This document shows positions 1 through 64,000 of a DNA stretch of 64,000 nucleotides, piece by piece; position 1 is the stretch's first letter, and every line of letters begins with the position of its first letter. A program made the position numbers and the translations under genes. The notes below the pieces were generated by a model. It ran no database searches. It was given only the letters and a program-made list of their open reading frames with translations, and was not told the DNA's origin. Origin of the DNA: Gemmata massiliana (GTDB taxonomy: Bacteria > Planctomycetota > Planctomycetia > Gemmatales > Gemmataceae). The stretch lies in assembly GCA_000531095.1 (NCBI GenBank), contig HG799466.1, positions 410,049 to 474,048 of the forward strand, written 5' to 3'.

Positions 1-1646
1 TACACGAACGCGGTTACGGGAGCGTCGACCGGCGTCACCCGCGCGAGCACCCGGCGCACCGCGTACCCGAGGTCCACGAGCATCCCGCCGGACCCGCCGC
101 TCGCGCTGGCGAACACGTACACCTGCGGGGTGCTCCCGCGAACCGTCAGCCCGGTCTGATCGGACGATTGCGCGAGCGATTCCGGATGCGTCGCGATCTG
201 GAACTCGCGCCGCAACCGCGTGACGAACCGCAGATAGTTGTCGCAGAACGCGAGGCGCCCGAGCGACCGGGCGCCTCCGGCCCGCAGGCTCCGCGGGATC
301 GCGTACAGTTTCTCGCGCGGTAACCAGTCGAGGATCTGATCGAGTTGCCGGCGCCGGTACTGCGTGACCGGTTGCAGCGGCACCGGGAACACTTCGTCGG
401 TCCCGAGCGCGACGTCGGGCGGCGCGCTCACGGCCTTGGTGACCGCGTCGGGGTCGCAATCGACGTAGAGGAAACGGAAGCACGGCACCTGGACCACGTC
501 GCCGACGCGGTCCGTGAGCCGGCACCGGATCTCTTGCAGCGCCCGGCGCCCGAAGCTCCCCACACCGATGAGGATCGTCGGCCGCAGCACGCCCAGGTCT
601 TTTTGCGTCGCGGTCACACCGAGCAGGTGGTCTTCGTCGATCTCCGGGTGTTCGTGCGGTGTCGGTTGGGGCCGCGGCGCGCCCGACATCACGGCCGCGC
701 CCCCGCGAACCGGCGCTGGGGGCGTCAGTTCCACGTCGTGAACGGTGCGCCCGACCTTGGCCCACGCTCCCGGCTCGCGCACGCCGCTCCCGGCCTCGGT
801 CCCGCCGCTACTACCGGTCGCGTCCCGCGGACCGCCGAGCGCGCGAATGAACGCAGTGCAGCTCGGCCAGCGCTCGTCCGGGTTCTTCGCCAGCGCCCGG
901 GCTACTACCGGCTGGTCGACCTCCGGGAGCATCGACAGGTCCGGCGGTTCGGACATGTGCTGGAGCGCGAGTTGCCGGATGTTCTTGCCGGCAAAGGGGC
1001 GCTTCCCGGTGAGCAACTCGACGTACACGACCGCGAGGCTGTACTGGTCCGAGTGCTTGCTGATCTTGTTCTGGAACGTTTCCGGGGCCGCGTAAATGGG
1101 CGTGACGCCGCCCATCAGTCCGGACGAACTGGAGCGCTCGAGTTGCTTCACCAGCCCGAAGTCCGCGACCTTCACACGGTCCGCGACCATGAACAGGTTG
1201 CGCGGCTTCACGTCGAGGTGCTGGAGGTTGTGCTTCTCGATCAGGTGGTCCAGACCGACGGCCGCGTCGTCGAGGAACCCCAGGAGGATGTCTCGCGGGA
1301 TGCCGGGCCGCCCGGCACCCTGGTACTCGACTAGGCACTCGTGCAGGTTCCGGTCGGCCAGTTCCATCACGATGACGAGTTCGCCGCCGACGTCCTGGAT
1401 CTGCTCGATGGACACGACGAACGGGTGCCGCACCTGTTTGACGCGCTCGAGCGCCTTCAGTTCCTGCACGGCGCGCGCGTCGTCGCCGTCGAGGGCGTTG
1501 AGATTACCGTAGACGAACTTGATTGCCTTATGAATGCCGCCGGGCGCGACGCACTTCCACACTTCGCCGAACCCACCGGTCCCGATGGGTTCGATGAGTC
1601 GGTAGCCGGGCAGCGGTTCGCCGTCGGGCTCGCGGAGCCAGTTCAT
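1..1646 (-). CDS. Ser/Thr protein kinase fused to tubulin-like domain (3' end outside window)
   Basis: The minus frame is open from an ATG at 1646 to the left edge (548 residues seen, no stop). Residues 1-270 form a protein kinase: glycine loop GTGGFGEVW (22-30), AIKF lysine (43), HLDVKPRN catalytic loop in place of HRD (143-150), DFG (162-164) and AAPE (186-189). After a linker, residues from about 355 start with TILIGVGSFGRRAL, continue with FLYVDCDPDA, and reach ASASGGSGGMLVDLGYAVRR near 515. This is the pattern of Tubulin_2-type proteins, with a degenerate tubulin G-box. The kinase would phosphorylate Ser/Thr; whether the tubulin-like part binds GTP or polymerises is unknown. The frame was checked at both ends of the tubulin-like part. 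The upstream gene is on the other strand, so this is probably transcribed alone. Confidence 0.82.
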   Translation of the reverse strand, partial: MNWLREPDGEPLPGYRLIEPIGTGGFGEVWKCVAPGGIHKAIKFVYGNLNALDGDDARAVQELKALERVKQVRHPFVVSIEQIQDVGGELVIVMELADRNLHECLVEYQGAGRPGIPRDILLGFLDDAAVGLDHLIEKHNLQHLDVKPRNLFMVADRVKVADFGLVKQLERSSSSGLMGGVTPIYAAPETFQNKISKHSDQYSLAVVYVELLTGKRPFAGKNIRQLALQHMSEPPDLSMLPEVDQPVVARALAKNPDERWPSCTAFIRALGGPRDATGSSGGTEAGSGVREPGAWAKVGRTVHDVELTPPAPVRGGAAVMSGAPRPQPTPHEHPEIDEDHLLGVTATQKDLGVLRPTILIGVGSFGRRALQEIRCRLTDRVGDVVQVPCFRFLYVDCDPDAVTKAVSAPPDVALGTDEVFPVPLQPVTQYRRRQLDQILDWLPREKLYAIPRSLRAGGARSLGRLAFCDNYLRFVTRLRREFQIATHPESLAQSSDQTGLTVRGSTPQVYVFASASGGSGGMLVDLGYAVRRVLARVTPVDAPVTAFV

Positions 1647-1907
1647 GCGTTTGATAACCTGTCCCGGGCGGGAGGACGGTCCGCGCGGGGTGCGAGTTCC
1701 GAGAAGTTGCCGTTTGAACCGTAAGTCACACTGTGCAAGAAGTCCAATCGCGTGTACGAAATTGAGGCGGGCGCAAACCGAATTGAGAGCCGGCCGGAAT
1801 TCCGGCGCGAACCAAATCGGGAACGACGTGTAGACTTTCTAAACGCCGCAGTTCGCCGAGCAACCGATCAGGTGAGTTCAGTCGTTAAATAACTGAGGTG
1901 CATTTAG

Positions 1908-2381
1908 ATGCGTCCGAATCAATGGTGGCAGTTCGGTCTGATCGGGGGCAGCGTCCTCACAATCGCCACTGCCACAAAGCTCGCTTCGGCGGTGATACGG
2001 GGAACCGTTGGTACAGTCGAATGGGGTGAAACAGGAGGATTCGCGGCTGCGATCTTCGGGATGGGGTTTGTGTGTGGAGTAATAATTTGGGCCGGACGGG
2101 GGTTGTCGCAGCGTTTCGGTCCGGTTGGGGACGCAGTCATCGGTCTCGTCGTCATGGAGGCATTCTTCGTATCGTGCATGCTTCTTTTTCAGCCGGAGAT
2201 GTTGGGAAGCAAATTCGAGAACAACGGGCTCCCCATGCTCGGATTCGCCGTCCCACTCGGTCTGTTTGCCGGTTGGCTAATCGGTCGCGACTTTCGTCCC
2301 CAACTGACCGCAGAACAAAGGCGCCGGCGCAAGTTTCTGGAAGAGTTAGAAGATGAGTCTGCGCCTGAAAAACGTGCCTAG
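1908..2381 (+). CDS. Small four-helix membrane protein, function unknown
   Basis: The 157-residue protein has about four hydrophobic segments (roughly residues 8-28, 43-63, 74-96 and 108-124) and a charged C-terminal tail rich in Arg, Lys and Glu (130-157), probably cytoplasmic. It begins with ATG at 1908 after about 260 bp without a gene. No catalytic motif is visible and I do not recognise the family. The next gene starts about 100 bp downstream on the same strand, so co-transcription is possible but not shown. Confidence 0.6.
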   Translation: MRPNQWWQFGLIGGSVLTIATATKLASAVIRGTVGTVEWGETGGFAAAIFGMGFVCGVIIWAGRGLSQRFGPVGDAVIGLVVMEAFFVSCMLLFQPEMLGSKFENNGLPMLGFAVPLGLFAGWLIGRDFRPQLTAEQRRRRKFLEELEDESAPEKRA

Positions 2382-2487
2382 TTGGACGCTGTTTGGCCAA
2401 GATTGTTTCCCGATGCCACTAGCTTACTGTCAGTAGTTGCCCCCGCCAAATCACGTAATCGCTCACGCCCAACGCGGAGATCGCAGA

Positions 2488-2937
2488 ATGGCCCAAGTTC
2501 GTTGCCCCTATTGCCACGAGTACATAGACCGAGCCGAATTCGCGGCGCACGAAGCCGCGCACCGCAAGGCCCGCCCCGACGGGCAGCAAACCGACTACGC
2601 CACCTTACCCGAAGAGGAGCGCGAGGACGGCGACCTTGAGGGCGTGCCCCAAGTGTACGTCCACCGAAAGTGCGGCGTGGCCACTGGAATGCCCGAGGAG
2701 ATCATCCGGAGCTACCTCAAGAATCCGTACATGTACATGGCCGACGCGACGTTCTGCTGCGGGTGCCGCAAACACGTCCCGTTCCGCGACTGTGAATGGA
2801 CGGAAACCGGAGAAGATCTCCAAACTTACACGGACCGACTGCGCGCAGCGAAACCAGACATGAAGCCCAAAGGGTGCCTGGCCGCGATCGCTTTCATCGG
2901 CGCCGGGCTGACCGGAATCATTGCGACCCTTTGTTGA
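2488..2937 (+). CDS. Zinc-finger/zinc-ribbon protein with C-terminal membrane anchor
   Basis: The chosen ATG at 2488 gives MAQVRCPYCHEY; the open frame extends 17 codons further upstream but without a convincing start. Residues 5-25 contain CPYC followed by HEAAH, a C2H2-like zinc site. A second Cys group (CG in the middle, then FCCGCRKH near residue 100) may bind another metal. The last 20 residues (GCLAAIAFIGAGLTGIIATLC) are hydrophobic and look like a membrane anchor. It probably acts at the inner membrane with its zinc domain in the cytoplasm. Function is not recognised. The next gene starts 20 bp downstream on the same strand. Confidence 0.6.
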   Translation: MAQVRCPYCHEYIDRAEFAAHEAAHRKARPDGQQTDYATLPEEEREDGDLEGVPQVYVHRKCGVATGMPEEIIRSYLKNPYMYMADATFCCGCRKHVPFRDCEWTETGEDLQTYTDRLRAAKPDMKPKGCLAAIAFIGAGLTGIIATLC

Positions 2938-2957
2938 ATGCCGCCCCGGAGGGAAGC

Positions 2958-3353
2958 GTGGAACGCGCCGTCGAGTGGTTCGTGGCGATCACATCACTCC
3001 CCATCGGCGCATCCCACTTACTGCGGCCCCGGGATTGGGGCGAGGCGTTCCGCCAGTTGCACGCTTGCGGGCGCCCCGGGGCCTTCGCCAACGGCGGATT
3101 GAGTCTGTTCACCGGCGCGGCGATCGTCGCCGGGCACAGCTCCTGGATGTGGCCCGGAGCGGTAATCACCGGGTTCGGGTGGCTCCTGGTGCTCAAAGGA
3201 ACGGGCGCCCTTCTCGCGCCCGATAAAGCGCTGCAATCGATGGAGCGAGGGCGTCGCTCTCCGCGGGGCTTTGTGGCTGCGGGAGTCATGTCACTGGCAA
3301 TCGGTGCGTGGGCGTGTTACTGCCTCTGGGTCAACGCGCCGAGTATGTCATGA
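2958..3353 (+). CDS. Small integral membrane protein, function unknown
   Basis: The start is taken as GTG at 2958, behind GGAGGGAAGC, an unusually good ribosome site for this window; the longer open frame upstream overlaps the previous gene in another frame. The 131-residue product has about four hydrophobic helices (MERAVEWFVAITSLPIG, GGLSLFTGAAIVAG, GAVITGFGWLLVLKG, GVMSLAIGAWACYC). Its stop TGA lies inside the ATGA that starts the next gene, so the two are probably translationally coupled. No enzyme motif is seen. Confidence 0.6.
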   Translation: MERAVEWFVAITSLPIGASHLLRPRDWGEAFRQLHACGRPGAFANGGLSLFTGAAIVAGHSSWMWPGAVITGFGWLLVLKGTGALLAPDKALQSMERGRRSPRGFVAAGVMSLAIGAWACYCLWVNAPSMS

Positions 3354-3892
3354 GCGCCTCGCATTTCAGCCGCACGAGTCGTTCCCCTATGGTGAATCTC
3401 CGCCCCGCTCGCGAAAGCGACCTTCCCCATCTCATTGCCCTCGCTCAGCGCTCCTGGTCGAGCGCGTTTAAGGAGTCCGCGCCGGACGCATTTGTTCGAG
3501 AATGGCTCGCGCGCGATTTCGAGAACGAGTGGTACCCGAAATACTGGCCCGAAATGACCGTCGCCGAAATCGATGGAGGCGTGGTCGGCCTCGTGCAACC
3601 CACGAAGGACGAGATCAACGGACTGTGGGTCGATCCGGCCGCACAATCACAAGGTGTCGGCACCGCCCTGCTCTACCACGGCGAACGGGAAATTGCTTCG
3701 GCCGGGTACGACCGCGCGTGGTTGAGTTGTTCCGGCTTCAATCCGAACGCCCGGCGATTTTACCTCTCGCGCGGGTATCGACACGTGCGGAGCGAAGCGA
3801 AACCGCGTGCGGGCGGCGCGATCGAAGAAATGTGTTATTACGAGTTTAGCCTTCCGCGCATCCACTCATCTGAATGCTCCCACTCGGGCTGA
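3350..3892 (+). CDS. GNAT family N-acetyltransferase
   Basis: The protein transfers an acetyl group from acetyl-CoA to an amine; the substrate cannot be told. The N-terminus VNLRPARESDLPHLIALAQRS is the typical GNAT opening. The core GLWVDPAAQSQGVGTALLYH contains the acetyl-CoA loop (QSQGVG), and NPNARRFYLSRGYRHV is the usual C-terminal FYxxxGF-like motif. The chosen ATG at 3350 overlaps the previous stop by 4 nt (ATGA), giving 180 residues; an internal ATG at 3389 is the alternative. The last 15 residues (RIHSSECSHSG end) are not family-like. Confidence 0.82.
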   Translation: MSASHFSRTSRSPMVNLRPARESDLPHLIALAQRSWSSAFKESAPDAFVREWLARDFENEWYPKYWPEMTVAEIDGGVVGLVQPTKDEINGLWVDPAAQSQGVGTALLYHGEREIASAGYDRAWLSCSGFNPNARRFYLSRGYRHVRSEAKPRAGGAIEEMCYYEFSLPRIHSSECSHSG

Positions 3893-3991
3893 ACCGAACC
3901 GTCGCACCAATAAGCCAAAAAACCTAGTCCGGCAAACGCGACCGGACCATAAGTTGCGGTCGGGACAGGCTTCCAGTCGCCCCCGGAGGGC

Positions 3992-4534
3992 GTGCCGATG
4001 AAGACTCGGAAGTCGGCCGAGCCGACGATCACCCGGGACCTGACGCCGGGGCGAACCGCGTGCCCGCACCGCGCGCGGCCCATGTGGGCCGACCACGCCA
4101 ACCGCCGAACGGTTCACACCCTGGCCGGCGTCACCCGCCTCCACCTGACCATCCGTCGGTGCCGCACCACCGCGTGCGGCGCCTACAAGAAGCCGTACCG
4201 ACCCGAGGTCGAAGGGGCCGTCGCGCTACCCCGGCACGAGTTCGGGCTCGACGTGATCGCCCTCATCGGGCGGCTCCGGTACGCCGAGCACCGGTCCATC
4301 CCCGAGATCCGCGCCCACCTCCTCGGGCGCAACGTCGTTGTGCCCGAGCGCACCGCCACCAACCGGCTCGACCGGTACGACGAGCTCCGGGCCACGTCCC
4401 TCACCGACAACGGTCGGCTGAACACGGTTCTGGCCGCCCAGAAGGAGGTGATCCGGGCCATCGACGGGTTGCAAATCGAGCGCCGCACCGATCCCGAGGG
4501 GGACATGGTGCGCGTGAATCCCGGCCCGTCGTGA
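3992..4534 (+). pseudogene. Truncated transposase, N-terminal part only
   Basis: The frame starts MKTRKSAEPTITRDLTPGRT (ATG at 3998) and resembles transposases abundant in Gemmata genomes. It has a degenerate zinc site (CPHR where CPHC is expected, then CRTTAC) and a helical region ending RAIDGLQ, where the first catalytic Asp of a DDE domain would lie. After that the sequence loses the family pattern and stops at 4534, so two thirds of the enzyme is missing. I assign it as a dead remnant. The family (ISL3-like or another Gemmata-specific group) is uncertain. Confidence 0.6.
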
Positions 4535-4542
4535 GGCGACCA

Positions 4543-5058
4543 TCAACTGCGTTGGGAACGGTCACGTGCGGCGGCTTCGTCGGCCAGGGAGCGGATATCC
4601 GAGCGGGTGACCGGAGTGAGCAGGTCGATTACCGCTCGGTGCCCCCGGATGAGGGCTTCGTATAGCGCGCTGCGGCCGCACCGACCCGGATCGACGTCCC
4701 GGTCGTGCTGCTCCGGGAGGACGTTCGGGTCGGCCCCGTCATCGAGCAACATCCGGACGATCTCGATGTTCCCCACGGCCGCCGCAATCATCAGCGGGGT
4801 CGCTCCGAGTTCGTCCACCGCATCGGCGGGCACCCCTGCGCCCAACAAAGCACCTACCACACCGACGGCACCGGATTCGATCGCGTACTGAAGCAGTGGA
4901 AGCGACCAGAAGGTGCTCGCGAACCGCGGGTGACCGGTCACCGCTGCAATCACGCCGGCCGGGTTGCGCGCGTCGACAGCCGCGTAAGCGCGTTCCAGGA
5001 TGTCCTGCCACACCTGTTCCTCGGGCGACAGTTCTCCCCTTGAGTTGAACGGGTCCAT
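4543..5058 (-). CDS. Ankyrin-repeat protein
   Basis: The start is ATG at 5058, directly behind GGAGGTGCTG, which is preferred over the upstream in-frame codon at 5097. The 171-residue protein contains two to three ankyrin repeats: LLQYAIESGAVGVVGALLGAG, then ATPLMIAAAVGNIEIVRMLL followed by DDGADPN, then SALYEALIRGHRAVIDLL. These form a protein-binding scaffold; no catalytic domain is seen. It ends 9 bp from the transposase remnant, which faces it. No signal peptide is visible, so it is probably cytoplasmic. Confidence 0.78.
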   Translation of the reverse strand: MDPFNSRGELSPEEQVWQDILERAYAAVDARNPAGVIAAVTGHPRFASTFWSLPLLQYAIESGAVGVVGALLGAGVPADAVDELGATPLMIAAAVGNIEIVRMLLDDGADPNVLPEQHDRDVDPGRCGRSALYEALIRGHRAVIDLLTPVTRSDIRSLADEAAARDRSQRS

Positions 5059-5279
5059 CAGCACCTCCGGCCCAGCAGGGTAACGGGAACGCGCCACTCA
5101 TCGACGTTACCGGTCACGACAGCCCCCTCTGCCCAGTCTATCCCGAAGACCTTGCGCGATCCGTCATTCGCACTACGGCCGATCTGTGGAGCGCCGAAAT
5201 CTCCATCGCTCCGACTCGAACGCGGATGTAAAGTATGCGGTCGGATATGCCGTATTAACGCCCTACCGGGAGATCGCCC

Positions 5280-5828
5280 GTGAGCGATGGACCGCTGTTC
5301 GAGCGCCCGCTCGATGAATTGTTACCGGCGACACACCGCGCCGCCCCGCGCCCGGCCCGTTCCGCCCCAACTGCGGGGCCAGAAACCGTGCGGGACCGAC
5401 CGGACGTGGAGCTGGTAGCGATCGCGCGGTACCAGAAATGGCTGATCCGGGTCATCCTGCTCCAGATCCTGATCGCCGCCGGGTGGGTCACTGCGGCCAT
5501 CCTCACCGATCAAATGGACGGCCCTTCCGCGCCGCCCATCGTGGTTTTCGGTATCGTCGCCGCGGTAATCCTCAGTTTGGTCGCGCTGGGCGTCATGATC
5601 GCGCTCGCCTCAATGCTGTACAGCCGGACCACGGCGGTCGCGCTCGGCCTGTGTCAGTTCCTCGTGGGCGGGGGTACGATCTTACTGTGCGTCGTGAACG
5701 TGCGAGCGACGGCCGAACTGCGACGAAATGGTATCCGGGTCGGGTTACTCGGAGCGCGACGGTCGGACCTGACGGCACTGGTCACACCCCAGCGCGATAA
5801 AGATCAGGTGCAAAAGCTGGGGTGGTGA
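5280..5828 (+). CDS. Membrane protein with three hydrophobic helices, function unknown
   Basis: The 182-residue product starts with GTG at 5280. Residues 1-50 are polar and proline/alanine rich; three strongly hydrophobic segments follow (about 56-77, 87-112 and 118-140). The C-terminal 40 residues are charged. It is not recognised. There is no operon partner: the flanking genes are transcribed toward or away from it. Confidence 0.55.
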   Translation: MSDGPLFERPLDELLPATHRAAPRPARSAPTAGPETVRDRPDVELVAIARYQKWLIRVILLQILIAAGWVTAAILTDQMDGPSAPPIVVFGIVAAVILSLVALGVMIALASMLYSRTTAVALGLCQFLVGGGTILLCVVNVRATAELRRNGIRVGLLGARRSDLTALVTPQRDKDQVQKLGW

Positions 5829-5915
5829 TGGCTCGCCAAGTGCCCGCAATGTAACGTGCTTGGAACAAAGCGAGCAGGCGGGTTACGTCCCTCCGCACAT
5901 TCGGGACGCCGAACA

Positions 5916-6815
5916 TCACACCCGAAGGGGCACGGGTTCCTGCTGGAGCGACGCGACGTCCGCTTTCGGTGGCGCGCCGAAGAGTCGGCGGTACTCGCGG
6001 CTGAACTGGGACGGGCTTTCGTACCCCACGCGGAACGCCGCCGAAGCCGCGTCCAGTCCCTCGCCGAGCATCAGGCGCCGGGCTTCCTGGAGCCGGAGCC
6101 GCTTCTGGTACTGGAGCGGGCTGAGCGCGGTCACCCGTTTGAAGTGGTGGTGAAGCGCGGACGCGCTCATGCGGACCTCGCGCGCCAGCGCGTCGATGCT
6201 GAGCGGCTCGGCGAAGTGGTCCTTCAGCCACCGAATCGCCCGCACGATCCGCTGCGCCGGACCGCCGACGGCCGTGATCTGGCGCAGTCGCGTGCCCTGC
6301 TCCCCTGTCAGTATTCGGTAAGTGATCTCGCGGAGCACGAGCGGCGCGAGCGCCGTCACGTCGCGCGGCTGTTCCAGCAAATCGACGAGCCGCGCCACAG
6401 CGTCCAGTAACGGCGCCTCCACCGGGCTGACCGCGAGGCCCCGATCGGGCGCACGCGACTCGGGCGCAGCGCCGTCGGCCACCAGTTCCCCGACCACCCC
6501 CGCGTCCAAGCCGATCCGCAGCGCGAGGTAGGGTAACTCCGGAGACCCCTCAATGATTTTCCCGGTAACCGGCAGATCCACCGAAACGAGCAGGAACTGC
6601 GCCGGATCGTAGCGGTACACTTCATCTGCGAGGTGGACGACCTTGCTGCCCTGCGCGATCAGACACAGAGACGGTTCGTAAAGTACCGCGGTCGGTTGCG
6701 TCGGGGCGGAGAACCGGTACAGCGTTAGTTCGGGCACGTCCGTCGGGTGGACGCCGTCCGTGCGCGTTTGCCGGTCGATCACCGCGCCCAAGTCCTTCAA
6801 CCTTTGGTCACCCAC
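5916..6815 (-). CDS. AraC family transcriptional regulator (AraC_N type)
   Basis: The 299-residue protein has an AraC_N/cupin-like N-terminal sensor domain (about 20-180, with FSAPTQPTAVLYEPSLCLIAQG and VYRYDPAQFLLVSVDLPVTG). Its C-terminal AraC DNA-binding domain has two helix-turn-helix units (about 195-290): LSIDALAREVRMSASALHHH and FRVGYESPSQFSREYRRLFG. This architecture matches YqhC-like regulators, which respond to reactive aldehydes. It is divergent from an alcohol dehydrogenase gene, the usual target of such regulators, so control of that gene is likely but inferred. Confidence 0.88.
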   Translation of the reverse strand: MGDQRLKDLGAVIDRQTRTDGVHPTDVPELTLYRFSAPTQPTAVLYEPSLCLIAQGSKVVHLADEVYRYDPAQFLLVSVDLPVTGKIIEGSPELPYLALRIGLDAGVVGELVADGAAPESRAPDRGLAVSPVEAPLLDAVARLVDLLEQPRDVTALAPLVLREITYRILTGEQGTRLRQITAVGGPAQRIVRAIRWLKDHFAEPLSIDALAREVRMSASALHHHFKRVTALSPLQYQKRLRLQEARRLMLGEGLDAASAAFRVGYESPSQFSREYRRLFGAPPKADVASLQQEPVPLRV

Positions 6816-7118
6816 GGTCGCCCCTCACAGAAGCTTCACTCGGCACCGGTCCCGAACCCCGGTTCGGCAGGTCGTGCAGGATTAGGCAATGATCCCGCAC
6901 GATCAGGTTACCGGCTTCCGCCCCCCGACCTTACGATTTCTCCATACAAACTGGCACCGCCGTGAATAACCGGCCCGATCGGGCGTCGTAGTCCGGTGGT
7001 GTAACACGAAACGATCCGCGCGGTATCGGATAACGCTCGCGCGGATCACAGCTTGTGTCGGCGTCCGCACCATTCTCGGTTGGCTCCGTCCCTTTTTAAC
7101 TCGAACGGAAATTTCGCA
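6816..7118. promoter_or_regulatory. Divergent intergenic region between AraC regulator and alcohol dehydrogenase
   Basis: These 303 bp separate two divergently transcribed genes and must hold both promoters and any AraC operator. I see no gene and no strong inverted repeat. The stretch from about 7090 to 7115, just before the dehydrogenase start, is locally AT-rich. No clear -35/-10 pair was identified. Confidence 0.4.
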
Positions 7119-8180
7119 ATGAGCACAAGAGCTTTCGCGGCCCATAGCGCAACGACCCCGCTCGCGCCGTTCTCGTTCGCGCGCCGGGAACCGCTCGCCA
7201 CCGACGTACAGATCGAGATCCTGTACTGCGGCGTGTGCCACTCGGACCTGCACCAGGCGCGCAACGAGTGGAGCGAGTTCGCGGGCACCGCGTACCCGTG
7301 CGTCCCCGGGCACGAGATCGTCGGCCGCGTGACGAAGGTCGGCAAGGACGTGAAGAAGTTCAAGGCGGGCGATTTCGCCGCGGTCGGGTGCATGGTCGAT
7401 TCGTGCCGCACCTGCCCAAGTTGCACCCGCGGGCTCGAGCAGTACTGCACCCACTTCCCCACGTTCACCTACAACGCCCCGGACAAGCACTCCGGCGGCG
7501 TCACGTTCGGCGGGTACTCCGAGAGCATCGTGGTGGACGAAGCGTTCACCCTGAAGGTCTCGGACAAGGCGAACCTCGCGGCCGTGGCCCCGCTGCTGTG
7601 CGCCGGGATCACCACGTACTCGCCGCTGCGCCACTGGGGGGCCGGCCCGGGCAAGAAGGTCGGGATCGTGGGGCTCGGCGGGTTGGGGCACATGGGGGTG
7701 AAGTTCGCCCGCGCGTTCGGCGCGCACGTGGTGCTGTTCACCACCTCGCCGAACAAGATCGAGGACGGGAAGCGCCTCGGCGCCCACGAGGTCGTGGTGT
7801 CGAAGAACGCGGCGGACATGGCGAAGCACGCGAGCAGCTTCGACTTCGTGCTCGACGCGGTCTCGGCCGAGCACGACATCAACGCCTACCTGTCGCTGCT
7901 GAAGCTCGACGGCACGCTGTGCCTCGTCGGGGCGCCGGAGAAGCCGCTGCCGGTAGCGGCGTTCAACCTGCTGCTCCCGCGGCGCCAGTTCGCCGGGTCC
8001 GGCATCGGGGGGATCGCGGAAACGCAGGAGATGCTCGACTTCTGCGCCGAGCGCGGGATCACGAGCGACGTGGAACTCATCCCGATCCAGAAGATCAACG
8101 AGGCCTACGACCGGCTCCTCAAGGGCGACGTGAAGTACCGCTTCGTCATCGACATGGCCTCGCTGAAGCAGGCCGCTTAA
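7119..8180 (+). CDS. Zinc-dependent NAD(P)H alcohol/aldehyde dehydrogenase
   Basis: This 353-residue medium-chain dehydrogenase (cinnamyl-alcohol dehydrogenase/YahK group) interconverts alcohols and aldehydes with NAD(P)H in the cytoplasm. Catalytic zinc ligands are in CGVCHSDLH (start of the GroES-like domain), PGHEIVG, and a later Cys at CAGITTYSPL. The structural zinc site is CRTCPSCTRGLEQYC. The Rossmann loop is GLGGLGHMGVKFARA. The start ATG at 7119 gives MSTRAFAAHSATTPL, the usual N-terminus; the open frame runs 22 codons further upstream. A probable YqhC-like regulator is divergent to it. Confidence 0.92.
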   Translation: MSTRAFAAHSATTPLAPFSFARREPLATDVQIEILYCGVCHSDLHQARNEWSEFAGTAYPCVPGHEIVGRVTKVGKDVKKFKAGDFAAVGCMVDSCRTCPSCTRGLEQYCTHFPTFTYNAPDKHSGGVTFGGYSESIVVDEAFTLKVSDKANLAAVAPLLCAGITTYSPLRHWGAGPGKKVGIVGLGGLGHMGVKFARAFGAHVVLFTTSPNKIEDGKRLGAHEVVVSKNAADMAKHASSFDFVLDAVSAEHDINAYLSLLKLDGTLCLVGAPEKPLPVAAFNLLLPRRQFAGSGIGGIAETQEMLDFCAERGITSDVELIPIQKINEAYDRLLKGDVKYRFVIDMASLKQAA

Positions 8181-8186
8181 TCGGGC

Positions 8187-8222
8187 GGCCGGTGCCCCGC
8201 TCGCAAGGGCGTGGCACCGGCC
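8187..8222 (+). terminator. Hairpin downstream of alcohol dehydrogenase
   Basis: GGCCGGTGCC pairs perfectly with GGCACCGGCC, with a 16-nt loop, 6 bp after the dehydrogenase stop. No T-run follows, so it may be a weak terminator or an mRNA 3' stabiliser. Confidence 0.45.
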
Positions 8223-8275
8223 ACGTTCACACACGACGTGCCCCCGGACGAGGTGCAAGGGTACTTGGCTTCGGC

Positions 8276-9073
8276 CTACTCCGGCTCAAAGGGTCTTCCC
8301 TCGTCACCATCCGCATTCCGCGTTTCTGCCACCCGAGTACTCCACATCGCTTCAAACGACTCGAATGTCTCAATGCGGTCCTGATACGGAGAAGTCAGCC
8401 AAACGACCTCGTACTCCACCCGCACAGGGTCCGTGACCCGGGACGTATTCCAAACAAGAATGTCACCGTGGGAGCCGTTTCCGAATCGCACAGAACTACG
8501 AATCCAGGAACGGACCTCAGCAGTAAGATTTAATCTGTCAAATTGCTCATTGGTAGCTGTTTTCCACACCGACCACTGCCGTTGACCCATATCGCCGCCT
8601 TTGGTGGGAACCCAAATCCAGTCGCCACACAACCGACCGCCACCGCAGGCGTGCGCGAACGCCTTCCAAGAACAGGGTAACTGTAAACCGATTTCCTTCT
8701 CGAACGCGGCCAACGCACGACTCATCGCTTTCTGAGCAGGGGCCGACCAGAGGCGCTTCCGTCGGCTCTGCCAATCGGCCGCGTACTCGTTCGCCGGTCG
8801 CACCTGGAGGTAGCGCTGCTTCCAGTCGGCGCGTTCGAGCAGGACGAGCCAGTCCCGGTCGCACTTCGCGAGTGCCTTCCGCTCGCGCGCGGCGAGTGTG
8901 GTGCGTTTCGTCTTGGGGAGGTCAGGGAGCGCCAGTTGCTGGCGCAGCCGGATCAACTCACCGCCGGGGTGGTCGTGTTCATCGAGCCAATCGGCGTAGA
9001 CCAGTCGGGTGGTCACGTCTTCGGGCCGCTTGAAAATCGCTCCCAGAAATGCCCCGTGCTCGCCGCCGATCAT
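8276..9073 (-). CDS. TIGR02996-domain protein with SMI1/KNR4 (SUKH) domain
   Basis: Residues about 5-50 (FLGAIFKRPEDVTTRLVYAD then WLDEHDHPGGELIRLR) form the TIGR02996 repeat-companion domain, which is typical of Gemmata. Residues about 105-255 resemble a SUKH/SMI1-KNR4 domain (ALAAFEKEIGLQLPCSWKAF, then an ACGGGRL turn and late WLTSPYQDRIETFESFEAMW). SUKH proteins elsewhere often act as immunity proteins of contact-dependent toxins; here the role is unknown. The ATG at 9073 overlaps the upstream stop by 4 nt (ATGA), indicating translational coupling to the preceding gene. No toxin gene is seen nearby. Confidence 0.75.
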   Translation of the reverse strand: MIGGEHGAFLGAIFKRPEDVTTRLVYADWLDEHDHPGGELIRLRQQLALPDLPKTKRTTLAARERKALAKCDRDWLVLLERADWKQRYLQVRPANEYAADWQSRRKRLWSAPAQKAMSRALAAFEKEIGLQLPCSWKAFAHACGGGRLCGDWIWVPTKGGDMGQRQWSVWKTATNEQFDRLNLTAEVRSWIRSSVRFGNGSHGDILVWNTSRVTDPVRVEYEVVWLTSPYQDRIETFESFEAMWSTRVAETRNADGDEGRPFEPE

Positions 9074-9480
9074 AGCCGCCTCCACTCGGTCCGAGCGACC
9101 CGGCAGGCCGGGCAGAACAATACCCCGATCCGGTCGCCCTCGAACGGCCGCCCTTCGGTGGATACCACGTCTTGAGAGGCGTATGGGAACAATTGGCTGC
9201 GGGCCTCAACGTACCACCGGGCCAGATCCATGCACCCGTGGAACACCTCGGCCGTGTCCGGCTTCAGCTCGTCGCCGTGCAGGTGGCAGACCAGCAGCGC
9301 AGCCGCCAATTCGTTGAAGTCGACAGCGAACTCCGGATGGGCGGCGGTAAAACGGGTCCACACCTGCTCCTGCCAGTACGCCATCCGCCCGCGCAACATC
9401 CCGCGCGCAATGAACTTCCGATACTGAACGTCGCCGAGGAACGCGGCGAGCGCCTGTCGAAGTGCTACCGCGTCCGCCAT
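9070..9480 (-). CDS. Hypothetical protein, coupled to the TIGR02996-SUKH gene
   Basis: The 136-residue protein is mostly helical and acidic/aromatic (FLGDVQYRKFIARGMLRGRM, VWTRFTAAHPEFAVDFNELA). It has a C-terminal Cys pair FCPACRV that could bind metal. Its stop overlaps the next start by 4 nt. I do not recognise the family. The two genes, and probably the one at 9535-10188, read in the same direction as a small operon. Confidence 0.6.
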   Translation of the reverse strand: MADAVALRQALAAFLGDVQYRKFIARGMLRGRMAYWQEQVWTRFTAAHPEFAVDFNELAAALLVCHLHGDELKPDTAEVFHGCMDLARWYVEARSQLFPYASQDVVSTEGRPFEGDRIGVLFCPACRVARTEWRRL

Positions 9481-9534
9481 CTGCGAACCTCGTGTGCCCG
9501 AGTGATCCAGCGTAGTTCTTGGTTCATTTCGATG

Positions 9535-10188
9535 CTACTCCTTATCAAGCACCAGATCCACGACCCAGCACCCGCCCACGTGTGGACCCGGACCGCGGCA
9601 GTGGTCCAGCACATAGGCACGGTCGCATCCTGCTTCTTGGAGGGCGTCCCCCAGAATCGGCATCGCGCTGAAGTCGCGCGATTCGTACATCTGCGCCGCC
9701 AGAGTCAGAACGGTGGAGGATCGCCACGCGGAAGAAAAGGCGAAGGGGCGAAACGGGTTCCCCAAGATGTCGCGCAACAAGGCGCATTGCTGAGCGCGTT
9801 CGAGTTGTGGGTCCGCGGCCGCGTCCACGGCGCACTCGGCAGCGAAAGCGAATCGGTCGCGATCATCGCATGCGTTGATGGCCGCGAAAAGCGCCTGGTT
9901 CGCCTTGTATTCGGATGCCCCTCCCAGATCTTCGGCCTCGGCGGAGTCGCGTATGGCGTCCAGTTGGGCCACGGACATCTCGTGCGTCGTAGCCGAGCCA
10001 TCGGCATATCGTTCGGCCACTTCTACGGCCCGGCGCCCGTTGTCACTCGCGAGCAGGGGCCGCACGGACCGCGCGCACGCGACCGCGAACAAGCGGAACT
10101 TGCGGTCCGTCAGCAGGTTCTTCTTCCGGCGAGCGCTGCGGAGCAATTCCCCGGGATCAACACACGTCAGCCAGTACGCTTCGGTCAT
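9535..10188 (-). CDS. Gemmata-type conserved hypothetical protein
   Basis: The start ATG at 10188 follows GGAGAGCG; ten further upstream codons are open. The 217-residue protein shows the pattern of a large uncharacterised family in Gemmataceae: an opening like MTEAYWLTCVDP, then RKFRLFAVACARSVRPLL, then AVEVAERYADG, then QCALLRDILGNPFRP, and a close of HCRGPGPHVGGCWVVDLVL. The family often occurs near TIGR02996 genes, as here. Function is unknown; no membrane segment or signal peptide is seen. Confidence 0.7.
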   Translation of the reverse strand: MTEAYWLTCVDPGELLRSARRKKNLLTDRKFRLFAVACARSVRPLLASDNGRRAVEVAERYADGSATTHEMSVAQLDAIRDSAEAEDLGGASEYKANQALFAAINACDDRDRFAFAAECAVDAAADPQLERAQQCALLRDILGNPFRPFAFSSAWRSSTVLTLAAQMYESRDFSAMPILGDALQEAGCDRAYVLDHCRGPGPHVGGCWVVDLVLDKE

Positions 10189-10753
10189 CGGTCGCTCTCC
10201 GAGATTGCTCCCAGCCATGACGGGGCGTCACGCCCGGGGCAAGCTCCCTGCGCGAAACACGCCCACCGATCCCCGCGGGAACACAAGTCGATAAGTTCTG
10301 CCCGGGTCGTTCGGCACGCGCACCGGGGCGGGCGAGACGCCCGCGGTCCCAGGATAAAGACGTGCCCGCCGCCCTGCCCTCTTGCACCGAGCGCGCACGC
10401 GGGTACGCTGAAGACGTTCCTGTGGTTGGTTTAGCTCGTCGCTCTGCGACAGGCTGATGTTGCGTCAGCCGAGAGGACGTTCTCCCTAACGAGCAACAAG
10501 AGCGTTGCGTGCTGCTGCGGGGGACAGTCGCCAGGGCGGGGACGCCTCAACTCCTTCGGAGTTGCATTGTCCTTCCTCACCCTGCGTATTACTGCCCGCC
10601 TCGCGCCACGCAAGCCCTTCTTGCCCAAGTACAGAAGTAGACGCCGCGGGAACAGAACGAGCCAGGGAACAGTCCCTGGCTCGTGTCGTTCTTGAGAAGT
10701 CCGCGCCGCAACCGAACCGAGATGTGAACGTCGCGACGGCAGCTTGCAGCGAT
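10189..10753. other. Intergenic stretch of about 565 bp
   Basis: I see no convincing gene: the open frames here are antisense or lack family-like composition. It contains two inverted repeats, a perfect CAACTCC-ttc-GGAGTTG at 10548-10564 and the strong hairpin at 10657-10684. Confidence 0.5.
10657..10684 (-). terminator. 12-bp perfect stem, probable terminator of the zinc-ribbon gene
   Basis: ACGAGCCAGGGA pairs with TCCCTGGCTCGT around a 4-nt loop. It lies about 70 bp downstream of the minus-strand gene ending at 10754. There is no clear T-run on either side. Confidence 0.5.
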
Positions 10754-11026
10754 CTACACTCCGCTCCCCGATTCGTGGGCCGATAGTTCCAGTTGCTCTT
10801 CGCGCGGCGGCGCGTCCATCCAGTCGTGGCCCTGCTGACAGACCAGCATTCGTGCGCCGTTGCTGCTGGTCGCCACGGTCACCACCGGGTGCCCGCACAT
10901 TGTACACTTGCGTGCGCGGTGGTGCGCGATGCAACTCGCGTTCGCGCACACCCACCGCGTCAGCTCCTCCGGTTCCGGTCCCACGGGCGCGGGCTCCATG
11001 TCCTTTCCGCAAACTCGGCAGTTCAT
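10754..11026 (-). CDS. Small double zinc-ribbon protein
   Basis: The 90-residue protein has CRVCGKDME (3-11), CANASC (27-32), CTMCGHPV (41-48) and a single later Cys (CQQGHDW). This pattern suits one or two zinc ribbons. The C-terminus is acidic. It is probably cytoplasmic and binds nucleic acid or protein; nothing more specific can be said. Codon use matches the neighbours. Confidence 0.65.
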   Translation of the reverse strand: MNCRVCGKDMEPAPVGPEPEELTRWVCANASCIAHHRARKCTMCGHPVVTVATSSNGARMLVCQQGHDWMDAPPREEQLELSAHESGSGV

Positions 11027-11456
11027 TCAACGGTCCTCAAAATGCGAGCGCCTCTTTCTTTCGTGCAATCCGGGTGCCAATGAGCGGTGGCCATAATCGC
11101 GAAAGAAAATGACTTCAAGCGCGATTTCGTAGCGGGTCGGTCCCAAGGGCTGTTGTGAGGCAGCGTAACGCGCCCCGTGGACCGGCCCACAACCTGGACA
11201 AATTTCCACATTTCCACTTGATGCCGCGACAGTCGAACGGCTACAATAATTCTAAAGCGCGTTCCGAAGCGTTACCAGTGTGAGGCGATCATTCGCAAAT
11301 ACAAGAGCGAAGGGCAAGCGAGAATGTTAGCCGCCGGGGAACGCAATATTCGTTTTCCCCGGCGAAATCGAAGAACGAACAGTTCGCCCCCGGAGATGTT
11401 AGCAATTGTTAGCCGCCCCCGTAACCGGGCCGCGGGAATTCGGGCGGAAGTTACAA
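11027..11456. other. Intergenic stretch of about 430 bp
   Basis: The short open frames here have no family-like composition. Base composition drops in GC around 11230-11470 compared with the flanking genes. I see no RNA gene or strong hairpin. Confidence 0.45.
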
Positions 11457-12887
11457 TTAATTCGGCGTGAATTGGAACGCATACAGCTTTGCGCGTTTCA
11501 AGCGGATGTGGATTTGTACCGGGCGGCCGGCGAGCGAAGACACGTCGGCCTTCCCCTTCCAGTACACGCACTGGTCGATGAAGTTGCCGCCGACCTCCTC
11601 GCAGTCCGCGAACGTGAACCCCGGGACCGGCTTACCGTCCGGCGTTTGTAGCTCAACGAACGCGGTCCCCATCGACCCGGTGTCGATGTTGAGGCGCAAC
11701 CGGGAACCGCGGAACACGACCGGCGGGGTCCGGAGCCAACCACCCTTGTGGTCCGCATCGGCCGACACGAACCCGTCCAGGCGCTGGCGCACCACACCCA
11801 CGCCCCCCTCTTGTTTGGCGGCGGTGTCGTACTCGGGGCGCAGGACCGCGGAGTCGTGGAGCCGGCCGGACGAGTAGTAATACTGATACACGTAATTCCC
11901 GCGGCGCACGAAGCCCGGGGCCGCTACCGTGTACCACCGGTCCCACTCGTCGGCAAGGCCGGTCGGGATGTAGGCAGTGCGGTCCGGGCGGGTCCACGTC
12001 ACCCCGTCCCGGCTGACAGCCAGTTGTGCTTCCAGCATCCCGAAATCCTCCCACTGCCCCTTCACCCGGGGGCGGATGAACGGGTGGCGCTGCGGGGAGA
12101 AGTGCCGGAAGTGCGAGGGGAACATGAGGTACGCGCCGTCGGCCCACGGGTACGCGCCGGCCGCATTGTAGTAGACGTCCGAGTGCGGGTCGTCCTCTTT
12201 GTCCGCGGAGTATACGACCGGGATGTTCTCGATCGACGGGAACGTGCGGTGCTTGGCGGTCTTCGTGTACGGCCACGGTTTGAGCGGATCGTCTGTTTCG
12301 ATGCGCCCGATCCGGCGCTGGTTCTCCGAATCGTAGTCGAACGCGCGGGTGTAGATCACGTACTTCTTGATGCGCTCGTCCCAGTGAACGATGGCCGGGT
12401 TATCGGTGAAGAACGGGAGCACGCGACCGACCTTGGTGAACGTCACGCCGTCGGCCGAGTAGCTCGCGTACACGCCGTGTTTTGCGGGGTCGAACGGTTC
12501 GCTGAATTCGAGGTGGAACAGCTTGTATTTCTTCGCCGGGTTGGTCTCGTGCGGGTCGAGGAAGACCGTCGGGAACCAGCCGCCGGGGAGCTTGGTCCCG
12601 GTGCGGCGGAACTTCAACCCGTCGTCGCTTTCGAGTATTTGAACGTCTTTGGCCCCGAGGTACAGTCGCACCTTCCCGCTATCGTCGATGACGCGACTGA
12701 TGTGCCCCTTCAGGAGTTGGTCCTTCTCGTCCCGGAGCGCCCCGAGTTTTTGGGGCGGATTGACTCGAAGTTCGATGCGGTCGCGTGCGGCGATGAACCG
12801 GTCGTCGATGAAGAGCTGTTTGCGATCACCGACATCGATCGGAACGGGAGGCGCAGCGAGCGCGAACAACACCAGGGCAGCGAGCAT
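11457..12887 (-). CDS. Secreted glycoside hydrolase-like beta-propeller protein
   Basis: The ATG at 12887 gives MLAALVLFALAAPPVPIDVG, a signal peptide; the frame stays open 50 codons upstream but that part is low-quality coding. The 476-residue product starts with DRKQLFIDDRFIA, common in planctomycete proteins related to five-bladed glycosidases (GH32/GH43-like). Repeated blade motifs follow: YSADGVTFTKVGRVLPFF, HWDERIKKYVIYTRAFD, VSRDGVTWTRPDRTAYIP. A beta-rich C-terminal module (about 370-476) may bind carbohydrate. It would act in the periplasm or outside the cell. The substrate is unknown and the catalytic acids cannot be assigned with certainty. Confidence 0.72.
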   Translation of the reverse strand: MLAALVLFALAAPPVPIDVGDRKQLFIDDRFIAARDRIELRVNPPQKLGALRDEKDQLLKGHISRVIDDSGKVRLYLGAKDVQILESDDGLKFRRTGTKLPGGWFPTVFLDPHETNPAKKYKLFHLEFSEPFDPAKHGVYASYSADGVTFTKVGRVLPFFTDNPAIVHWDERIKKYVIYTRAFDYDSENQRRIGRIETDDPLKPWPYTKTAKHRTFPSIENIPVVYSADKEDDPHSDVYYNAAGAYPWADGAYLMFPSHFRHFSPQRHPFIRPRVKGQWEDFGMLEAQLAVSRDGVTWTRPDRTAYIPTGLADEWDRWYTVAAPGFVRRGNYVYQYYYSSGRLHDSAVLRPEYDTAAKQEGGVGVVRQRLDGFVSADADHKGGWLRTPPVVFRGSRLRLNIDTGSMGTAFVELQTPDGKPVPGFTFADCEEVGGNFIDQCVYWKGKADVSSLAGRPVQIHIRLKRAKLYAFQFTPN

Positions 12888-13142
12888 GTGACGTCCTGCG
12901 GGAGAAACGAGCGCGGTGGGCTTCTGGGTGGGCTGGGTATTAGACCACGCGCGCCGTGGAGACGCAACCGGTCGCTTAGCACCGGGTGGCAGAAGCGAGG
13001 CGCCCGCATGCGTTTGCGAACAAGTGGTGTCGCACAATCACCAGAATGAAACAGCCCTGTTCCGGTCAGAACCGGGTTGCAATTGGGTGCCCCGCGTGCT
13101 ATTCCGCCGGTTCTCAGTACCGCCAGCAGCCGAAGATCGCCT

Positions 13143-15425
13143 ATGCGTCGCGCCGCGCTACCGGTCCTTTTAGCGATTACCTTCGCGGTCGGTTGCACGC
13201 GCGCGCATTACCGCAAATCGGCCGACCGCGCCGCGTACCCGATCGTGGCCGACCGGGAGGCACTCGGACCGGGCTACGGGATCGGCCGGCTCCAGGTGGA
13301 ACCGCCCCCCGGGTCGCGGCTCGCGGACCCGTTCAACCCCGACCACCCGCCCAAGCCGCCCGACGACCGCGCGGCCGGTACCCTCATGGACCACCCGTAC
13401 AAGTTCCACGGCTCGCGCTGGTGGGGCAAGGACGGGCACACGGACCTGATCGAACCGGTCGGGTGGGAGGCCGCGCTCGCGCCGGACGAGCACGGCGCGG
13501 TCCACCTGAACCAGAACAAGTCCGCCGAGGTCGCGCTGCTCAACAGCCGCGAGTACCAGACCGCGCTCGAAGACGTTTACCTGTCGGCGCTATCACTCAC
13601 GCTCAACCGGTTCGAGTTCGATCTCCGCTGGTTCGGCCGCAACGCCACCACCTTCAACCACGCCGGGTTACCGGAACCGAACGGATCGAGCACCCTGGTC
13701 TCGAACTCGGACCTCGGGTTCAACCGCAACTTCGCCGCCGGGGGGCAGTTACTCGTCGATTTCGCCAACAGCATCGTTTACACGTCCACCGGGGACAACC
13801 CGCAGGTGCGCTCGAACCTGCTGTTCAACCTGACGCAGCCGCTGTTGCGCAACTTCGGCCGCAAGGTCCGGCTGGAGGGGCTGACGCAGTCCGAGCGGGA
13901 CGTGCTGTACGCGGTCCGCGACTTCGCCCGGTTCCGCAAGTCGTTCTACGTGTCGGTGGCGGTGCAGAGCGGCGGGTACCTGGACCTGCTGCTGGCCGTG
14001 CAAACGCTGCGCAACTCCGAAGCGAACCTGAAGCGGCAAGAAGAGACGTACCGGCTGTACGCGGAACTGTTCCGCGGCGGGCGCGCGTCGGTCGTCGAAG
14101 TGGACCAGTTCTACCAGAGCTTCCAAACGGCCCGGCAGGACGTCCTTAACACCCGGGTCGCGCTGGAGAGCGCCAAGGACCAGTTCAAACTGGTCCTCGG
14201 GCTGCCCCCGCGGTTGCCGATCGAACTCGACGTGGCCCCGCTCGACCCGTTCGTCCTCACCGATCCCAAGCTTGAACAGACCCGGGACGATCTGGAGGCG
14301 TTCCAGCGCGCCCGGTTGCAGGAGATCGACGCGCCGCCGTCGGTCGAGGTGCTGCGCCGGGTGTTCGCCGCGCTCCGGGACATCGCGAAGAAGGGGCCGA
14401 GCGCCGTCGCCTCCGCCGGTGCCGACCTCGACGCCTTCGGGCGCCAGTTCGACGGCCCGGCCCGGCCCGGAGACGACCCGGAGCAACGGGCACGCGACCG
14501 AACCACTTACACCAACCTCAAGACCGCGCTGACCGAGGAGGCCGCGGACCTGGAGAAGGTCACGGCCCGGATCGAGCGCGACGCGGCCGGGGTCACCGAG
14601 GAAACCCGCAAAGCCGCGTGGGAGGCGTCCGTCGAGGGGGCGAAGCTGCTCCTCGCCGCGCTCGACGGAGTGATCGCGGTCCAGACGCAATCGCGGATCT
14701 ACCGGATCGAGCTACCGGAAGTGGACGTGTCCCAGGGGCCGGCCCTGGCGTTCGCCAAGGAGAACCGGCTCGACCTCCAGAACCGGCTCGGGCAGGCCAC
14801 GGACGCCTGGCGCAAAGTGACGGTGGCGGCGAACGCGCTGCGCGGGGGCGTGGACGTGGTCGCGTCCGCGAACCTGGCCACGGACCCAGAACGAAACCAG
14901 CCGCTCCGGTTCTCCTCCGAACTGAGCACGTACACGGTCGGGCTCCAGTTAGACGGCCCGCTCAACCGGGTGGCCGAGCGGAACGCCTACCGCTTGAGCC
15001 TGATTACTTACCAGCGGGCCAAGCGCTCGGTCGTCGAGCTGTCCGACCGGATCGAGTTCCAGATCCGCCAAGACATGCGGGAACTCGAACGGACGCGCGC
15101 GTCGTTCGCGATCGCGCGGCAGCAGGTACTCGCCGCGGCCCGCCAGTACGAGAACTCGCGCCTCAGTCTGGTCGGCCCAAAGGACCAGCGCGCGGCCAAC
15201 GACTCGACTACGCTCGCCCTGATCCAGGCCCTGAGCAGTTTGCAAGCGGCGCGCAACGCACTGGCCGCGAATTTCGTACTTTTCGAGCAGCGCCGGCTGC
15301 AGCTCTTGTTAGATTTAGAGGAACTGCAACTTGATGACCGGGGGTTCCCAACCAATGCTGCCCCTCGAAGCCCCAACCGACCCGGCCCCGCCGCGCCGGC
15401 CCCCGCTCCCCGCCCCGGTCCGTAA
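13143..15425 (+). CDS. TolC-family outer-membrane efflux lipoprotein
   Basis: The start is ATG at 13143 (MRRAALPVLLAITFAVGCTR), giving a lipoprotein signal with the lipid Cys at about residue 18. At about 760 residues it is longer than classic TolC (about 470). Two OEP-like halves are seen: NSREYQTALEDVYLSALSLT with RFEFDLRWF, then SARDQF-like helices (YLDLLLAVQTLRNSEANLKR, FRGGRASVVEVDQFYQSF). The second half includes FAKENRLDLQNRLGQATDAW and a final long helix. It contributes the outer-membrane channel of an export system with the next two genes. Its end overlaps the next gene by about 90 nt. The extra insert at about 400-520 is not recognised. Confidence 0.85.
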   Translation: MRRAALPVLLAITFAVGCTRAHYRKSADRAAYPIVADREALGPGYGIGRLQVEPPPGSRLADPFNPDHPPKPPDDRAAGTLMDHPYKFHGSRWWGKDGHTDLIEPVGWEAALAPDEHGAVHLNQNKSAEVALLNSREYQTALEDVYLSALSLTLNRFEFDLRWFGRNATTFNHAGLPEPNGSSTLVSNSDLGFNRNFAAGGQLLVDFANSIVYTSTGDNPQVRSNLLFNLTQPLLRNFGRKVRLEGLTQSERDVLYAVRDFARFRKSFYVSVAVQSGGYLDLLLAVQTLRNSEANLKRQEETYRLYAELFRGGRASVVEVDQFYQSFQTARQDVLNTRVALESAKDQFKLVLGLPPRLPIELDVAPLDPFVLTDPKLEQTRDDLEAFQRARLQEIDAPPSVEVLRRVFAALRDIAKKGPSAVASAGADLDAFGRQFDGPARPGDDPEQRARDRTTYTNLKTALTEEAADLEKVTARIERDAAGVTEETRKAAWEASVEGAKLLLAALDGVIAVQTQSRIYRIELPEVDVSQGPALAFAKENRLDLQNRLGQATDAWRKVTVAANALRGGVDVVASANLATDPERNQPLRFSSELSTYTVGLQLDGPLNRVAERNAYRLSLITYQRAKRSVVELSDRIEFQIRQDMRELERTRASFAIARQQVLAAARQYENSRLSLVGPKDQRAANDSTTLALIQALSSLQAARNALAANFVLFEQRRLQLLLDLEELQLDDRGFPTNAAPRSPNRPGPAAPAPAPRPGP

Positions 15426-16953
15426 GCCCGGTCGGTCCGCGCGCACCGTGCGCCTCGTGGGCGCGGCCCTCGTGGTCACCGCAATTGGTTTTGGCGCACC
15501 TAAGCTCTGGCCCAAGCACCGCGTCGAAGACGTGCTGACCGCCACAGCCTCCGTCGGCGACCTCGACATCGTGGTATCGGACAAGGGCGAACTCGAGAGC
15601 GCCGAGTCGGTCCAGGTGATGTGCGAGGTCGAGGGCGGCGGCAAGATCACCACCATTCTGCCCGAGGGCACGCCCGTCAAGAAGGGCGACGTGGTCGCCC
15701 GGTTCGATACCGACGTGCTCCAAAAGGGCATCAACGAACAAGAGGTGAAGTGGGAGCAGGCCGAGGGAAAGGTGAAGGCCGCGGTCAGCGAGCTCGAGGT
15801 CCAGAAGAACAAGGCCGAGGGCGAGATCGCGAAGGCGGAACTGGCCCGCACGCTTGCCGACATCGACCTCGAAGCGTACCAGGCGACCCAGGGCGAGTAC
15901 CAGGCCGAACTGGACAAGCGGAAGGGCACGTTGGAGATGGGCAAAAAAGACTTGAAGGAGGCCGAGGACGCTCTAACATTCACTCGCTCGATGGCCAAAA
16001 AGGGGTTCGCGCAACTGGGACAGGTCCGGGTGATGGAGCTGACTCTCGAGGGCAAGAGGTACACCGTATTGCAACAGGAGGCCGACCTCGCGGTGTTCAC
16101 CAAATACACCAAGAAGCGGAAAATGACCGAACTGGAGGCCAAGGCCAAGGACTCGGTCCGCGACCTGGAGCGGACGGTCAAGAGTCAGGCCGCGGCCACC
16201 GAAAAGGCCACCAACGAGGTGAGCGCCGCCCGCAAGACCGCCGAGCTGGAGAAGCGCCAACTCGGGCGGCTCAAGGAGCAGCTCGGCAAGTGCGAGGTGA
16301 AAGCCCCCGGGAGCGGCATCGTCATCTACTTCAAGCGCATATGGGACGAGTCGTCCCGCATCCGCCCCGGCGCGCAGGTGTTCTTCCAGCAGCCGATCTT
16401 CAGCCTGCCGGACCTGGGGCGGATGAACGTGAAGGTGAAGGTCCACGAGTCGGTGGTGAAGAAGGTCCGCCCCGGGCTGCAAACGACCATGAAAATCGAC
16501 GCGCTGCCGGGCCACGTGCTGCACGGCAAGGTCGTATCGGTCGCCACGCTCGCGCAGGGCGACGACTGGCGCGGGTCCGGGGTCAAGGAGTACGAGACGG
16601 TCGTCTCCATCGCGGACCTGCCGACGGACTCCGGGCTGCGCCCGGGCATGTCGGCGGAGGTCAAGATCCTGGCCAAGACGATACTGGGCGCGCTGACCGT
16701 CCCGGTCCAGTCGGTGACCGAGTCCGGCGGCCGGCACGTCTGCTACGTGGTCACCGGCGCCGACATTGAGCGGCGCGAGGTCACCATCGGCGACGGGAGC
16801 GACCAGCTCGTCCAGGTGCTCGAAGGGCTGAGTGTCGGCGAGCGCGTCGCCCTCGACGCCCGCAGCCGGGCGTCCGGCGAAGCAGACACCGGCTCATCCG
16901 CGCAGCCAGACGCCGCAAAGGACAACAAGAACAAGAGCGCGAAGCCGAAGTGA
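15334..16953 (+). CDS. HlyD/RND-type periplasmic adaptor (membrane fusion protein)
   Basis: The adaptor links an inner-membrane transporter to the TolC-like channel. It has an N-terminal membrane helix (VRLVGAALVVTAIGFGAPKL), a lipoyl half-motif GGGKITTILPEGTPVKKGDV, a long Lys/Glu-rich coiled coil (about 130-310), the second lipoyl half (CEVKAPGSGIVIYFKRI) and a beta-barrel domain ending in a Lys-rich tail. ATG at 15334 is chosen; a TTG just before it and an ATG at 15355 are alternatives. It overlaps the TolC-like gene, indicating co-translation, and precedes a MacB-like permease, so the three form one exporter. Confidence 0.88.
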   Translation: MTGGSQPMLPLEAPTDPAPPRRPPLPAPVRKPGRSARTVRLVGAALVVTAIGFGAPKLWPKHRVEDVLTATASVGDLDIVVSDKGELESAESVQVMCEVEGGGKITTILPEGTPVKKGDVVARFDTDVLQKGINEQEVKWEQAEGKVKAAVSELEVQKNKAEGEIAKAELARTLADIDLEAYQATQGEYQAELDKRKGTLEMGKKDLKEAEDALTFTRSMAKKGFAQLGQVRVMELTLEGKRYTVLQQEADLAVFTKYTKKRKMTELEAKAKDSVRDLERTVKSQAAATEKATNEVSAARKTAELEKRQLGRLKEQLGKCEVKAPGSGIVIYFKRIWDESSRIRPGAQVFFQQPIFSLPDLGRMNVKVKVHESVVKKVRPGLQTTMKIDALPGHVLHGKVVSVATLAQGDDWRGSGVKEYETVVSIADLPTDSGLRPGMSAEVKILAKTILGALTVPVQSVTESGGRHVCYVVTGADIERREVTIGDGSDQLVQVLEGLSVGERVALDARSRASGEADTGSSAQPDAAKDNKNKSAKPK

Positions 16954-17028
16954 CCGACCGGAGTAGAGCCGACTGTAAAGCTGGCCCTCCCGTACCGTTC
17001 CTCCCCACGGCCCTTCGCGTGCCACGCG

Positions 17029-18327
17029 ATGAAGTTCCTGCCGACGATTCCGTCCCGGTTCACCCACCCGCTCAAACTCGGGCTGCGGAGCCTCGCCGCC
17101 CACAGACTGCGGACGCTGCTGACGATGCTCGGCATCGTGCTCGGGGTCGCGTCGGTGATCGTCATGCTGGCCGTCGGCGAGGCGGCCCGGTACCAGGCGC
17201 TCAAGCAGCTCGAAGACCTCGGGGCCACGACGATCCTGCTACGGAGCGTCAAGCCCACCGATGAACCGACCCAGCGCCAAGGCGTGGACCTGCTCGCCTA
17301 CGGACTCACGTTCCGGGATCTGGAGCGCATCCGCGCGACCGTGCCGACCGTGACCGCGGCCACCCCGATGCGCGAGTACCGCAAAACGGTCCGCAACCTG
17401 GACAAGAAGATGGAGGTCCGGGTGATCGGGGTCACCCCGGACTTCCTGCGCCAGCACAACATCCGGCTCACCGCGGGGCGCGGGATCGAGGGGGGCGACG
17501 ACGAGTCCTTCGCGCCGGTCGCGGTCCTCGGCTCGGCCGCGGCGGAGACCCTGTTCCCGACCCAAGACCCGATCGGCCGGGCCGTCACCCTGGAGAGCCA
17601 GGACCGGTCGCGCGCGTTCACCGTGATCGGCATCGCCGCACCGAAGACGCTGGCCGCGGCCGGGGCCGATAGCGGAGACGCCGATTTCAACAAAGTGATG
17701 TTCATCCCCTTCCAGACGGACCGGGTCCGGCTCGGGGTCGAGCTGATGACCATGAAGGCCGGGTCGTTCTCGGTCGAGAAACTGGAGATCAGCCAGGTGA
17801 CGGTGCGCGTCGGGGACGTGGCCGATGTCCCGCGCACGGCCAAGGCGCTCCAGTCGCTCCTGGACCAGTTCCACCCGCGCAAGGACGTGACGCTCAGCGT
17901 CCCGCTTGATCTGCTGCGCAAGGCCGAGGAGACCCAGCGGCTGTTCACGCTGATCCTCGGGTCGATCGCCGGCATCTCGCTCCTGGTCGGCGGGATCGGG
18001 ATCGTCAACATCATGCTCGCAACGGTGACCGAGCGCACCCGCGAGATCGGCATCCGCCGCGCGCTCGGGGCGCGACAGCGCGACATCGCCTCGCAGTTCC
18101 TGGCCGAGGCCGTCCTTCTGTCGGGGTGCGGGGGGATCGTCGGGGTCGCGCTGGGGATCGGGCTCGCGTTCGTGGTGAGCGGGGTGATCGGGCTGCCGAC
18201 GATCATCCGCTTGTGGTCGCCGCTGCTGGCGGTCGGGGTGGCGCTGGTGGTCGGGCTGATATCCGGGGTGCTCCCGGCGCGCCGGGCGGCCCGCCTCGAC
18301 CCGGTCGAAGCGCTCCGGCACGTGTGA
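17029..18327 (+). CDS. MacB/FtsX-type ABC transporter permease
   Basis: The 432-residue permease has the MacB arrangement: a first membrane helix (LLTMLGIVLGVASVIVMLAV), a large periplasmic MacB_PCD domain (about 45-290), and three C-terminal FtsX helices (LILGSIAGISLLVGGIGIVN, the segment after LAEAVLLSGCGGIVGVALGI, and LLAVGVALVVGLISGVLPAR). ERTREIGIRRALGAR is the characteristic cytoplasmic motif. Such proteins work mechanically with an adaptor and outer-membrane channel, as encoded just upstream. The ATPase that must drive it is not fused and not adjacent, which is unusual. It follows the adaptor by 75 bp. Confidence 0.88.
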   Translation: MKFLPTIPSRFTHPLKLGLRSLAAHRLRTLLTMLGIVLGVASVIVMLAVGEAARYQALKQLEDLGATTILLRSVKPTDEPTQRQGVDLLAYGLTFRDLERIRATVPTVTAATPMREYRKTVRNLDKKMEVRVIGVTPDFLRQHNIRLTAGRGIEGGDDESFAPVAVLGSAAAETLFPTQDPIGRAVTLESQDRSRAFTVIGIAAPKTLAAAGADSGDADFNKVMFIPFQTDRVRLGVELMTMKAGSFSVEKLEISQVTVRVGDVADVPRTAKALQSLLDQFHPRKDVTLSVPLDLLRKAEETQRLFTLILGSIAGISLLVGGIGIVNIMLATVTERTREIGIRRALGARQRDIASQFLAEAVLLSGCGGIVGVALGIGLAFVVSGVIGLPTIIRLWSPLLAVGVALVVGLISGVLPARRAARLDPVEALRHV

Positions 18328-18385
18328 CCGCACACCGCAACAAAGGTTCGGAACGGCACCTCTCTCACGTGAAGGGAACCCGCGC

Positions 18386-19550
18386 ATGAAGGTCGCACTC
18401 GCGCCTGCCGCGTTCGTTCTTGCAGCGCTCGTTTCACCTACCCCGGCCCGCGCTGCCGATGGTGCGCCGCCGGTCAGTCCCGAGGTCACTGCGGCGCTGC
18501 AGCCGTACCTCGACAACTACAAGATCGCGGGGATCATCGGCGTCGTCGCCGACAAGACCGGGAAGGTTCATTACAAGAACCTAATGGGGTTCGCGGACGT
18601 CGAGGCGAAGAAGGCGATCAGCGAAGACAACGTCTTCTGGATCGCGTCGATGACGAAAATGTTTACCAGCGCCTCCATCATGATGCTGGTGGACGAGGGC
18701 AAGGTCAGCCTGGACGACCCAGTGACCAAGTTCATCCCGCAGCTCAGCAAGTGGATGGTCGTTGAGGAGCGGGATCAGGCCCACGTTCTGCTGAAGCCCC
18801 CGGCGCGCCCGGTCACGATCCGGCACCTGCTCAGCCACACCAGCGGCCTCGCCGGTTCGTCCGAGCTTCAACAGATCACGGGTTCGGACAGCACCCCGCT
18901 GAAGGCCCGCGCCCTGAGTTCAGTGACCGGGCCGCTCCAGTCGCACCCCGGCGACAAGTACGCCTACGGCAACCAGGGCATGAACGTCGCCGCGCGCGTC
19001 GTCGAAGTGGTCAGCGGCACGCCCTACGAGACATTCCTCCAGAAGCGCTTCTTCGACCCGCTGGGGATGAGGGAGACTACTTTCTGGCCGAGCGACTCGC
19101 AGGTCGCTCGGCTGACCAGCGCGTATGGCCCGAACAAGCAGAAGAACGGGTGCGCCCGGGGCGACGTCGGCTTCCTGACCAAGCCTCTGAGCGACCGGAC
19201 GCGCCGGTTCCCCGAGGCCGGGGGCGGCCTGTTCTCCACCACGCACGACATTTTCCGTTACGGGTTGATGCTGGCCAACGACGGCGAACTGGACGGCAAG
19301 CGCTACCTGTCGCACGCAGCAATGGACGAACTGCGCAAGGAGCAAACCGGGAAGACCAAGGTCAATTACAGCCTGGGCTACCACCTGCGCAACGGCATGT
19401 TCGGCCACGACGGGGCCTACGGCACCGACCTGTCCGTCGACCCCAAGACGGGCTATGGTGGCGATTTTCATGGTGCAATGCACGAGCGGCGACCAGTGGG
19501 CGGCCCGCGATCTGTTCCTCAAAACGGCCACGAAGGTGTTTCCCAAATGA
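18386..19550 (+). pseudogene. Serine hydrolase (beta-lactamase class C family), frameshifted near its end
   Basis: The protein has a signal peptide (MKVALAPAAFVLAALVS), the catalytic SMTK tetrad (in WIASMTKMFTS), the YGN motif (in KYAYGNQG) and a late HDG (in MFGHDGAYG), as in class C beta-lactamases and DD-peptidases. The frame then breaks: an extra T at 19454 moves it off. Without that base the sequence continues MVAIFMVQCTSGDQWAARDL and stops at 19550, the normal C-terminus, giving 387 residues. As read, the frame runs on with nonsense sequence to 19654. It may be a real mutation or a sequencing error. It would act in the periplasm. Confidence 0.82.
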
Positions 19551-19732
19551 GCGCTCGACCCGCACCGCGACCGAAGTGCACAGGCGCGGTGGCAGTAAAG
19601 TTGAGCCGGCGCGCCCGAGTTCGTTGTTCTTTCGCGCCCCGACGGTATTCTTAACAGCGCGAGATGATTTCTGTTTCGGCCCCAAGCGGCCCTTTCAACC
19701 GGCCCCGCGTCGGCCGTTAAGACGCACAAGTA

Positions 19733-20041
19733 GTGGGTGTAAAAGTGACCGTTCGCGAGGGCGAACCCCTGGAAGTGGCGCTCGTGCGGTTCCAGGGACT
19801 CGTGCGGCGCTACGGCCCGCCGGGGACCAACGTGAAGCGCCCCAAGTGGCACAAGAACCAGCTCACGTTCTACCTCAAGTCGAGCGCGCGGCGCCGGCGC
19901 GACGAACTCCGGGACGCATTCGAGACCTACGCGGGCGAGTGCAACCGGCGGCAGTTGGTGTGCGTCATTCGGCGCAAAATCAAGCGCCGGAAGGAGCACT
20001 TCGGCGCCGCCCCGGTAGTCGTGCGGTACCTGCCGCGGTAA
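19733..20041 (+). CDS. Ribosomal protein bS21-like, C-terminally extended
   Basis: The N-terminus VKVTVREGEPLEVALVRFQG matches the bS21 opening (compare the second copy at 58755-58973). The protein then differs: 102 residues against the usual 60-75, with a long basic C-terminal part (KRPKWHKNQLTFYLK, RRRRDELRD, RRKIKRRKEHFG). It could be a specialised S21 paralogue binding the 30S subunit or another RNA-binding protein. The start is GTG at 19733. Confidence 0.65.
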   Translation: MGVKVTVREGEPLEVALVRFQGLVRRYGPPGTNVKRPKWHKNQLTFYLKSSARRRRDELRDAFETYAGECNRRQLVCVIRRKIKRRKEHFGAAPVVVRYLPR

Positions 20042-20320
20042 GCGAGGGGTAATTCGGGGACCGACCACGGTTCGCGATCGAGATCAGCGGCTTCACGGCC
20101 CGCGTGCCCCAGCGTCCCCAGGCATTGAAGTCGTGAATAGTATCCGCCCCTCCTTCATCTACTTACCACCGATGTGCGGAGAGGATTTCGACGCCGAACA
20201 TCTTCGGTCAATCGAGGGCTTTACGAGGGGGGCGCGAACCGGTATCCTTTTCCATGCGTCACTCAGCAGAAGGGTTCGGTGGCGTACCTGGCGATGAGTT
20301 GACCGAGAAAGTAAGCACCT

Positions 20321-20409
20321 GGAGAGGTGGCTGAGTGGTCGAAAGCACCGCTTTGCTAAAGCGGCGTAGAGGTAAAACTCTACCGCGGGTTCGAATCCCG
20401 CCCTCTCCG
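20321..20409 (+). tRNA. tRNA-Ser(GCT)
   Basis: The acceptor GGAGAGG (20321-20327) pairs with CCTCTCC (20402-20408), followed by discriminator G. The anticodon loop CTTTGCTAAAG carries GCT (reads AGC/AGT). The long variable arm TAGAGGTAAAACTCTA and the T-arm GCGGGTTCGAATCCCGC are intact. An integrase remnant lies 110 bp downstream, so the gene is probably an old integration site. Confidence 0.95.
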
Positions 20410-20517
20410 CTCTGGATGTAATCGGCAATCCCCGATTACCCTCAACCCCTTGGGAAACCAGGGGGTTGTGCTTTTCCGGTTCATTCATGCCAGCGGTGTT
20501 CCCGTCCTCAACAATCC

Positions 20518-20733
20518 TCAAATTTTCTCCCCGGTTACCGCCTTCTGCTGCTCCTGAGTTGGCTCGACGAAGTTGAGTCCGGGCCCGCCGGTCGTGCTGC
20601 CGTCAAGAAGCCGCACGACCGGCGTCGGAAGTTTGTTGACCACGGAACCCAGATCACCGAGCCGCGTGCGGGCGTATCGTGATGTCGTCAACCGTGGATC
20701 GCTATGGCGTGCGAGCGTCATTGCTTGTTTCAA
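20518..20733 (-). pseudogene. Tyrosine recombinase (integrase) C-terminal remnant
   Basis: The fragment starts at MKQAMTLARHSDPRLTTSRY (with GADL just before it in frame), which is the C-terminal catalytic segment of planctomycete tyrosine recombinases: the LARHSDPRLT helix and the Tyr of SRYART. The rest of the enzyme is absent; upstream of it is IS3-family DNA. Its position beside tRNA-Ser suggests the remains of an integrated element. Confidence 0.68.
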
Positions 20734-20777
20734 ATCCGCACCGGTGCGAAGAACGTCCGAAATGTATGGAGTTGCCC

Positions 20778-21465
20778 ACGAATAGTGGACAGCGTTTAGC
20801 GGTGGGGTTGGTTATGCGTCCGCTCGTACTCGTCCGGGGCCACGTACCCCAGAGCCGAGTGTCGGCGGACGCGGTTGTAGAACACCTCGATGTACTCGAA
20901 GATGCTCGACCTCGCTTGGTCGCGGGTGGCGTAGTCCTCGTCGTGAACCAACTCCTTCTTCAGGCTGGCGAAGAACGACTCCATCGGCGCGTCGTCCCCG
21001 CAGTCCCCGCGCCGGCTCATGCGGCACGCGATCCGCTCCTCACGTAACCGACGTTGGTAGTGCTCGCTCGCGTACTGGCTCCCGCGATCCGAGTGCGCGA
21101 CCAGGCCCGAAGGCGAAGCCCCCTTGAGAGAGAGGCGGCGGGCCAGCGCCATCCCCAGCGCGTCCACCAGTCGGCTGGTCATCGCGTCGTCCATCGACCC
21201 GCCCGCGACCATGCGGCCGAACAGATCCTCGACGACCGCCAGGTACAACCACCCCTCGCGCGTCGGGACGTAGGTGATGTCGGCACACCAGCGCTCGTTC
21301 GGCTCCTCCGGGTCGAATGCCCGATCCAACACGTTCTCGGCCACCGGCCGCGCGTGGTTGGAATCGGTCGTCTGGCGGAACTTCCGCTTGGTCTTCGCGG
21401 CGATCCCGGCCTCGCGCGTGACCCGGGCCACGAGGTTCACGCAGCACTCGTGCCCCCGGCTCACC
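20778..21465 (-). mobile_element. IS3-family insertion sequence remnant
   Basis: The 3' part of an IS3-type element is present, ending close to TGTCCACTATTCG (minus strand) at about 20778-20790, a TG-starting terminus as in IS3 ends. The 5' part is missing because the sequence switches to the IS1 element at 21466. Nothing matching the missing half is found beyond 22256. Confidence 0.6.
20796..21465 (-). pseudogene. IS3-family transposase OrfB, N-terminus lost
   Basis: The reading frame from about 21465 carries RGHECCVNLVARVTREAG and NERWCADITYVPTREGWLYL with the first Asp. It continues with the HSDRGSQYAS block (second Asp) and DAPMESFFASLKKEL (Glu), then EYIEVFYNRVRRHSALGYVA. The catalytic DDE core is therefore intact, but the N-terminal half is replaced by IS1 DNA, so the element is inactive. 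Confidence 0.8.
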
Positions 21466-21475
21466 GGTAATGGCC

Positions 21476-21883
21476 CTACGGTCGGGACATGTTGTACAGT
21501 CGTATGAAGTACGATACGGTGCCGAGGTGATTCCTTGGGCACTTGGAGAACGTGAGGGCCTTCCGGACGAACCGGGCGCACCGTTGCCGTAGTGTGAGCC
21601 AGAAGCGCTCGACGTGTGCGGTGCGGCCCGTGTCCTTACCCACGGCCCGGTGCCGGGCTTTGGGAATGACGACCCGGTATGAGGCGAGGAAATCGGTGTA
21701 CACGGTGCCCCCGGTCCGGTACCCGCGCGGGAGCGCGTCCCAGAGGCCCCGGGCCGTTGCCGCGGACCGGTCCCCGAGGACCATTGCCAGGATCCGCCGG
21801 GTGCTCGCGTCGAGAGCCACCCAGACCCACCGCACGTCGGCCTTGGTGCCCACGAAACTCCACAGCTCGTCGGCCTCGATCAC
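21476..21883 (-). CDS. insB: IS1 transposase catalytic part (InsB)
   Basis: The 135-residue frame has the typical IS1 signature: IEADELWSFVG, WVWVALDASTRRILAMVLGD, VYTDFLASYRVVIPKARHRA, GKDTGRTAHVERFWLTLRQR and ARFVRKALTFSK. In IS1 the active enzyme is InsAB', made by a -1 slip at an A-run. Here CCCAAAAAGACC at about 21898-21909 allows insA (PPKRPARS stop) to slip to KKTGPVVIEADELW. The GTG at 21883 is only the first possible start in this frame. Confidence 0.85.
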   Translation of the reverse strand: MIEADELWSFVGTKADVRWVWVALDASTRRILAMVLGDRSAATARGLWDALPRGYRTGGTVYTDFLASYRVVIPKARHRAVGKDTGRTAHVERFWLTLRQRCARFVRKALTFSKCPRNHLGTVSYFIRLYNMSRP

Positions 21884-21916
21884 GACCGGGCCGGTCTTTT
21901 TGGGGGCGCTCCGGGA

Positions 21917-22216
21917 TCATGCGGGGTGCGGTCCCGGTACCGTTGGTTGACAAACCCTCGGAGCCACGACCGGGACACCCCGACGGCACGCGCGATGGCC
22001 CGGAGCCCGACGCGCGATGGCCCGGAGCCGGCGGACCAGCGCCCTGGTGACCTCCGGGACCGGACCGGTCTTCGGGGCCGCGACGAACCGCCGGTCGCAC
22101 CCACGGCATCGGAACCCCGGGGTGCCCGAATGGGTGAGGCCGTTACGGGCAACGTGCGTCGCACCGCATCGAGGGCACGGCGGAACCGGAGGCGGAGAAG
22201 GAGTTGAGGCGGACAT
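21917..22216 (-). pseudogene. insA: IS1 InsA, frameshifted by a 22-bp tandem duplication
   Basis: It starts MSASTPSPPPVPPCPRCGAT, a zinc ribbon (CPRC, then CRGC), followed by an HTH region beginning PEVTRALVRRLRAIAR. The direct duplication at 21988-22029 shifts the frame by +1. Removing it restores AVGVSRSWLRGFVNQRYRDR and the normal end PPKRPARS. As it stands the protein is scrambled, so the element cannot make InsAB'. Confidence 0.75.
21988..22029. repeat. 22-bp imperfect tandem duplication inside insA
   Basis: ACGCGCGATGGCCCGGAGCC occurs at 21988-22007 and again at 22010-22029, with a 22-bp period. The extra 22 bp breaks the insA frame. Confidence 0.85.
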
Positions 22217-22353
22217 CTTAACAACTCACGGCGATCCCGACCGTAGGGCCACTACCCACTCGCGAACGGTGCCCTGAATAAACGGGCTTCGCGAACGAAG
22301 ACACCGTAAGCTGTACCCGTCCCATCGGTCCGACCATTTGTTCGAGGAGTCAC

Positions 22354-23121
22354 ATGAGTCCGGCCATTGAAACACGCGGACTGACCCGGGACTTCGGCGA
22401 CTTCCGCGCCGTGGACGGGATCGACCTGCGGGTCGAGCGCGGCACCTTTTACGGGTTCCTGGGACCGAACGGGGCCGGCAAGTCCACCACCATCAAGATG
22501 CTCACCGGCCTGCTCGCGCCGAGCGAGGGTACGGTCCGCGTGCTCGATCGAGATATTCTCGATCCCAAGCAGTCCCTCGACGCCAAGCGGCACATCGGCG
22601 TGATCGCCGAGAACCTGTCGCTGTTCGACAACTTGACAGCACGCGAGTACCTGACGTTCGTCGGCCGCATGTACCTGATGCCCCGCGACACGATCCGTCA
22701 ACGATCCGCGGAGCTGCTCGACGTGCTAGGGCTGGCCAACGAGGAAAAGAAGCTCACGCTCGAATACTCGCACGGGATGAAGAAAAAGCTCGCGCTGGCC
22801 GCGGCGCTGTTACCGAACCCGGACCTGCTGTTCCTCGACGAACCGTTCGAGGGAGTGGACGCGATCACATCGCGTGTCATCCGCGATCTACTGGCCGGAT
22901 TCGTGGCCCGCGGGTCCACCGTATTTCTCACGTCGCACGTGTTGGAAATCGTGGAGCGCCTCTGCACCCACGTCGGGATCATCACGGGCGGGCGGCTCAC
23001 CGAACAGGCGTCGCTGGAAAGCATCCGGCAGGGCGATTCCCTGGAGAACCGGTTCATCCAGTTGGCCGGCGCGGACGCGACGGCCACGTCGAAGCTGGCC
23101 TGGCTGGAGGTCGCCCAGTGA
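22354..23121 (+). CDS. ABC transporter ATP-binding protein
   Basis: The 255-residue ATPase has Walker A GPNGAGKST (44-52 region), signature YSHGMKKKLALAAAL, Walker B LLFLDEPFEG, and the switch His in FLTSHVLE. This ABC-2/CcmA type hydrolyses ATP in the cytoplasm to drive export by the next gene. Its TGA stop overlaps the next GTG start (GTGA), so the two are coupled. The substrate is unknown. Confidence 0.92.
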   Translation: MSPAIETRGLTRDFGDFRAVDGIDLRVERGTFYGFLGPNGAGKSTTIKMLTGLLAPSEGTVRVLDRDILDPKQSLDAKRHIGVIAENLSLFDNLTAREYLTFVGRMYLMPRDTIRQRSAELLDVLGLANEEKKLTLEYSHGMKKKLALAAALLPNPDLLFLDEPFEGVDAITSRVIRDLLAGFVARGSTVFLTSHVLEIVERLCTHVGIITGGRLTEQASLESIRQGDSLENRFIQLAGADATATSKLAWLEVAQ

Positions 23122-24968
23122 ACCGCGAACACCTTTCAGCGTTCCTGTGGCTCCGCTGGCGGTTGCGATACAACCAGTTCCGGAAGGCCGGGCCGCTCAA
23201 CGCCGCACTTTACGTCGTTTTCGTGGTCTGCGCGCTGATCGCCGCGGTCGGGTTACTCATCACCGGGTTCCTGGTCGGCTTCTTTGCCCTCCCCCACGCA
23301 TCCCCCGCGGTGCGATTGCTGGTTTGGGACGGTATCGTCGTCGCGTTCCTGTTCTTTTGGACCATTGGCCTGTTGACCGAACTCCAGCGCACAGAGGGGT
23401 TAGCTCTCGATAAGGTCATGCACTTACCGGTGTCCCCATCCGGGGCGTTCGTCATCAACTACGTCAGTTCGCTGTTTAGTCTGACGCTGATTACATTCGT
23501 GCCCGCAATGTTTGGACTGATTATTGGGGACGTGTGCGCGGGATCGGTATCGGTGCTTCTGGCGCTCCCGCTCCTGGCGGCGTTCGTGCTGGCGGTCACC
23601 GGCGTTACGTACCAGTTCCAGGGGTGGCTCGCGTCCCTCATGGCCAACCCGCGCCGGCGCCGGGCCATCATCGTGGGCGTGACGACCGGTTTCATCCTCC
23701 TGGCCCAAATACCGAACCTGTTGAACATCACGCGCCCGTGGGGTGGCGCGTCCAAGGGCGATGCTAAAAGTGATGCCGCAGTCCAGTTGAACGACCAGCG
23801 CGCGGCAGCGAGTGCGGACCTCGCGGCCCAGAAAATCACACTTGAACAGTACCAGCAGCGGGAAAAAGAACTTCAACAGGAGTTCAAGGACCGGCAAGCA
23901 CGCGAGTCCCAACAGGCGCTGGAGAAGACCGGAAACATCGCACGAGTTGCAAGCACGGCGATTCCTCCGGGGTGGCTCGCACTTGGGGCATCGGAACTCG
24001 CGGCCGGGTCGGTGCTTCCCGCGCTCCTCGGCACACTCGGGCTGGGGGCGATCGGTTTCGCGAGCCTCCGGCGCGCGTACCGCACCACGCTCAGGCTCTA
24101 TTCGGGCGAGTTCACCGGTCAGGGCCGCCAAGCGCCTTCTGTGCAAGCCGCCCCGATAGATCCGAGCCGCGTGCGCCTGCTGGAGCGATCCGTCCCGTGG
24201 GTCTCGGAACAAGCCTCGGTGGTCGCGTTCACCACGTTTCGGTCGCTGATCCGGGCGCCCGAAGTGAAAATGACGCTCATCGCTCCCTTCATCATGCTGA
24301 TCGTGTTCGGCGGGAGCGCAATGTCCGCAAAGGCCGAGATACCAGAAGCGGTCCGGCCACTGATCGCGCTCGGGTCCGGGGTCGCGGTGCTGCTCGTTTG
24401 TGGGGTGCAACTGATCGGGAACCAGTTCGGGTTCGACCGGTCCGGGTTCCGGGCCTACGTCCTCTCCCCAGTTCCGCGGCGCGAGATCCTTCTGGGTAAG
24501 AACCTGGCACTGGTCCCGTTCGGCGTGGGTATGGGGTTGGCCGTGGTCCTGATCGCGGGGATCGCGTACCCGATGCGGATCGACCACTACCCCGCGGTGG
24601 CCGCACAATTAGTGACCGCGTACCTCGTGTTCTGCGTGCTGGCGAACGCACTTTCGATCCTGTCCCCGATCCGGATGGCCGCGGGGTCCATGCAGCCGAG
24701 TCGCGTGAAAATGCTCCCCGTGTTACTCCAGATGGCGTTCCTGGCGGTTCTTCCCGTCGTGCTACTTCCGGTCGCGATCCCGTTGGGCGTCGAGTTACTT
24801 CTGGCCGAGCTGAGCGAAATCCGAGGGTGGCCGGTGTCTCTGGTCCTGTCGATACTCGGGCTGGGAATCGCGGCACTCGCTTACCGAGCCGTGCTGTCGA
24901 GCGAGGGGCGCTGGCTGGCACTCCGCGAGAAAGCCATCCTGGAAATCGTCACACACAAGGAAGAGTGA
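23118..24968 (+). CDS. ABC-2-like transporter permease
   Basis: The 616-residue membrane protein has about twelve hydrophobic segments (for example LNAALYVVFVVCALIAAVGL, LAVLPVVLLPVAIPLGVELL). A charged, coiled-coil-like stretch at about 215-275 (QQREKELQQEFKDRQARESQ) probably lies in the cytoplasm. It is paired with the ATPase before it by a 4-nt overlap. It resembles large ABC exporter permeases of planctomycetes. Substrate unknown. Confidence 0.8.
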   Translation: MNREHLSAFLWLRWRLRYNQFRKAGPLNAALYVVFVVCALIAAVGLLITGFLVGFFALPHASPAVRLLVWDGIVVAFLFFWTIGLLTELQRTEGLALDKVMHLPVSPSGAFVINYVSSLFSLTLITFVPAMFGLIIGDVCAGSVSVLLALPLLAAFVLAVTGVTYQFQGWLASLMANPRRRRAIIVGVTTGFILLAQIPNLLNITRPWGGASKGDAKSDAAVQLNDQRAAASADLAAQKITLEQYQQREKELQQEFKDRQARESQQALEKTGNIARVASTAIPPGWLALGASELAAGSVLPALLGTLGLGAIGFASLRRAYRTTLRLYSGEFTGQGRQAPSVQAAPIDPSRVRLLERSVPWVSEQASVVAFTTFRSLIRAPEVKMTLIAPFIMLIVFGGSAMSAKAEIPEAVRPLIALGSGVAVLLVCGVQLIGNQFGFDRSGFRAYVLSPVPRREILLGKNLALVPFGVGMGLAVVLIAGIAYPMRIDHYPAVAAQLVTAYLVFCVLANALSILSPIRMAAGSMQPSRVKMLPVLLQMAFLAVLPVVLLPVAIPLGVELLLAELSEIRGWPVSLVLSILGLGIAALAYRAVLSSEGRWLALREKAILEIVTHKEE

Positions 24969-25097
24969 TCCGCGGCGCATAAAATCAAATTCGGGGTGCA
25001 AAAGTGCGCCTCGACTCAATTCTGCGACGGATGCGGCGAATCACTGGCGGGGTCGTCACCAGGGCGACCCCACACCACTTCCCCAACGAGAGCGACG

Positions 25098-25853
25098 ATG
25101 AGACACGTCCAACATGCGTTCCTGGCGTTCGGATTCGCCCTCGCGGTAACTGCGCCTGCCCGGGCCGACGATGCCGCGGACGCACGGGCACTGGTCGAAA
25201 AGGCCGTCAAAGCCCACGGCGGGCAGGAAAAACTCGAAAAACTGCCGGCGATCGTCACGAAGTTCAAGGGCACGTTCCACGGCATGGGAGAAGGCATCCC
25301 GATGAGCGGCGAAATCTCCGTCCAGGGAGCGGACCGCCAGCGGGTCGAAATTGAAGTGGAGGCCGGCGGGCAGAAGATCCCGATCACCATCGTCGTGACG
25401 AGCGACAAGGGCTGGACCAAGATCGCCAAGGACACCAAGGAGATGGATAAAGACGAACTCAAGGAGGCGCTGGAACAGGCCCACGGCGCGTGGGTGGCGA
25501 CCCTCGCCCCGCTCAAGGACAAAAAGTTCACCCTTTCCACTATTGGCGAAATGGAGATCGAGAAGCGGCCGGCGCTGGGCGTCAAGGTGTCGTGCAAGGG
25601 GCACCGCGACGTCGATCTCTACTTCGACAAGGAGAGCGGCATGTTGGTCAAAACCGAGGGCCGCGTGAAGGACGAGGGCAGCGGCCAAGAGGTTACCGAA
25701 GAGTCGTTCCACAGCGATTACAAGGACGTTCAGGGCACCAAGCAGCCCATGAAATTCACCGTGAAGCGGAACGGCAAGCTGTTCATGGAGGGCGAATCGT
25801 CTGAGGTTCTGCTCTCGGAAAAGCTCGACGCAAGCACTTTCGCCAAGCCGTAA
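25098..25853 (+). CDS. Secreted LolA-like protein of unknown function
   Basis: The start ATG at 25098 gives a signal peptide MRHVQHAFLAFGFALAVTAP with cleavage near ARA-DD. The 251-residue protein continues ARALVEKAVKAHGGQEKLEK, the usual opening of planctomycete outer-membrane-lipoprotein-sorting-like proteins. Beta-rich repeats follow (VQGADRQRVEIEVEAGGQKI, DLYFDKESGMLVKTEGRVKD). It is probably periplasmic. There is no lipobox. A strong terminator follows. Confidence 0.78.
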   Translation: MRHVQHAFLAFGFALAVTAPARADDAADARALVEKAVKAHGGQEKLEKLPAIVTKFKGTFHGMGEGIPMSGEISVQGADRQRVEIEVEAGGQKIPITIVVTSDKGWTKIAKDTKEMDKDELKEALEQAHGAWVATLAPLKDKKFTLSTIGEMEIEKRPALGVKVSCKGHRDVDLYFDKESGMLVKTEGRVKDEGSGQEVTEESFHSDYKDVQGTKQPMKFTVKRNGKLFMEGESSEVLLSEKLDASTFAKP

Positions 25854-25872
25854 GATCAGGTCGTTACATACT

Positions 25873-25916
25873 GGAGGGGTCGTTGACTTTGTGTTCAACG
25901 ACCCCTCCACGCTTTT
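25873..25916 (+). terminator. Rho-independent terminator
   Basis: GGAGGGGTCGTTGA pairs with TCAACGACCCCTCC (14 bp) around an 8-nt loop. ACGCTTTTT follows. It lies 20 bp after the LolA-like gene. Confidence 0.9.
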
Positions 25917-26024
25917 TCGCGTGCTACACAGCCTCTCCAGATATCGAACTTAACGCGAGCAACTCACACGCCCTCTGGTTAGAATGCGGCTCCGCACGAA
26001 GTTCTCCCCACCCCGGAGCCGCTC

Positions 26025-28334
26025 ATGTCTCTCCCCTCTCGGCGCGAGTTCGTTTGCACCGCGGCGGCGGCCGCTGTGAGTGTTTCGGAGGGCTCGCTCT
26101 CCCGCACCACCGCCGGTGAAGACGCAAAGGCCAATATTTGGGGCCGCGCGATCCTCCCGCAACCGTTCGAGAAAGCGCCGTTCCACGAAGTGAAGGTTCC
26201 GGCCTGGGTGCAAGACAGCACCGGCGCTGGGTACACGCTCTCGGTCATGAGTACCGAGCAGCGCAAGGAAGCCGCGAACGCGGGCGTCACCATTAGCGAA
26301 ATGGGCTTCGTCGATCCGTTCTTCGCATACTACGACAGCAAACTCCTCAAGCGGCGCAATCCGCACGTCGCCCCCGGTAGCCTCAAAAAAGACATCGCCG
26401 AATACCAGAAACTCGGCGTGCGCGTCCTCGGCGTGTACCCGCCCACGCTCCAGGCGGAAGTGTGGGAGCTGCACCCCGACTGGCGCCGGGTCGCGACCGA
26501 TACCGATCAGATCCCCGAAATCGATCTGAAGAAATTCCCGCACGGCGGGATGCTCTGCCCGCTCGGGCCGTATGGTGATTTCTTCATCGATGTGCTCGCC
26601 GAAATCGTCACCGAGTTCCCGGCCGTGAGCGCGTTCAGCTTCGACGGTCTGCACCACGGCGGTGGGTGTTACTGCAAGCACTGCCGTGCGAACTACAAGA
26701 AGGACACCGGCAACGCGATCCCCAAGCACGACATGCAGAGCGAGGGCTTCCGCAAGTACCTGCACTGGGCCGACCGCAAGCTCGAAGACCTTGTTCAGCG
26801 GATGCAGACGCGACTCAAGAAGATCACCCCCGACATCGCGCTCGTGACCTGGACCACAAACGCCGGGCGGTTCGGGCACCTGCTCGACATCCCGCGGAAC
26901 ATGCCCGCCCGCATGAACCTCCTGTTCGACGCACCGGACCAGGAGTTCTGGTTGGATGAAACGAACCGCGGGTCGAGCATCGTCCCGGCGTTCGGCGTGG
27001 CCTACGTCTGGGCCGTGTCGAACCACCGCGTCGCGTTCGCCGAACCGTATCTGATGAGCCGCGGGAACCCCTACGGCAAGGACAGCTTCCCGGCCCACGA
27101 AATCGAGCGCCGGATGATGCTCGCACTCACACACGGCGCCGGACCGAGCCTTGCGATACTCCAGCCCGAGAACCTGAAGCCAGCGGTACACCACTGTTTG
27201 GCCGAAGTGAAGAAGCGCAAACCGTGGCTGACGCACAAAGCGCCCGAACCGTGGGCCGCGATCCTGGTGAGCGACAACACCCGCACCTTCTACGGCCGCT
27301 CGCCGGGGCAGGTCGAAGACCGCTACCTCGCGAACGTGTTCGGTTTCTTCCGGGCCGCACTGGAAGAACACCTGCCCGTCGCACTCGTCAACGACTGGAA
27401 CCTCACTCCCGCCGACCTCGCGAAGTACAAGGTGCTGGTACTCCCAAACGCAGCGTGCCTGAGTGACACCCAGTGCGATGCGATCCGAAAGTTCGTCGAA
27501 CGCGGCGGCGGACTGGTCGCGAGCCTCGATACGGGTCTGTGCGACGAGTTCGGCACGCCGCGCAAAGCTCCGGCGCTGACCGACGTGCTCGGTGCGACTC
27601 ATAGGGGAGTCGCGGTTGCGGGGAAAATCAACGACAAGATCGACGAGAATTTCGCACGCACGCTACCACCGGAATACTGGACGAAGCGCAAGGGCGTGTG
27701 GGATTTCAAGCGCGGAGCGAACCCGCAATCCTTCCTCGACACCGAGAAGCTCACAGATCTACTCGGCAAGGCGCTCGTGACCTTTAAGGGGCCGGTCGCC
27801 CGCGTCGAACCGCTCCCCAAAAGCTCAGTCGACGCGACCGTGCGCACGAAGGACACGCAGGAACCGGAACTGCCCGCGGTGGTGTCGCACAAGTTCGGTG
27901 CGGGCAAGGTCGTGTACCTCGCGGCCGGTGTTGATGCGGCCCATTACTCGTCGTCGTACCCGTACTACCGGCTCGTGCTCGCCGGGGCGGTGCGCGCAGT
28001 CGCAAGTACCCCGCCTCCGGTCGAAGTCAACGCCCCGATGTGCGTGCAGGTCAACACGGTGCGCCAGACCAAGAACGGCGAACGGCTCGTCATTCACCTG
28101 TTCAACGACGTGAACACGACCGCGGGTCACGGGCACCCCGCGGAAGAAGTTCCGCTGCGCGAGGAAGTGATCCCGATCCACGACATCGAGATCAAGCTGC
28201 GGGGCTACAACGTGAAGGAAGTTCGCCAGGAACCGGGCGCTCACGGTTTGAAGTTCACGAAAACCGGTGACGTAGTGACGTTCACCGTGCCAAAGCTCCG
28301 CGTTCACACAATGGCGGTGGTGGAGTTGGGTTGA
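26025..28334 (+). CDS. Tat-exported glycosidase-like protein (GH42-type trimerisation domain)
   Basis: The 769-residue protein begins MSLPSRREFVCTAAAAAVSV, a Tat-like SRREFV signal. The first half looks like a TIM-barrel glycosidase of the GHL6 type (ITISEMGFVDPFFAYYD, FSFDGLHHGGGCYCKHCRAN, ALVTWTTNAGRFGHLLDIPR). Residues about 400-620 resemble the beta-galactosidase trimerisation domain (DLAKYKVLVLPNAACLSDTQ, IRKFVERGGGLVASLDTGLC). The C-terminus is a beta domain (VIHLFNDVNTTAGHGHP). It probably degrades a polysaccharide in the periplasm. The catalytic pair is not assigned. Confidence 0.75.
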   Translation: MSLPSRREFVCTAAAAAVSVSEGSLSRTTAGEDAKANIWGRAILPQPFEKAPFHEVKVPAWVQDSTGAGYTLSVMSTEQRKEAANAGVTISEMGFVDPFFAYYDSKLLKRRNPHVAPGSLKKDIAEYQKLGVRVLGVYPPTLQAEVWELHPDWRRVATDTDQIPEIDLKKFPHGGMLCPLGPYGDFFIDVLAEIVTEFPAVSAFSFDGLHHGGGCYCKHCRANYKKDTGNAIPKHDMQSEGFRKYLHWADRKLEDLVQRMQTRLKKITPDIALVTWTTNAGRFGHLLDIPRNMPARMNLLFDAPDQEFWLDETNRGSSIVPAFGVAYVWAVSNHRVAFAEPYLMSRGNPYGKDSFPAHEIERRMMLALTHGAGPSLAILQPENLKPAVHHCLAEVKKRKPWLTHKAPEPWAAILVSDNTRTFYGRSPGQVEDRYLANVFGFFRAALEEHLPVALVNDWNLTPADLAKYKVLVLPNAACLSDTQCDAIRKFVERGGGLVASLDTGLCDEFGTPRKAPALTDVLGATHRGVAVAGKINDKIDENFARTLPPEYWTKRKGVWDFKRGANPQSFLDTEKLTDLLGKALVTFKGPVARVEPLPKSSVDATVRTKDTQEPELPAVVSHKFGAGKVVYLAAGVDAAHYSSSYPYYRLVLAGAVRAVASTPPPVEVNAPMCVQVNTVRQTKNGERLVIHLFNDVNTTAGHGHPAEEVPLREEVIPIHDIEIKLRGYNVKEVRQEPGAHGLKFTKTGDVVTFTVPKLRVHTMAVVELG

Positions 28335-28402
28335 GGTTCAAAGAGATTTGACGGCGACTGCGCTCGGCACAATCCATGTGGCGAGCGCAGAGCAACTACG
28401 CA

Positions 28403-29911
28403 TCACGCCAGCGCCGCGCGGGTACGCTTCACGACCGGTGAATCGGGTGCGTCCGAGCCTTTCAGCCAGAAGACGGTCGCGGCCAGGAACCGGTCGCGCC
28501 ACTCCGGTGTGATGAACGCCGCGTCTTCCATCACCGACGCGCTGAACTTGTAGTCGTGTGAGTCGGTGCCCTTCAGGAAGATCAGTCGGCGCCCCTCGTC
28601 GATCAGCTCTTTCGCAGCGGCGGGATTTCCGCTCAAAACGCTGAGCGCGGTTTGCGCGGCCTTCTCCTTGTTACGCGACAGTTCGCCATACACTTGCGGT
28701 ACCGTGAACTTGGCGTTCTCGTCGCGTGGGGAAAGTTCATCGATCTTCACGTCACCTATTTTCCCGCGCGACTTCATCGCGTCGCGGAACAGCGGCAGGA
28801 ACGACGCGGCTTGCAAGAGCGTGAATTGCCGCAGCGCGGCGTCGTTGGTGGTGCGGTAGGCGTAGTGCAGCGCGTTCAATGTCGTGAGCGTGTGCAAGCT
28901 CACGATGCCCGGTTGCCGCATCAGGAGTTCGCCGGCACCGAGGAACATCCCGTCCCAAACCGAACGCGGAGCCGCTCCACTTTGGGTGAGTGTGGTCACA
29001 GTTTGGGCCAAGTCGTCTGCTGATCCCGTCCGCAACTCACTCAACACATCCGTGGTCGCAGAACGTGCGGGTTTGGTCGCGTTCGCGGCGCGGAATTCTT
29101 TCGCGCGCTGTGCGTTCTTGCGCCCGGGGCGGTCCGGTTCGAGATCCTCTTTCGCGGGGTTCTTGCCATCGTGCTTGAGCAGCGCAAATGCGAGCGAGCG
29201 CAACACTGGCTCCGCGTGGTGCCAGCCGATCACGTCCAGCACGCGGAACGCATTGCACACGTAGATGATCTTGTGCCCAATGTCGCGGAAGTCGCGGCTG
29301 CCGTACTTCGCGAACAGGTCGAACAGTTCGCCCGCGGTCGCTGTGCGCACCAAACCAGCCACCGCCGCGTCCGCGGCTTCGACGTCCCAGTTGTCCATCG
29401 CGGTTACGAATGTTTCGCGCGCTTGTGGCGCGGTCGGAACCTTCGATTCGTCGGCCGGCTTCATCCGCCAGCCGCTCTCTTTTAGATTGGTGGCCTGTGC
29501 GCTTTTGAAGTTATCGAGCGCCCAGAACAGCGGGAGCCAGCGCTCGTTGTCCGGCCCCGCGAGCGCGGCCTGGTGCGCCGAGTTCACCACCAGCACCGCG
29601 TGGAACTTGAACCCGACGCTCGGGCGCGGTTGCACGTTGCGCACGCCCGCGAGCAACAGCCCCGCGAGCACGTCGCGGTACGCCAATCCCTTCTTGATGC
29701 GTGCCCCGATCTCTTCGAGCAGTTTGTCGCGGTTGGTGTCCTCGATGAGGCGCACGAGTGGTTCGATGTCGGGTGCGAGCCGCACCAAGTCTTTGTCGAG
29801 TTTCGCGTCGTCGGCGCTCACAATGGGGAGCCCGGAGAGGAACCCGAGGCTCCCCGCGCCCAGCGCGGCGGACGTTTGGAGGAACGATCTGCGGTCGGGA
29901 GACGTGGACAT
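28403..29911 (-). CDS. Tat-exported planctomycete hypothetical protein
   Basis: The signal SPDRRSFLQTSAALGAGSLG is a clear Tat motif (RRSFLQ). The 502-residue mature protein is largely helical, with DVLAGLLLAGVRNVQPRPSV, HAVLVVNSAHQAALAGPDNE, and paired His in WHHAEPVLRSLAFAL. Similar proteins are common in planctomycetes; no enzyme family is recognised. Export through Tat suggests it folds with a cofactor in the cytoplasm. It is convergent with the glycosidase-like gene. Confidence 0.72.
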   Translation of the reverse strand: MSTSPDRRSFLQTSAALGAGSLGFLSGLPIVSADDAKLDKDLVRLAPDIEPLVRLIEDTNRDKLLEEIGARIKKGLAYRDVLAGLLLAGVRNVQPRPSVGFKFHAVLVVNSAHQAALAGPDNERWLPLFWALDNFKSAQATNLKESGWRMKPADESKVPTAPQARETFVTAMDNWDVEAADAAVAGLVRTATAGELFDLFAKYGSRDFRDIGHKIIYVCNAFRVLDVIGWHHAEPVLRSLAFALLKHDGKNPAKEDLEPDRPGRKNAQRAKEFRAANATKPARSATTDVLSELRTGSADDLAQTVTTLTQSGAAPRSVWDGMFLGAGELLMRQPGIVSLHTLTTLNALHYAYRTTNDAALRQFTLLQAASFLPLFRDAMKSRGKIGDVKIDELSPRDENAKFTVPQVYGELSRNKEKAAQTALSVLSGNPAAAKELIDEGRRLIFLKGTDSHDYKFSASVMEDAAFITPEWRDRFLAATVFWLKGSDAPDSPVVKRTRAALA

Positions 29912-29957
29912 GCTATCGCTCCGGGAGAGGTGGGCGATCCGAGCGCATTGTACCGCG

Positions 29958-30908
29958 TCACGAGTCGTCGCGCGAAGAACGGTCCCGGCGCTTCACGAGC
30001 GTGACGCGGTTGCCGGTCGCATTGTACCGCACTTCGTCCATGAACGCGCGCATCAGGAGCACGCCGCGCCCGCTCGCGCGCTCGATGAACTCGGGATCGA
30101 GCGGGTCGGGCAGCTTCGTGACGTCGAACCCCGGCCCCTGATCGAGGATGACGAACGTGGCCCGGGCGGGAGTGAGTCGCGCGGTGACCCGCACCCGGCG
30201 CGCGCTGTACGGTTCGCTCCCTCGGCGCTCGCGGGCTAGTTTGTGGAACTCCTCGTCACCGTTCTCGCGCAGGTCGGAACTCACTTCCAAGTTGCCGTGG
30301 TAGATGGCGTTAAGAAGGGCTTCTTCGATCGCGATACCGGCCCGGGTCGCTCCGGTGAGGTCGCACAATCCCATTTCGATCAAATCTTCACGAAACTGAG
30401 CGACGAGCGGCGGGACCAACTGCGGATCGCTCTCGATGATGTACTGCGAACTGCGGCGCGTCATCCCCTGGAGAATCTGGTACCGCCGGTGGGCCGCCTG
30501 ACCAACGGACAAAACGCGATCGAGGACCGGGATCAGATCGTGCGCGAGGGACTGCTTCGCGACGTAGTCCGCGGCCCCGGCCTTGAGCGCGGCGACGGCC
30601 ACACGCTCGCTCCCGCTGCCGGTCATGAGCACGACCGGCACGCGCGCGAACTGCTCGCGCACTTTCTCCACGAGCGTCAGCCCGTCCATCCCGCTCATGT
30701 TCATGTCGGTCAGGAGCAGGGCCGGTTGCGATTTGGTGATGGCCGCGAGCGCTTCCTCGCCGCTCCGGGCGAACGCGACGCGCCAGCCGCCCTGCTGTTC
30801 GAGGAGCCGCCCCACGTAGCGCTGTTCGAGGAGCGAATCGTCCGCGACGAGAATAACCGGCAGGTCCGGTACCGCGTTGGGCGCAGGAACAGGGGGCGGG
30901 CCGGCCAT
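29958..30908 (-). CDS. Response regulator with RsbW-like ATPase output domain
   Basis: Residues about 15-135 form a receiver domain: VILVADDSLLEQRYVGRLLE, phospho-Asp in LLLTDMNMSGMDG, then VVLMTGSG and a Lys in VAKQS. Residues about 165-310 form an HATPase_c_2/RsbW-type domain: GIAIEEALLNAIYHGNLEVS (N box), FVILDQGPGFD, RGVLLMRAFMDEVRYN. Such fusions may bind or phosphorylate an anti-sigma antagonist. It starts 47 bp upstream of the Tat protein gene on the same strand. Partner unknown. Confidence 0.85.
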   Translation of the reverse strand: MAGPPPVPAPNAVPDLPVILVADDSLLEQRYVGRLLEQQGGWRVAFARSGEEALAAITKSQPALLLTDMNMSGMDGLTLVEKVREQFARVPVVLMTGSGSERVAVAALKAGAADYVAKQSLAHDLIPVLDRVLSVGQAAHRRYQILQGMTRRSSQYIIESDPQLVPPLVAQFREDLIEMGLCDLTGATRAGIAIEEALLNAIYHGNLEVSSDLRENGDEEFHKLARERRGSEPYSARRVRVTARLTPARATFVILDQGPGFDVTKLPDPLDPEFIERASGRGVLLMRAFMDEVRYNATGNRVTLVKRRDRSSRDDS

Positions 30909-31139
30909 CGGCGGCTACCTCGCGGCACGGGCGACGTGTGCAGTGTGCGAAAATTCTACCAAATTCCCGGTCCGGTGGCACAACCGACGGGTTCTCGAAT
31001 GTTAAGTGGTTCGTCAGTTATTATAAACGAAGGCGCTCGCGTTATCTGGACGCGCATTGTGGTATCCGGCGGTATGATTTGCGGCACAATGTGAGTGCCC
31101 AGCCGGATACCCTACTAAAACCTGTGCCAGAAATGACAA

Positions 31140-31159
31140 CGGCCGGCATGAGCCGGCCG
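31140..31159 (-). terminator. Short hairpin downstream of basic small protein
   Basis: CGGCCGGC pairs with GCCGGCCG with an ATGA loop. It lies 25 bp after the minus-strand gene ending at 31184. A GTTGTCATTTC tail follows on the minus strand, with few Ts. Confidence 0.55.
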
Positions 31160-31183
31160 AGTGTTCGATCGATCGAATCCGCA

Positions 31184-31438
31184 CTACGCTTTCGGCTGTT
31201 CCGCGGGTGCAGCGGCAGGAGCCGCCTTCGGAGCGGACTTCTTGGCCTTCCGCTTGGCTTCGCGCTCCGCCTTCACCTTCACTTGCCGTTCCTTTTCGGC
31301 GGCGGCGAATTTTTCCATCTCTGCGTTCACCTTCAGGCGCTCGTCCTTCGGGAGGTACACGCCCGGCCCGAGGCGCTGTTCGTACTTCTTGCGGCGCTTT
31401 TCGGTCGCCTTCCGCTTTACGGTCGCGGGATTACCCAT
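31184..31438 (-). CDS. Small lysine-rich, highly basic protein
   Basis: The 84-residue protein is rich in Lys, Arg, Glu and Ala: MGNPATVKRKATEKRRKKYE, PKDERLKVNAEMEKFAAAEK, then KRKAKKSAPKAAPAAAPAEQ. A predicted coiled helix is followed by an Ala/Pro/Lys tail. It may bind nucleic acid. I do not recognise a named family. A divergent methyltransferase gene starts 90 bp away. Confidence 0.65.
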   Translation of the reverse strand: MGNPATVKRKATEKRRKKYEQRLGPGVYLPKDERLKVNAEMEKFAAAEKERQVKVKAEREAKRKAKKSAPKAAPAAAPAEQPKA

Positions 31439-31527
31439 GATCGACTCCGTTAATGGTCTGTGTGCCTAAACTGATTCGGTTTAAGGTATCAGTGCGGTAC
31501 ACGAACGTCGAGGGCGGGCGAGCGATC

Positions 31528-32730
31528 ATGGACCTGGAAGTGTTTCGTCAGTTGTTGACCCCTGTGGGACAGGGCGCGCTGCGCCAGGCGGTCACCCTTC
31601 AGCCCACCGAAGCGACTTTTCTTGCGAATTCCGCGGCGCTCCGCAAGCATCATTCGCCGGAACTTGCGAAGACCGCCCTCGAAACGGCTCTCCTGCGGCT
31701 CAAAGCACGCGACAAGTTCACCGACGCAGACCAGATGTATTTCACGCGAGAGGCGCTCGAACAATCCACGAGCGACGTCGTGGCCCGTCACCGGACCGCT
31801 CGATTCACGGGCTTTGGTCGTGTCGCGGACCTGTGCTGCGGGATCGGCGGCGACGCCCTCGCGTTTGCCTCAGCGGGGCTGATAGTGGAGGCCGTGGACC
31901 TCGATCCGCTGCGGATCGCCATGACAGAAGCGAACGCCGCGGCAGTGGGAGTCAGCGATCGGGTCCGAGTGATCGTAGGAGATGCACTGACTGTACCGCT
32001 CGAAGCGAAAGCCGCGTTCGCCGACCCGAACCGACGCAGCGAAAACCGCCGGTTCCTCAGTCCGGAAGATTACACGCCCTCATTAAGTGCGATTCGGGCA
32101 CGATTCCCGTCAAACTTCCCGCTCGCGGTCAAAATCGCGCCCGGGGTGGCGAAGTCGGACCTTCCTCCGGACGCGGAAGCGGAATTTGTCTCCCTTCACG
32201 GCGAACTCAAAGAGTGCGTGCTGTGGTTCGGCTCGTTACGCGGAGCCACTCGGCGCGCAACGTTACTTCCTTCCGGGGATACACTTGCGGCCGACGCGCC
32301 GGCCGATTCGCTTCCGCTCGCGGAACGGGTCGGTGCCGTGATTTACGACCCCGACCCAGCGGTCACGCGAGCCGGGCTGGTCCACGAACTGGCTACACGC
32401 ATCAACGCCGAACCGATCGACTTCGAGGTGCAACTTCTCACCTCGGAGCAACATACGGTTACGCCGTTCGCGACCGCGTTCCGCGTGGAGCACTCGGCGC
32501 CGTTTCATCCGAAGCACCTGCGAGACTACCTGCGTGAGCACCAGATCGGCCGCGTTACCCTCATCAAACGCGGCTCGCCCGCGGACGCCGACGATGTGCT
32601 CAAGAAGCTCAAGCTCGACGGCCCGAACCACCGCACCCTGCTCCTCACCCGCGTGGCTGGCGCGCATACCGAGATCGCCCGCGGCGCTTCTCAGGGCCGT
32701 TCCTTTATTCACACTGCGGGATGCCGATAA
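31528..32730 (+). CDS. Class I SAM methyltransferase with THUMP-like domain; end runs into ISAs1
   Basis: The ATG at 31528 (MDLEVFRQLLTPVGQGALRQ) is the family-like start. The SAM site is FGRVADLCCGIGGDALAFAS with VEAVDLDPLRIAMTEANAAA. FADPNRRSENRRF is a DPxR-type catalytic motif. A THUMP-like C-terminal domain follows, with KHLRDYLREHQIGRVTLIKR and HRTLLLTRVAGAHTE. The final 13 residues after about GASQG are encoded by the inserted ISAs1 end (from 32692), so the native tail is lost by about a dozen residues. It probably methylates RNA, but this is inferred. Confidence 0.82.
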   Translation: MDLEVFRQLLTPVGQGALRQAVTLQPTEATFLANSAALRKHHSPELAKTALETALLRLKARDKFTDADQMYFTREALEQSTSDVVARHRTARFTGFGRVADLCCGIGGDALAFASAGLIVEAVDLDPLRIAMTEANAAAVGVSDRVRVIVGDALTVPLEAKAAFADPNRRSENRRFLSPEDYTPSLSAIRARFPSNFPLAVKIAPGVAKSDLPPDAEAEFVSLHGELKECVLWFGSLRGATRRATLLPSGDTLAADAPADSLPLAERVGAVIYDPDPAVTRAGLVHELATRINAEPIDFEVQLLTSEQHTVTPFATAFRVEHSAPFHPKHLRDYLREHQIGRVTLIKRGSPADADDVLKKLKLDGPNHRTLLLTRVAGAHTEIARGASQGRSFIHTAGCR

Positions 32731-33932
32731 GCGCCTGTGCTTGGTCCGGGTGTATTTGAAGTTGTTCGATGGCCTCGGGGTGATTCTTGGCCCGGACTCC
32801 GGACAACAAATGAACCACGGCATTGCGCAAGGCCGCGAGAACCTGAGGGGCGGTGCCCTTGCGCACCCGGCACGCGTCCTCGCCCAGAGTTACATCCCGG
32901 ACGTAATGCAACTGATTCTCGATGCGCCAGTGATCCCGAACCAGGCCCAGAAGTGTCGCCGCGTCCGCTCGCTCCGCCGAGAGGCTGGTGATCCCGTGCA
33001 CCACCTCCACCGTCCGCGCGCCCTTCACCATGCGCTCGCGCGTTACCTTGAAGCCCTGTTTGAGTCCCTTCCACATCGGGCTCACCGTCAGGATCCGCGT
33101 GACCTCAAGGGTCCGCTTCTCCCGACGCCCGTGACCCTTGTCCGTTGACGCGGCCGACCGGCGCCGGGACCGATTCAGGGGGAAGTGGGCGCCGCGATCG
33201 AGCGGGCGGCGGTTGCGAACGCGAACCCGCTCTCGATGTCGATGACCAAGGCCGGTTAGTTGTTCTTGGCCACCAGGACGTACTCGCCCCCGGCTTCGAT
33301 CACCTGCTCCACCAGATCCCGTTGACAGAACATGGCGTCGCCCGTCACCACCTTGCCTTTGAGGGGCAGGATCCCCAACAGTTCCAGCGCGGCCTTGTGT
33401 TCGTTGGTCTTGGCATCGACGCGCACCTGGGCCAGCACCGCCTTCACCGCGGGCGCGAACGCGGCGACCAGGTGCTGTCCGGGCACGTCCCCGTCGCGAC
33501 TCCCACGCAGGGTCTTGCCGTCGAGCGCGAGGTGTTCAAACGCGGCGGGGTCGATGCGCCCCTCGATCCAGCGCGACAGGGCGCCTTCGAGTTGTTGCGC
33601 GTCGAATCGTCGGAGCGTGCGCGAGAGCGTGGACGTGGTAGGCGTTTGGCCCCGTCGGAACCCGAGTGCGTGGGCCAGTGGGGTTCCGTGTTGTCGCCCG
33701 AATCGCGCGATCCCGGAGAGGCTCTTGCGTCCCATGAGCAGGGCCAACGCGACGAGTCCCAGAACGGCAGGCAAGGGGTGGACACGACCGTGGCGACTGC
33801 GTGGGTCGGGGAGCGTGGCGAGCGCGTCGTACAGGGTGCGAGGGGGCATGCGCAACTCCGGGACCAAGAGGCAACGCGCCCCGATTACCCAACCGCACTC
33901 AAATCCACAACATGAAACAAGGAACGGTCCTG
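32692..33932 (-). mobile_element. ISAs1-family insertion sequence (about 1240 bp), decayed
   Basis: The terminal inverted repeats are CAGGGCCGTTCCTTTATTC at 32692 and (minus) CAGGACCGTTCCTTGTTTC ending at 33932, mostly identical. The element fills the end of the methyltransferase gene. No matching target duplication was found. It carries one broken transposase gene. Confidence 0.8.
32705..33867 (-). pseudogene. ISAs1 transposase, broken by a stop and a frameshift
   Basis: The N-terminal part (33867-33256) has RTLYDALATLPDPRSRHGRV, LALDGKTLRGSRDG and EAGGEYVLVAKNN, then a TAA where CAA (Gln) would continue NQPALVIDIESGF. The C-terminal part (33085-32705) lies in another frame: GLKQGFKVTRERMVKGARTV, LGLVRDHWRIENQLHYVRDV. 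Both halves are typical ISAs1 sequence, so the gene is inactive through at least two changes. Confidence 0.82.
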
Positions 33933-33937
33933 CGAGG

Positions 33938-34400
33938 GGTGCGACATGCGCGTCGGTCGAGGACGGTCACGGTCGGCACGAGGAGCGATACGTGACCGTG
34001 ATCCACGACCCCGAAGGGTTACCGGCGGTTTGGACGGACGTGGGCGCGGTCGTGGTGGTCGGGTGCGAGCGCGCGGCGAACGGGACGAGCGCTCGCGCGT
34101 GCCACTTCTACCTCACGAGCCGACGCGGGGCGGCCGAGGAGTTGGGCAGTTACGTCGTCGCTGGGGCGCAGAGAACGGTCCGCACTGGTGCCGCGATATC
34201 GCGTTCCGAGAAGACTAGAACCGGACCTGCGATACGAACGCCGGTGCCAACGTGGACGTGGTTCGGCGGGTTGCCGCCTCGCTCCTCAAGCAAAATCCCA
34301 CGCGCGGGAGCATCAAGGCCAAGAGATTGAGTGCCGGATGGGACCAGCAATACCTCGGCGAGTGCTACAAGGATTCAAGGCAAATTAGATGCGTTGATCC
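33938..34400 (+). pseudogene. Older ISAs1-family transposase C-terminal remnant
   Basis: On the plus strand, HEERYVTVIHDPEGLPAVWT, FYLTSRRGAAEELGSYV, then (frame-shifted) ENGPHWCRDIAFRED and RRVAASLLKQNPTRGSIKAK match the C-terminal part of ISAs1-type transposases, split over several frames. The newer ISAs1 element ends 5 bp before it on the opposite strand. It is a degraded relic. Confidence 0.65.
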
Positions 34401-34418
34401 TGTTCGGAGTGTGACCGA

Positions 34419-34461
34419 CAATGAAATTGGGCGCTGAACTGTTCAGCGCCCAATTTCATTG
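34419..34461. repeat. 43-bp perfect inverted repeat (21 + 1 + 21)
   Basis: CAATGAAATTGGGCGCTGAA (then C) is repeated in inverted form with a single central T. It would form a very stable hairpin. No T-run follows on either strand and no gene is adjacent, so a transcription terminator is possible but not certain. Confidence 0.75.
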
Positions 34462-34965
34462 ATCCCATTTGAAGGCCCGATTGGGCGATCTCACTCGGCC
34501 CCTCAACGCGGGAAGGTCAATTGACCCTTACTCGATATTCGAGTTGCGTATTCCGGCGCAAATTGTGTATTCGGATTAAATCAAAAAGCTCTAACGGCTG
34601 TCGCGTCAGGTCACAGAGGTTTAAGAACATCGGCAGGAGACGAGAGCCGGAATAGCGTCTCACTTGCTCGGCTGAACCTCAAAAAGGACCAGTGGCGTGC
34701 AGCCCTTAAATGCCCGGTGGCGACTCGGTATCAGAGAGGAGATTAGTAGCACCTGTCATCAGATGTACTCCTCACCGTCGGCTAAGGACAGATAGAAGTG
34801 AGGCACCGATAGAGCCGACTATCAATCGGTCTGCCACTTAGTAAATTACCGCACCTTCCCGGAGACGCAACAAAAATCTGGTGCAGACACGCCTTTTTCA
34901 ACAAAGAGCACCCTAAAATCTTCTTGGGTGCAAAGTTAGCGCACAGCTTATTTTGGCAAATCCGA
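34462..34965. other. Intergenic stretch of about 500 bp, lower GC
   Basis: No gene is seen. The region is clearly less GC-rich than its surroundings and follows the IS remnants. It ends at the stop of the HDOD-kinase gene at 34966. Confidence 0.5.
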
Positions 34966-37098
34966 TCAGTACGTACTCTTGATAAGCGCGTCCGCGACCT
35001 CGGAAGCGTTTTTGAACCGCTGCGTGGGATCTTTGCTCAACAACTTCATCACGACGTCTTCGAGCCACTGCGGGATGTCCGAACGAAGTTTGTAGATCGG
35101 TTTCGGTTCCGCCGAACACACCGCGTAGAGAACCGCGGCCAAGGATTTCTCCGGGAACGGTGGTATGCCGGTGCACAGTGAGTACAACACGCCGCCCAGA
35201 CTGAACAGGTCCGAAGCCACGGTCGCAGGCTGCCCCTGAATTTGCTCCGGGACCATGAAGTAGGGCGTACCGATCAGCCCCCCGGTTTGCGACAGGTTGC
35301 TCCCGTCGGCTCCGTTCCGCGCGAGCCCGAAGTCGGCGATCTTCGCGGTGTTCGTCTCGTATTCCAGGATGATGTTCGCGGGTTTGATGTCGCGGTGAAT
35401 GATCCCCCGCTTGTGAGCCGCGGCTAAACCGAGCGCGATTTGACGCGAGAGCTGGACGACGGTGGTAACGGGCAACGGGTTCTTCTTCTCGATGTACCGA
35501 TCGAGGGCGACGCCCTGGACGTACTCCATCGCGAGGTACGCGATGCCCCCGAGTTCGCGCACCGCGTAAATCGTGATCACGTTCTCGTGCCGGATCGCCG
35601 CGCCCGCCCGGGCCTCACGCGCGAACCGCTCCCGGACCCGCGGGTCCGCGGACGTCTCCGGGGCCAGCATTTTGATCGCCACGAACCGGGCCAGGCTCGG
35701 CTCGTACCCCTTGAACACGATCCCCATCGCCCCGCGCCCGAGGATCTCGCGCAGTTCGTAGTCCCCCAGTTGGCACCCGCTGACCGGGAACTGTTCGAGG
35801 AACCCGGGCCGGAACTCGGGCAGCGTGGGACCGGCTTTGGACCCCGCCGCGCGCCGACCGGTGCCCGCGTCGAGCGTGGCCCCGGCAGAGGACCAGACGT
35901 CGTACTGTGTTTGTGACTGAGGCGCGGGTTGGGGCGGGGACACGTGCCCGGACGGGGCCGGTGTCGGTACCGGACGCGCGTGGGACGGAGGAACTTGACC
36001 GCCGGGCGCGGGCACCGCGCGCGCCTGGGACGGGGGCACCGCACTGCGAGGGACCGGAATCGAGCGCACACCGGACGTGGGCACTGCGCCGCTGAGCCGC
36101 GTGCGGTTCGTCTCCACCGCGAGGTTCACCAGTTCCTGCCCGCCCGCCGTGAGCGCCTCCGCGAAGTTCGGGCAGTCGCGCACGTCGCGGTTCAGCAGCT
36201 CGCCGAAATCGATGATCTTGGGAACGATCCCGCGCATGAACCGGATGAGTTCGGGCTTCGGCAGCCCGTACTGGGTGCGGGCCACGTCGAGTACGTACTC
36301 GAGGACGGTCGGGTGCCGCACCACGGTGTCGAGGCTCGCGAGCAGGCCCGAGAAGTAGAGCAGCTCGGCGCGACGGCTGACCGCTTTTGCGGCCCCGGCG
36401 AGCTGTTCCGGGTTGTGGTGGAAGCGGATCGGCTGGACGATTTCCGGGGGCAACTTCCAGATCGAGAGCAGTTCGGCGGTCACGTCCGCGTGGTTGATAC
36501 CGAACGTTTCCTCCTCGGCCTCGCACGCCTGCGCGAGCAGGTGGTCGCCCCAGCGCTCCGTCATGTCGCGCCAGGCATCAGGGTAGGTCTGTTGGAGCAG
36601 CACCGCTCCCATGTCCCGGAGCAGGCCCGCGACCATGTCGTCGGCGGGCGAGGAACGAGGGGTGCGCGCGGAGAGATCACGCGCGATGATCGCCCCCGCG
36701 ACGGACGTAATTTGGTAGGCCCGCGTTTCCGGGTCCGCGGGACCGGTCTTGATCGCGGGCAGCGACAGCCCGAGCGCCAGCGACCGGACCGGGCCGAGGC
36801 CCAGCACCGTGATCGCGCGCTCCAGCGAGGCGATCGGTTTGCTCAGCCCGTACAGGCACGAGTTGACCGCCTTCAGCAGCTTCGCGCAGAGGGCCGGGTC
36901 TTGCGAGAGCAGACGAACGATCTCATCGGGCTTGCAGTCCGGGCGGCTCGCGGCGCTCACCACCTGGAGCGCGACGGCGGGCGGCGTCGGGAGCCGGCGC
37001 GGATCGAGAACGGTCGCGAGGACCGCGTCGCGCCGGCGGGACCGGGAGTTACTCGGGGCAGGATTTTGGGCGGATAACGTGACTGACACCGAGGCCAT
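34966..37098 (-). CDS. HDOD domain fused to Ser/Thr protein kinase
   Basis: Start ATG at 37098 (MASVSVTLSAQNPAP); the frame is open 30 codons further up. Residues about 25-310 are an HDOD (modified HD) domain: RLPTPPAVALQVVSAASRPD, LLSQDPALCAKLLKAVNSCL, NHADVTAELLSIWKLPPEIV, IRFHHNP. A Pro-rich linker (about 345-415) follows. The kinase has LGRGAMGIVFKGY, VAIKML, HRDIKPANIIL, DFGLARNG and a VPEQ in place of APE. Both parts are intact. Substrates are unknown; HDOD proteins in other bacteria act in signalling. Confidence 0.88.
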   Translation of the reverse strand: MASVSVTLSAQNPAPSNSRSRRRDAVLATVLDPRRLPTPPAVALQVVSAASRPDCKPDEIVRLLSQDPALCAKLLKAVNSCLYGLSKPIASLERAITVLGLGPVRSLALGLSLPAIKTGPADPETRAYQITSVAGAIIARDLSARTPRSSPADDMVAGLLRDMGAVLLQQTYPDAWRDMTERWGDHLLAQACEAEEETFGINHADVTAELLSIWKLPPEIVQPIRFHHNPEQLAGAAKAVSRRAELLYFSGLLASLDTVVRHPTVLEYVLDVARTQYGLPKPELIRFMRGIVPKIIDFGELLNRDVRDCPNFAEALTAGGQELVNLAVETNRTRLSGAVPTSGVRSIPVPRSAVPPSQARAVPAPGGQVPPSHARPVPTPAPSGHVSPPQPAPQSQTQYDVWSSAGATLDAGTGRRAAGSKAGPTLPEFRPGFLEQFPVSGCQLGDYELREILGRGAMGIVFKGYEPSLARFVAIKMLAPETSADPRVRERFAREARAGAAIRHENVITIYAVRELGGIAYLAMEYVQGVALDRYIEKKNPLPVTTVVQLSRQIALGLAAAHKRGIIHRDIKPANIILEYETNTAKIADFGLARNGADGSNLSQTGGLIGTPYFMVPEQIQGQPATVASDLFSLGGVLYSLCTGIPPFPEKSLAAVLYAVCSAEPKPIYKLRSDIPQWLEDVVMKLLSKDPTQRFKNASEVADALIKSTY

Positions 37099-37390
37099 CC
37101 TTCGCACCCGTTTGGCGGCGCAAGAATACGGGGACACGCAACGGTGGGGCACAATAAAGGGGCTGTCAACCGGCCCGAGCGGGCGCACGAACCCGGCGCT
37201 TGAAGTGCGGGCAAGAATTCCGCCGGGGGTACCAGCTTTCGGTCCGGGTCAATAAGGTCGTGAGCCGCCACAGAGCGGAATTCACGCGGCGAAGACGGAA
37301 TAACAAAGTGACAAGTGTGCGTGAGGTTGGGCGCGAAATGGGGCCGCGCGACCATGATTCGCGCGGCCCGAAATTGTTAGTGGTCAACGT

Positions 37391-37492
37391 TTAGTGGCCG
37401 CAGCTGCAACCGCCCGAAGACGCGGTCCGGCACCCCGAGACGGAGGTGAAGGTGACGGCGGCCAAAAGGATCGCGAGGAGGATTTTGTACAT
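37391..37492 (-). CDS. Very small Cys-rich lipoprotein-like peptide
   Basis: The 33-residue product MYKILLAILLAAVTFTSVSG followed by CRTASSGGCSCGH has a signal helix and a lipobox-like VSGC. GGAAGG precedes the ATG by about 6 nt. The Cys/His end (CSCGH) could bind metal. It is short, but the start and signal are convincing. Confidence 0.6.
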   Translation of the reverse strand: MYKILLAILLAAVTFTSVSGCRTASSGGCSCGH

Positions 37493-37695
37493 GAAACGGT
37501 CCTTCCGTGGAGGGCGATAGGAGTACCGGTCGTCGTGACCGGTTCGCTCCCAACTGCGACCTCGGGTCGCGTTCGGGAACAGTGTGGAATATCGGCCCGC
37601 GGTACGCGACGATGGAGATCGAACCGCACCGCTTTTCGCGCGCACGCGGTTCAGGAAGCGGTCATTTCGGTGGTTCCGTTTGTGCGGGTGATGCG

Positions 37696-37998
37696 ATGCA
37701 CTACTTGCTCTTTTACGACGTGGTTCCGGATTACGTGGACCGGCGTGTCCCGCTGCGGGCCGCGCACCTGGCACACGCTTGGGCCGCCGCGGATCGCGGG
37801 GAGTTGGTGCTGGGCGGCGCGCTCGCCGACCCGCCCGACGGGGCCGTGCTACTCTTCAAATGTGACTCACCCGGCCCCGTAGAAACATTCGCGACCAGTG
37901 ACCCTTACGTGACGAACGGCCTGGTGGCGCGTTGGCGCGTGCGCGAGTGGACGACCGTCGCGGGCGAAACCGCGCACAACCCGATCCGAAAGCTGTAG
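37696..37998 (+). CDS. YciI-like protein
   Basis: The ATG at 37696 gives MHYLLFYDVVPDYVDRRVPL, the YciI opening; the open frame runs 63 codons upstream but is not coding-like. The family's HLAHAWAAADRGELVLGGAL (conserved His) and SDPYVTNGLVARWRVREW are present. The 100-residue length is normal. YciI proteins are small ferredoxin-like folds of unclear enzymatic role. Confidence 0.85.
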   Translation: MHYLLFYDVVPDYVDRRVPLRAAHLAHAWAAADRGELVLGGALADPPDGAVLLFKCDSPGPVETFATSDPYVTNGLVARWRVREWTTVAGETAHNPIRKL

Positions 37999-38023
37999 GT
38001 CTCGGAGCGCGAACGTTTCGGGT

Positions 38024-39574
38024 TCACCCTTCCGGGTGCCGGTCGAGTACCTCGCGCACTTTGCGCGCCAGCGCCATTGGTGTGTACGGTTTCTGGAGGA
38101 ACGCGGCGTCCGCGTCCAAAACGCCGTGCCGCACCACGGCATCGTCCGTGTACCCGCTCGTGAACAGCACTTTCAGCCCCGGGTTCTGTCGCCGGAGAGC
38201 TTCGGCCAACTCGCGGCCACTCATCCCGGGCATCACGACGTCGGTTACGAGAAGGTCCACCGCGATACCACCCGAGACCAAGTTCAGCGCGTCCCGGCCG
38301 TCGACCGCGGGCGTCACCGCGTACCCGTAGGTCTGTAGCGCGAGCAGGGCGAAGGTGCGCACGTTGACCTGGTCCTCGACCAAGAGGACGGACTCGGTCC
38401 CGCCCCGCACCACCACCGGTTCGGTCGGCGCGCTCGCGGACGACCCGTCGACCACCGGGAGGTACACTTTAAAGGTCGTGCCGACGCCGAGTTCGCTGTA
38501 CACCTCGATGTGCCCGCCGCTCTGTTTGATGATCCCGTAGGTAGTGGCCAGCCCCAGCCCGGTCCCCTTCCCGATCCCCTTCGTGGTGAAGAACGGCTCG
38601 AAAATGCGCGCCTTCACCTCGGGCGTCATCCCGGACCCGGTGTCCGCGACCGCGGTCATCACGTACCGCCCCGGGCGCACCCCGGCGTGGAGCCGGGCGT
38701 ACTCCTCGCCCAGTTCGACGTCCCGGGTCTCGATGGTCAGGCGCCCGCCGCGCGGCATCGCGTCGCGCGCGTTCACCGCGAGGTTGATGAGCACCTGCCC
38801 CAGTTGTCCGGGGTCCGCGCGCACGCGGCTGACGACCGGGTCGAGCGAGGTATCCAGGACGATGTCCTCCCCGATCAGGCGCCGGAGCAGGCGCCCGGTT
38901 TCGGCGATCACCGTGTTCGGGTCCAGTACCCGCGGTTCCAGCACCGCCCGGCGGCTGAACGCCAATAACTGTGCGGTCAGCCCGGCGGCGCGCTCGCCCG
39001 CGTCGCGGATCGCGTCGAGCGCCGGGCGGTCCGCCGGGGGCACCGTGGGGAGGAGCAGGTCCGAGTACCCGTTGATGACGGTGAGTAGGTTGTTGAAGTC
39101 GTGCGCGACCCCGCCCGCGAGTTGGCCGAACGCCTCCATCTTCTGGGCCTGGCGGAACTGTTCCTCCAGGCGCTTGCGCTCGGTCACGTCCTGGGTGACG
39201 CCGATGATCCCGACGATGTGCCCGTCCGCGTCCAGTGCCGGCTCGCCGCGCACGTTGACCCACTTGATCCGCTCGCCGACGACGAGCCGGTGCTCGATCT
39301 CGAACGGCGTCCCAGCCAGGGCCTGGCGCAGTGCGTCCTCGACCTCCGCCCGGTCCTCGGGGTGGACCTTGCGGGCCAACTCCGCCCCGACGTGCGGGCC
39401 GGGGATGCACTCACAAATTCGGCTCCCCTCTTCCGAACTCACGTACTCGCCGGTGCGCACGTCGTAGGTCCACCCGGCGACGTGCGCCATGCTCTCGGCC
39501 TGGCGCAGTAGCGCCTCGCTCCGGCGCAGGGCTTCCTCGGCCCGGTTCCGCTCGGTCACGTCCCGCACCACCAC
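38024..39574 (-). CDS. Hybrid histidine kinase, C-terminal part (PAS-HisKA-HATPase-REC)
   Basis: This 516-residue frame has a PAS ([20 protein letters not shown]), HisKA with the His in [20 protein letters not shown], an HATPase ([50 protein letters not shown]) and a receiver domain with the Asp in [13 protein letters not shown]. The GTG at 39574 is not a natural start: the PAS sequence before it continues in the frame of the next entry after a shift. It is therefore probably the 3' half of one frameshifted gene with 39556-40326. Confidence 0.82.
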
Positions 39575-40326
39575 GGTGTGGAACGAGCGCCCGCCCGCCT
39601 CGCCCCGCGAAACGGTCGCCTCCAGCGGGAACTCCCCGCCCCGGCCCGGCGCCCGCGCGTGCCCGACCGGATTCGGGCCGACAGCGACCCGACTTCAGGG
39701 GCGTCCGCGCCACCACTCGATGAGACGAACTCGTTCGGGATGAAGTCGGTGAGCGGGCGCCCCATCGCGCGCCCCGCCGGGCACCCGAACATGCGCTCCG
39801 CGGCCGGGTTGAACAGACTGACGCGCCGGTTCTCCTCGACCACGATCACCGCGTCCTTTGCGGACTCGATGATCCCGGTCAGCCGCGCCTCCGACTCGGC
39901 CAGTCGGCGCTCGGTCCCGACCTGGCGCAAGATCCGAGCGACCGCTTCCGGGAGGTAGTCGAGGTACTCCAGGGACTTGGTCACGAAGTCCCGGACCCCG
40001 ACGCGCAGCGCCTGAATCACGGTGGCCTCGTTACTGAACCCGGTCACCAGAATCACCGGCAGGTCGTACCCGGCCTCCTTCGCGCGCGCGTAGAAGTCCA
40101 GCCCGTCCGTTCCACCGGGGAGCCGGTAGTCGAGTAGAACGAGGTCGATCGCCCCCTTCGCGACTTCGACCAGCGCCTCTTCCGCGGTCGCGGTGAGTAC
40201 CACAGTGTACCCGGCTTCTTCGAGCCGGCCGCGCTCGAGTTCCGCGATCCCCAAATCGTCCTCGACGACCAGAACGGTAGCGGTCGCGGCGCCGTTCGGT
40301 GCGTTGGCAGCGAGGGAAACAGTCAT
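39556..40326 (-). CDS. Receiver-PAS N-terminal half of the hybrid histidine kinase
   Basis: It contains a receiver domain (VLVVEDDLGIAELERGRLEE, Asp in LVLLDYRLPGGTDG, Lys in FVTKSLEYL) and most of a PAS domain (GIIESAKDAVIVVEENRRVS, FIPNEFVSSSGG). From about 39700 it degenerates (GTRGRRAGAGSSRWRR). The frame used by the next entry reads GHARAPGRGGEFPLEATVSR, the expected end of the same PAS. One indel between about 39640 and 39700, in a GC-rich run, breaks the gene. The intact protein would be about 770 residues: REC-PAS-PAS-HisKA-HATPase-REC. It starts 15 bp after the preceding gene. Confidence 0.8.
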   Translation of the reverse strand: MTVSLAANAPNGAATATVLVVEDDLGIAELERGRLEEAGYTVVLTATAEEALVEVAKGAIDLVLLDYRLPGGTDGLDFYARAKEAGYDLPVILVTGFSNEATVIQALRVGVRDFVTKSLEYLDYLPEAVARILRQVGTERRLAESEARLTGIIESAKDAVIVVEENRRVSLFNPAAERMFGCPAGRAMGRPLTDFIPNEFVSSSGGADAPEVGSLSARIRSGTRGRRAGAGSSRWRRPFRGARRAGARSTPWWCGT

Positions 40327-40341
40327 CTCAATCGGCTCCTG

Positions 40342-40791
40342 CTACGCCCGGTCGTCTTCCCGGGGCACCTTCACAATCGCCAAGAACAACCCGAGGCGTC
40401 GAACCGCCTCGACGAACCGGTCGTACTCGACCGGCTTGGTGACGTAACTGGAGCACCCCAGTTCGTAACACCGTTTCACTTCGCGCGGGTCGTCGGTGGT
40501 GGTCAGCATAATGATCGGGAACTCGTTCGTTTTCGGGTCCGCTTTAAGCTGGCGGAGCACCTCGACCCCGTCCACGCGCGGCATGTTGATGTCCAGGAGC
40601 AGCAACAACGGCCCGTTCGGAACGCGCTCCCGGTACGCACCCTCGCACCGGACGTAGTCGAGCGCTTCTTGCCCGTCTTTCACGTGAACGACCTTGTTGG
40701 CCAGCCCCGCGTCCAGAAGGTTCTGCTGTACCAAGTAGGCGTGTCCTTCGTCGTCCTCGGCGAGCAGGATTACCAGTGCGCGTTCGGCCAT
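40342..40791 (-). CDS. Single-domain response regulator (Rcp1/CheY-like)
   Basis: A complete receiver domain of 149 residues: VILLAEDDEGHAYLVQQNLL, Asp in LLLLLDINMPRVDG, MLTTTDD, and Lys in VTKPVEYDRFVEAVRRL. No output domain. The residues before the phospho-Asp resemble Rcp1-type regulators, often paired with PAS-type kinases. It lies 31 bp downstream of the kinase at 40823 and 15 bp before the hybrid kinase gene, so it is probably phosphorylated by one of them in a phosphorelay. Confidence 0.9.
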   Translation of the reverse strand: MAERALVILLAEDDEGHAYLVQQNLLDAGLANKVVHVKDGQEALDYVRCEGAYRERVPNGPLLLLLDINMPRVDGVEVLRQLKADPKTNEFPIIMLTTTDDPREVKRCYELGCSSYVTKPVEYDRFVEAVRRLGLFLAIVKVPREDDRA

Positions 40792-40822
40792 GAGCCCTCC
40801 TTGGGGCGAAAAACCGGTCCCG

Positions 40823-43228
40823 TTAGCCGGCGCTCCCGGGCACCGGCAGGGTTACGAAAAACGTACTACCCGCGCCCGGGTGCGATTCCACCCACGCGCG
40901 CCCCTGATGGCGCTCCGCGACGCGGGCCACGATCGCCAACCCCAGCCCCTCACCGGAGCCGACCCCGGGGTGCGCCCGCTGGAACGCCTGGAAGATCTTC
41001 TGGCGGTGCGCCGGGGCGATCCCCAGCCCGTTGTCCCGCACGAAATAGGTTCGGAACCCGAGCGGCACGTCGCCCGTTTCGGGCGGCAGGCACCCGACCT
41101 CGATCACCCCGGGCCGGGCCGGGTCCAGGTACGTTAGAGCGTTCCCGATCAGGTTCCCGAACAACTGTTCGAGCGCGGTTCGATCACCGCGCGCGGTGGG
41201 CAGGTCGCCGACCCGGACAGTCGCCCCGCGCTCGGTGACGGTCCCTTGGGCCGCAACCACCACCTGCTCGACGACGCGCGCCAGATCGACGACCTCCCAA
41301 CGATATTCGACCCGGCCGACGCGGGACAGGCGCAACAGGGCATCAATGATCCCGCTCAGCCGGAGAACGGCCGTTTGGATGAATCCGATCGATTTGGCCA
41401 TTTTTCCTTCGAGCAGCGCCCGGCCCCGGGTCCGAACGTCCGGGGGAACGCTTTCTTCGTTGACCAGGGCCGTCAATTGCTGACACCCCTTTTCCAGCTC
41501 CTTGCTGAACCCCTGGAGGTTCACGAGCGGGGACCGGAGATCGTGCGACACGCTGTACACGAACATCTCGTTCTCGGTGTTCTTTTGGGCCAGATCCCGG
41601 TTCGCCTCGGCCAGCGCCGCGCTCCGCTCCCGAACGGCGACCTCGGCCGCCTTTCGCTCGGTAATGTCTTGCACCTGGCCGACGTACATCAGGGGGCGCC
41701 CGTCCGAGCCGCGAACCAGGGCCACGTTCGTCAGCCCCCAGAGAACGTGCCCGTCCTTGTGCCGGTACTGTTTTTCCATTTGGAAGTGGTCGCCCGCTCC
41801 CGCGAGAAGCGCCGCCCGGCGCTCGTAACTTTCGTCCAAGTGATTCGGATGGGTGACGTCGGCCAATCCCAACCCCAGCACATCGTCCGGTTTCGCGTAC
41901 CCGAACATCCGGGCGAAGGCAGCGTTCGCGCGGATGAACCGGTTGTCGAGGTCCGTCAGCACCATCGCCATGTTCGTGGTGTCGAACGCTCCACGAAACA
42001 GCGCCTCCTCTTCGCGCAGAGCGGCGTTCGACCGGTCCAGTTCCGCCGTCCGGATCTGCACCCGCTCCTCCAGTTCCGCGTTCAACCGCCGGACCTCGTT
42101 CTCGGCGCGCTTGCGCTCGGTCAAATCGGTCAGCATCGTGCGGCTCCGCAGGTAGCGCCCGTCGGAGTCACGGACCGACGAGGAGCTGACCAGAACGGGA
42201 AGCGTGGTCCCGTCCGCGCGCACCAGATCGAGTTCGACGCCGACGACCGCGCCCTCTTCCCTCACCCGGTCGAACCCGCGCTGGTACGTGGCACGACTGT
42301 TCGGGCTTACCAGATCGGCGAACCGCCTCCGCCCGAGCACTTCGTCGGCCCCGTACCCGAGCCACCGCAACTCGGTGCGATTGACCGCGACGAGCACCCC
42401 GTCCTGATCGACCGAGTGGTACCCGCACGGGGCGTTGTCGTACAGATCCCGGACCTGCTCCGATGCCCGAGTTAATTCGGCGGCCATCGCCCGAATCGCC
42501 CGATCGACGCTGGCGATCTCGTCGTTCCCCTCTAACGGCGGGGGCAGTGCCCCACCGAGGGCCAACCGGTGCGCGTTGGTTTCCAGCGCGGCGAACCGGC
42601 GCGCGATGCTCCGGTGGAACACGTACCCGAGGGTGAACGTGCTCGCGGCGACGAGAAGCCCTCCGAACACAAACAAGTGATTGAGCCGGACCCGCGACCG
42701 CTCCAGTGCGGCCAACCGGTCTCGGTCGAGGCGCTCTTCCTTTTCCAGAAATGCTTTTACCGCCTGACGGAACTCGGCCATGAGCACGTTCCCGCGCCCG
42801 GTTTGTACTCGCTTGACGGCTTCCTCAACAGCCCCTCCCTGAAGCAACTTCTCAACGTCCCGCTGCCACGCGAACAAGTTAGTCCCTCGCCCCCGGAGCA
42901 CCCGGGCGCGCTCGGCCTGTTCCGGGTTGTCCTTCACGAGTTCGTCGAGGTCGTTGAACTGCTCCGGCAAGTCCCGGAGAGCGTCCCGAAAGGGTTGCGC
43001 GAAACTCGGATCGCCCGAAATGACGTACCCGCGAACCGAGGCGTGGGCGTCCGCAACGGTGCCGTGAATCTCGTGTGTGCGGGCGATCACGTCTTTGGTG
43101 TGAGCGGCCCACCGCTCGGCGTCCTCGTGGTCGCGCTGAAACCGAACGGCGGCAACGAAGAAGACGAGTTGTAACAGTAGGGGCAGGGCGATGAGAACCA
43201 GCCCCTTCTGAAACACGGTCAGATTCAC
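40823..43228 (-). CDS. CHASE3-HAMP-PAS sensor histidine kinase
   Basis: The GTG at 43228 starts MNLTVFQKGLVLIALPLLLQ, a membrane helix. Residues about 35-185 form a CHASE3 sensor (HEIHGTVADAHASVRGYVIS, FRQAVKAFLEKEERLDRDRL), then a second helix (HLFVFGGLLVAASTFTLGYV), HAMP, and two PAS domains (DNAPCGYHSVDQDGVLVAVN; FDTTNMAMVLTDLDNRFIRA). The kinase core has the His in YSVSHDLRSPLVNLQGFSKE and an HATPase with RDNGLGIAP and GEGLGLAIVARVAERHQGRA. It senses an extracytoplasmic signal that is not identifiable. It heads an operon with a CheY-like regulator and a hybrid kinase. Confidence 0.9.
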   Translation of the reverse strand: MNLTVFQKGLVLIALPLLLQLVFFVAAVRFQRDHEDAERWAAHTKDVIARTHEIHGTVADAHASVRGYVISGDPSFAQPFRDALRDLPEQFNDLDELVKDNPEQAERARVLRGRGTNLFAWQRDVEKLLQGGAVEEAVKRVQTGRGNVLMAEFRQAVKAFLEKEERLDRDRLAALERSRVRLNHLFVFGGLLVAASTFTLGYVFHRSIARRFAALETNAHRLALGGALPPPLEGNDEIASVDRAIRAMAAELTRASEQVRDLYDNAPCGYHSVDQDGVLVAVNRTELRWLGYGADEVLGRRRFADLVSPNSRATYQRGFDRVREEGAVVGVELDLVRADGTTLPVLVSSSSVRDSDGRYLRSRTMLTDLTERKRAENEVRRLNAELEERVQIRTAELDRSNAALREEEALFRGAFDTTNMAMVLTDLDNRFIRANAAFARMFGYAKPDDVLGLGLADVTHPNHLDESYERRAALLAGAGDHFQMEKQYRHKDGHVLWGLTNVALVRGSDGRPLMYVGQVQDITERKAAEVAVRERSAALAEANRDLAQKNTENEMFVYSVSHDLRSPLVNLQGFSKELEKGCQQLTALVNEESVPPDVRTRGRALLEGKMAKSIGFIQTAVLRLSGIIDALLRLSRVGRVEYRWEVVDLARVVEQVVVAAQGTVTERGATVRVGDLPTARGDRTALEQLFGNLIGNALTYLDPARPGVIEVGCLPPETGDVPLGFRTYFVRDNGLGIAPAHRQKIFQAFQRAHPGVGSGEGLGLAIVARVAERHQGRAWVESHPGAGSTFFVTLPVPGSAG

Positions 43229-43894
43229 GGGACCACCGTCGAATGCGGAGAGCAGGCAGTTTCGGAGCGGGGCGCCGGCGAACCGGTTCCTGTGACAATA
43301 GAGAGTCACAAACGAGTGGGCCGAAACCGGCGACAAGCGGAGGCGCCGGCGGAGCGCATCTCCCGACACAGCGTACTCATAGGATTACAACCGCAATCGG
43401 ATAGCGCGCCAAGTGAGAATCTCGAACGTATGAATCCTATTGTTTCAATAACAATAAATTCACCCCGAGACAGAATTAAGTGACACGACCTTCTCAACGG
43501 GTGAACGTGTTCGCGCGCGGGGACTCCGGCACGCGGGGAACGCTGCGTGCGAACCCTCTCCAATTCCAAACCACTTTTGGCCCCGACATGCGCCGCCAAA
43601 ATCTTCAAAATTACAACGTCGTGACTTACGAACGACTGCGCGTGCGCGAAGTGTTTTCGGTAGGATCCGTGAACCGGCGCGAACCGATCCAGCGCTATTG
43701 TGCAGCGACTCTAATACCCGTTGGTGGTCGATTGATAGGGGTGGTAGAAGGGACGGAGGTACTATCAAGTCGAGTGCGTGGTAGGACAAGGCCCACGATT
43801 GGCACACTTCAGAATGGATGTGGTCCGCTCACAACGGGAGCGGACCACAAGACGTCGACAAACCGCAATTCGTTTCGCACCCTTCGCCAAAAGG
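43229..43894. other. Intergenic stretch of about 665 bp
   Basis: No convincing gene. The part from 43380 to 43480 is AT-rich and contains ATTGTTTCAATAACAAT, a short inverted repeat. A strong hairpin sits at 43819-43849. The frame at 43480-43962 has no coding-like composition. Confidence 0.45.
43819..43849 (-). terminator. Hairpin downstream of a minus-strand small gene
   Basis: TGTGGTCCGCT pairs with AGCGGACCACA (11 bp) with a 9-nt loop. It is 45 bp past the end of the gene at 43895-44092. T-runs are absent. Confidence 0.55.
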
Positions 43895-44092
43895 CTATGT
43901 CGCTTCCGGTGCGTTCAGTACGGTGCGGATCTCGCGCCACAAAGCAAGTTCTAACTCGGTGAACGGCCGATCCGGGCGGTAGCGCAATGCGACTTCGTAA
44001 GCGGCCCGGGTGAGCCGGGCGACGAGCGCCTCGGTGTCCCCACCGGTAACCGCGTCCCGTCCCACATCAGAAAGCACGACGCGCGCGACCAT
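43895..44092 (-). CDS. Small hypothetical protein
   Basis: The 65-residue protein MVARVVLSDVGRDAVTGGDT continues with helical, charged sequence (ALVARLTRAAYEVALRYRPD, ELALWREIRTVLNA). The start is preceded by GAGGAGCTTGCG, a strong ribosome site. A hairpin follows its stop. No family is recognised, but start, composition and terminator support a real gene. Confidence 0.55.
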   Translation of the reverse strand: MVARVVLSDVGRDAVTGGDTEALVARLTRAAYEVALRYRPDRPFTELELALWREIRTVLNAPEAT

Positions 44093-44670
44093 CGCAAGCT
44101 CCTCGATTCACTCGCCGGTTACGTCCACCAGAATCCGCCGCACCGTTCCAATCACATCGCGTGAAAAAACACTGCTCGCACCGCCCGCGGCGCTCCTCTA
44201 ACGCCACCGAGCAATGATGTGTCTCACGGCCGCGCGCCGAATGCTCTCTCCTTCACTCAGCGCGCCAACGGTGCGAGCAGATGACGAGTAGTGGGCACTT
44301 CTTCCCACTATACTTTTGCACGAACGCGACCCACCGATTCTCCGGTCGAGTCACGCCACAATCCTTTTCCAGTCAACTTGTTGCAACTCGATTACAAAAT
44401 AGATCACTAAATTCATCGCATTTGTAATTTACCCGACGACCTCAATGCGGTCAACCGGTCCCACGTCGATTTGGGCGCCGTGGAGATTACTCCGTCAAGT
44501 TAAGGCGGTGCAGCCAAGAGCGGCCCCGAAACCGGTGCTACGGGCTACAAACAGTGAGCCCGATCCGTCACGCCGAGATTGTCGTTGGGAAGTGCGTGTG
44601 TGAACGAAACTGAGGTCACCCCCTGCGAGCACAGAATGGAGCCGCCACGAAGTAGCGACAGCACGAGCGC
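44093..44670. other. Intergenic stretch of about 580 bp
   Basis: No gene, RNA or strong repeat is seen. Locally AT-rich around 44310-44440. Confidence 0.4.
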
Positions 44671-45007
44671 CAGTGGATCCGGGTCCACCGATCTGGGAGG
44701 ACACGGGGCTTCTACTCTTCGGGCTCCTTCTTGTGGTGCTGGGCGTGACAGGCATTGCCACCGGGAAAGCGATCCTCGTCTTCCCAGGAGGTGGTCGCAC
44801 GGGAGTGCCCTCATTTGGACGGTAACGGGCGCGGGCAGCCGCATTGTTGCAGCCGGTCCAGTGGCGCTAGGTACCGTGTGCATCGGCCGGTGGCGTTGGG
44901 GCGAGTGGACGTGCAGTTCACCTTGGTGTGCGTGGATCGGCGTCGGATTGCTATACGTCGGTTTGTTGATCGAAGGCATCAACCACTTACTCATCTGGTT
45001 GGCCTGA
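44671..45007 (+). pseudogene. Small membrane protein, split over two frames
   Basis: From about GTG 44671 one frame reads VDPGPPIWEDTGLLLFGLLL then VVLGVTGIATGKAIL, a clear membrane helix, and stops at 44824. A different frame continues from about 44790 with SRIVAAGPVALGTVCIGRWR and IGVGLLYVGLLIEGINHLLI, two further helices, ending at 45007. Together they look like one membrane protein broken by an indel near 44800. Start and function are uncertain. Confidence 0.35.
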
Positions 45008-45283
45008 TCCTTCACAGTCCAACCTCAGACCTCAAAAGAACTCTCCGCAAATCGGCAGTGAACTCGCGTACTAAATCCGCAAATCTAAATTTATAAACGA
45101 CTTACGCACATCGAATTCGACCGTCTCCGGAGCCACACCTGACAAAGTGAGGCGAACACTGGTGTCCCTGAGTGATCTCCCGTCGCAATTTACTACTATT
45201 ATCATATCCATAGAGATAATTAAGGAGCCAATGCAGCGAGCGATTCGCCTCGTTGTCGGTTCGACATCGCCGAGAGGTGTGCA

Positions 45284-46210
45284 GTGGAAGGCACCAGCGC
45301 TCCGCAGGGCGCGCCAGGAACACCCCCGATCACCGGCGACCGGTTGGCGCGGTTTGAAGGGTACGTGTCCGCGTTCCGGCCCGTGTTTCACCGGTCCGAC
45401 CAACTTTTGAGATTTCGCGCCTACGTCCGGGGACTTCTCGAGCGGACCGAGCGCAAGAACGTCGAGGCCATCGCGACCGCGGCCGGGCGCGTAATGATGG
45501 TCGAATCAAACCTCGCGCAGGCGCTTCAGCACTTCGTCAGCCACAGCCCGTGGGACGCGCGCCGGTTGCTCGGCGCGGTTCGGCGCTTCGCCGTCGCGCC
45601 GCGCCCCGATCCGGGCGCGGTCTGGGTCGTACACGACGGCGTGTTCACCAAGAAAGGCCGGCACTCCGTCGGGGTCCAGCGCCAATACGCGCGATCGCTG
45701 GGTAAGAAGATCAACTGCCAGGTCGGGGTGTTCGTTGCGCGCGTCGGACCGGCGGGTTATTTCCCGCTCGCCGCGCGCCTGTACCTTCCGGCGTCGTGGT
45801 TGCGCGAGCACACCGACTCGGACGAACGCGCCCTCCCCTCCGACGAGCGCGAGCCCGCGACAAAAGCCGCGATCGCGCTACGGTTGATCGACGAACTGCG
45901 TAGCGAGGGCGACGCGCCCGGCACCGTGACCGGTGAGGCCGAATACATCGGCGGAACGGACTTCCGGGACGGGCTGGCCGCGCGCGGATTGGTCGCACGA
46001 GAGGATCTCACCGCCCCGCTCGTAGAAGCGCAGCGCCGGTTCGAGTGGCTCAAAAGTGAACTGGGACTGGACCACTTCGAGGGCCGCGCCTGGCACGGCT
46101 GGCACCACCACGTGAGTCTGGTGTTCGCCGCGTATGGCTTCCTCTGCGGAGAGGACGGAACCGACTTGCCCCCCTTCCGAGCATCCTGCACATCTCACGC
46201 AGTGAGTTGA
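45284..46210 (+). CDS. Shortened IS701-like transposase (DDE), possibly inactive or domesticated
   Basis: The 308-residue protein has WVVHDGVFTKKGRHSVGVQR and SLGKKINCQVGVFVARVGPA, as in IS701-type DDE transposases (first Asp in VHDG). It ends LGLDHFEGRAWHGWHHHVSL, their usual C-terminal block with the Glu. It is about 100 residues shorter than usual, and the second catalytic region reads VTGEAEYIGG, with Glu where Asp is expected. No terminal inverted repeats were found. It starts with GTG at 45284. Confidence 0.65.
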   Translation: MEGTSAPQGAPGTPPITGDRLARFEGYVSAFRPVFHRSDQLLRFRAYVRGLLERTERKNVEAIATAAGRVMMVESNLAQALQHFVSHSPWDARRLLGAVRRFAVAPRPDPGAVWVVHDGVFTKKGRHSVGVQRQYARSLGKKINCQVGVFVARVGPAGYFPLAARLYLPASWLREHTDSDERALPSDEREPATKAAIALRLIDELRSEGDAPGTVTGEAEYIGGTDFRDGLAARGLVAREDLTAPLVEAQRRFEWLKSELGLDHFEGRAWHGWHHHVSLVFAAYGFLCGEDGTDLPPFRASCTSHAVS

Positions 46211-46472
46211 GGAGCGCTCGGTTCCGTGCTCGAACGGCCGCGCACTTTTGTGGCGCGATCCACTTACGGCGCGAACGCGCGGTGCCGATCGGACCGATCA
46301 CCGCCCGCGCGTACTGCAAAGAAGCGGCGCGGAAATTGGTGGCGCACCAGCGAATGCAATCAGTGTAAGTGCGAGAAAGTTAACCCAGATCGAAGCGAGA
46401 AGTGCAACTTTGATTTGTCGGTTCTGGTGCGTGAATAACACAAACCAGCAAACGCCAGCCAAAATTAACAAA

Positions 46473-46500
46473 AATCCCGCTGCCAACTGGCAGCGGGATT
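46473..46500 (-). terminator. Rho-independent terminator
   Basis: AATCCCGCTGCC pairs with GGCAGCGGGATT with an AACT loop. On the minus strand it is followed by TTTTTGTTAATTTT. It lies 16 bp after the gene ending at 46517. Confidence 0.88.
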
Positions 46501-46516
46501 CAACACGTAACAGTCA

Positions 46517-46741
46517 TCAGTTCAGCGAGAACTGCGGAATACGGCTCCGCTTCGGGCGGAGATGCTCGCGCGTGCGTTCCGCTGCGATACGGTAGATCTC
46601 CTGAATCTGCGCCTGCTGACCCGAGGCAAACCACGCGAACATCGGATACGGGACGAACGCACTCATTCCACAAACTGCGGGCACCGAAACCGATGCCGGG
46701 TGAAGTTGGGTAAGTTGTTCCCGAAATCGATGCTCAGCCAT
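46517..46741 (-). CDS. Small hypothetical protein
   Basis: ATG at 46741 after CTGAGGGGCTTGTC gives MAEHRFREQLTQLHPASVSV, then VPAVCGMSAFVPYPMFAWFA and a basic helical tail (RIAAERTREHLRPKRSRIP). It has 74 residues. A strong terminator directly follows. The family is not recognised; the Pro/aromatic middle part is unusual. Confidence 0.6.
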   Translation of the reverse strand: MAEHRFREQLTQLHPASVSVPAVCGMSAFVPYPMFAWFASGQQAQIQEIYRIAAERTREHLRPKRSRIPQFSLN

Positions 46742-47701
46742 GACAAGCCCCTCAGACAGCGACTCACGACAATTACTACTAATCATGTATCCATAGTCGT
46801 CTATCTAAGGCAATTGTAACCGCGCCACTGGAGAAAGCAACTCAACTTGGCGCCTCGAAAGGAAATTTCCCCGCGGCACCCGCTCATTTCCAGGCTTTTT
46901 CACGCAACAAATCTGGATACGCCCAGCAACAATTCTTCCACGATGCGGCCGATAGAATTGCAACTAGCCAAGTGACAATTCGATTGGATTTAGACCACAT
47001 TCAGACCAAGTGACTGATACAAGCAACCGCGTTCACCGATTCACCCGCAGGGCAACCTTGGTGTGAGGGTTGCAAAGTAACCAGCAGTTTTCTGGAGTTC
47101 TTCCAGTCAAGAGTTGCGCCGACCGTTCGCGCGACGCGGAAGTTGCTACGAGCAAGAATTCATTTAAACAAAACGTTCTGAACGAATTAGCCGGATTAGT
47201 TTGGGATTTGAACAGCTTTGATTTGTGAAGTGTTGTGATTCAGCCGCCCGAACCGCTCACGACTCAAGCTCCGCCTCTCCCCTCGGAGCGATATCGAAGC
47301 GGCCGGGGGCCGAACCACGACGTTATTATTACCAATCGGATTCCCGTAGTCAACTATTTTGGGCGGTGATTGTACGAATACGCACGATCTTCACTTCCAC
47401 TACGTCAGGTTTAGGACCGCAAGGCCACACGATCCAAGAAAATGGGTTAAAAAGTGCGTTAGCACCATCAACACTTTTGAGTGCGCCAATCGCGTTTTCG
47501 GTTCTGCGCGAAGGTCATTTTCCCAGCGTCAGTTGCGACGAATCGCACTGTCCCGGATCGCAGTGAGCCCTACTCGAATGGTCCCTCAAAAACGTAATCC
47601 CGACCAAAGTTGTCGCAATTGCGTCGGCACCGCAGGAGTTTAGAATCGTCGCAGAAGCCCAAAGACACGGGCCGTACCAATCCACCGAACCGGAGACGAT
47701 C
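46742..47701. other. Gene-poor, AT-rich stretch of about 960 bp
   Basis: The open frames here have no coding-like composition. GC is clearly lower than in the surrounding genes. The stretch ends with GGAGACGATC just before the Met/Cys-rich gene. The region may carry regulation for that gene, but no clear site is seen. Confidence 0.45.
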
Positions 47702-48163
47702 ATGGTGAATGCGATGATGAACCCGATGACCGCCGCAATGCCGTCCTCGTCGCCCGCGACCGGGATGGGTATGGGCATGCCGGTCATGGCCCCGAACATG
47801 GTGATGGTCCCGCGCTGCACGATGAAGATGGAGAAGTGCGCCGGGGGGATGAAGATCACGTGCATGTGCGACGACCCGGCCGCGTGCGTGATGATGCAGA
47901 ACCTGTGTACCATGATGGCCGGCGGGATGTGCAGCATGTGCTGCACCATGAACGGCATGACCGTGTGCTGCTGCAACATGACGATGGGCGCGTGCAAGAT
48001 CGAGATGACCGCGAACGGGTGCTGCGTCACCTGCACCAGCGGCGACAAAATGTGCTGCGACATGATCCAGGCGTGCTGCGATTGCATGATGATGTGCATG
48101 AAGTCCGGGTGCGCGTGCTGCCTGATGATGGGCGGCACCCCGGTGTGCTGCTGCATGTGCTGA
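47702..48163 (+). CDS. Methionine- and cysteine-rich small protein, possible metal or thiol buffer
   Basis: The 153-residue protein has 35 Met and 29 Cys (about 42 percent together). After a Met-rich N-terminus (MVNAMMNPMTAAMPSSSPAT, GMGMGMPVMAPNMVMVPR), it is built of short Cys/Met clusters: CTMKMEKCAGGMKITCMC, CTMMAGGMCSMCCTMNGM, CCCNMTMGACKIEMTANG, CCDMIQACCDCMMMCMKS. Aromatic residues are absent. Such composition suits soft-metal (Cu, Ag, Hg, Cd) binding or a sulfur store; it is not a known metallothionein pattern. GGAGA precedes the ATG. An Rrf2 regulator and a cysteine synthase follow on the same strand after a terminator. Confidence 0.78.
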   Translation: MVNAMMNPMTAAMPSSSPATGMGMGMPVMAPNMVMVPRCTMKMEKCAGGMKITCMCDDPAACVMMQNLCTMMAGGMCSMCCTMNGMTVCCCNMTMGACKIEMTANGCCVTCTSGDKMCCDMIQACCDCMMMCMKSGCACCLMMGGTPVCCCMC

Positions 48164-48205
48164 ACACCGATCCGGTCGCCGCACTCTCCCCCGGTGATCC
48201 GCGCT

Positions 48206-48238
48206 CCGAGCCCACCGAATCAGCTTTTCGGTGGGCTC
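48206..48238 (+). terminator. Rho-independent terminator after the Met/Cys-rich gene
   Basis: CGAGCCCACCGA pairs with TCGGTGGGCTCG (12 bp) with a 9-nt loop. TTCATTACA follows, a weak T tail. Confidence 0.78.
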
Positions 48239-48392
48239 GTTCATTACACTCGTCGCCACTCCCTGCCCCACCCGCTTCGACTTAACAGAGTCGGCCCGCA
48301 CTCGTTGACGGGGTGCGGAGCAGAGGTCTAATATCGACTCCCGTAGTCGACATTAGCCTTCGCGCTCCCCTCCATTCGCGGCAGGACTTCCG

Positions 48393-48857
48393 ATGAAGCT
48401 CTCGCGCAAGACGGACTACGCCCTCCGGGTGCTCCTCGCGCTCGTGGACCGGTGGGGCCAGGGACCGGTCTCAATGAACGAGTTGGCCAAACAGAACGAC
48501 GTGCCGAAGAAGTTCCTCGAACACATCATGCTCGATCTGAAGTCGCAGGGATGGGTGGAGAGTTCGCCCGGGCGCATGGGCGGGTACGTGCTCGCGCTGC
48601 CACCGGAACGGATCACTCTCGGCCAGGTCGTGCGCCACTTCGACGGTATCCTCGCACCGGTCGGGTGCGTGTCGATCTCGAACAACGAACCGTGTACCCA
48701 GGCGCCCACGTGCCGGTTCCGCCGCGTGCTGCTGGACATCCGCAACGTAACCGCGTCGTACATGGACAACGCGACGCTCGCGCAGGTGGCCCGGAACGCG
48801 CCCGTCGACGACCGCGAACTGTTTAGTCTGGAACTGGTCGGTGGGGACGGGATCTGA
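48393..48857 (+). CDS. Rrf2-family transcriptional regulator
   Basis: The 154-residue protein begins MKLSRKTDYALRVLLALVDR, the Rrf2 wing-HTH start. It continues with AKQNDVPKKFLEHIMLDLKS and SSPGRMGGYVLALPPERITL. Three Cys at 92, 101 and 107 (GCVSISNNEPC, then APTC) match the Fe-S or redox ligands of IscR/CymR-type members. In Firmicutes, CymR works with cysteine synthase CysK; here a cysteine synthase gene starts 15 bp downstream. It probably senses sulfur or oxidative status and controls that gene. Confidence 0.9.
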   Translation: MKLSRKTDYALRVLLALVDRWGQGPVSMNELAKQNDVPKKFLEHIMLDLKSQGWVESSPGRMGGYVLALPPERITLGQVVRHFDGILAPVGCVSISNNEPCTQAPTCRFRRVLLDIRNVTASYMDNATLAQVARNAPVDDRELFSLELVGGDGI

Positions 48858-48872
48858 CGGCGGAGACGGGCG

Positions 48873-49814
48873 ATGCCACGCGGGAAGACGTTCGACGCGA
48901 TTACCGCCGCCGTCGGGGACACCCCGATGGTGCGTATCAACCGTCTCGTTCCGTCGGGCCACGCCACGGTGTTCGCGAAGTGCGAGTTCGTCCACCCACT
49001 AAGTAGTGTGAAGGACCGCATCGGGGTGGCGATGATCGAGGCAGGCGAGCGCGCCGGAGTCGTGACCGCCGACACACACATCATCGAGCCGACCAGCGGC
49101 AACACCGGAATCGCGCTGGCGTTCGTGTGCGCTGCAAAGGGCTACCGGCTGACACTCGCGATGCCCGAATCGATGTCCGTGGAGCGCCGCGCGCTCCTGC
49201 GGGCACTGGGGGCCCATCTGGTACTCACACCGGCAGCCGATGGTATGCGCGGAGCGATCGCGCGAGCCAACGAACTGGTCGCCCGGACGCCCGGCGCGTG
49301 GATGCCGCAGCAGTTCGAGAACCCGGCGAACCCGGCCGTTCACGAGGCGACCACCGGACCGGAAATCTGGACCGATAGCGGGCACGACATCGACGCCATC
49401 GTCGCGGGCGTCGGCACCGGCGGCACCATCACCGGCGTGACGCGATTCGTGCGCCGGTTCAACCCGAACTTCAAAGCGATCGCGGTGGAACCGGTTCACT
49501 CACCGGTCCTGAGTGGCGGCGCCCCCGGACCGCACAAGATCCAGGGCATCGGCCCCGGCTTCGTGCCCCCGAACCTCGACCGGAAACTGGTGAACGAGGT
49601 CGTGACGGTGACCAACGACGAGGCGTTCGAGTGGGCGCGCCGGCTTGCGAAAGAAGAGGGACTGATGGTCGGCATCAGCAGTGGGGCGAATATGTGTGCC
49701 GCAGCCAGGGTTGCGGCGCGCCCAGAGTTCCGCGGGAAGCGGATCGTCACGATCATGAACAGCCTGGGCGAGCGGTACTTGTCCACGCCGCTGTTCGAGG
49801 GACTGGGCGGGTGA
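48873..49814 (+). CDS. cysK: Cysteine synthase (O-acetylserine sulfhydrylase)
   Basis: The 313-residue enzyme makes cysteine from O-acetylserine and sulfide with PLP. The PLP Lys is K47 in LSSVKDRIG. The substrate loop is [14 protein letters not shown], and the phosphate loop is [14 protein letters not shown]. The C-terminus [20 protein letters not shown] is typical. It starts 15 bp after the Rrf2 gene, so the two are probably one transcript. Paralogues such as CysM-type cannot be excluded. Confidence 0.9.
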
Positions 49815-49969
49815 GCACCACCCGCAACGTGTGGTCGGTAAAACAGCTTCTTGCGCCCGAAAGCGTTCGCCCAGAGCGGGGCACCCCGCTCACCTCAATC
49901 GGCCCGCGCCAACAAGCACCCAACTGATGCCCGTGTCGATCCGCTCTCGAACGCTCCTCGTGTACCGAA

Positions 49970-52558
49970 TCAGGCCCGGATGATCGCCGCCGGCGGGGGG
50001 CAGTGAGACGAATTTACTGTGGACTTCGGTTCGCAGTGAACGAGCCGAAGGGCCTTGTTCAGTGCCTCGAACAGATCCCCCGGTGGGAACGGCTTCGCCA
50101 GAAACACGGAGTTCGCGACCGGTTCGACGCGCTCGGACTCCGCGGCGTACCCCGACATGATGACCACCGCGATGTTCGGGCGCAGCACGCGCATCCGGGC
50201 CGCCAGTTCGCGCCCGTCGATGCCCGGCATCGTCACGTCGGTCACGATCGCGTCGAAATGAGTGCCCTTGTTCGCGAGTTCCAGTGCAGCCTCGCCGTTC
50301 TCGGCCTCATGGACCTCGTGCCCCTGGGTCCGGAGCGCGAGCCGCGCGAACTGCCGAACGGCGTCCTGGTCTTCCACGAGGAGCACCGAGACCCCGCGGC
50401 CCGTGCGCCCCGAGAGCGATCGCGGGGCCGGGGTCCGCCCCAGCGTCGAGGCGTTCCCCTCCCACCAGGGGAGCTCCACCCGGAACGTGGTCCCGGCTCC
50501 GGGGGCCGACTCGACCCCGATCCGACCCCCGGCCTGCTCCACGATCCCGAACACCGTCGCCAGCCCCAACCCGGTTCCTTTGTCCGGTCCTTTGGTGGTG
50601 AAGAACGGCTCGAAGATCTGGCCCTTCACCTCGTCCGTCATGCCCGTTCCGGTGTCGGCGACTGTGAGCCGCGCGAACCGCGGTTCGCCGAGTTTACGTT
50701 CGAGCGCCACGGTGCCCACGGTGAGCGTCCCGCCCCCGGGCATCGCGTCCCGCGCGTTCACGGCGAGGTTCAGAATCACTTGTTCCAAGTGACTGCGGTC
50801 GGCCCGGACCGTAACGGGTACCGGGGCGAGTGCGGTTTCGACCGTGATGCGCTCCCCGAGCAACCGGCGCAGCAGCCCGGAAACGGTCGTTACGACCTCG
50901 TTCAGATCGAGTATCTCGACGCGCACCGGCTGGCGCCGACTGAACATCAGGAGCTGGCGCACCAGAGCCGTCGCACGATCGGCCGCGAGCAGGAGGTCGT
51001 CGAACAGCGCGGACGCGGCGGCGTCCTCGGACGGGGAGCGGAGCAGTTCCGCGTTCCCGCGAATGATGGTGAGGAGGTTATTGAAGTCGTGCGCGACCCC
51101 GCCCGCGAGCCGCCCCACGGCCTCCATCTTCTGTGATTGCCGGAGCTGCTCTTCCAGGCGCTTTCGGTCGGTGATGTCCTGGTACACGCCGAGCACCCCG
51201 ACCACCTGACCGCGCGAGTCCCGCAACGGTACCTTGCTGGTCAGAAGTGTGGCGCGGGTGCCATCCGGGCGCGTTTGGAACTCTTCGAGATTGAGGATCG
51301 GCTGCCCGCTCTCCATAACCTGCTGGTCGCAGTCCCGGAAGAACGTGGCCTCCGACGGGACGTTCGTGAGGTCGAAGTCGTTCCGCCCCACGAGTTGCTC
51401 GGGAGCTTCGGCCCCGTGGTCGCGCGCGACCTGGTCGTTGCACCCGATGTACACCAGATCGCGGTTCTTCCAGAACACCCCACAGGGAATGTGGGTAATG
51501 ACCGTGCGGAGGATGTCCTCGCGCTCGCGCAGGGCCTGCTCCGCGCGGCGCCGGCGGGTCACGTCCCGGATCAGCGCCAGGTGCAACCGGCGCCCGCCGG
51601 TCTCGATGACCGTGTACCGGACCTCGACGGCGATCGCCGCCCCGTCCCGGCGCCGGTAAATGCTCTCCGACGTGCTCGTTTCCCCCGGCCCCAGATCCGC
51701 GGCCGGTTTCATCCCCAGGTCGGCCAGGGCCAGGGCCATTAGCTCCTCGCGCGCGTGCCCGAGGGTGTGGCACGCCTGATGATTGGCGTCGACGACGCGC
51801 CCGCCCCGGTCGAGCACCAGGATCGCGTCGGCCGCCTGCTCGAACAGCCCGCGGAACCGCCCCTCGCTCTCGCGCAGGGCCTGCTCCGCGCGCCGGCGCT
51901 CGGTCGTTTCGCGGATCACGGCCACCGAGTGCGTGTGCCGGCCCTCGGCATCGGACACCGGAACGATCTGCCACTCGGCCCACACCCGCGTGCCGTCCTT
52001 TCGGCGCCCCGGTAGCTCGACGCGCACCGGTTTGGTGCTCCGGACCGCTTCGCGGATCGCTGCCAGCCCGTCCGCTTCGTCCGCAAGAACGCTGGGGCTG
52101 AGCCCGACGGCCTCATCGCACGAGTACCCAGTCAATCGCGCGAAGGCCGCGTTCGAGTACACGACCTGCACCCCGTCGTGCTCGTCCGTGGTCGCGATCA
52201 CCACCCCGTCCCCGCACGCGCCGAGAGCAACATCTAGTAGCTGTGGGTCCGTGCCCACTTCGGTAACCGGCGCGGGCGGGACCGGCGGCACGTGGAACCA
52301 CAAACGCGCGACTACAACCCACGCGAGCGCGGCCCCGAACCCGACCGTACCGGTTACGAACCGGGCGCCGATCAGCGGCGCGAGTGCGTGCCCCGCGGCC
52401 CCCAGCCCGACCGCACCGAACAGCGCGGCCAGTGCACGAGCCGGAACAGGGCGCCGGTGTTGCAGGAGAACAAACAAGGTGCCGGTGAGGGCGGCTAGGG
52501 CGAGCAGACCATCTGTGACGGGAGCAATTGTGGTAAGTGAGGTTAGGGCGCTGGGCAT
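49970..52558 (-). CDS. Membrane-bound multi-PAS hybrid histidine kinase
   Basis: The 862-residue protein has three N-terminal membrane helices (VTDGLLALAALTGTLFVLLQ, ALAALFGAVGLGAAGHALAP, FVTGTVGFGAALAWVVVARL). Three PAS domains follow (ATTDEHDGVQVVYSNAAFAR; LFEQAADAILVLDRGGRVVD; ITHIPCGVFWKNRDLVYIGC). The core has the His in [20 protein letters not shown], an HATPase with [20 protein letters not shown], and a C-terminal receiver with the Asp in IVTDVTMPGIDG. The partner is unknown. Confidence 0.9.
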   Translation of the reverse strand: MPSALTSLTTIAPVTDGLLALAALTGTLFVLLQHRRPVPARALAALFGAVGLGAAGHALAPLIGARFVTGTVGFGAALAWVVVARLWFHVPPVPPAPVTEVGTDPQLLDVALGACGDGVVIATTDEHDGVQVVYSNAAFARLTGYSCDEAVGLSPSVLADEADGLAAIREAVRSTKPVRVELPGRRKDGTRVWAEWQIVPVSDAEGRHTHSVAVIRETTERRRAEQALRESEGRFRGLFEQAADAILVLDRGGRVVDANHQACHTLGHAREELMALALADLGMKPAADLGPGETSTSESIYRRRDGAAIAVEVRYTVIETGGRRLHLALIRDVTRRRRAEQALREREDILRTVITHIPCGVFWKNRDLVYIGCNDQVARDHGAEAPEQLVGRNDFDLTNVPSEATFFRDCDQQVMESGQPILNLEEFQTRPDGTRATLLTSKVPLRDSRGQVVGVLGVYQDITDRKRLEEQLRQSQKMEAVGRLAGGVAHDFNNLLTIIRGNAELLRSPSEDAAASALFDDLLLAADRATALVRQLLMFSRRQPVRVEILDLNEVVTTVSGLLRRLLGERITVETALAPVPVTVRADRSHLEQVILNLAVNARDAMPGGGTLTVGTVALERKLGEPRFARLTVADTGTGMTDEVKGQIFEPFFTTKGPDKGTGLGLATVFGIVEQAGGRIGVESAPGAGTTFRVELPWWEGNASTLGRTPAPRSLSGRTGRGVSVLLVEDQDAVRQFARLALRTQGHEVHEAENGEAALELANKGTHFDAIVTDVTMPGIDGRELAARMRVLRPNIAVVIMSGYAAESERVEPVANSVFLAKPFPPGDLFEALNKALRLVHCEPKSTVNSSHCPPPAAIIRA

Positions 52559-52951
52559 CGCGGGAACTCGTGGGCGCGGCGGGCGTAGCGCGTTCCCGAA
52601 CTATAGAGGTGCGGGCGAGCACGCGGAGAGCATCACCTTATTCTTAGCTCACGCGGCGACTCCGCGCCGCCCGCGTGGAAACGAAAAGTGAACGTTGTAA
52701 ATTCCGCGCTCGCCCTAAACGTGCCGCACGGCACACCGATAGAAGAGCCGTTCGCCGGGGGCGCGATTTCTATCCCCGTGCGCGACGGTTCGTCTCACAC
52801 GGAGACAATATTTTGTACGCGGACAGCACTTTGGGGAATTCTTACGATCTTGCACACTTCTTCCACTGGAGCGGTCTATCCTCAATTCGTGTGACTCCGC
52901 TGTTTGGTTCGTTTCTCCAGCGAATCGTTCGCCCTGTCAGCGAGACCAAAG
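52559..52951. other. Intergenic stretch of about 390 bp
   Basis: Divergent region between the hybrid kinase and the matrixin gene. No gene or strong hairpin is seen. Locally AT-rich around 52800-52870, possibly promoter DNA. Confidence 0.4.
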
Positions 52952-54856
52952 ATGCGTTCGCCCCGCCGCTTCGGCGCGTTTGAGCAACTCGAAGACCGTT
53001 CACTCCCCAGCTCGTTCGGTGTCGCCTGGGCCGATCCCGGCCACATGACACTGAGTTTCGTGCCCGACGGCACGGCCACCCCCACCGGACCGAGTAGCCT
53101 GTTCGCGTCCCTCACCGCGGCCGGTACGACCACCGCATGGGAGCGCGAGATCCTCCGCGCGTTCCAAACATGGGCCGTGAACGCCAACATCAACATCGGA
53201 CTCGTCGCAGACGGGGGACAAGCGCTCGGCACGGTCGGCGCGGTCCAGGGCGACGCCCGGTTCGGTGACATCCGCATCGCCGCGGCCCCGATCTCGGCCG
53301 ACGAAGCCGCGGCCGCGTCCCCGTTCAGTTGGACCGGCACCACGTTCGCGGGTGATGTGACATTCAGCAACGCGGTCCCGTACCGAATCGGTAACGTTGC
53401 CAGCGCCTACGACATATTCTCTGTCGCGCTGCACGAAGCCGGGCACACACTCGGACTGGACCACTCGACCGCACCGGGATCGGCCACGAACGCGACATAC
53501 GCCTACCATGCCCAATTGACCGCGAGCGACATTGCCGCGCTCCGGGCGCTGTACGGCGCCCGGTTGCCCGACGAGTTCGACCTACTGGGGCCGAACGACA
53601 CGCGCGCCACCGCGAGTGCAATGGTGAAGGACGCGACCGTCGGGGCCTACGTCGCCGACGGTGACCTGACCACGCTCGGCGACGTGGACGGCTACAAGTT
53701 CAAGGCCGGGGCGCTGACGACGATCACGCTCCAAGCCAAGGGGCTTAGTCTCCTCCAGGCCCGGGTGAGCGTGTACGACTCCACCGGGAAGCTCGTCGCG
53801 AGCGCGGCGGCCCAGGACTCGTTCAACAACGACATCACCCTCAACCTCGCGCTCGCCAACGGCGCCACGTACTTCATCAAGGTCGAAAGCGCGACCTCCG
53901 ACGTGTTCGGGATCGGCAGCTACCGGTTGACCGCGGATCCAAACAACAAAGCCGCCAAACCGCTCCGAACCCCGCCGGTTCTGGACGCGCACACGAACGA
54001 CACTCTTGCATAACTTCGTATAGCATACATTATACGAAGTTATACGACCTCGCGATCGTGGGCACGGGGCAGTTCGACGTTCAGTACCGCGGGTCGATCG
54101 AGGACGCGACCGACTCCGATTTCTACAAGATTTACTCCCCCGCAACGGCGAGCGGGACCGCGACCTTAAACGTAGTTGTCTGGTCCACGGACGGGGCACT
54201 GAACCCGCGCGTGCGGGTGTTCGATGCACGGGGTAATGCGATCGCGTTCCAGGTGCTCGCGAAACAGCGCGGGCATCATGAGCATCGCGATCCCGAACGC
54301 CCCCGCGGACGCGAAATACATCGTCCAGATATCGGCGCGCTCCCCGGGCGGCGCGAACAACACCGGCGGTTACTATTTCGGCGCCGATTTCAACCAATCA
54401 ATGACCGCAGCCGCACAAGAAATCGGCGGCGGCGCGCTCAGTTCGTCCGCGACCACGAGCACCGCCACACTCGTCGTGACTGATGGCGGTATCTTCCAGT
54501 TCGCACTGTTTTCCGAAGCGCTTGCCGCGGGCGCGGGCGGAGCGAAACTGACCGCGACCGACGCCACCGGGAAAGTGATCTTCGTTCTCGATGCCGAATC
54601 CGGTCAGCCCGCGGTCACGGCGGTTCAGTACCTCGCGGCCGGAGCCTATACGTTCAAGTACGTGTACCACTCAGTAACTGGGAAAACGGTTGCCCCAATC
54701 CGGTACCACCTGGCACTGTTGGAATTAACGGAGGGGATCGGCACATACGCACCGCCGCTGATCGCACCACCGCCCCCGCCCGCGCCGACGTACAGTCCGA
54801 CGATCTACATCGCGCCGTCACTGCCAGCCCCAATGGGTCTCTGGTACTTCTTCTAA
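52952..54856 (+). pseudogene. Matrixin-type metalloprotease with PPC-like domain, interrupted by loxP linker
   Basis: Start ATG 52952: MRSPRRFGAFEQLEDRSLPS, the planctomycete LEDR-type surface-protein N-terminus. The peptidase has HEAGHTLGLDH, the metzincin zinc motif, at about 162-172. A pre-peptidase C-terminal (PPC) domain follows (EFDLLGPNDTRATASAMVKD, YKFKAGALTTITLQAKGLSL), then a second one broken twice. The first break is a 38-nt insertion at 54010-54047 containing loxP; deleting it gives NDTLALAIVGTGQFDV in frame. The second is one extra A in the AAA at 54262-54264; removing it gives VLANSAGIMSIAIPNA. Corrected length is 621 residues. It is probably intact in the organism. Confidence 0.85.
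54010..54047. other. loxP site plus linker bases (likely 454 paired-end linker)
   Basis: 54010-54043 is a perfect 34-bp loxP: arm ATAACTTCGTATA, spacer GCATACAT, arm TATACGAAGTTAT. ACGA follows, which matches the flank of the Roche 454 Titanium paired-end linker. Its 38 nt break a gene that is otherwise in frame, so it is almost certainly foreign to the organism. Confidence 0.95.
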
Positions 54857-54950
54857 ACCGCAATGAAAGTGCTCCGGGCGCTCACGTGCGTTCCGGAGCG
54901 TGCTCGGGCCGAGCTGACAAGAGTATCCCGCATCCCCTCCCCGAACCACC

Positions 54951-57728
54951 ATGCCCACTTCACCTTCCGTCATCCCGACCGTTGATTTGAACGACCGTGA
55001 TAGCGCGGAGAGTTTGTCCGCGTGGGTCCAGGCCGAAGCCAGGTTCCCCAGAGCGGGCGACGAGTACCTCGGGTTCCGCATCGAAAAGGAGTTGGGGCGC
55101 GGTGCGTTCGGTCGGGTGTACCTGGCGCGCCAGGGGGATCTGGCCGGGCGCCCGGTCGCGCTCAAGGTGGCGTGCGACGTCGGGGGCGAGTCACGGACGC
55201 TGGCTCAGATGCAGCACACGAACATCGTCCCGGTGTACTCGTTCCACCGGGACGGATCGCTCCAGGCCGCGTGCATGCCTTACTACGGCTGCACGACACT
55301 CGCCGATGTCATCGGTAGCCTCCGCGGGCGCGAAAGCCTCCCGAGTTCCGGGCGCGAACTTCGGAGTACGATCGCCCAGCGCGGCGAACTCACCACACCG
55401 TCGGCCGGGTCCGCACCCTCCCGAGTTGATTCCGCCCTCACCCCGGGTTTGCTTCCTTCTTTACCACCTGCCCCGGCGGTGCCGCTCGAACACAGTTCCG
55501 ACGGCTGGGCGCGGCTCGAAGGGCTGTCGTTCGTTGAAGCGGTCCTCTGTCTCGCCGAGCAACTGGCCGACGGACTCGCCCACGCCCACAATCGAGGCAT
55601 TTTGCACCGCGACCTGAAACCGGCGAACGTGTTGCTCACAGACGAGGGGCGCCCGATGCTCCTCGACTTCAACCTCGCCGAGGACACCAAGACCCGCGAC
55701 GGGGCCGAGCGCGCCGCCATCGGCGGTACACTCCCCTACATGGCGCCCGAGCAGATGCGGGCGTTCCGCGACAAAACCGGCGCGCTCGACGGCCGGTGCG
55801 ACATCTACGCCCTCGGCGTCATTCTGTTCGAGTTGCTCACCGGGCAGCACCCGTTCCCGGTTCGGCGCAGCCTCGGGCGGTCCGTGGTGGCTCCGATGCT
55901 CGCCGACCGCGAGAAGGCCCCGCCCTCACCCCGCGCGCTCAACCGCTCCGTGTCCCCGGCCGTCGACGCGATCGTGCGGAAGTGCCTCGCGCCGAACGCC
56001 GACGAGCGCTACCTGCGTGCGGAAGATTTGCGGGAAGACATCGAACGGCACCTGAGCAACCGCGCACTGCGCTTCGCCCCGAACCCGTCCGTGCGCGAGC
56101 GAGTGCAAAAATGGGCGCGCCGGAACCCGCGGTTGGCGTCTTCCGGCACGGTCGGCGCCGGCGCCGCGGTTCTGCTCGCGTGCCTCGGAGCAAGCTTCGC
56201 GTACTCGTGGGACCAGAGCCAGAACGACCGCGCACGGGCGCTCTTCGCGGACCACCGCACCGACTTCGAGGGCGCTCAACTGTTCCTCGACGACCGGAAC
56301 CAGTCGCGCCCGCGGTTGGACGAAGCGGACGCCAAGCTCCAAGCGGTGCTCGCACGGTACGACGTGCCCGAAGACGCGGAAGCTTGGGCCACAACCGCGA
56401 AGGTGCAACGCCTGCCCGAAACGGACCGCACGCGATTGATGGGCGACGTCGGGGAAACGTTCTACCTCATGGCGCAGGTCGCGTACCTCCGGGCTATGGG
56501 ATCGGACGATCCACCCGCGCGAACGGAAAACCTGGACCGGGCCGCGAAGTGGAACGAGGCCGCGGCCCGGTTTGCCGGCGACCGGTTGCCCCACGCGGTC
56601 CGCGAACAGCGCGCTGCAATTACGGACTTACGCGGTAGTCGCGCAGAAGCCGAAGCGCTCCGTGCTGAAGCACTTAAAGCGTCGCTGGAATCGGCGCGCG
56701 ACCTCTACCTGTTGGGTGCGGTGCTCACGCAACAGGGCCGGCACCGCGAAGCACTTCCGCACTTGCGGAAATCGACCTTCCTCGACCCGAAAAATTTCTC
56801 CGCGTGGTTCGTGCGCGGAACGGTTCACCTGGCGCTCGACCACGACGCCGATGCGGTCGCGTGCTTCACCGCGTGCCTCGCGCTGCGCGACGATTTCGCC
56901 CCCGCTTGGCGCAATCGCGGGCTGGCGCTGGCCCGGGGCCGGGCGTTCAAGAACGCACGCGACGATTTCACGCGCGCCATCACACTCGACCCGGTCCCGG
57001 CCGAGGTGTACGTCCAGCGGTCAACGATTTACGACCTGGAAGGCAACCTCGAAGCGGCCGAAACCGATCTCACCCGCGCACTCGATGCGGGCGGGGCGCC
57101 GGTACAAATCCACCTCCTGCGGTCATCCATTCGCCAGCGCCGGAATAATCTCTCGGGCGCCCAAGCGGACCGCGAAGAGGGGCTACGGCTCACGCCCGCC
57201 GACGAACTCAGTTGGGTCGCACGCGGAACGGAACGGCTCGCCGACGATGTGAAGGGCGCTCTCGCGGACACCGAGGAAGCACTGAAGATCAACCCGTTCT
57301 CGATGACCGCGCTTCAGTTGAAGGCGCACATTCTCGGCGAGCGCCTGAACAAACCGGACGAGGCACTGCAGGTGCTCAATCGGGCGGTCGAACTGCACCC
57401 GGACCACGTGCCGACGCGGGCCGGGCGCGGGGTCGAACTCGCCCGGCGCGGGAAACGCGACGAGGCCCTGAGAGACGCTCGCGAATCCCTACTCCGCGAC
57501 ACGCGCCCGGCGAACCTGTATCAGGTCGGGTGCATCTACGCGCTCACCGCGAAGTCGCACCACGAGGACAAAAAAGAGGCCCTTCACCTGCTCTGGTCCG
57601 CGCTCAAGACCGGGTTCGGCCTCGACATGGTCGATACGGACGCGGACCTCGACCCGATCCGGAAAGACCCCGAGTTCACGAAAATGGTCGCGGCCGCCCG
57701 CGCGCGCCTCGCGACCAAGCGCGATTGA
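54951..57728 (+). CDS. Ser/Thr protein kinase with membrane helix and TPR repeats
   Basis: Of 925 residues, about 40-380 form the kinase: LGRGAFGRVYLARQ, VALKVACDV, HRDLKPANVLLTDEGRPMLL, DFN where DFG is usual, and YMAPEQMRA. A membrane helix GTVGAGAAVLLACLGASFAY lies at about 398-420. The outer part is a chain of TPR-like repeats (AADALPHLRKSTFLDPKNFS-like units at LRKSTFLDPKNFSAWFVRGT, FTRAITLDPVPAEVYVQRST, VLNRAVELHPDHVPTRAGRG). TPRs bind proteins, probably sensing or scaffolding in the periplasm. The DFN change may alter magnesium binding but is seen in planctomycete kinases. Confidence 0.9.
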   Translation: MPTSPSVIPTVDLNDRDSAESLSAWVQAEARFPRAGDEYLGFRIEKELGRGAFGRVYLARQGDLAGRPVALKVACDVGGESRTLAQMQHTNIVPVYSFHRDGSLQAACMPYYGCTTLADVIGSLRGRESLPSSGRELRSTIAQRGELTTPSAGSAPSRVDSALTPGLLPSLPPAPAVPLEHSSDGWARLEGLSFVEAVLCLAEQLADGLAHAHNRGILHRDLKPANVLLTDEGRPMLLDFNLAEDTKTRDGAERAAIGGTLPYMAPEQMRAFRDKTGALDGRCDIYALGVILFELLTGQHPFPVRRSLGRSVVAPMLADREKAPPSPRALNRSVSPAVDAIVRKCLAPNADERYLRAEDLREDIERHLSNRALRFAPNPSVRERVQKWARRNPRLASSGTVGAGAAVLLACLGASFAYSWDQSQNDRARALFADHRTDFEGAQLFLDDRNQSRPRLDEADAKLQAVLARYDVPEDAEAWATTAKVQRLPETDRTRLMGDVGETFYLMAQVAYLRAMGSDDPPARTENLDRAAKWNEAAARFAGDRLPHAVREQRAAITDLRGSRAEAEALRAEALKASLESARDLYLLGAVLTQQGRHREALPHLRKSTFLDPKNFSAWFVRGTVHLALDHDADAVACFTACLALRDDFAPAWRNRGLALARGRAFKNARDDFTRAITLDPVPAEVYVQRSTIYDLEGNLEAAETDLTRALDAGGAPVQIHLLRSSIRQRRNNLSGAQADREEGLRLTPADELSWVARGTERLADDVKGALADTEEALKINPFSMTALQLKAHILGERLNKPDEALQVLNRAVELHPDHVPTRAGRGVELARRGKRDEALRDARESLLRDTRPANLYQVGCIYALTAKSHHEDKKEALHLLWSALKTGFGLDMVDTDADLDPIRKDPEFTKMVAAARARLATKRD

Positions 57729-57756
57729 CGGTCACGAGGCGCGATCTCGCTCGGCA

Positions 57757-58245
57757 CTACGCCGCTTCGTCTTTCCGCACGGGAAGTATGATGGGCGCCT
57801 CGCACCACGCGATAACCGCGTCCAGTTCCCGGATTCCTTCCGATAAATCCGCCACCGGCACCCGCGTTACCAGCTCCTTCCCCACACGAATCGCGATCCG
57901 GTCCGCGAGCCGGTAAACCTTGAGCAGCAGCGCGGACGGGTTCCCGCTCTCCGCGCGCCGCAACACGGCCCGGAGGGTGCGGCACCAGATCGCCAGTCGG
58001 TCGGGGACGTTCTGCGTCGGTTCGGGCAACTGGGCGTTGCGGTATTCGGCGGTAAACTCGCGCAACGCGGCCCGGAACGCCTCGAACGACTTCTGGCGCA
58101 CCTGGAGTTCGGCTGCGGACGCGGCGCTCTTCGCGGGGTCGTCGCGGTGGTTCTCCCACCGGGCCTGGAGGTCGAGAACCCGGACCAGGGCCGTTGCTTG
58201 TTGCGAAGTGAGCTTCTCAGCGGCGCTCTCGCTCATCTGCGGCAT
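57757..58245 (-). CDS. Hypothetical helical protein
   Basis: The 162-residue protein is helical and charged (VRVLDLQARWENHRDDPAKS, SFEAFRAALREFTAEYRNAQ, RAVLRRAESGNPSALLLKVY). It starts at ATG 58245 (MPQMSES; the second ATG is an alternative). No motif is recognised. It faces the kinase-TPR gene and ends 29 bp from it. Confidence 0.65.
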   Translation of the reverse strand: MPQMSESAAEKLTSQQATALVRVLDLQARWENHRDDPAKSAASAAELQVRQKSFEAFRAALREFTAEYRNAQLPEPTQNVPDRLAIWCRTLRAVLRRAESGNPSALLLKVYRLADRIAIRVGKELVTRVPVADLSEGIRELDAVIAWCEAPIILPVRKDEAA

Positions 58246-58618
58246 TTTGGGGCTTTCGCACAGGAGTAGGCGGTCTTACGGATCTCATCGGTCCGATCCG
58301 TTCGGGGGTTCATAGCGAAGCGCGCGAAGAAGGGGAAGACGGGTTGGCGCGGCGGCACATTCGGCCCGTATTTGCGGCAAAAGGTTCCGGTTCGATCGCC
58401 TCTCCTACACATCGCGGTAAGTGTTACAACCGGCCCGAGCACTTCCCGTAACCGTTCCGACCACAAAAGCGAGGAAATCGCGTATCGTCACTCCCGGTCA
58501 CCACAATTCGGGTATTGGCACGCGGTCTGCTTTACTTTGATTCGTCGAACAACAAGTTGGGCCAGTTCCCCCGGCCCGCTCCCCCTACCCCACTCCCCGT
58601 CCCCAACCCTATCCACGA

Positions 58619-58652
58619 GAGCCGGCGACTTGGTCGCCGGCTTCAACTTTTT
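58619..58652 (+). terminator. Plus-strand terminator without a known gene
   Basis: AGCCGGCGAC pairs with GTCGCCGGCT, and CAACTTTTTC follows. No plus-strand gene lies within 800 bp upstream except the kinase-TPR gene, 890 bp away. It may end an unannotated small RNA. Confidence 0.65.
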
Positions 58653-58696
58653 CCCGACCACCAAACTAGAAACTGTGCAACACATGCTCCAAAACA

Positions 58697-58732
58697 AACG
58701 CGGCCCGCTCCGAATTCGGGGCGGGCCGCGTT
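58697..58732 (-). terminator. Terminator of rpsU
   Basis: AACGCGGCCCGC pairs with GCGGGCCGCGTT across a GC-rich inner part. On the minus strand, TTTGTTTTGG follows. It lies 22 bp after rpsU. Confidence 0.85.
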
Positions 58733-58754
58733 CGTTCACTGATCTCGGTCGCGT

Positions 58755-58973
58755 TTAGTATGACCGTTCCTTGGTCGGCGGCTTTCCGAGAGCCGCCTTC
58801 TTAATCGCGCTGCGCCGCTTGGCCTCTTTACGGCTCCGAGCTTCGCACGGCTTCTCGTAGTACTCGTGAGCGCGTAGTTCGCGCTTCAGCCCGCTCCGCT
58901 CGACCAACTTCTTGAACCGCCGAAGGGCCGCCCCAATCGGCTCCCGGTCGTGAACCCGCATGCGCAATCCCAT
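58755..58973 (-). CDS. rpsU: 30S ribosomal protein bS21
   Basis: ATG at 58973 gives MGLRMRVHDREPIGAALRRF, the bS21 opening, with a GGGAGGCAG ribosome site just before it. The rest is the usual basic helix pair (KKLVERSGLKRELRAHEYYE, then KPCEARSRKEAKRRSAIKKA). At 72 residues it is a normal length. It is a translation-initiation protein of the small subunit. A typical terminator follows. Confidence 0.9.
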   Translation of the reverse strand: MGLRMRVHDREPIGAALRRFKKLVERSGLKRELRAHEYYEKPCEARSRKEAKRRSAIKKAALGKPPTKERSY

Positions 58974-59047
58974 TCTGCCTCCCGGATAATGTGACAACGA
59001 GAAATTATACGAGCGCCGGCCCAATGAGCCAGACGAATTACTCTGAG

Positions 59048-59130
59048 ACCGAGGTGGCGGAATTGGCAGACACACTAGATTCAGCTTCTGCGCTCGAAAG
59101 GGAACAGGTTCTAATCACAATAAGGGCATT
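59048..59130 (+). tRNA. tRNA-Leu(CAG) 5' half, chimeric after the anticodon loop
   Basis: 59048-59084 reads ACCGAGGTGGCGGAATTGGC, then AGACACACTAGATTCAG: acceptor strand, D-arm, anticodon stem and loop of tRNA-Leu with anticodon CAG. From 59085 the sequence continues CTTCTGCGCTCGAAAGGGAA, a degenerate imitation of the 3' half, and lacks a matching acceptor end. It cannot fold as a normal tRNA. The missing 3' half lies inverted at 59281-59333. Confidence 0.6.
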
Positions 59131-59249
59131 GAATTGGCATTTTGTCCACCAAAAAGGGCAGCGAATCGGGCTACATGACACGCAGACGACCAAAGCCTAG
59201 ATGGTCCAGCGACGAGAAAATGCTGAAAAATTCTAGCAGAAATGAAAAA

Positions 59250-59275
59250 AGCCCACCGGATTTACCCGATGGGCT
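59250..59275 (-). terminator. Terminator next to the tRNA-Leu 3' half
   Basis: On the minus strand, AGCCCATCGGGTAAATCCGG followed by TGGGCTTTTTTCATTT forms an AGCCCA/TGGGCT stem and a T-run. It lies just after the tRNA 3' half, in its direction, so it is probably the native tRNA terminator. Confidence 0.85.
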
Positions 59276-59280
59276 AAAGG

Positions 59281-59333
59281 TGCCGAGGAGAGGACTTGAA
59301 CCTCCACGCCCTTGCGAGCGCTAGAACCTGAAT
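59281..59333 (-). tRNA. tRNA-Leu(CAG) 3' half, inverted relative to the 5' half
   Basis: On the minus strand it reads ATTCAGGTTCTAGCGCTCGC, then AAGGGCGTGGAGGTTCAAGT and CCTCTCCTCGGCA. This is the complete anticodon 3' side, variable arm, T-arm and acceptor of tRNA-Leu. The 5' half is absent beyond 59336. Joining the ATTCAG of both halves gives a nearly perfect tRNA-Leu. Confidence 0.75.
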
Positions 59334-59501
59334 ATGGTAACATAGAAGATTTATGTATTTTACTAGCAACAACTTGCGACCGGCTTTCGATTGCGCTGGC
59401 GGAATGCTGGCGGGATTTTGCCCCGCGCATCCCCCGACCCCGCACGTCCTCTCCCGCCGTGCGGGCGCCTCACGCGAGGCTTGTCGGCGGAGGCGGGGTG
59501 G

Positions 59502-59756
59502 TCACTCACTGGGCGGGCGGTAGATGCCGATGTGTTCCGCCGTGAAGGTACTCGAACTTGGTTGCCGCTCGAACGGCAACACATCCGGCGCCGGTTCCCG
59601 AAACTCGACCCGCTTCACGATACCGTTCTCGTGGAACTCGATTGCCGCAACGCGCGGGCAAGTTGTTTGCGGGTGAAGCCCGCGACAATACGGACACACG
59701 GGATTCGTTTGTGTCTGCTCGAACATCGTCGCCAACTCCGTTTCCGTGTCACTCAC
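59502..59756 (-). CDS. Small zinc-finger protein of the island
   Basis: GTG at 59756 overlaps the previous stop by 4 nt (GTGA). The 84-residue protein MSDTETELATMFEQTQTNPV then CPYCRGLHPQTTCPRVAAIE has a CxxC..C site, followed by beta-like sequence (EFHENGIVKRVEFREPA). Similar small proteins occur in mobile elements of planctomycetes. Function unknown. Confidence 0.6.
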   Translation of the reverse strand: MSDTETELATMFEQTQTNPVCPYCRGLHPQTTCPRVAAIEFHENGIVKRVEFREPAPDVLPFERQPSSSTFTAEHIGIYRPPSE

Positions 59757-59947
59757 CGGGTTGCCTCCGGTTCGCCATCGTGCCGCTTGAAGGGTCGATA
59801 CCCTTTGCCCGCGCACCACTTGAGCGCATAAGCCAATTCAGCTTCGTGGTTCTCATCGCACCAATCAGCGCATACGAGCAACGGTTGCGGGAGTAAAAGA
59901 CCCGCAACCTCAATTGCCGACGAGAACTCTTCAAGTCGCGTGGCCAT
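59753..59947 (-). CDS. Small hypothetical protein of the island
   Basis: The 64-residue product MATRLEEFSSAIEVAGLLLP continues QPLLVCADWCDENHEAELAY. Its stop overlaps the next GTG, so it is translated together with it. It lies 8 bp after the P63C gene. No family recognised. Confidence 0.55.
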   Translation of the reverse strand: MATRLEEFSSAIEVAGLLLPQPLLVCADWCDENHEAELAYALKWCAGKGYRPFKRHDGEPEATR

Positions 59948-59955
59948 AATCGCTC

Positions 59956-60900
59956 CTACGCTGCTTCTGCTTGTAGGTCAATGCCCGGAAGGTCGCCAAA
60001 ATCGAGCTGAACACTGTGGCCCGGTTTGGGGCAAGCTCGGTCGAGTGACCGCACGAACTGCCGCCAGTCCGCGGACGCCCGCATGAGTCCAGTGACAACC
60101 GCCAAGTGTCGATCCAGTTCCCGCCGCCCAACGTCTTCGGTTAGAAGCTGATGGTGCTTCCCCTCGCGGCGACGAGCACCGTCATCGGCTTCCTTCATGG
60201 GATTGCGTTTCTCGAGTTCTTCCAGAATGCCTGGGGCAAGGCGCTCGTACACGATGTCCTTGGTGAGCTGAGCGAGGTGCCGCGGTCCGCACGCCGGGTT
60301 GGTTGGATCCCATTTCCAGTTCCGCAGCATGAAAATTCGCTGGTAGAACTCCGGAAAGAACGTCATCGACCACTCAGCGAATTCTTTTCTCAGATAGCGG
60401 TCAAAGATAGACCGCAGCGCCGCCTTATCGCGGTTTTCCTGGAATCCTGTCGCCTCGTCGATCAGAGCCACAATGCCGGTCTTCGCCAAAGACCGAACAA
60501 GCATCTCGCACATGTCCGCAATCGGCGATTGGTGCGGCAAGAGAACGCCAGCGCGACGAGCATCAAGGTACACGTCGCAAACCGCTGGGAGCGTAGTCGC
60601 CTCGTACCCAACAAACACTCGGTGATTAATGGGGTGCCGGTAGTGGATGGGAGACATGTTGAAACCCTTAGAAATAAAGGGTTTTAGGTTCCCAGATGCC
60701 AAAAACGACGGCATCTGGGAGACATCGTTTTCTAAGGCGCTTTTGTTGCCTTTGGCGTTAGCCGAGTAGCCGAGAGCCGCCCGGTACCCGCGGCCACTTA
60801 GAATGCGGACGCCATCTTTCGATACCGCGCACGTGATGACGCGGTCAAGGATGTTGAACTGCCCAATGTGGCTAACTTCGACAACGTGTTCAGCAACCAT
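59956..60900 (-). CDS. P63C-domain phage-like protein
   Basis: The start ATG at 60900 gives MVAEHVVEVSHIGQFNILDR, then VITCAVSKDGVRILSGRG and a 314-residue product. Its C-terminal P63C-like region has FAEWSMTFFPEFYQRIFMLR, YERLAPGILEELEKRNPMKE, REGKHHQLLTEDVGRRELDR and HLAVVTGLMRASADWRQFVR. The first 100 residues resemble proteins acting on phage or plasmid DNA. P63C proteins are common in prophages and related islands; their biochemical role is not clear. Confidence 0.75.
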   Translation of the reverse strand: MVAEHVVEVSHIGQFNILDRVITCAVSKDGVRILSGRGYRAALGYSANAKGNKSALENDVSQMPSFLASGNLKPFISKGFNMSPIHYRHPINHRVFVGYEATTLPAVCDVYLDARRAGVLLPHQSPIADMCEMLVRSLAKTGIVALIDEATGFQENRDKAALRSIFDRYLRKEFAEWSMTFFPEFYQRIFMLRNWKWDPTNPACGPRHLAQLTKDIVYERLAPGILEELEKRNPMKEADDGARRREGKHHQLLTEDVGRRELDRHLAVVTGLMRASADWRQFVRSLDRACPKPGHSVQLDFGDLPGIDLQAEAA

Positions 60901-61252
60901 CACAACCTCAATGTTGTTTTGCGGCCAGATGTGACTGCGAAGCTGGCGTAGCCGCGGAAGTGCGTCAGACGTGCTTCTTGGTCGTAAAGGGCTGACCGCC
61001 GGGCGTCGAGGCGACCAAGAGAACCTGTTCGCCCGGCAGTCACGCAATGTTCGCACCGCTGGCCGGCAGCGCGAACGCCCACCCCAAGTTCGTCCCATCC
61101 GGGGGAACTTGGCTCAACAGAGTTCATCGGCACCGATACCGCAGAACTTGCGCGCGGTGCAAGATTAAATTGTCGCTTGTGACACCGGTATGTCACATTC
61201 CGATAGGTGGCCGCAGAAATACGCAAAGATCTACAGGTATCCACAGAATCAG
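60901..61252. other. Intergenic stretch of about 350 bp with a palindrome
   Basis: No gene is supported. A dyad TGTGACA-CCGGTA-TGTCACA at 61178-61197 could be a regulator-binding site for the minus-strand operon. No promoter was identified. Confidence 0.4.
61178..61197. promoter_or_regulatory. Palindromic candidate operator
   Basis: TGTGACA and TGTCACA form a perfect 7-bp dyad spaced by 6 bp, 278 bp upstream of the P63C gene. It may be bound by the KilA-N or another island regulator; this is a guess from symmetry only. Confidence 0.35.
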
Positions 61253-61492
61253 TCAGGACCGCTTGCGGCTTCGTTTCGCGCGAGGAAGCGTGAACTGGCG
61301 CATGCAGTCGTCGCACCCGGCGACCCGCGGCGTCGTCTTCAAGTCGTGGCAGATGTACGTGAACGTGGATTCACAATGCGGGCACGGCGGCCCGTCGTGC
61401 GGAAGGGCATTCAGATACGCATCCCAGTCCGAGAGCGTGGTTTCGGCGCCTGCTCCCTTGTTCGTGGGAGCAGCAGAAGATAAACTCGGCAT
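61253..61492 (-). CDS. Small zinc-ribbon-like island protein
   Basis: ATG at 61492 (MPSLSSAAPTNKGAGAETTL) after an AAGAGG-type site. The 79-residue protein has CPHCESTFTYICHDL and CDDCMRQFTLP, two Cys pairs likely to bind zinc, and a basic end (RAKRSRKRS). It could bind DNA. It follows the KilA-N gene by about 70 bp on the same strand. Confidence 0.6.
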   Translation of the reverse strand: MPSLSSAAPTNKGAGAETTLSDWDAYLNALPHDGPPCPHCESTFTYICHDLKTTPRVAGCDDCMRQFTLPRAKRSRKRS

Positions 61493-61562
61493 GAGCGAAC
61501 CTCTTGATGGGGTGTGAGTGGGAGCCAAAACGGGAATTCCCGTTTTGGCGTAATTGCTGTGA

Positions 61563-62324
61563 TTAGCTGGCTTTGCGTTCGGTTTCTGGAGAGAACAGGT
61601 GCGGTGGGGCCAACCGAGCGGCGTGCAAGACTTCTTCGTGGGTCTCGTCAATCGCTTCGTCGAGTAGCCCGAGCATCGGACCGTAGAACCGATCGGGGCC
61701 GCCACCGCCCGGGCCGCCCGCGGTATCCGGCCCTTGGTCCGGGCACCAACTGTCGATCTTTGCCAGCGCCCGCTTGTGGATCTTGCGGCGAATCTCCTTG
61801 GACGTGGTGTGCCACCCCTTCCACTTTAGCCGCTCCCGAACCGTGAACCGCGGTACGCCCAGAACGGGCGGCTGGAGCATCGGACTCATGGTGATGCGGT
61901 CGATCTGCTGCTGCATGTGCTCCATGCGACCCGTCATCTTCTCGAACTGCTCGACCGTCAGTGTGACCGTGTTAGGACGCAACTCCACCTTGCCAGTGGA
62001 CAGCAGTTCCTGAACCCATTCGGTCACCTGAACTGCAAACTCTGGAGACGCCCACTGGATGAAGTGGATGACGATTTGTGGGTGAATCCAAGTGTGCCCG
62101 CCACGCCCACTCGTCACTTCAACGAGCTTTAGACCGCCGTTTGGCGTTCCAGTGGATATGCGACTTTCGAGAGCATGCAGAAATCGTTTCGTTTCTTTTC
62201 GCTTGGTGTAGCTGTACCACTCGCGATTCGCCAGCTTGCACAGCGCCGTTGCGTCCACGTAGTTGTCTTCCGGTCTCGCGTGGATTTCGACAGAACCGAA
62301 CTTCCGAACCAATTCGCCAGCCAT
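61563..62324 (-). CDS. KilA-N domain protein
   Basis: ATG at 62324 (MAGELVRKFGSVEIHARPED) with GGAGGTG just before. Residues about 15-110 form the KilA-N domain: NYVDATALCKLANREWYSYT, HPQIVIHFIQWASPEFAVQV, TEWVQELLSTGK. KilA-N is a DNA-binding domain of phages and large DNA viruses. A helical middle and a Gly/Pro-rich stretch (GPDTAGGPGGGGPDR) follow. It probably regulates or acts on the island's DNA. Confidence 0.82.
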   Translation of the reverse strand: MAGELVRKFGSVEIHARPEDNYVDATALCKLANREWYSYTKRKETKRFLHALESRISTGTPNGGLKLVEVTSGRGGHTWIHPQIVIHFIQWASPEFAVQVTEWVQELLSTGKVELRPNTVTLTVEQFEKMTGRMEHMQQQIDRITMSPMLQPPVLGVPRFTVRERLKWKGWHTTSKEIRRKIHKRALAKIDSWCPDQGPDTAGGPGGGGPDRFYGPMLGLLDEAIDETHEEVLHAARLAPPHLFSPETERKAS

Positions 62325-62496
62325 CGAACACCTCCGTTTGTGAACCACCACCATCCTTATCGACTAGTCTTGAGTAAACACTAGAGAACTTTTATTCTCT
62401 TTGGCGAACCGAGTCAACCGGAGTAGTGAAGTTTTTCGATAAGTACCGGTAAGCACAACGAAGAACAGTTAAGATAACTGAGCGTGGGGGAGCACA

Positions 62497-62778
62497 ATGG
62501 GCGTTGAGGAGTGCGGCGAGATGCCTACGATTGCAGACATGGCGAAATCACGCGGGCGGAAGCCGAAAGTAGAAGGCGCTGAAGCGGCGCCAGAGGTTCC
62601 CGGAAAGAAGCGGCTCGGAGTGAACTTCACTCAGGATTGGCACGCGGTTCTGCGAAAACTCGCGGGCAAACGCAAAATGCCAGTCTTGTGGTACCTGATC
62701 GACCTCGCCCGTGAAGACGCTGAAAAACAGGGGCTTACAGACCTGCCCCCACTCCCGTGGGAAGAGGAAGCCGAGTAG
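62497..62778 (+). CDS. Small RHH-like protein, divergent to KilA-N
   Basis: The 93-residue product MGVEECGEMPTIADMAKSRG has a basic N-terminal stretch, then KRLGVNFTQDWHAVLRKLAG, which resembles a ribbon-helix-helix DNA-binding segment. GTGGGGGAGC precedes the ATG. It is divergent from the KilA-N gene by about 170 bp, a typical spot for a regulator. Function is inferred only. Confidence 0.5.
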   Translation: MGVEECGEMPTIADMAKSRGRKPKVEGAEAAPEVPGKKRLGVNFTQDWHAVLRKLAGKRKMPVLWYLIDLAREDAEKQGLTDLPPLPWEEEAE

Positions 62779-62831
62779 CCGCGTTCCGTCGATGATGTGG
62801 TAGATTACCTACACCCCACACGGAGTGCGTC

Positions 62832-63119
62832 ATGTCTCGGAAACTGTTGGCGTTCCTGCTCAGCGAATTGGGTCTCGTGCGCATCATCTGTCGGCGCCCC
62901 ACGTGCGGCGCCACGGTGGAAATGTCGCTCGAGCAGGTGGGGACCAAGTTCAAGGTCAACCACCCGCCCGAGTGCCCGGTGTGCGGCGGCACGTTCCAGG
63001 GGCTCAAGACCGGCTGGGACAACGAACTGGTCCGCCTCTCGGAGTCCATCCGAGCGCTGCGGGACCGCAAGGACGTGCTCGAAGTCGAGTTCGTGTTGCC
63101 CGACACCTCGGGCGAGTAG
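62832..63119 (+). CDS. Zinc-ribbon protein, island-encoded
   Basis: The 95-residue product MSRKLLAFLLSELGLVRIIC continues with CRRPTCGATVEM and CPVCGGTFQGL, a four-Cys zinc ribbon. A helical part (ELVRLSESIRALRDRKDVLE) follows. No family recognised. It lies 53 bp after the RHH-like gene on the same strand. Confidence 0.55.
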   Translation: MSRKLLAFLLSELGLVRIICRRPTCGATVEMSLEQVGTKFKVNHPPECPVCGGTFQGLKTGWDNELVRLSESIRALRDRKDVLEVEFVLPDTSGE

Positions 63120-63171
63120 CCGCGCGCGGGCCGCGGTTGCTTGCGTGCCGTGCCCGCGTGGGGTGTAAGAC

Positions 63172-63375
63172 GTGGCGAATCCCTCGGACCCACTCCTGCA
63201 CACGCAGGAGGGAATTGCATTTCTTCTACTCGAACGCATTTCTCGCGAAGAGAGCGGCACACCAAAAGCTAAGAACACCCGCGAGTATTGGCTTGAGCTT
63301 TACACGGAGTGCCTTCGTGCGGTGAAGACCCCGCCATCACCACCGCCGTCAACAGATCCACCTTCGGGCCGATGA
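63172..63375 (+). CDS. Small hypothetical protein
   Basis: GTG at 63172 starts MANPSDPLLHTQEGIAFLLL, then ERISREESGTPKAKNTREYW. The last 15 residues are a Pro-rich low-complexity end overlapping the minus-strand frame at 63269. The gene is plausible but uncertain. Confidence 0.38.
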   Translation: MANPSDPLLHTQEGIAFLLLERISREESGTPKAKNTREYWLELYTECLRAVKTPPSPPPSTDPPSGR

Positions 63376-63457
63376 GTTCCGGAGGCACGTCTTTCTCAAT
63401 GAATTGTTGCACCAGTGCATAACGGACGTTTTGCTCTGCGGTCAACGAAGAGTTCAT
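63269..63457 (-). CDS. Small hypothetical protein
   Basis: ATG at 63457 gives MNSSLTAEQNVRYALVQQFI and EKDVPPELIGPKVDLLTAVV, a clean helical sequence. It overlaps the plus-strand frame at 63172-63375, so only one may be real; this one looks more protein-like. Confidence 0.42.
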   Translation of the reverse strand: MNSSLTAEQNVRYALVQQFIEKDVPPELIGPKVDLLTAVVMAGSSPHEGTPCKAQANTRGCS

Positions 63458-63558
63458 GGCGCTCTCGTATTGGGGAACCCGATACCGCGGGCGAATTACA
63501 AACGAGATTGTGTGCCCGGTCGGGGGAACTAGACCGGGCACCGCTGGGGGATGCGGTC

Positions 63559-63702
63559 ATGCGCGCGGAAGATGAAAGCCACAGACTAGTTCGGCATAAA
63601 CGAAAGTCGCGGTTCCGCCTCGTGACTTGGAACGAGTTCTGTTTCGGTTTCGCGCTGTTGGCGATTATCACGCTGTTATTTTTGATACTCGCGCGCAACT
63701 AG
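63559..63702 (+). CDS. Small single-helix membrane protein
   Basis: ATG at 63559 gives MRAEDESHRLVRHKRKSRFR, then LVTWNEFCFGFALLAIITLL and FLILARN. A basic N-terminus and one hydrophobic helix are clear. At 46 residues it is short, and no family is recognised. Confidence 0.4.
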   Translation: MRAEDESHRLVRHKRKSRFRLVTWNEFCFGFALLAIITLLFLILARN

Positions 63703-63995
63703 GAGTTGCCACCACTAGGCCTCGCGTTAGCCGAAGATTGTGGCGGTGGCGTGTATTGCTTCCCCTGCGAAATCGAAACCAGCACGTCAAAGATTTTCAG
63801 CAGCATGTCAACAATCGGTTTGAGTGGCCCACCGTCCTCGTAGCCTTCTCCCGCGGTCGCCCGGATGATGCTCCGCTGGAACTGGAAGTATTGCTCCCCC
63901 GCGGTCGTCATGTCCGCGGAGAACGGTGTCACATCGCGGCGCGGCGCGGCGACGGCGTTGGCGTCCGGCATTTGGAGCCCGTACCGATCTTTCAT
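63699..63995 (-). CDS. Hypothetical protein at the right edge
   Basis: The 98-residue frame starts MKDRYGLQMPDANAVAAPRR and runs through FQFQRSIIRATAGEGYEDGG to a Pro/Ser-rich end. The gene is complete here. It ends next to the plus-strand gene at 63702. Function unknown. Confidence 0.45.
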   Translation of the reverse strand: MKDRYGLQMPDANAVAAPRRDVTPFSADMTTAGEQYFQFQRSIIRATAGEGYEDGGPLKPIVDMLLKIFDVLVSISQGKQYTPPPQSSANARPSGGNS

Positions 63996-64000
63996 GGCGG

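What the first reader, a model, noticed from the sequence alone, without database searches (positions are those of the whole stretch)
59048..59333. tRNA-Leu(CAG) split into two halves in opposite orientation
Seen: 59048-59084 is the 5' half (plus strand) ending in ATTCAG; 59281-59333 (minus strand) starts with ATTCAG and is the complete 3' half, with its terminator. Flipping the segment between them would restore a nearly perfect tRNA-Leu with anticodon CAG (only the first acceptor pair would be A-C). The plus copy continues with a degenerate 3' imitation. Known: tyrosine recombinases often cross over in anticodon loops. Inference: the two junctions are attL and attR of an element, later inverted, or the segment is invertible, or an assembly error joined them.
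Basis: partly seen in the sequence, partly recalled or inferred. Interest (0 to 1): 0.75.

Follow-up and report, generated by a model that had tools for sequence, protein, structure and literature searches.

The report
Prophage end inside a tRNA gene
The half tRNA gene is the leftover end that a 61-kb virus displaced when it inserted itself into a leucine tRNA gene, whose working copy was rebuilt at the virus's other end; this is an ordinary way for bacterial viruses to integrate, with one small unexplained extra tRNA fragment beside it.

Summary
The sequence observation is correct: a tRNA-Leu(CAG) 5' part lies on + (59048-59084) and a perfect 3' part on - (59281-59333); ARAGORN calls a tRNA-Leu(CAG) if they are joined. 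But they are not partners. An intact tRNA-Leu(CAG) lies 61.2 kb to the right, beyond the window, oriented like the minus half. A 54-bp, 100% identical direct repeat (59280-59333 and C5:530497-530550) bounds a 61,169-bp unit carrying terminase, portal, HK97-type capsid, Erf and a tyrosine integrase that ends 130 bp from the intact tRNA. So the minus half is the displaced fragment at attL of a tailed-phage prophage; attR holds the rebuilt tRNA. IMG/VR already holds this prophage.

The plus fragment lies outside the prophage, in a 233-bp segment of 48.5% G+C between the rpsU flank and attL. It is 35/37 identical to the tRNA up to ATTCAG, then decays. I read it as scar of an older, mostly lost element, because a 5.2-kb element in one relative has a similar layout. 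Its inverted orientation is unexplained. An invertible segment, an integrase-made inversion or a join error remain possible but untested. Ordinary, with a minor oddity.

The parts
59280..59333 (-). attL core: displaced 3' part of tRNA-Leu(CAG), 54-bp direct repeat with C5:530497-530550 (attR)
   Evidence: 100% over 54 bp, unit 61,169 bp; no tRNA called here by ARAGORN
59250..59275 (-). terminator hairpin behind the displaced 3' part (older tRNA end)
   Evidence: 11-bp stem and T run; 59238-59333 shared with the intact tRNA-Leu locus of relative G002, 97% over 96 bp
59334..64000 (.). left 4.7 kb of the 61-kb tailed-phage prophage, which continues to C5:530550 outside the window
   Evidence: phage genes within C5:469382-530497; IMG/VR UViG_2600255093_000007, 100% over the two pieces compared, neither of which lies in the window
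59395..59417 (+). two candidate arm-type integrase sites of the prophage (GCTGGCGGAATG, GCTGGCGGGATT); third copy at C5:530381 (GCTGGCGGAGTT)
   Evidence: motif taken from these places, then scanned; the same scan also hits the D-arm of the tRNA with 2 mismatches, so this is weak; function inferred
59956..60900 (-). prophage gene, antirepressor-like
   Evidence: phrog_2384 (unknown function) E 2.6e-87; phrog_2899 anti-repressor E 2.7e-7
61563..62324 (-). prophage gene with KilA-N domain
   Evidence: PF04383 E 1.6e-17
59048..59084 (+). opposite-strand tRNA-Leu(CAG) 5' part ending at ATTCAG; not part of the prophage
   Evidence: 35/37 identical to the intact tRNA
59085..59131 (+). degenerate continuation, alignable to the tRNA 3' part or to arm-site repeats
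   Evidence: 32 identities, 10 mismatches, 11 gaps; alternative alignment
59124..59167 (+). two arm-like repeats (59124 GGGCATTGAATT, 59156 GGGCAGCGAATC) resembling the GGGCAGTGAATT repeats that go with one integrase family in relatives
   Evidence: 1 and 2 mismatches; the window has 4 matches at up to 2 mismatches against 2.98 expected; consensus; weak on its own
58755..58961 (-). rpsU (ribosomal protein bS21): chromosomal left flank, homologous to relative G008 up to 59046
   Evidence: PF01165 E 3.3e-16

Best explanation
A temperate tailed phage of a Gemmata-like planctomycete integrated by its tyrosine integrase into the anticodon loop of the tRNA-Leu(CAG) gene (shown: direct repeats, integrase gene, phage genes, intact tRNA at the other end). 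Recombination at ATTCAG joined the chromosomal 5' half to a 3' half carried by the phage, so a complete tRNA gene stands at attR; the old 3' half with its terminator was pushed to attL, at window 59250-59333 (inferred from anatomy). The plus-strand 5' copy lies outside the prophage, next to attL. It is most likely scar DNA of an older tRNA-Leu-targeting element that was largely deleted (inferred, about 0.5).
For: 54-bp 100% direct repeat, same orientation, 61,169 bp apart. Intact tRNA-Leu(CAG) at one end, fragment at the other. Integrase PF00589 E 7.4e-17, gene end C5:530367 beside attR. Terminase phrog_38 E 3e-71, portal and capsid, Erf, ParB-like, helicase. Joining the right flank to the displaced half gives a called tRNA-Leu(CAG), the predicted empty site. 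The tRNA's upstream flank is syntenic in relatives, e.g. 3.1 kb at 86% in G008. tRNA-Leu(CAG) has displaced or second copies in other genomes: G005, G063, G081, G112, G116. For the plus copy: a 5.2-kb element in G005 has an opposite-strand tRNA-Leu 5' part beside its arm-like repeats at the tRNA-proximal end.
Against: No relative shows an empty site with the same left flank: in the five relatives whose rpsU locus was fetched, no tRNA-Leu match lies in the fetched stretch. The terminator at attR is also found beside the intact tRNA of G008 (98% over 130 bp), where no part of this prophage matched in the 3 kb fetched downstream, so which terminator is ancestral is unclear. 13 of the 25 proteins of the region given to PHROGs had no match. 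The arm-like repeats beside the plus copy are weak: 4 matches at up to 2 mismatches in the window against 2.98 expected. The inverted 5' part is not general: absent in two other elements of that integrase family with both ends seen (G078, G009), and only 1 of 32 loci with a tRNA-Leu match (31 distinct places, one is held twice) had a second copy in the opposite orientation.
Confidence: 0.9

Rival explanations
1. The 59048-59333 segment is an invertible cassette: an integrase flips the piece between the two inverted ATTCAG sites, rebuilding tRNA-Leu(CAG) on either strand.
For: The flipped join is called tRNA-Leu(CAG). A tRNA-Leu-targeting integrase inverts DNA between inverted tRNA-Leu sites in archaea (PMC5495485, passages seen). 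A similar inverted half exists in G005.
Against: The cell already has the intact gene at attR. The plus copy differs from the tRNA at the base right after ATTCAG (C for G), inside the expected overlap. Only one comparable locus among 32 with a tRNA-Leu match.
Confidence: 0.05
2. An integrase-made or other large inversion joined two tRNA-Leu att sites, leaving one half inverted and bringing rpsU next to the tRNA.
For: The best rpsU match and tRNA-Leu are 0.24, 1.5 and 1.9 Mb apart in G002, G012 and G008. The homology of the rpsU flank to G008 breaks at 59046, within 3 bp of the tRNA-like start. Precedent PMC5495485.
Against: No reciprocal junction was seen in the three own-genome stretches examined. 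In the own genome the 20-mer scan finds only the intact gene, the plus copy and one other tRNA-Leu-like site on C10.
Confidence: 0.2
3. Assembly error at 59047.
For: The junction coincides with repeated tRNA sequence; no reads are available.
Against: The contig is 930 kb in a 22-contig assembly. The plus copy has its own substitutions, so it is not a misplaced identical copy.
Confidence: 0.07
4. A split tRNA gene whose halves are transcribed apart and joined.
For: Two halves ending and starting at the anticodon loop.
Against: An intact tRNA-Leu(CAG) is present; the minus half is explained as attL; the consensus scan found no sigma-70-like promoter in 58950-59500, which is weak evidence in this phylum.
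Confidence: 0.01

Closest known systems
Prophages and genomic islands in tRNA genes with a displaced tDNA fragment (Islander, PMC4383910; abstract and passages seen)
   Same: Regenerated tRNA at one end, displaced 3' fragment in the same orientation at the other, tyrosine integrase inside, crossover in the anticodon loop
   Different: Nothing essential; an extra opposite-strand 5' fragment lies outside the island
tRNA-dependent lysogeny (PMC10865867; abstract and passages seen)
   Same: Temperate phage, tyrosine integrase, tRNA target; this prophage also encodes a tRNA-Leu, anticodon TAG by ARAGORN
   Different: Here a long 54-bp core rebuilds the host tRNA, so no phage tRNA is required
Integrase-driven chromosome inversions between tRNA sites, pTN3 of Thermococcus (PMC5495485; abstract and passages seen)
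   Same: Inverted tRNA-Leu sites near an integrated element
   Different: Archaeal; inversion activity shown there, not here
IMG/VR UViG_2671180531_000006
   Same: Related phage; 3.9 kb around the integrase are 98.8% identical in DNA
   Different: Other aligned pieces are 89-97% identical, the rest of the two loci compared did not align

Membership tests
tRNA-integrated prophage/island (Islander sense) | Intact tRNA at one end and fragment of the same tRNA at the other, same orientation | tested here: met
   54-bp direct repeat
tRNA-integrated prophage/island (Islander sense) | Integrase gene inside the interval | tested here: met
   PF00589, C5:529297-530367
tRNA-integrated prophage/island (Islander sense) | Joined flanks give an intact target gene | tested here: met
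   ARAGORN on the joined empty site
tRNA-integrated prophage/island (Islander sense) | An unoccupied relative with the same two flanks | tested here: inconclusive
   right flank syntenic, left flank not next to tRNA-Leu in the relatives fetched
tRNA-integrated prophage/island (Islander sense) | Plus copy as the matching fragment (same orientation as the intact tRNA) | tested here: not met
   opposite strand; Islander rejects such pairs
Tailed-phage prophage | Terminase, portal, major capsid | tested here: met
Tailed-phage prophage | Excision and particles | not testable with these tools
   no reads or culture
tRNA-dependent lysogeny | Host tRNA not rebuilt on integration | tested here: not met
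   intact tRNA at attR
Invertible DNA switch | Both orientations present in a population | not testable with these tools
   no reads
Split, trans-spliced tRNA | No intact gene for that tRNA | tested here: not met
   intact tRNA-Leu(CAG); joining of RNA not testable

The most novel reading that the evidence does not exclude
Elements that target tRNA-Leu in this group carry, on the inner side of their arm sites, a second tRNA half in inverted orientation, so that the arm segment lies between two facing crossover sites and can flip, moving the working tRNA from one strand to the other or driving chromosome inversions; the window and G005 would be two instances.
Probability: 0.05. Interest if true: 0.6.

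Novelty: new member of a known kind. Interest (0 to 1): 0.2.

Why it matters
It resolves an odd-looking split tRNA as a mapped prophage end and shows tRNA-Leu(CAG) as a repeated landing site for mobile elements in Gemmata-like planctomycetes. To my recall their phages are little described; the one search made for this found 34 papers with both words, and none of the 15 titles listed is about Gemmata prophages. The inverted half is worth a read-level check only because integrase-made inversions could help explain rearranged gene order in these genomes.

Tried and rejected
Split or trans-spliced tRNA: rejected, intact gene found. Plus and minus halves as attL and attR of one short element: rejected, the minus half pairs with C5:530497. 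Reciprocal rearrangement junction: three own-genome stretches were fetched, namely the homologue of G008's tRNA left flank (L127), the RRM gene (L128) and the homologue of G012's rpsU neighbour (L129); against window 58000-60000 they gave only matches with E 0.07 or worse. The matches to G012's tRNA left flank were not followed. Hidden RNA in 58950-59450: only two sub-threshold Rfam matches, over the terminator. Prophage relatives: no match for the portal protein in the phage collection, none for the integrase in genome contigs, where records near the window's genome may be left out; IMG/VR gave two UViGs for the integrase and six for the capsid. Exact pattern scans of IMG/VR for the attL inner sequence and the plus copy found nothing. 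Same integrase at the same tRNA in the genus: none of the matches listed for the other 18 genomes lies within 50 kb of that genome's tRNA-Leu(CAG) on the same contig (against; many are drafts); the closest, 71% in G008, has no tRNA within 1.5 kb by ARAGORN. Four further paper searches gave the cited papers and no report of such an inverted half among the titles listed. I did not establish the species name of the window's genome; 'Gemmata-like' rests on recall and on the related records titled Planctomycetota and Planctomycetaceae.

Full report
Observation. The sequence at 59048-59084 (+) is ACCGAGGTGG...ATTCAG and the reverse complement of 59281-59333 begins ATTCAGGTTC. Neither ARAGORN nor Rfam at gathering threshold calls a tRNA there; the only tRNA called in the window is tRNA-Ser at 20321.

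The intact gene. The window is C5:410049-474048 of a 9.27-Mb, 22-contig genome. An intact tRNA-Leu(CAG) lies at C5:530497-530581 on the minus strand, the same orientation as the minus half in the window. The shared stretch is 54 bp without a mismatch, window 59280-59333 and C5:530497-530550, 61,169 bp apart start to start. Left of the repeats the two terminators differ; right of them the sequences differ: the phage end at attL, the 5' half at attR.

The element between. A simple codon-usage gene call and profile searches give terminase large subunit (phrog_38, 3e-71), portal (PF04860, 8.8e-16) and HK97-type capsid (PF05065, 1.7e-28), head-tail adaptor (2.8e-6), Erf-like annealing protein, ParB-like protein and DNA helicase, KilA-N and antirepressor-like genes and a tyrosine integrase (PF00589) at C5:529297-530367 reading towards the intact tRNA. 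Of 25 proteins given to PHROGs in three calls, 12 had a match at E 0.001 or better and 13 had none, among them the largest given (1044 residues). Candidate arm sites lie at 59395, 59406 and C5:530381; the motif was taken from these places and also hits the tRNA itself with 2 mismatches, so this is suggestive only. IMG/VR UViG_2600255093_000007 is identical to this region over both pieces compared, 5,071 and 9,263 bp, and UViG_2671180531_000006 is a related phage, 98.8% identical over 3.9 kb around the integrase. The joined empty site, right flank plus displaced half, gives a called tRNA-Leu(CAG).

Landing site in relatives. In 59 genomes searched, 57 had some match to the query, which holds rpsU and the tRNA parts. 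The upstream flank of tRNA-Leu(CAG) is syntenic with several genus members, 3.1 kb at 86% with G008. Behind the gene, several different terminators and flanks are seen among the 15 other loci printed; some are shared, as between the window's genome (attR) and G008, G012 and G007, or G010 and G018. Displaced or second copies of the tRNA-Leu 3' part were seen in G005, in G001 (60 bases from tRNA position 25 to the end on a small contig) and, in the wider family, in G063, G112, G116 and G081. So this gene is a repeated target. Islander (PMC4383910; [quoted passage not shown]

The plus copy. It lies outside the prophage. The rpsU side of the window is homologous to G008 (91% over 2.1 kb) up to 59046 and to G012 up to 59042; the tRNA-like sequence starts at 59048 or 59049. 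The segment 59048-59280 is 48.5% G+C against 64.6% for window 1-59280, which points to foreign DNA, though its right end, from 59238, is shared with the tRNA-Leu terminator region of G002. The plus copy is 35/37 identical to the tRNA up to ATTCAG, then drops to 32 identities with 10 mismatches and 11 gaps over 47 bases. This abrupt change at the crossover point is what an attachment junction would look like, but the right part can also be aligned to arm repeats.

A comparable case. In G005 (L090) a 5.2-kb element with integrase, a DUF3987 protein and 59-bp direct repeats sits in tRNA-Leu(CAG). It has GGGCAGTGAATT repeats near both ends and, on the inner side of the tRNA-proximal set, an opposite-strand tRNA-Leu 5' part (L090 8561-8592, 94% over 33). 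The repeats recur with related integrases at tRNA-Leu(TAG), (CAA), (CAG) and tRNA-Pro(GGG) in G078, G114, G081 and G009; they are seen at both ends in L090, L160 and L164 and, for G081, in L163 with L182. I read them as arm-type integrase sites. Of 16 loci examined, 8 had a match within one mismatch, 2 of them (L167, L170) only to a GGGCACTGAATT variant; 8 had none. The window has two such repeats, with 1 and 2 mismatches, at 59124 and 59156; the window as a whole has 4 matches against 2.98 expected, so the case rests on two of them lying within 44 bases at the expected place. Against a general rule: G078 and G009 have no inverted half, and of 48 loci scanned, 32 had a tRNA-Leu match (31 places, since L163 and L183 overlap) and only L090 had a second copy in the opposite orientation. 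The similar layout suggests that the left part of 59048-59280 is scar of an older element; why the half is inverted is not explained.

Inversion. The pTN3 integrase of Thermococcus inverts DNA between inverted tRNA-Leu sites (PMC5495485; abstract and passages seen), so an integrase-made rearrangement is possible here: in G008, G012 and G002 the best rpsU match and the tRNA-Leu are 1.9, 1.5 and 0.24 Mb apart. I looked for the reciprocal junction in three own-genome stretches and did not find it. The plus copy has C where the tRNA has G right after ATTCAG, inside the expected overlap, which should hinder crossover with the minus half.

Verdict. The minus half is the attL fragment of an ordinary tRNA-integrated prophage; the plus half is a separate small oddity. 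Assembly error at 59047 cannot be tested here because no reads are held.

Noticed in passing
G000:C9:204218-206714 (L047): Array of 19 tRNA genes by ARAGORN within 2.5 kb, several with low Rfam scores, two of them with anticodon CAG; looks like a mobile-element tRNA array.
   Followed up: partly
G000:C4:636303-637705 (L048): Second tRNA array, 12 tRNA genes in 1.4 kb plus one more downstream.
   Followed up: no
C5:474635-474724 (L043:7636-7725), just right of the window: The prophage carries a tRNA-Leu gene, anticodon TAG by ARAGORN (37 bits), although its integration rebuilds the host tRNA-Leu(CAG).
   Followed up: no
L090:3474-8828 (G005:C130): Complete 5.2-kb integrative element with integrase, DUF3987 protein and repeats GGGCAGTGAATT near both ends; such repeats recur with related integrases at four tRNA types in this family.
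   Followed up: partly
L182 and L183 (G081:C1:1369167 and 1400360): Two tRNA-Leu(CAG) copies 31 kb apart in the same orientation; the left one matches tRNA positions 1-64 and then decays, followed by arm-like repeats, so the long repeat includes the 5' half as well.
   Followed up: no
L176:4239-4318 (G063:C1): Second tRNA-Leu copy still called as tRNA-Leu(CAG) by ARAGORN, with the same 20-mer variant (GGCAGACACACTAGATTCAG) as the window's plus copy.
   Followed up: no
L164:9677-17232 (G009:C43): Element in tRNA-Pro(GGG) with a 48-bp repeat, arm-like repeats near both ends, and a second divergent integrase gene just beyond the far repeat.
   Followed up: no
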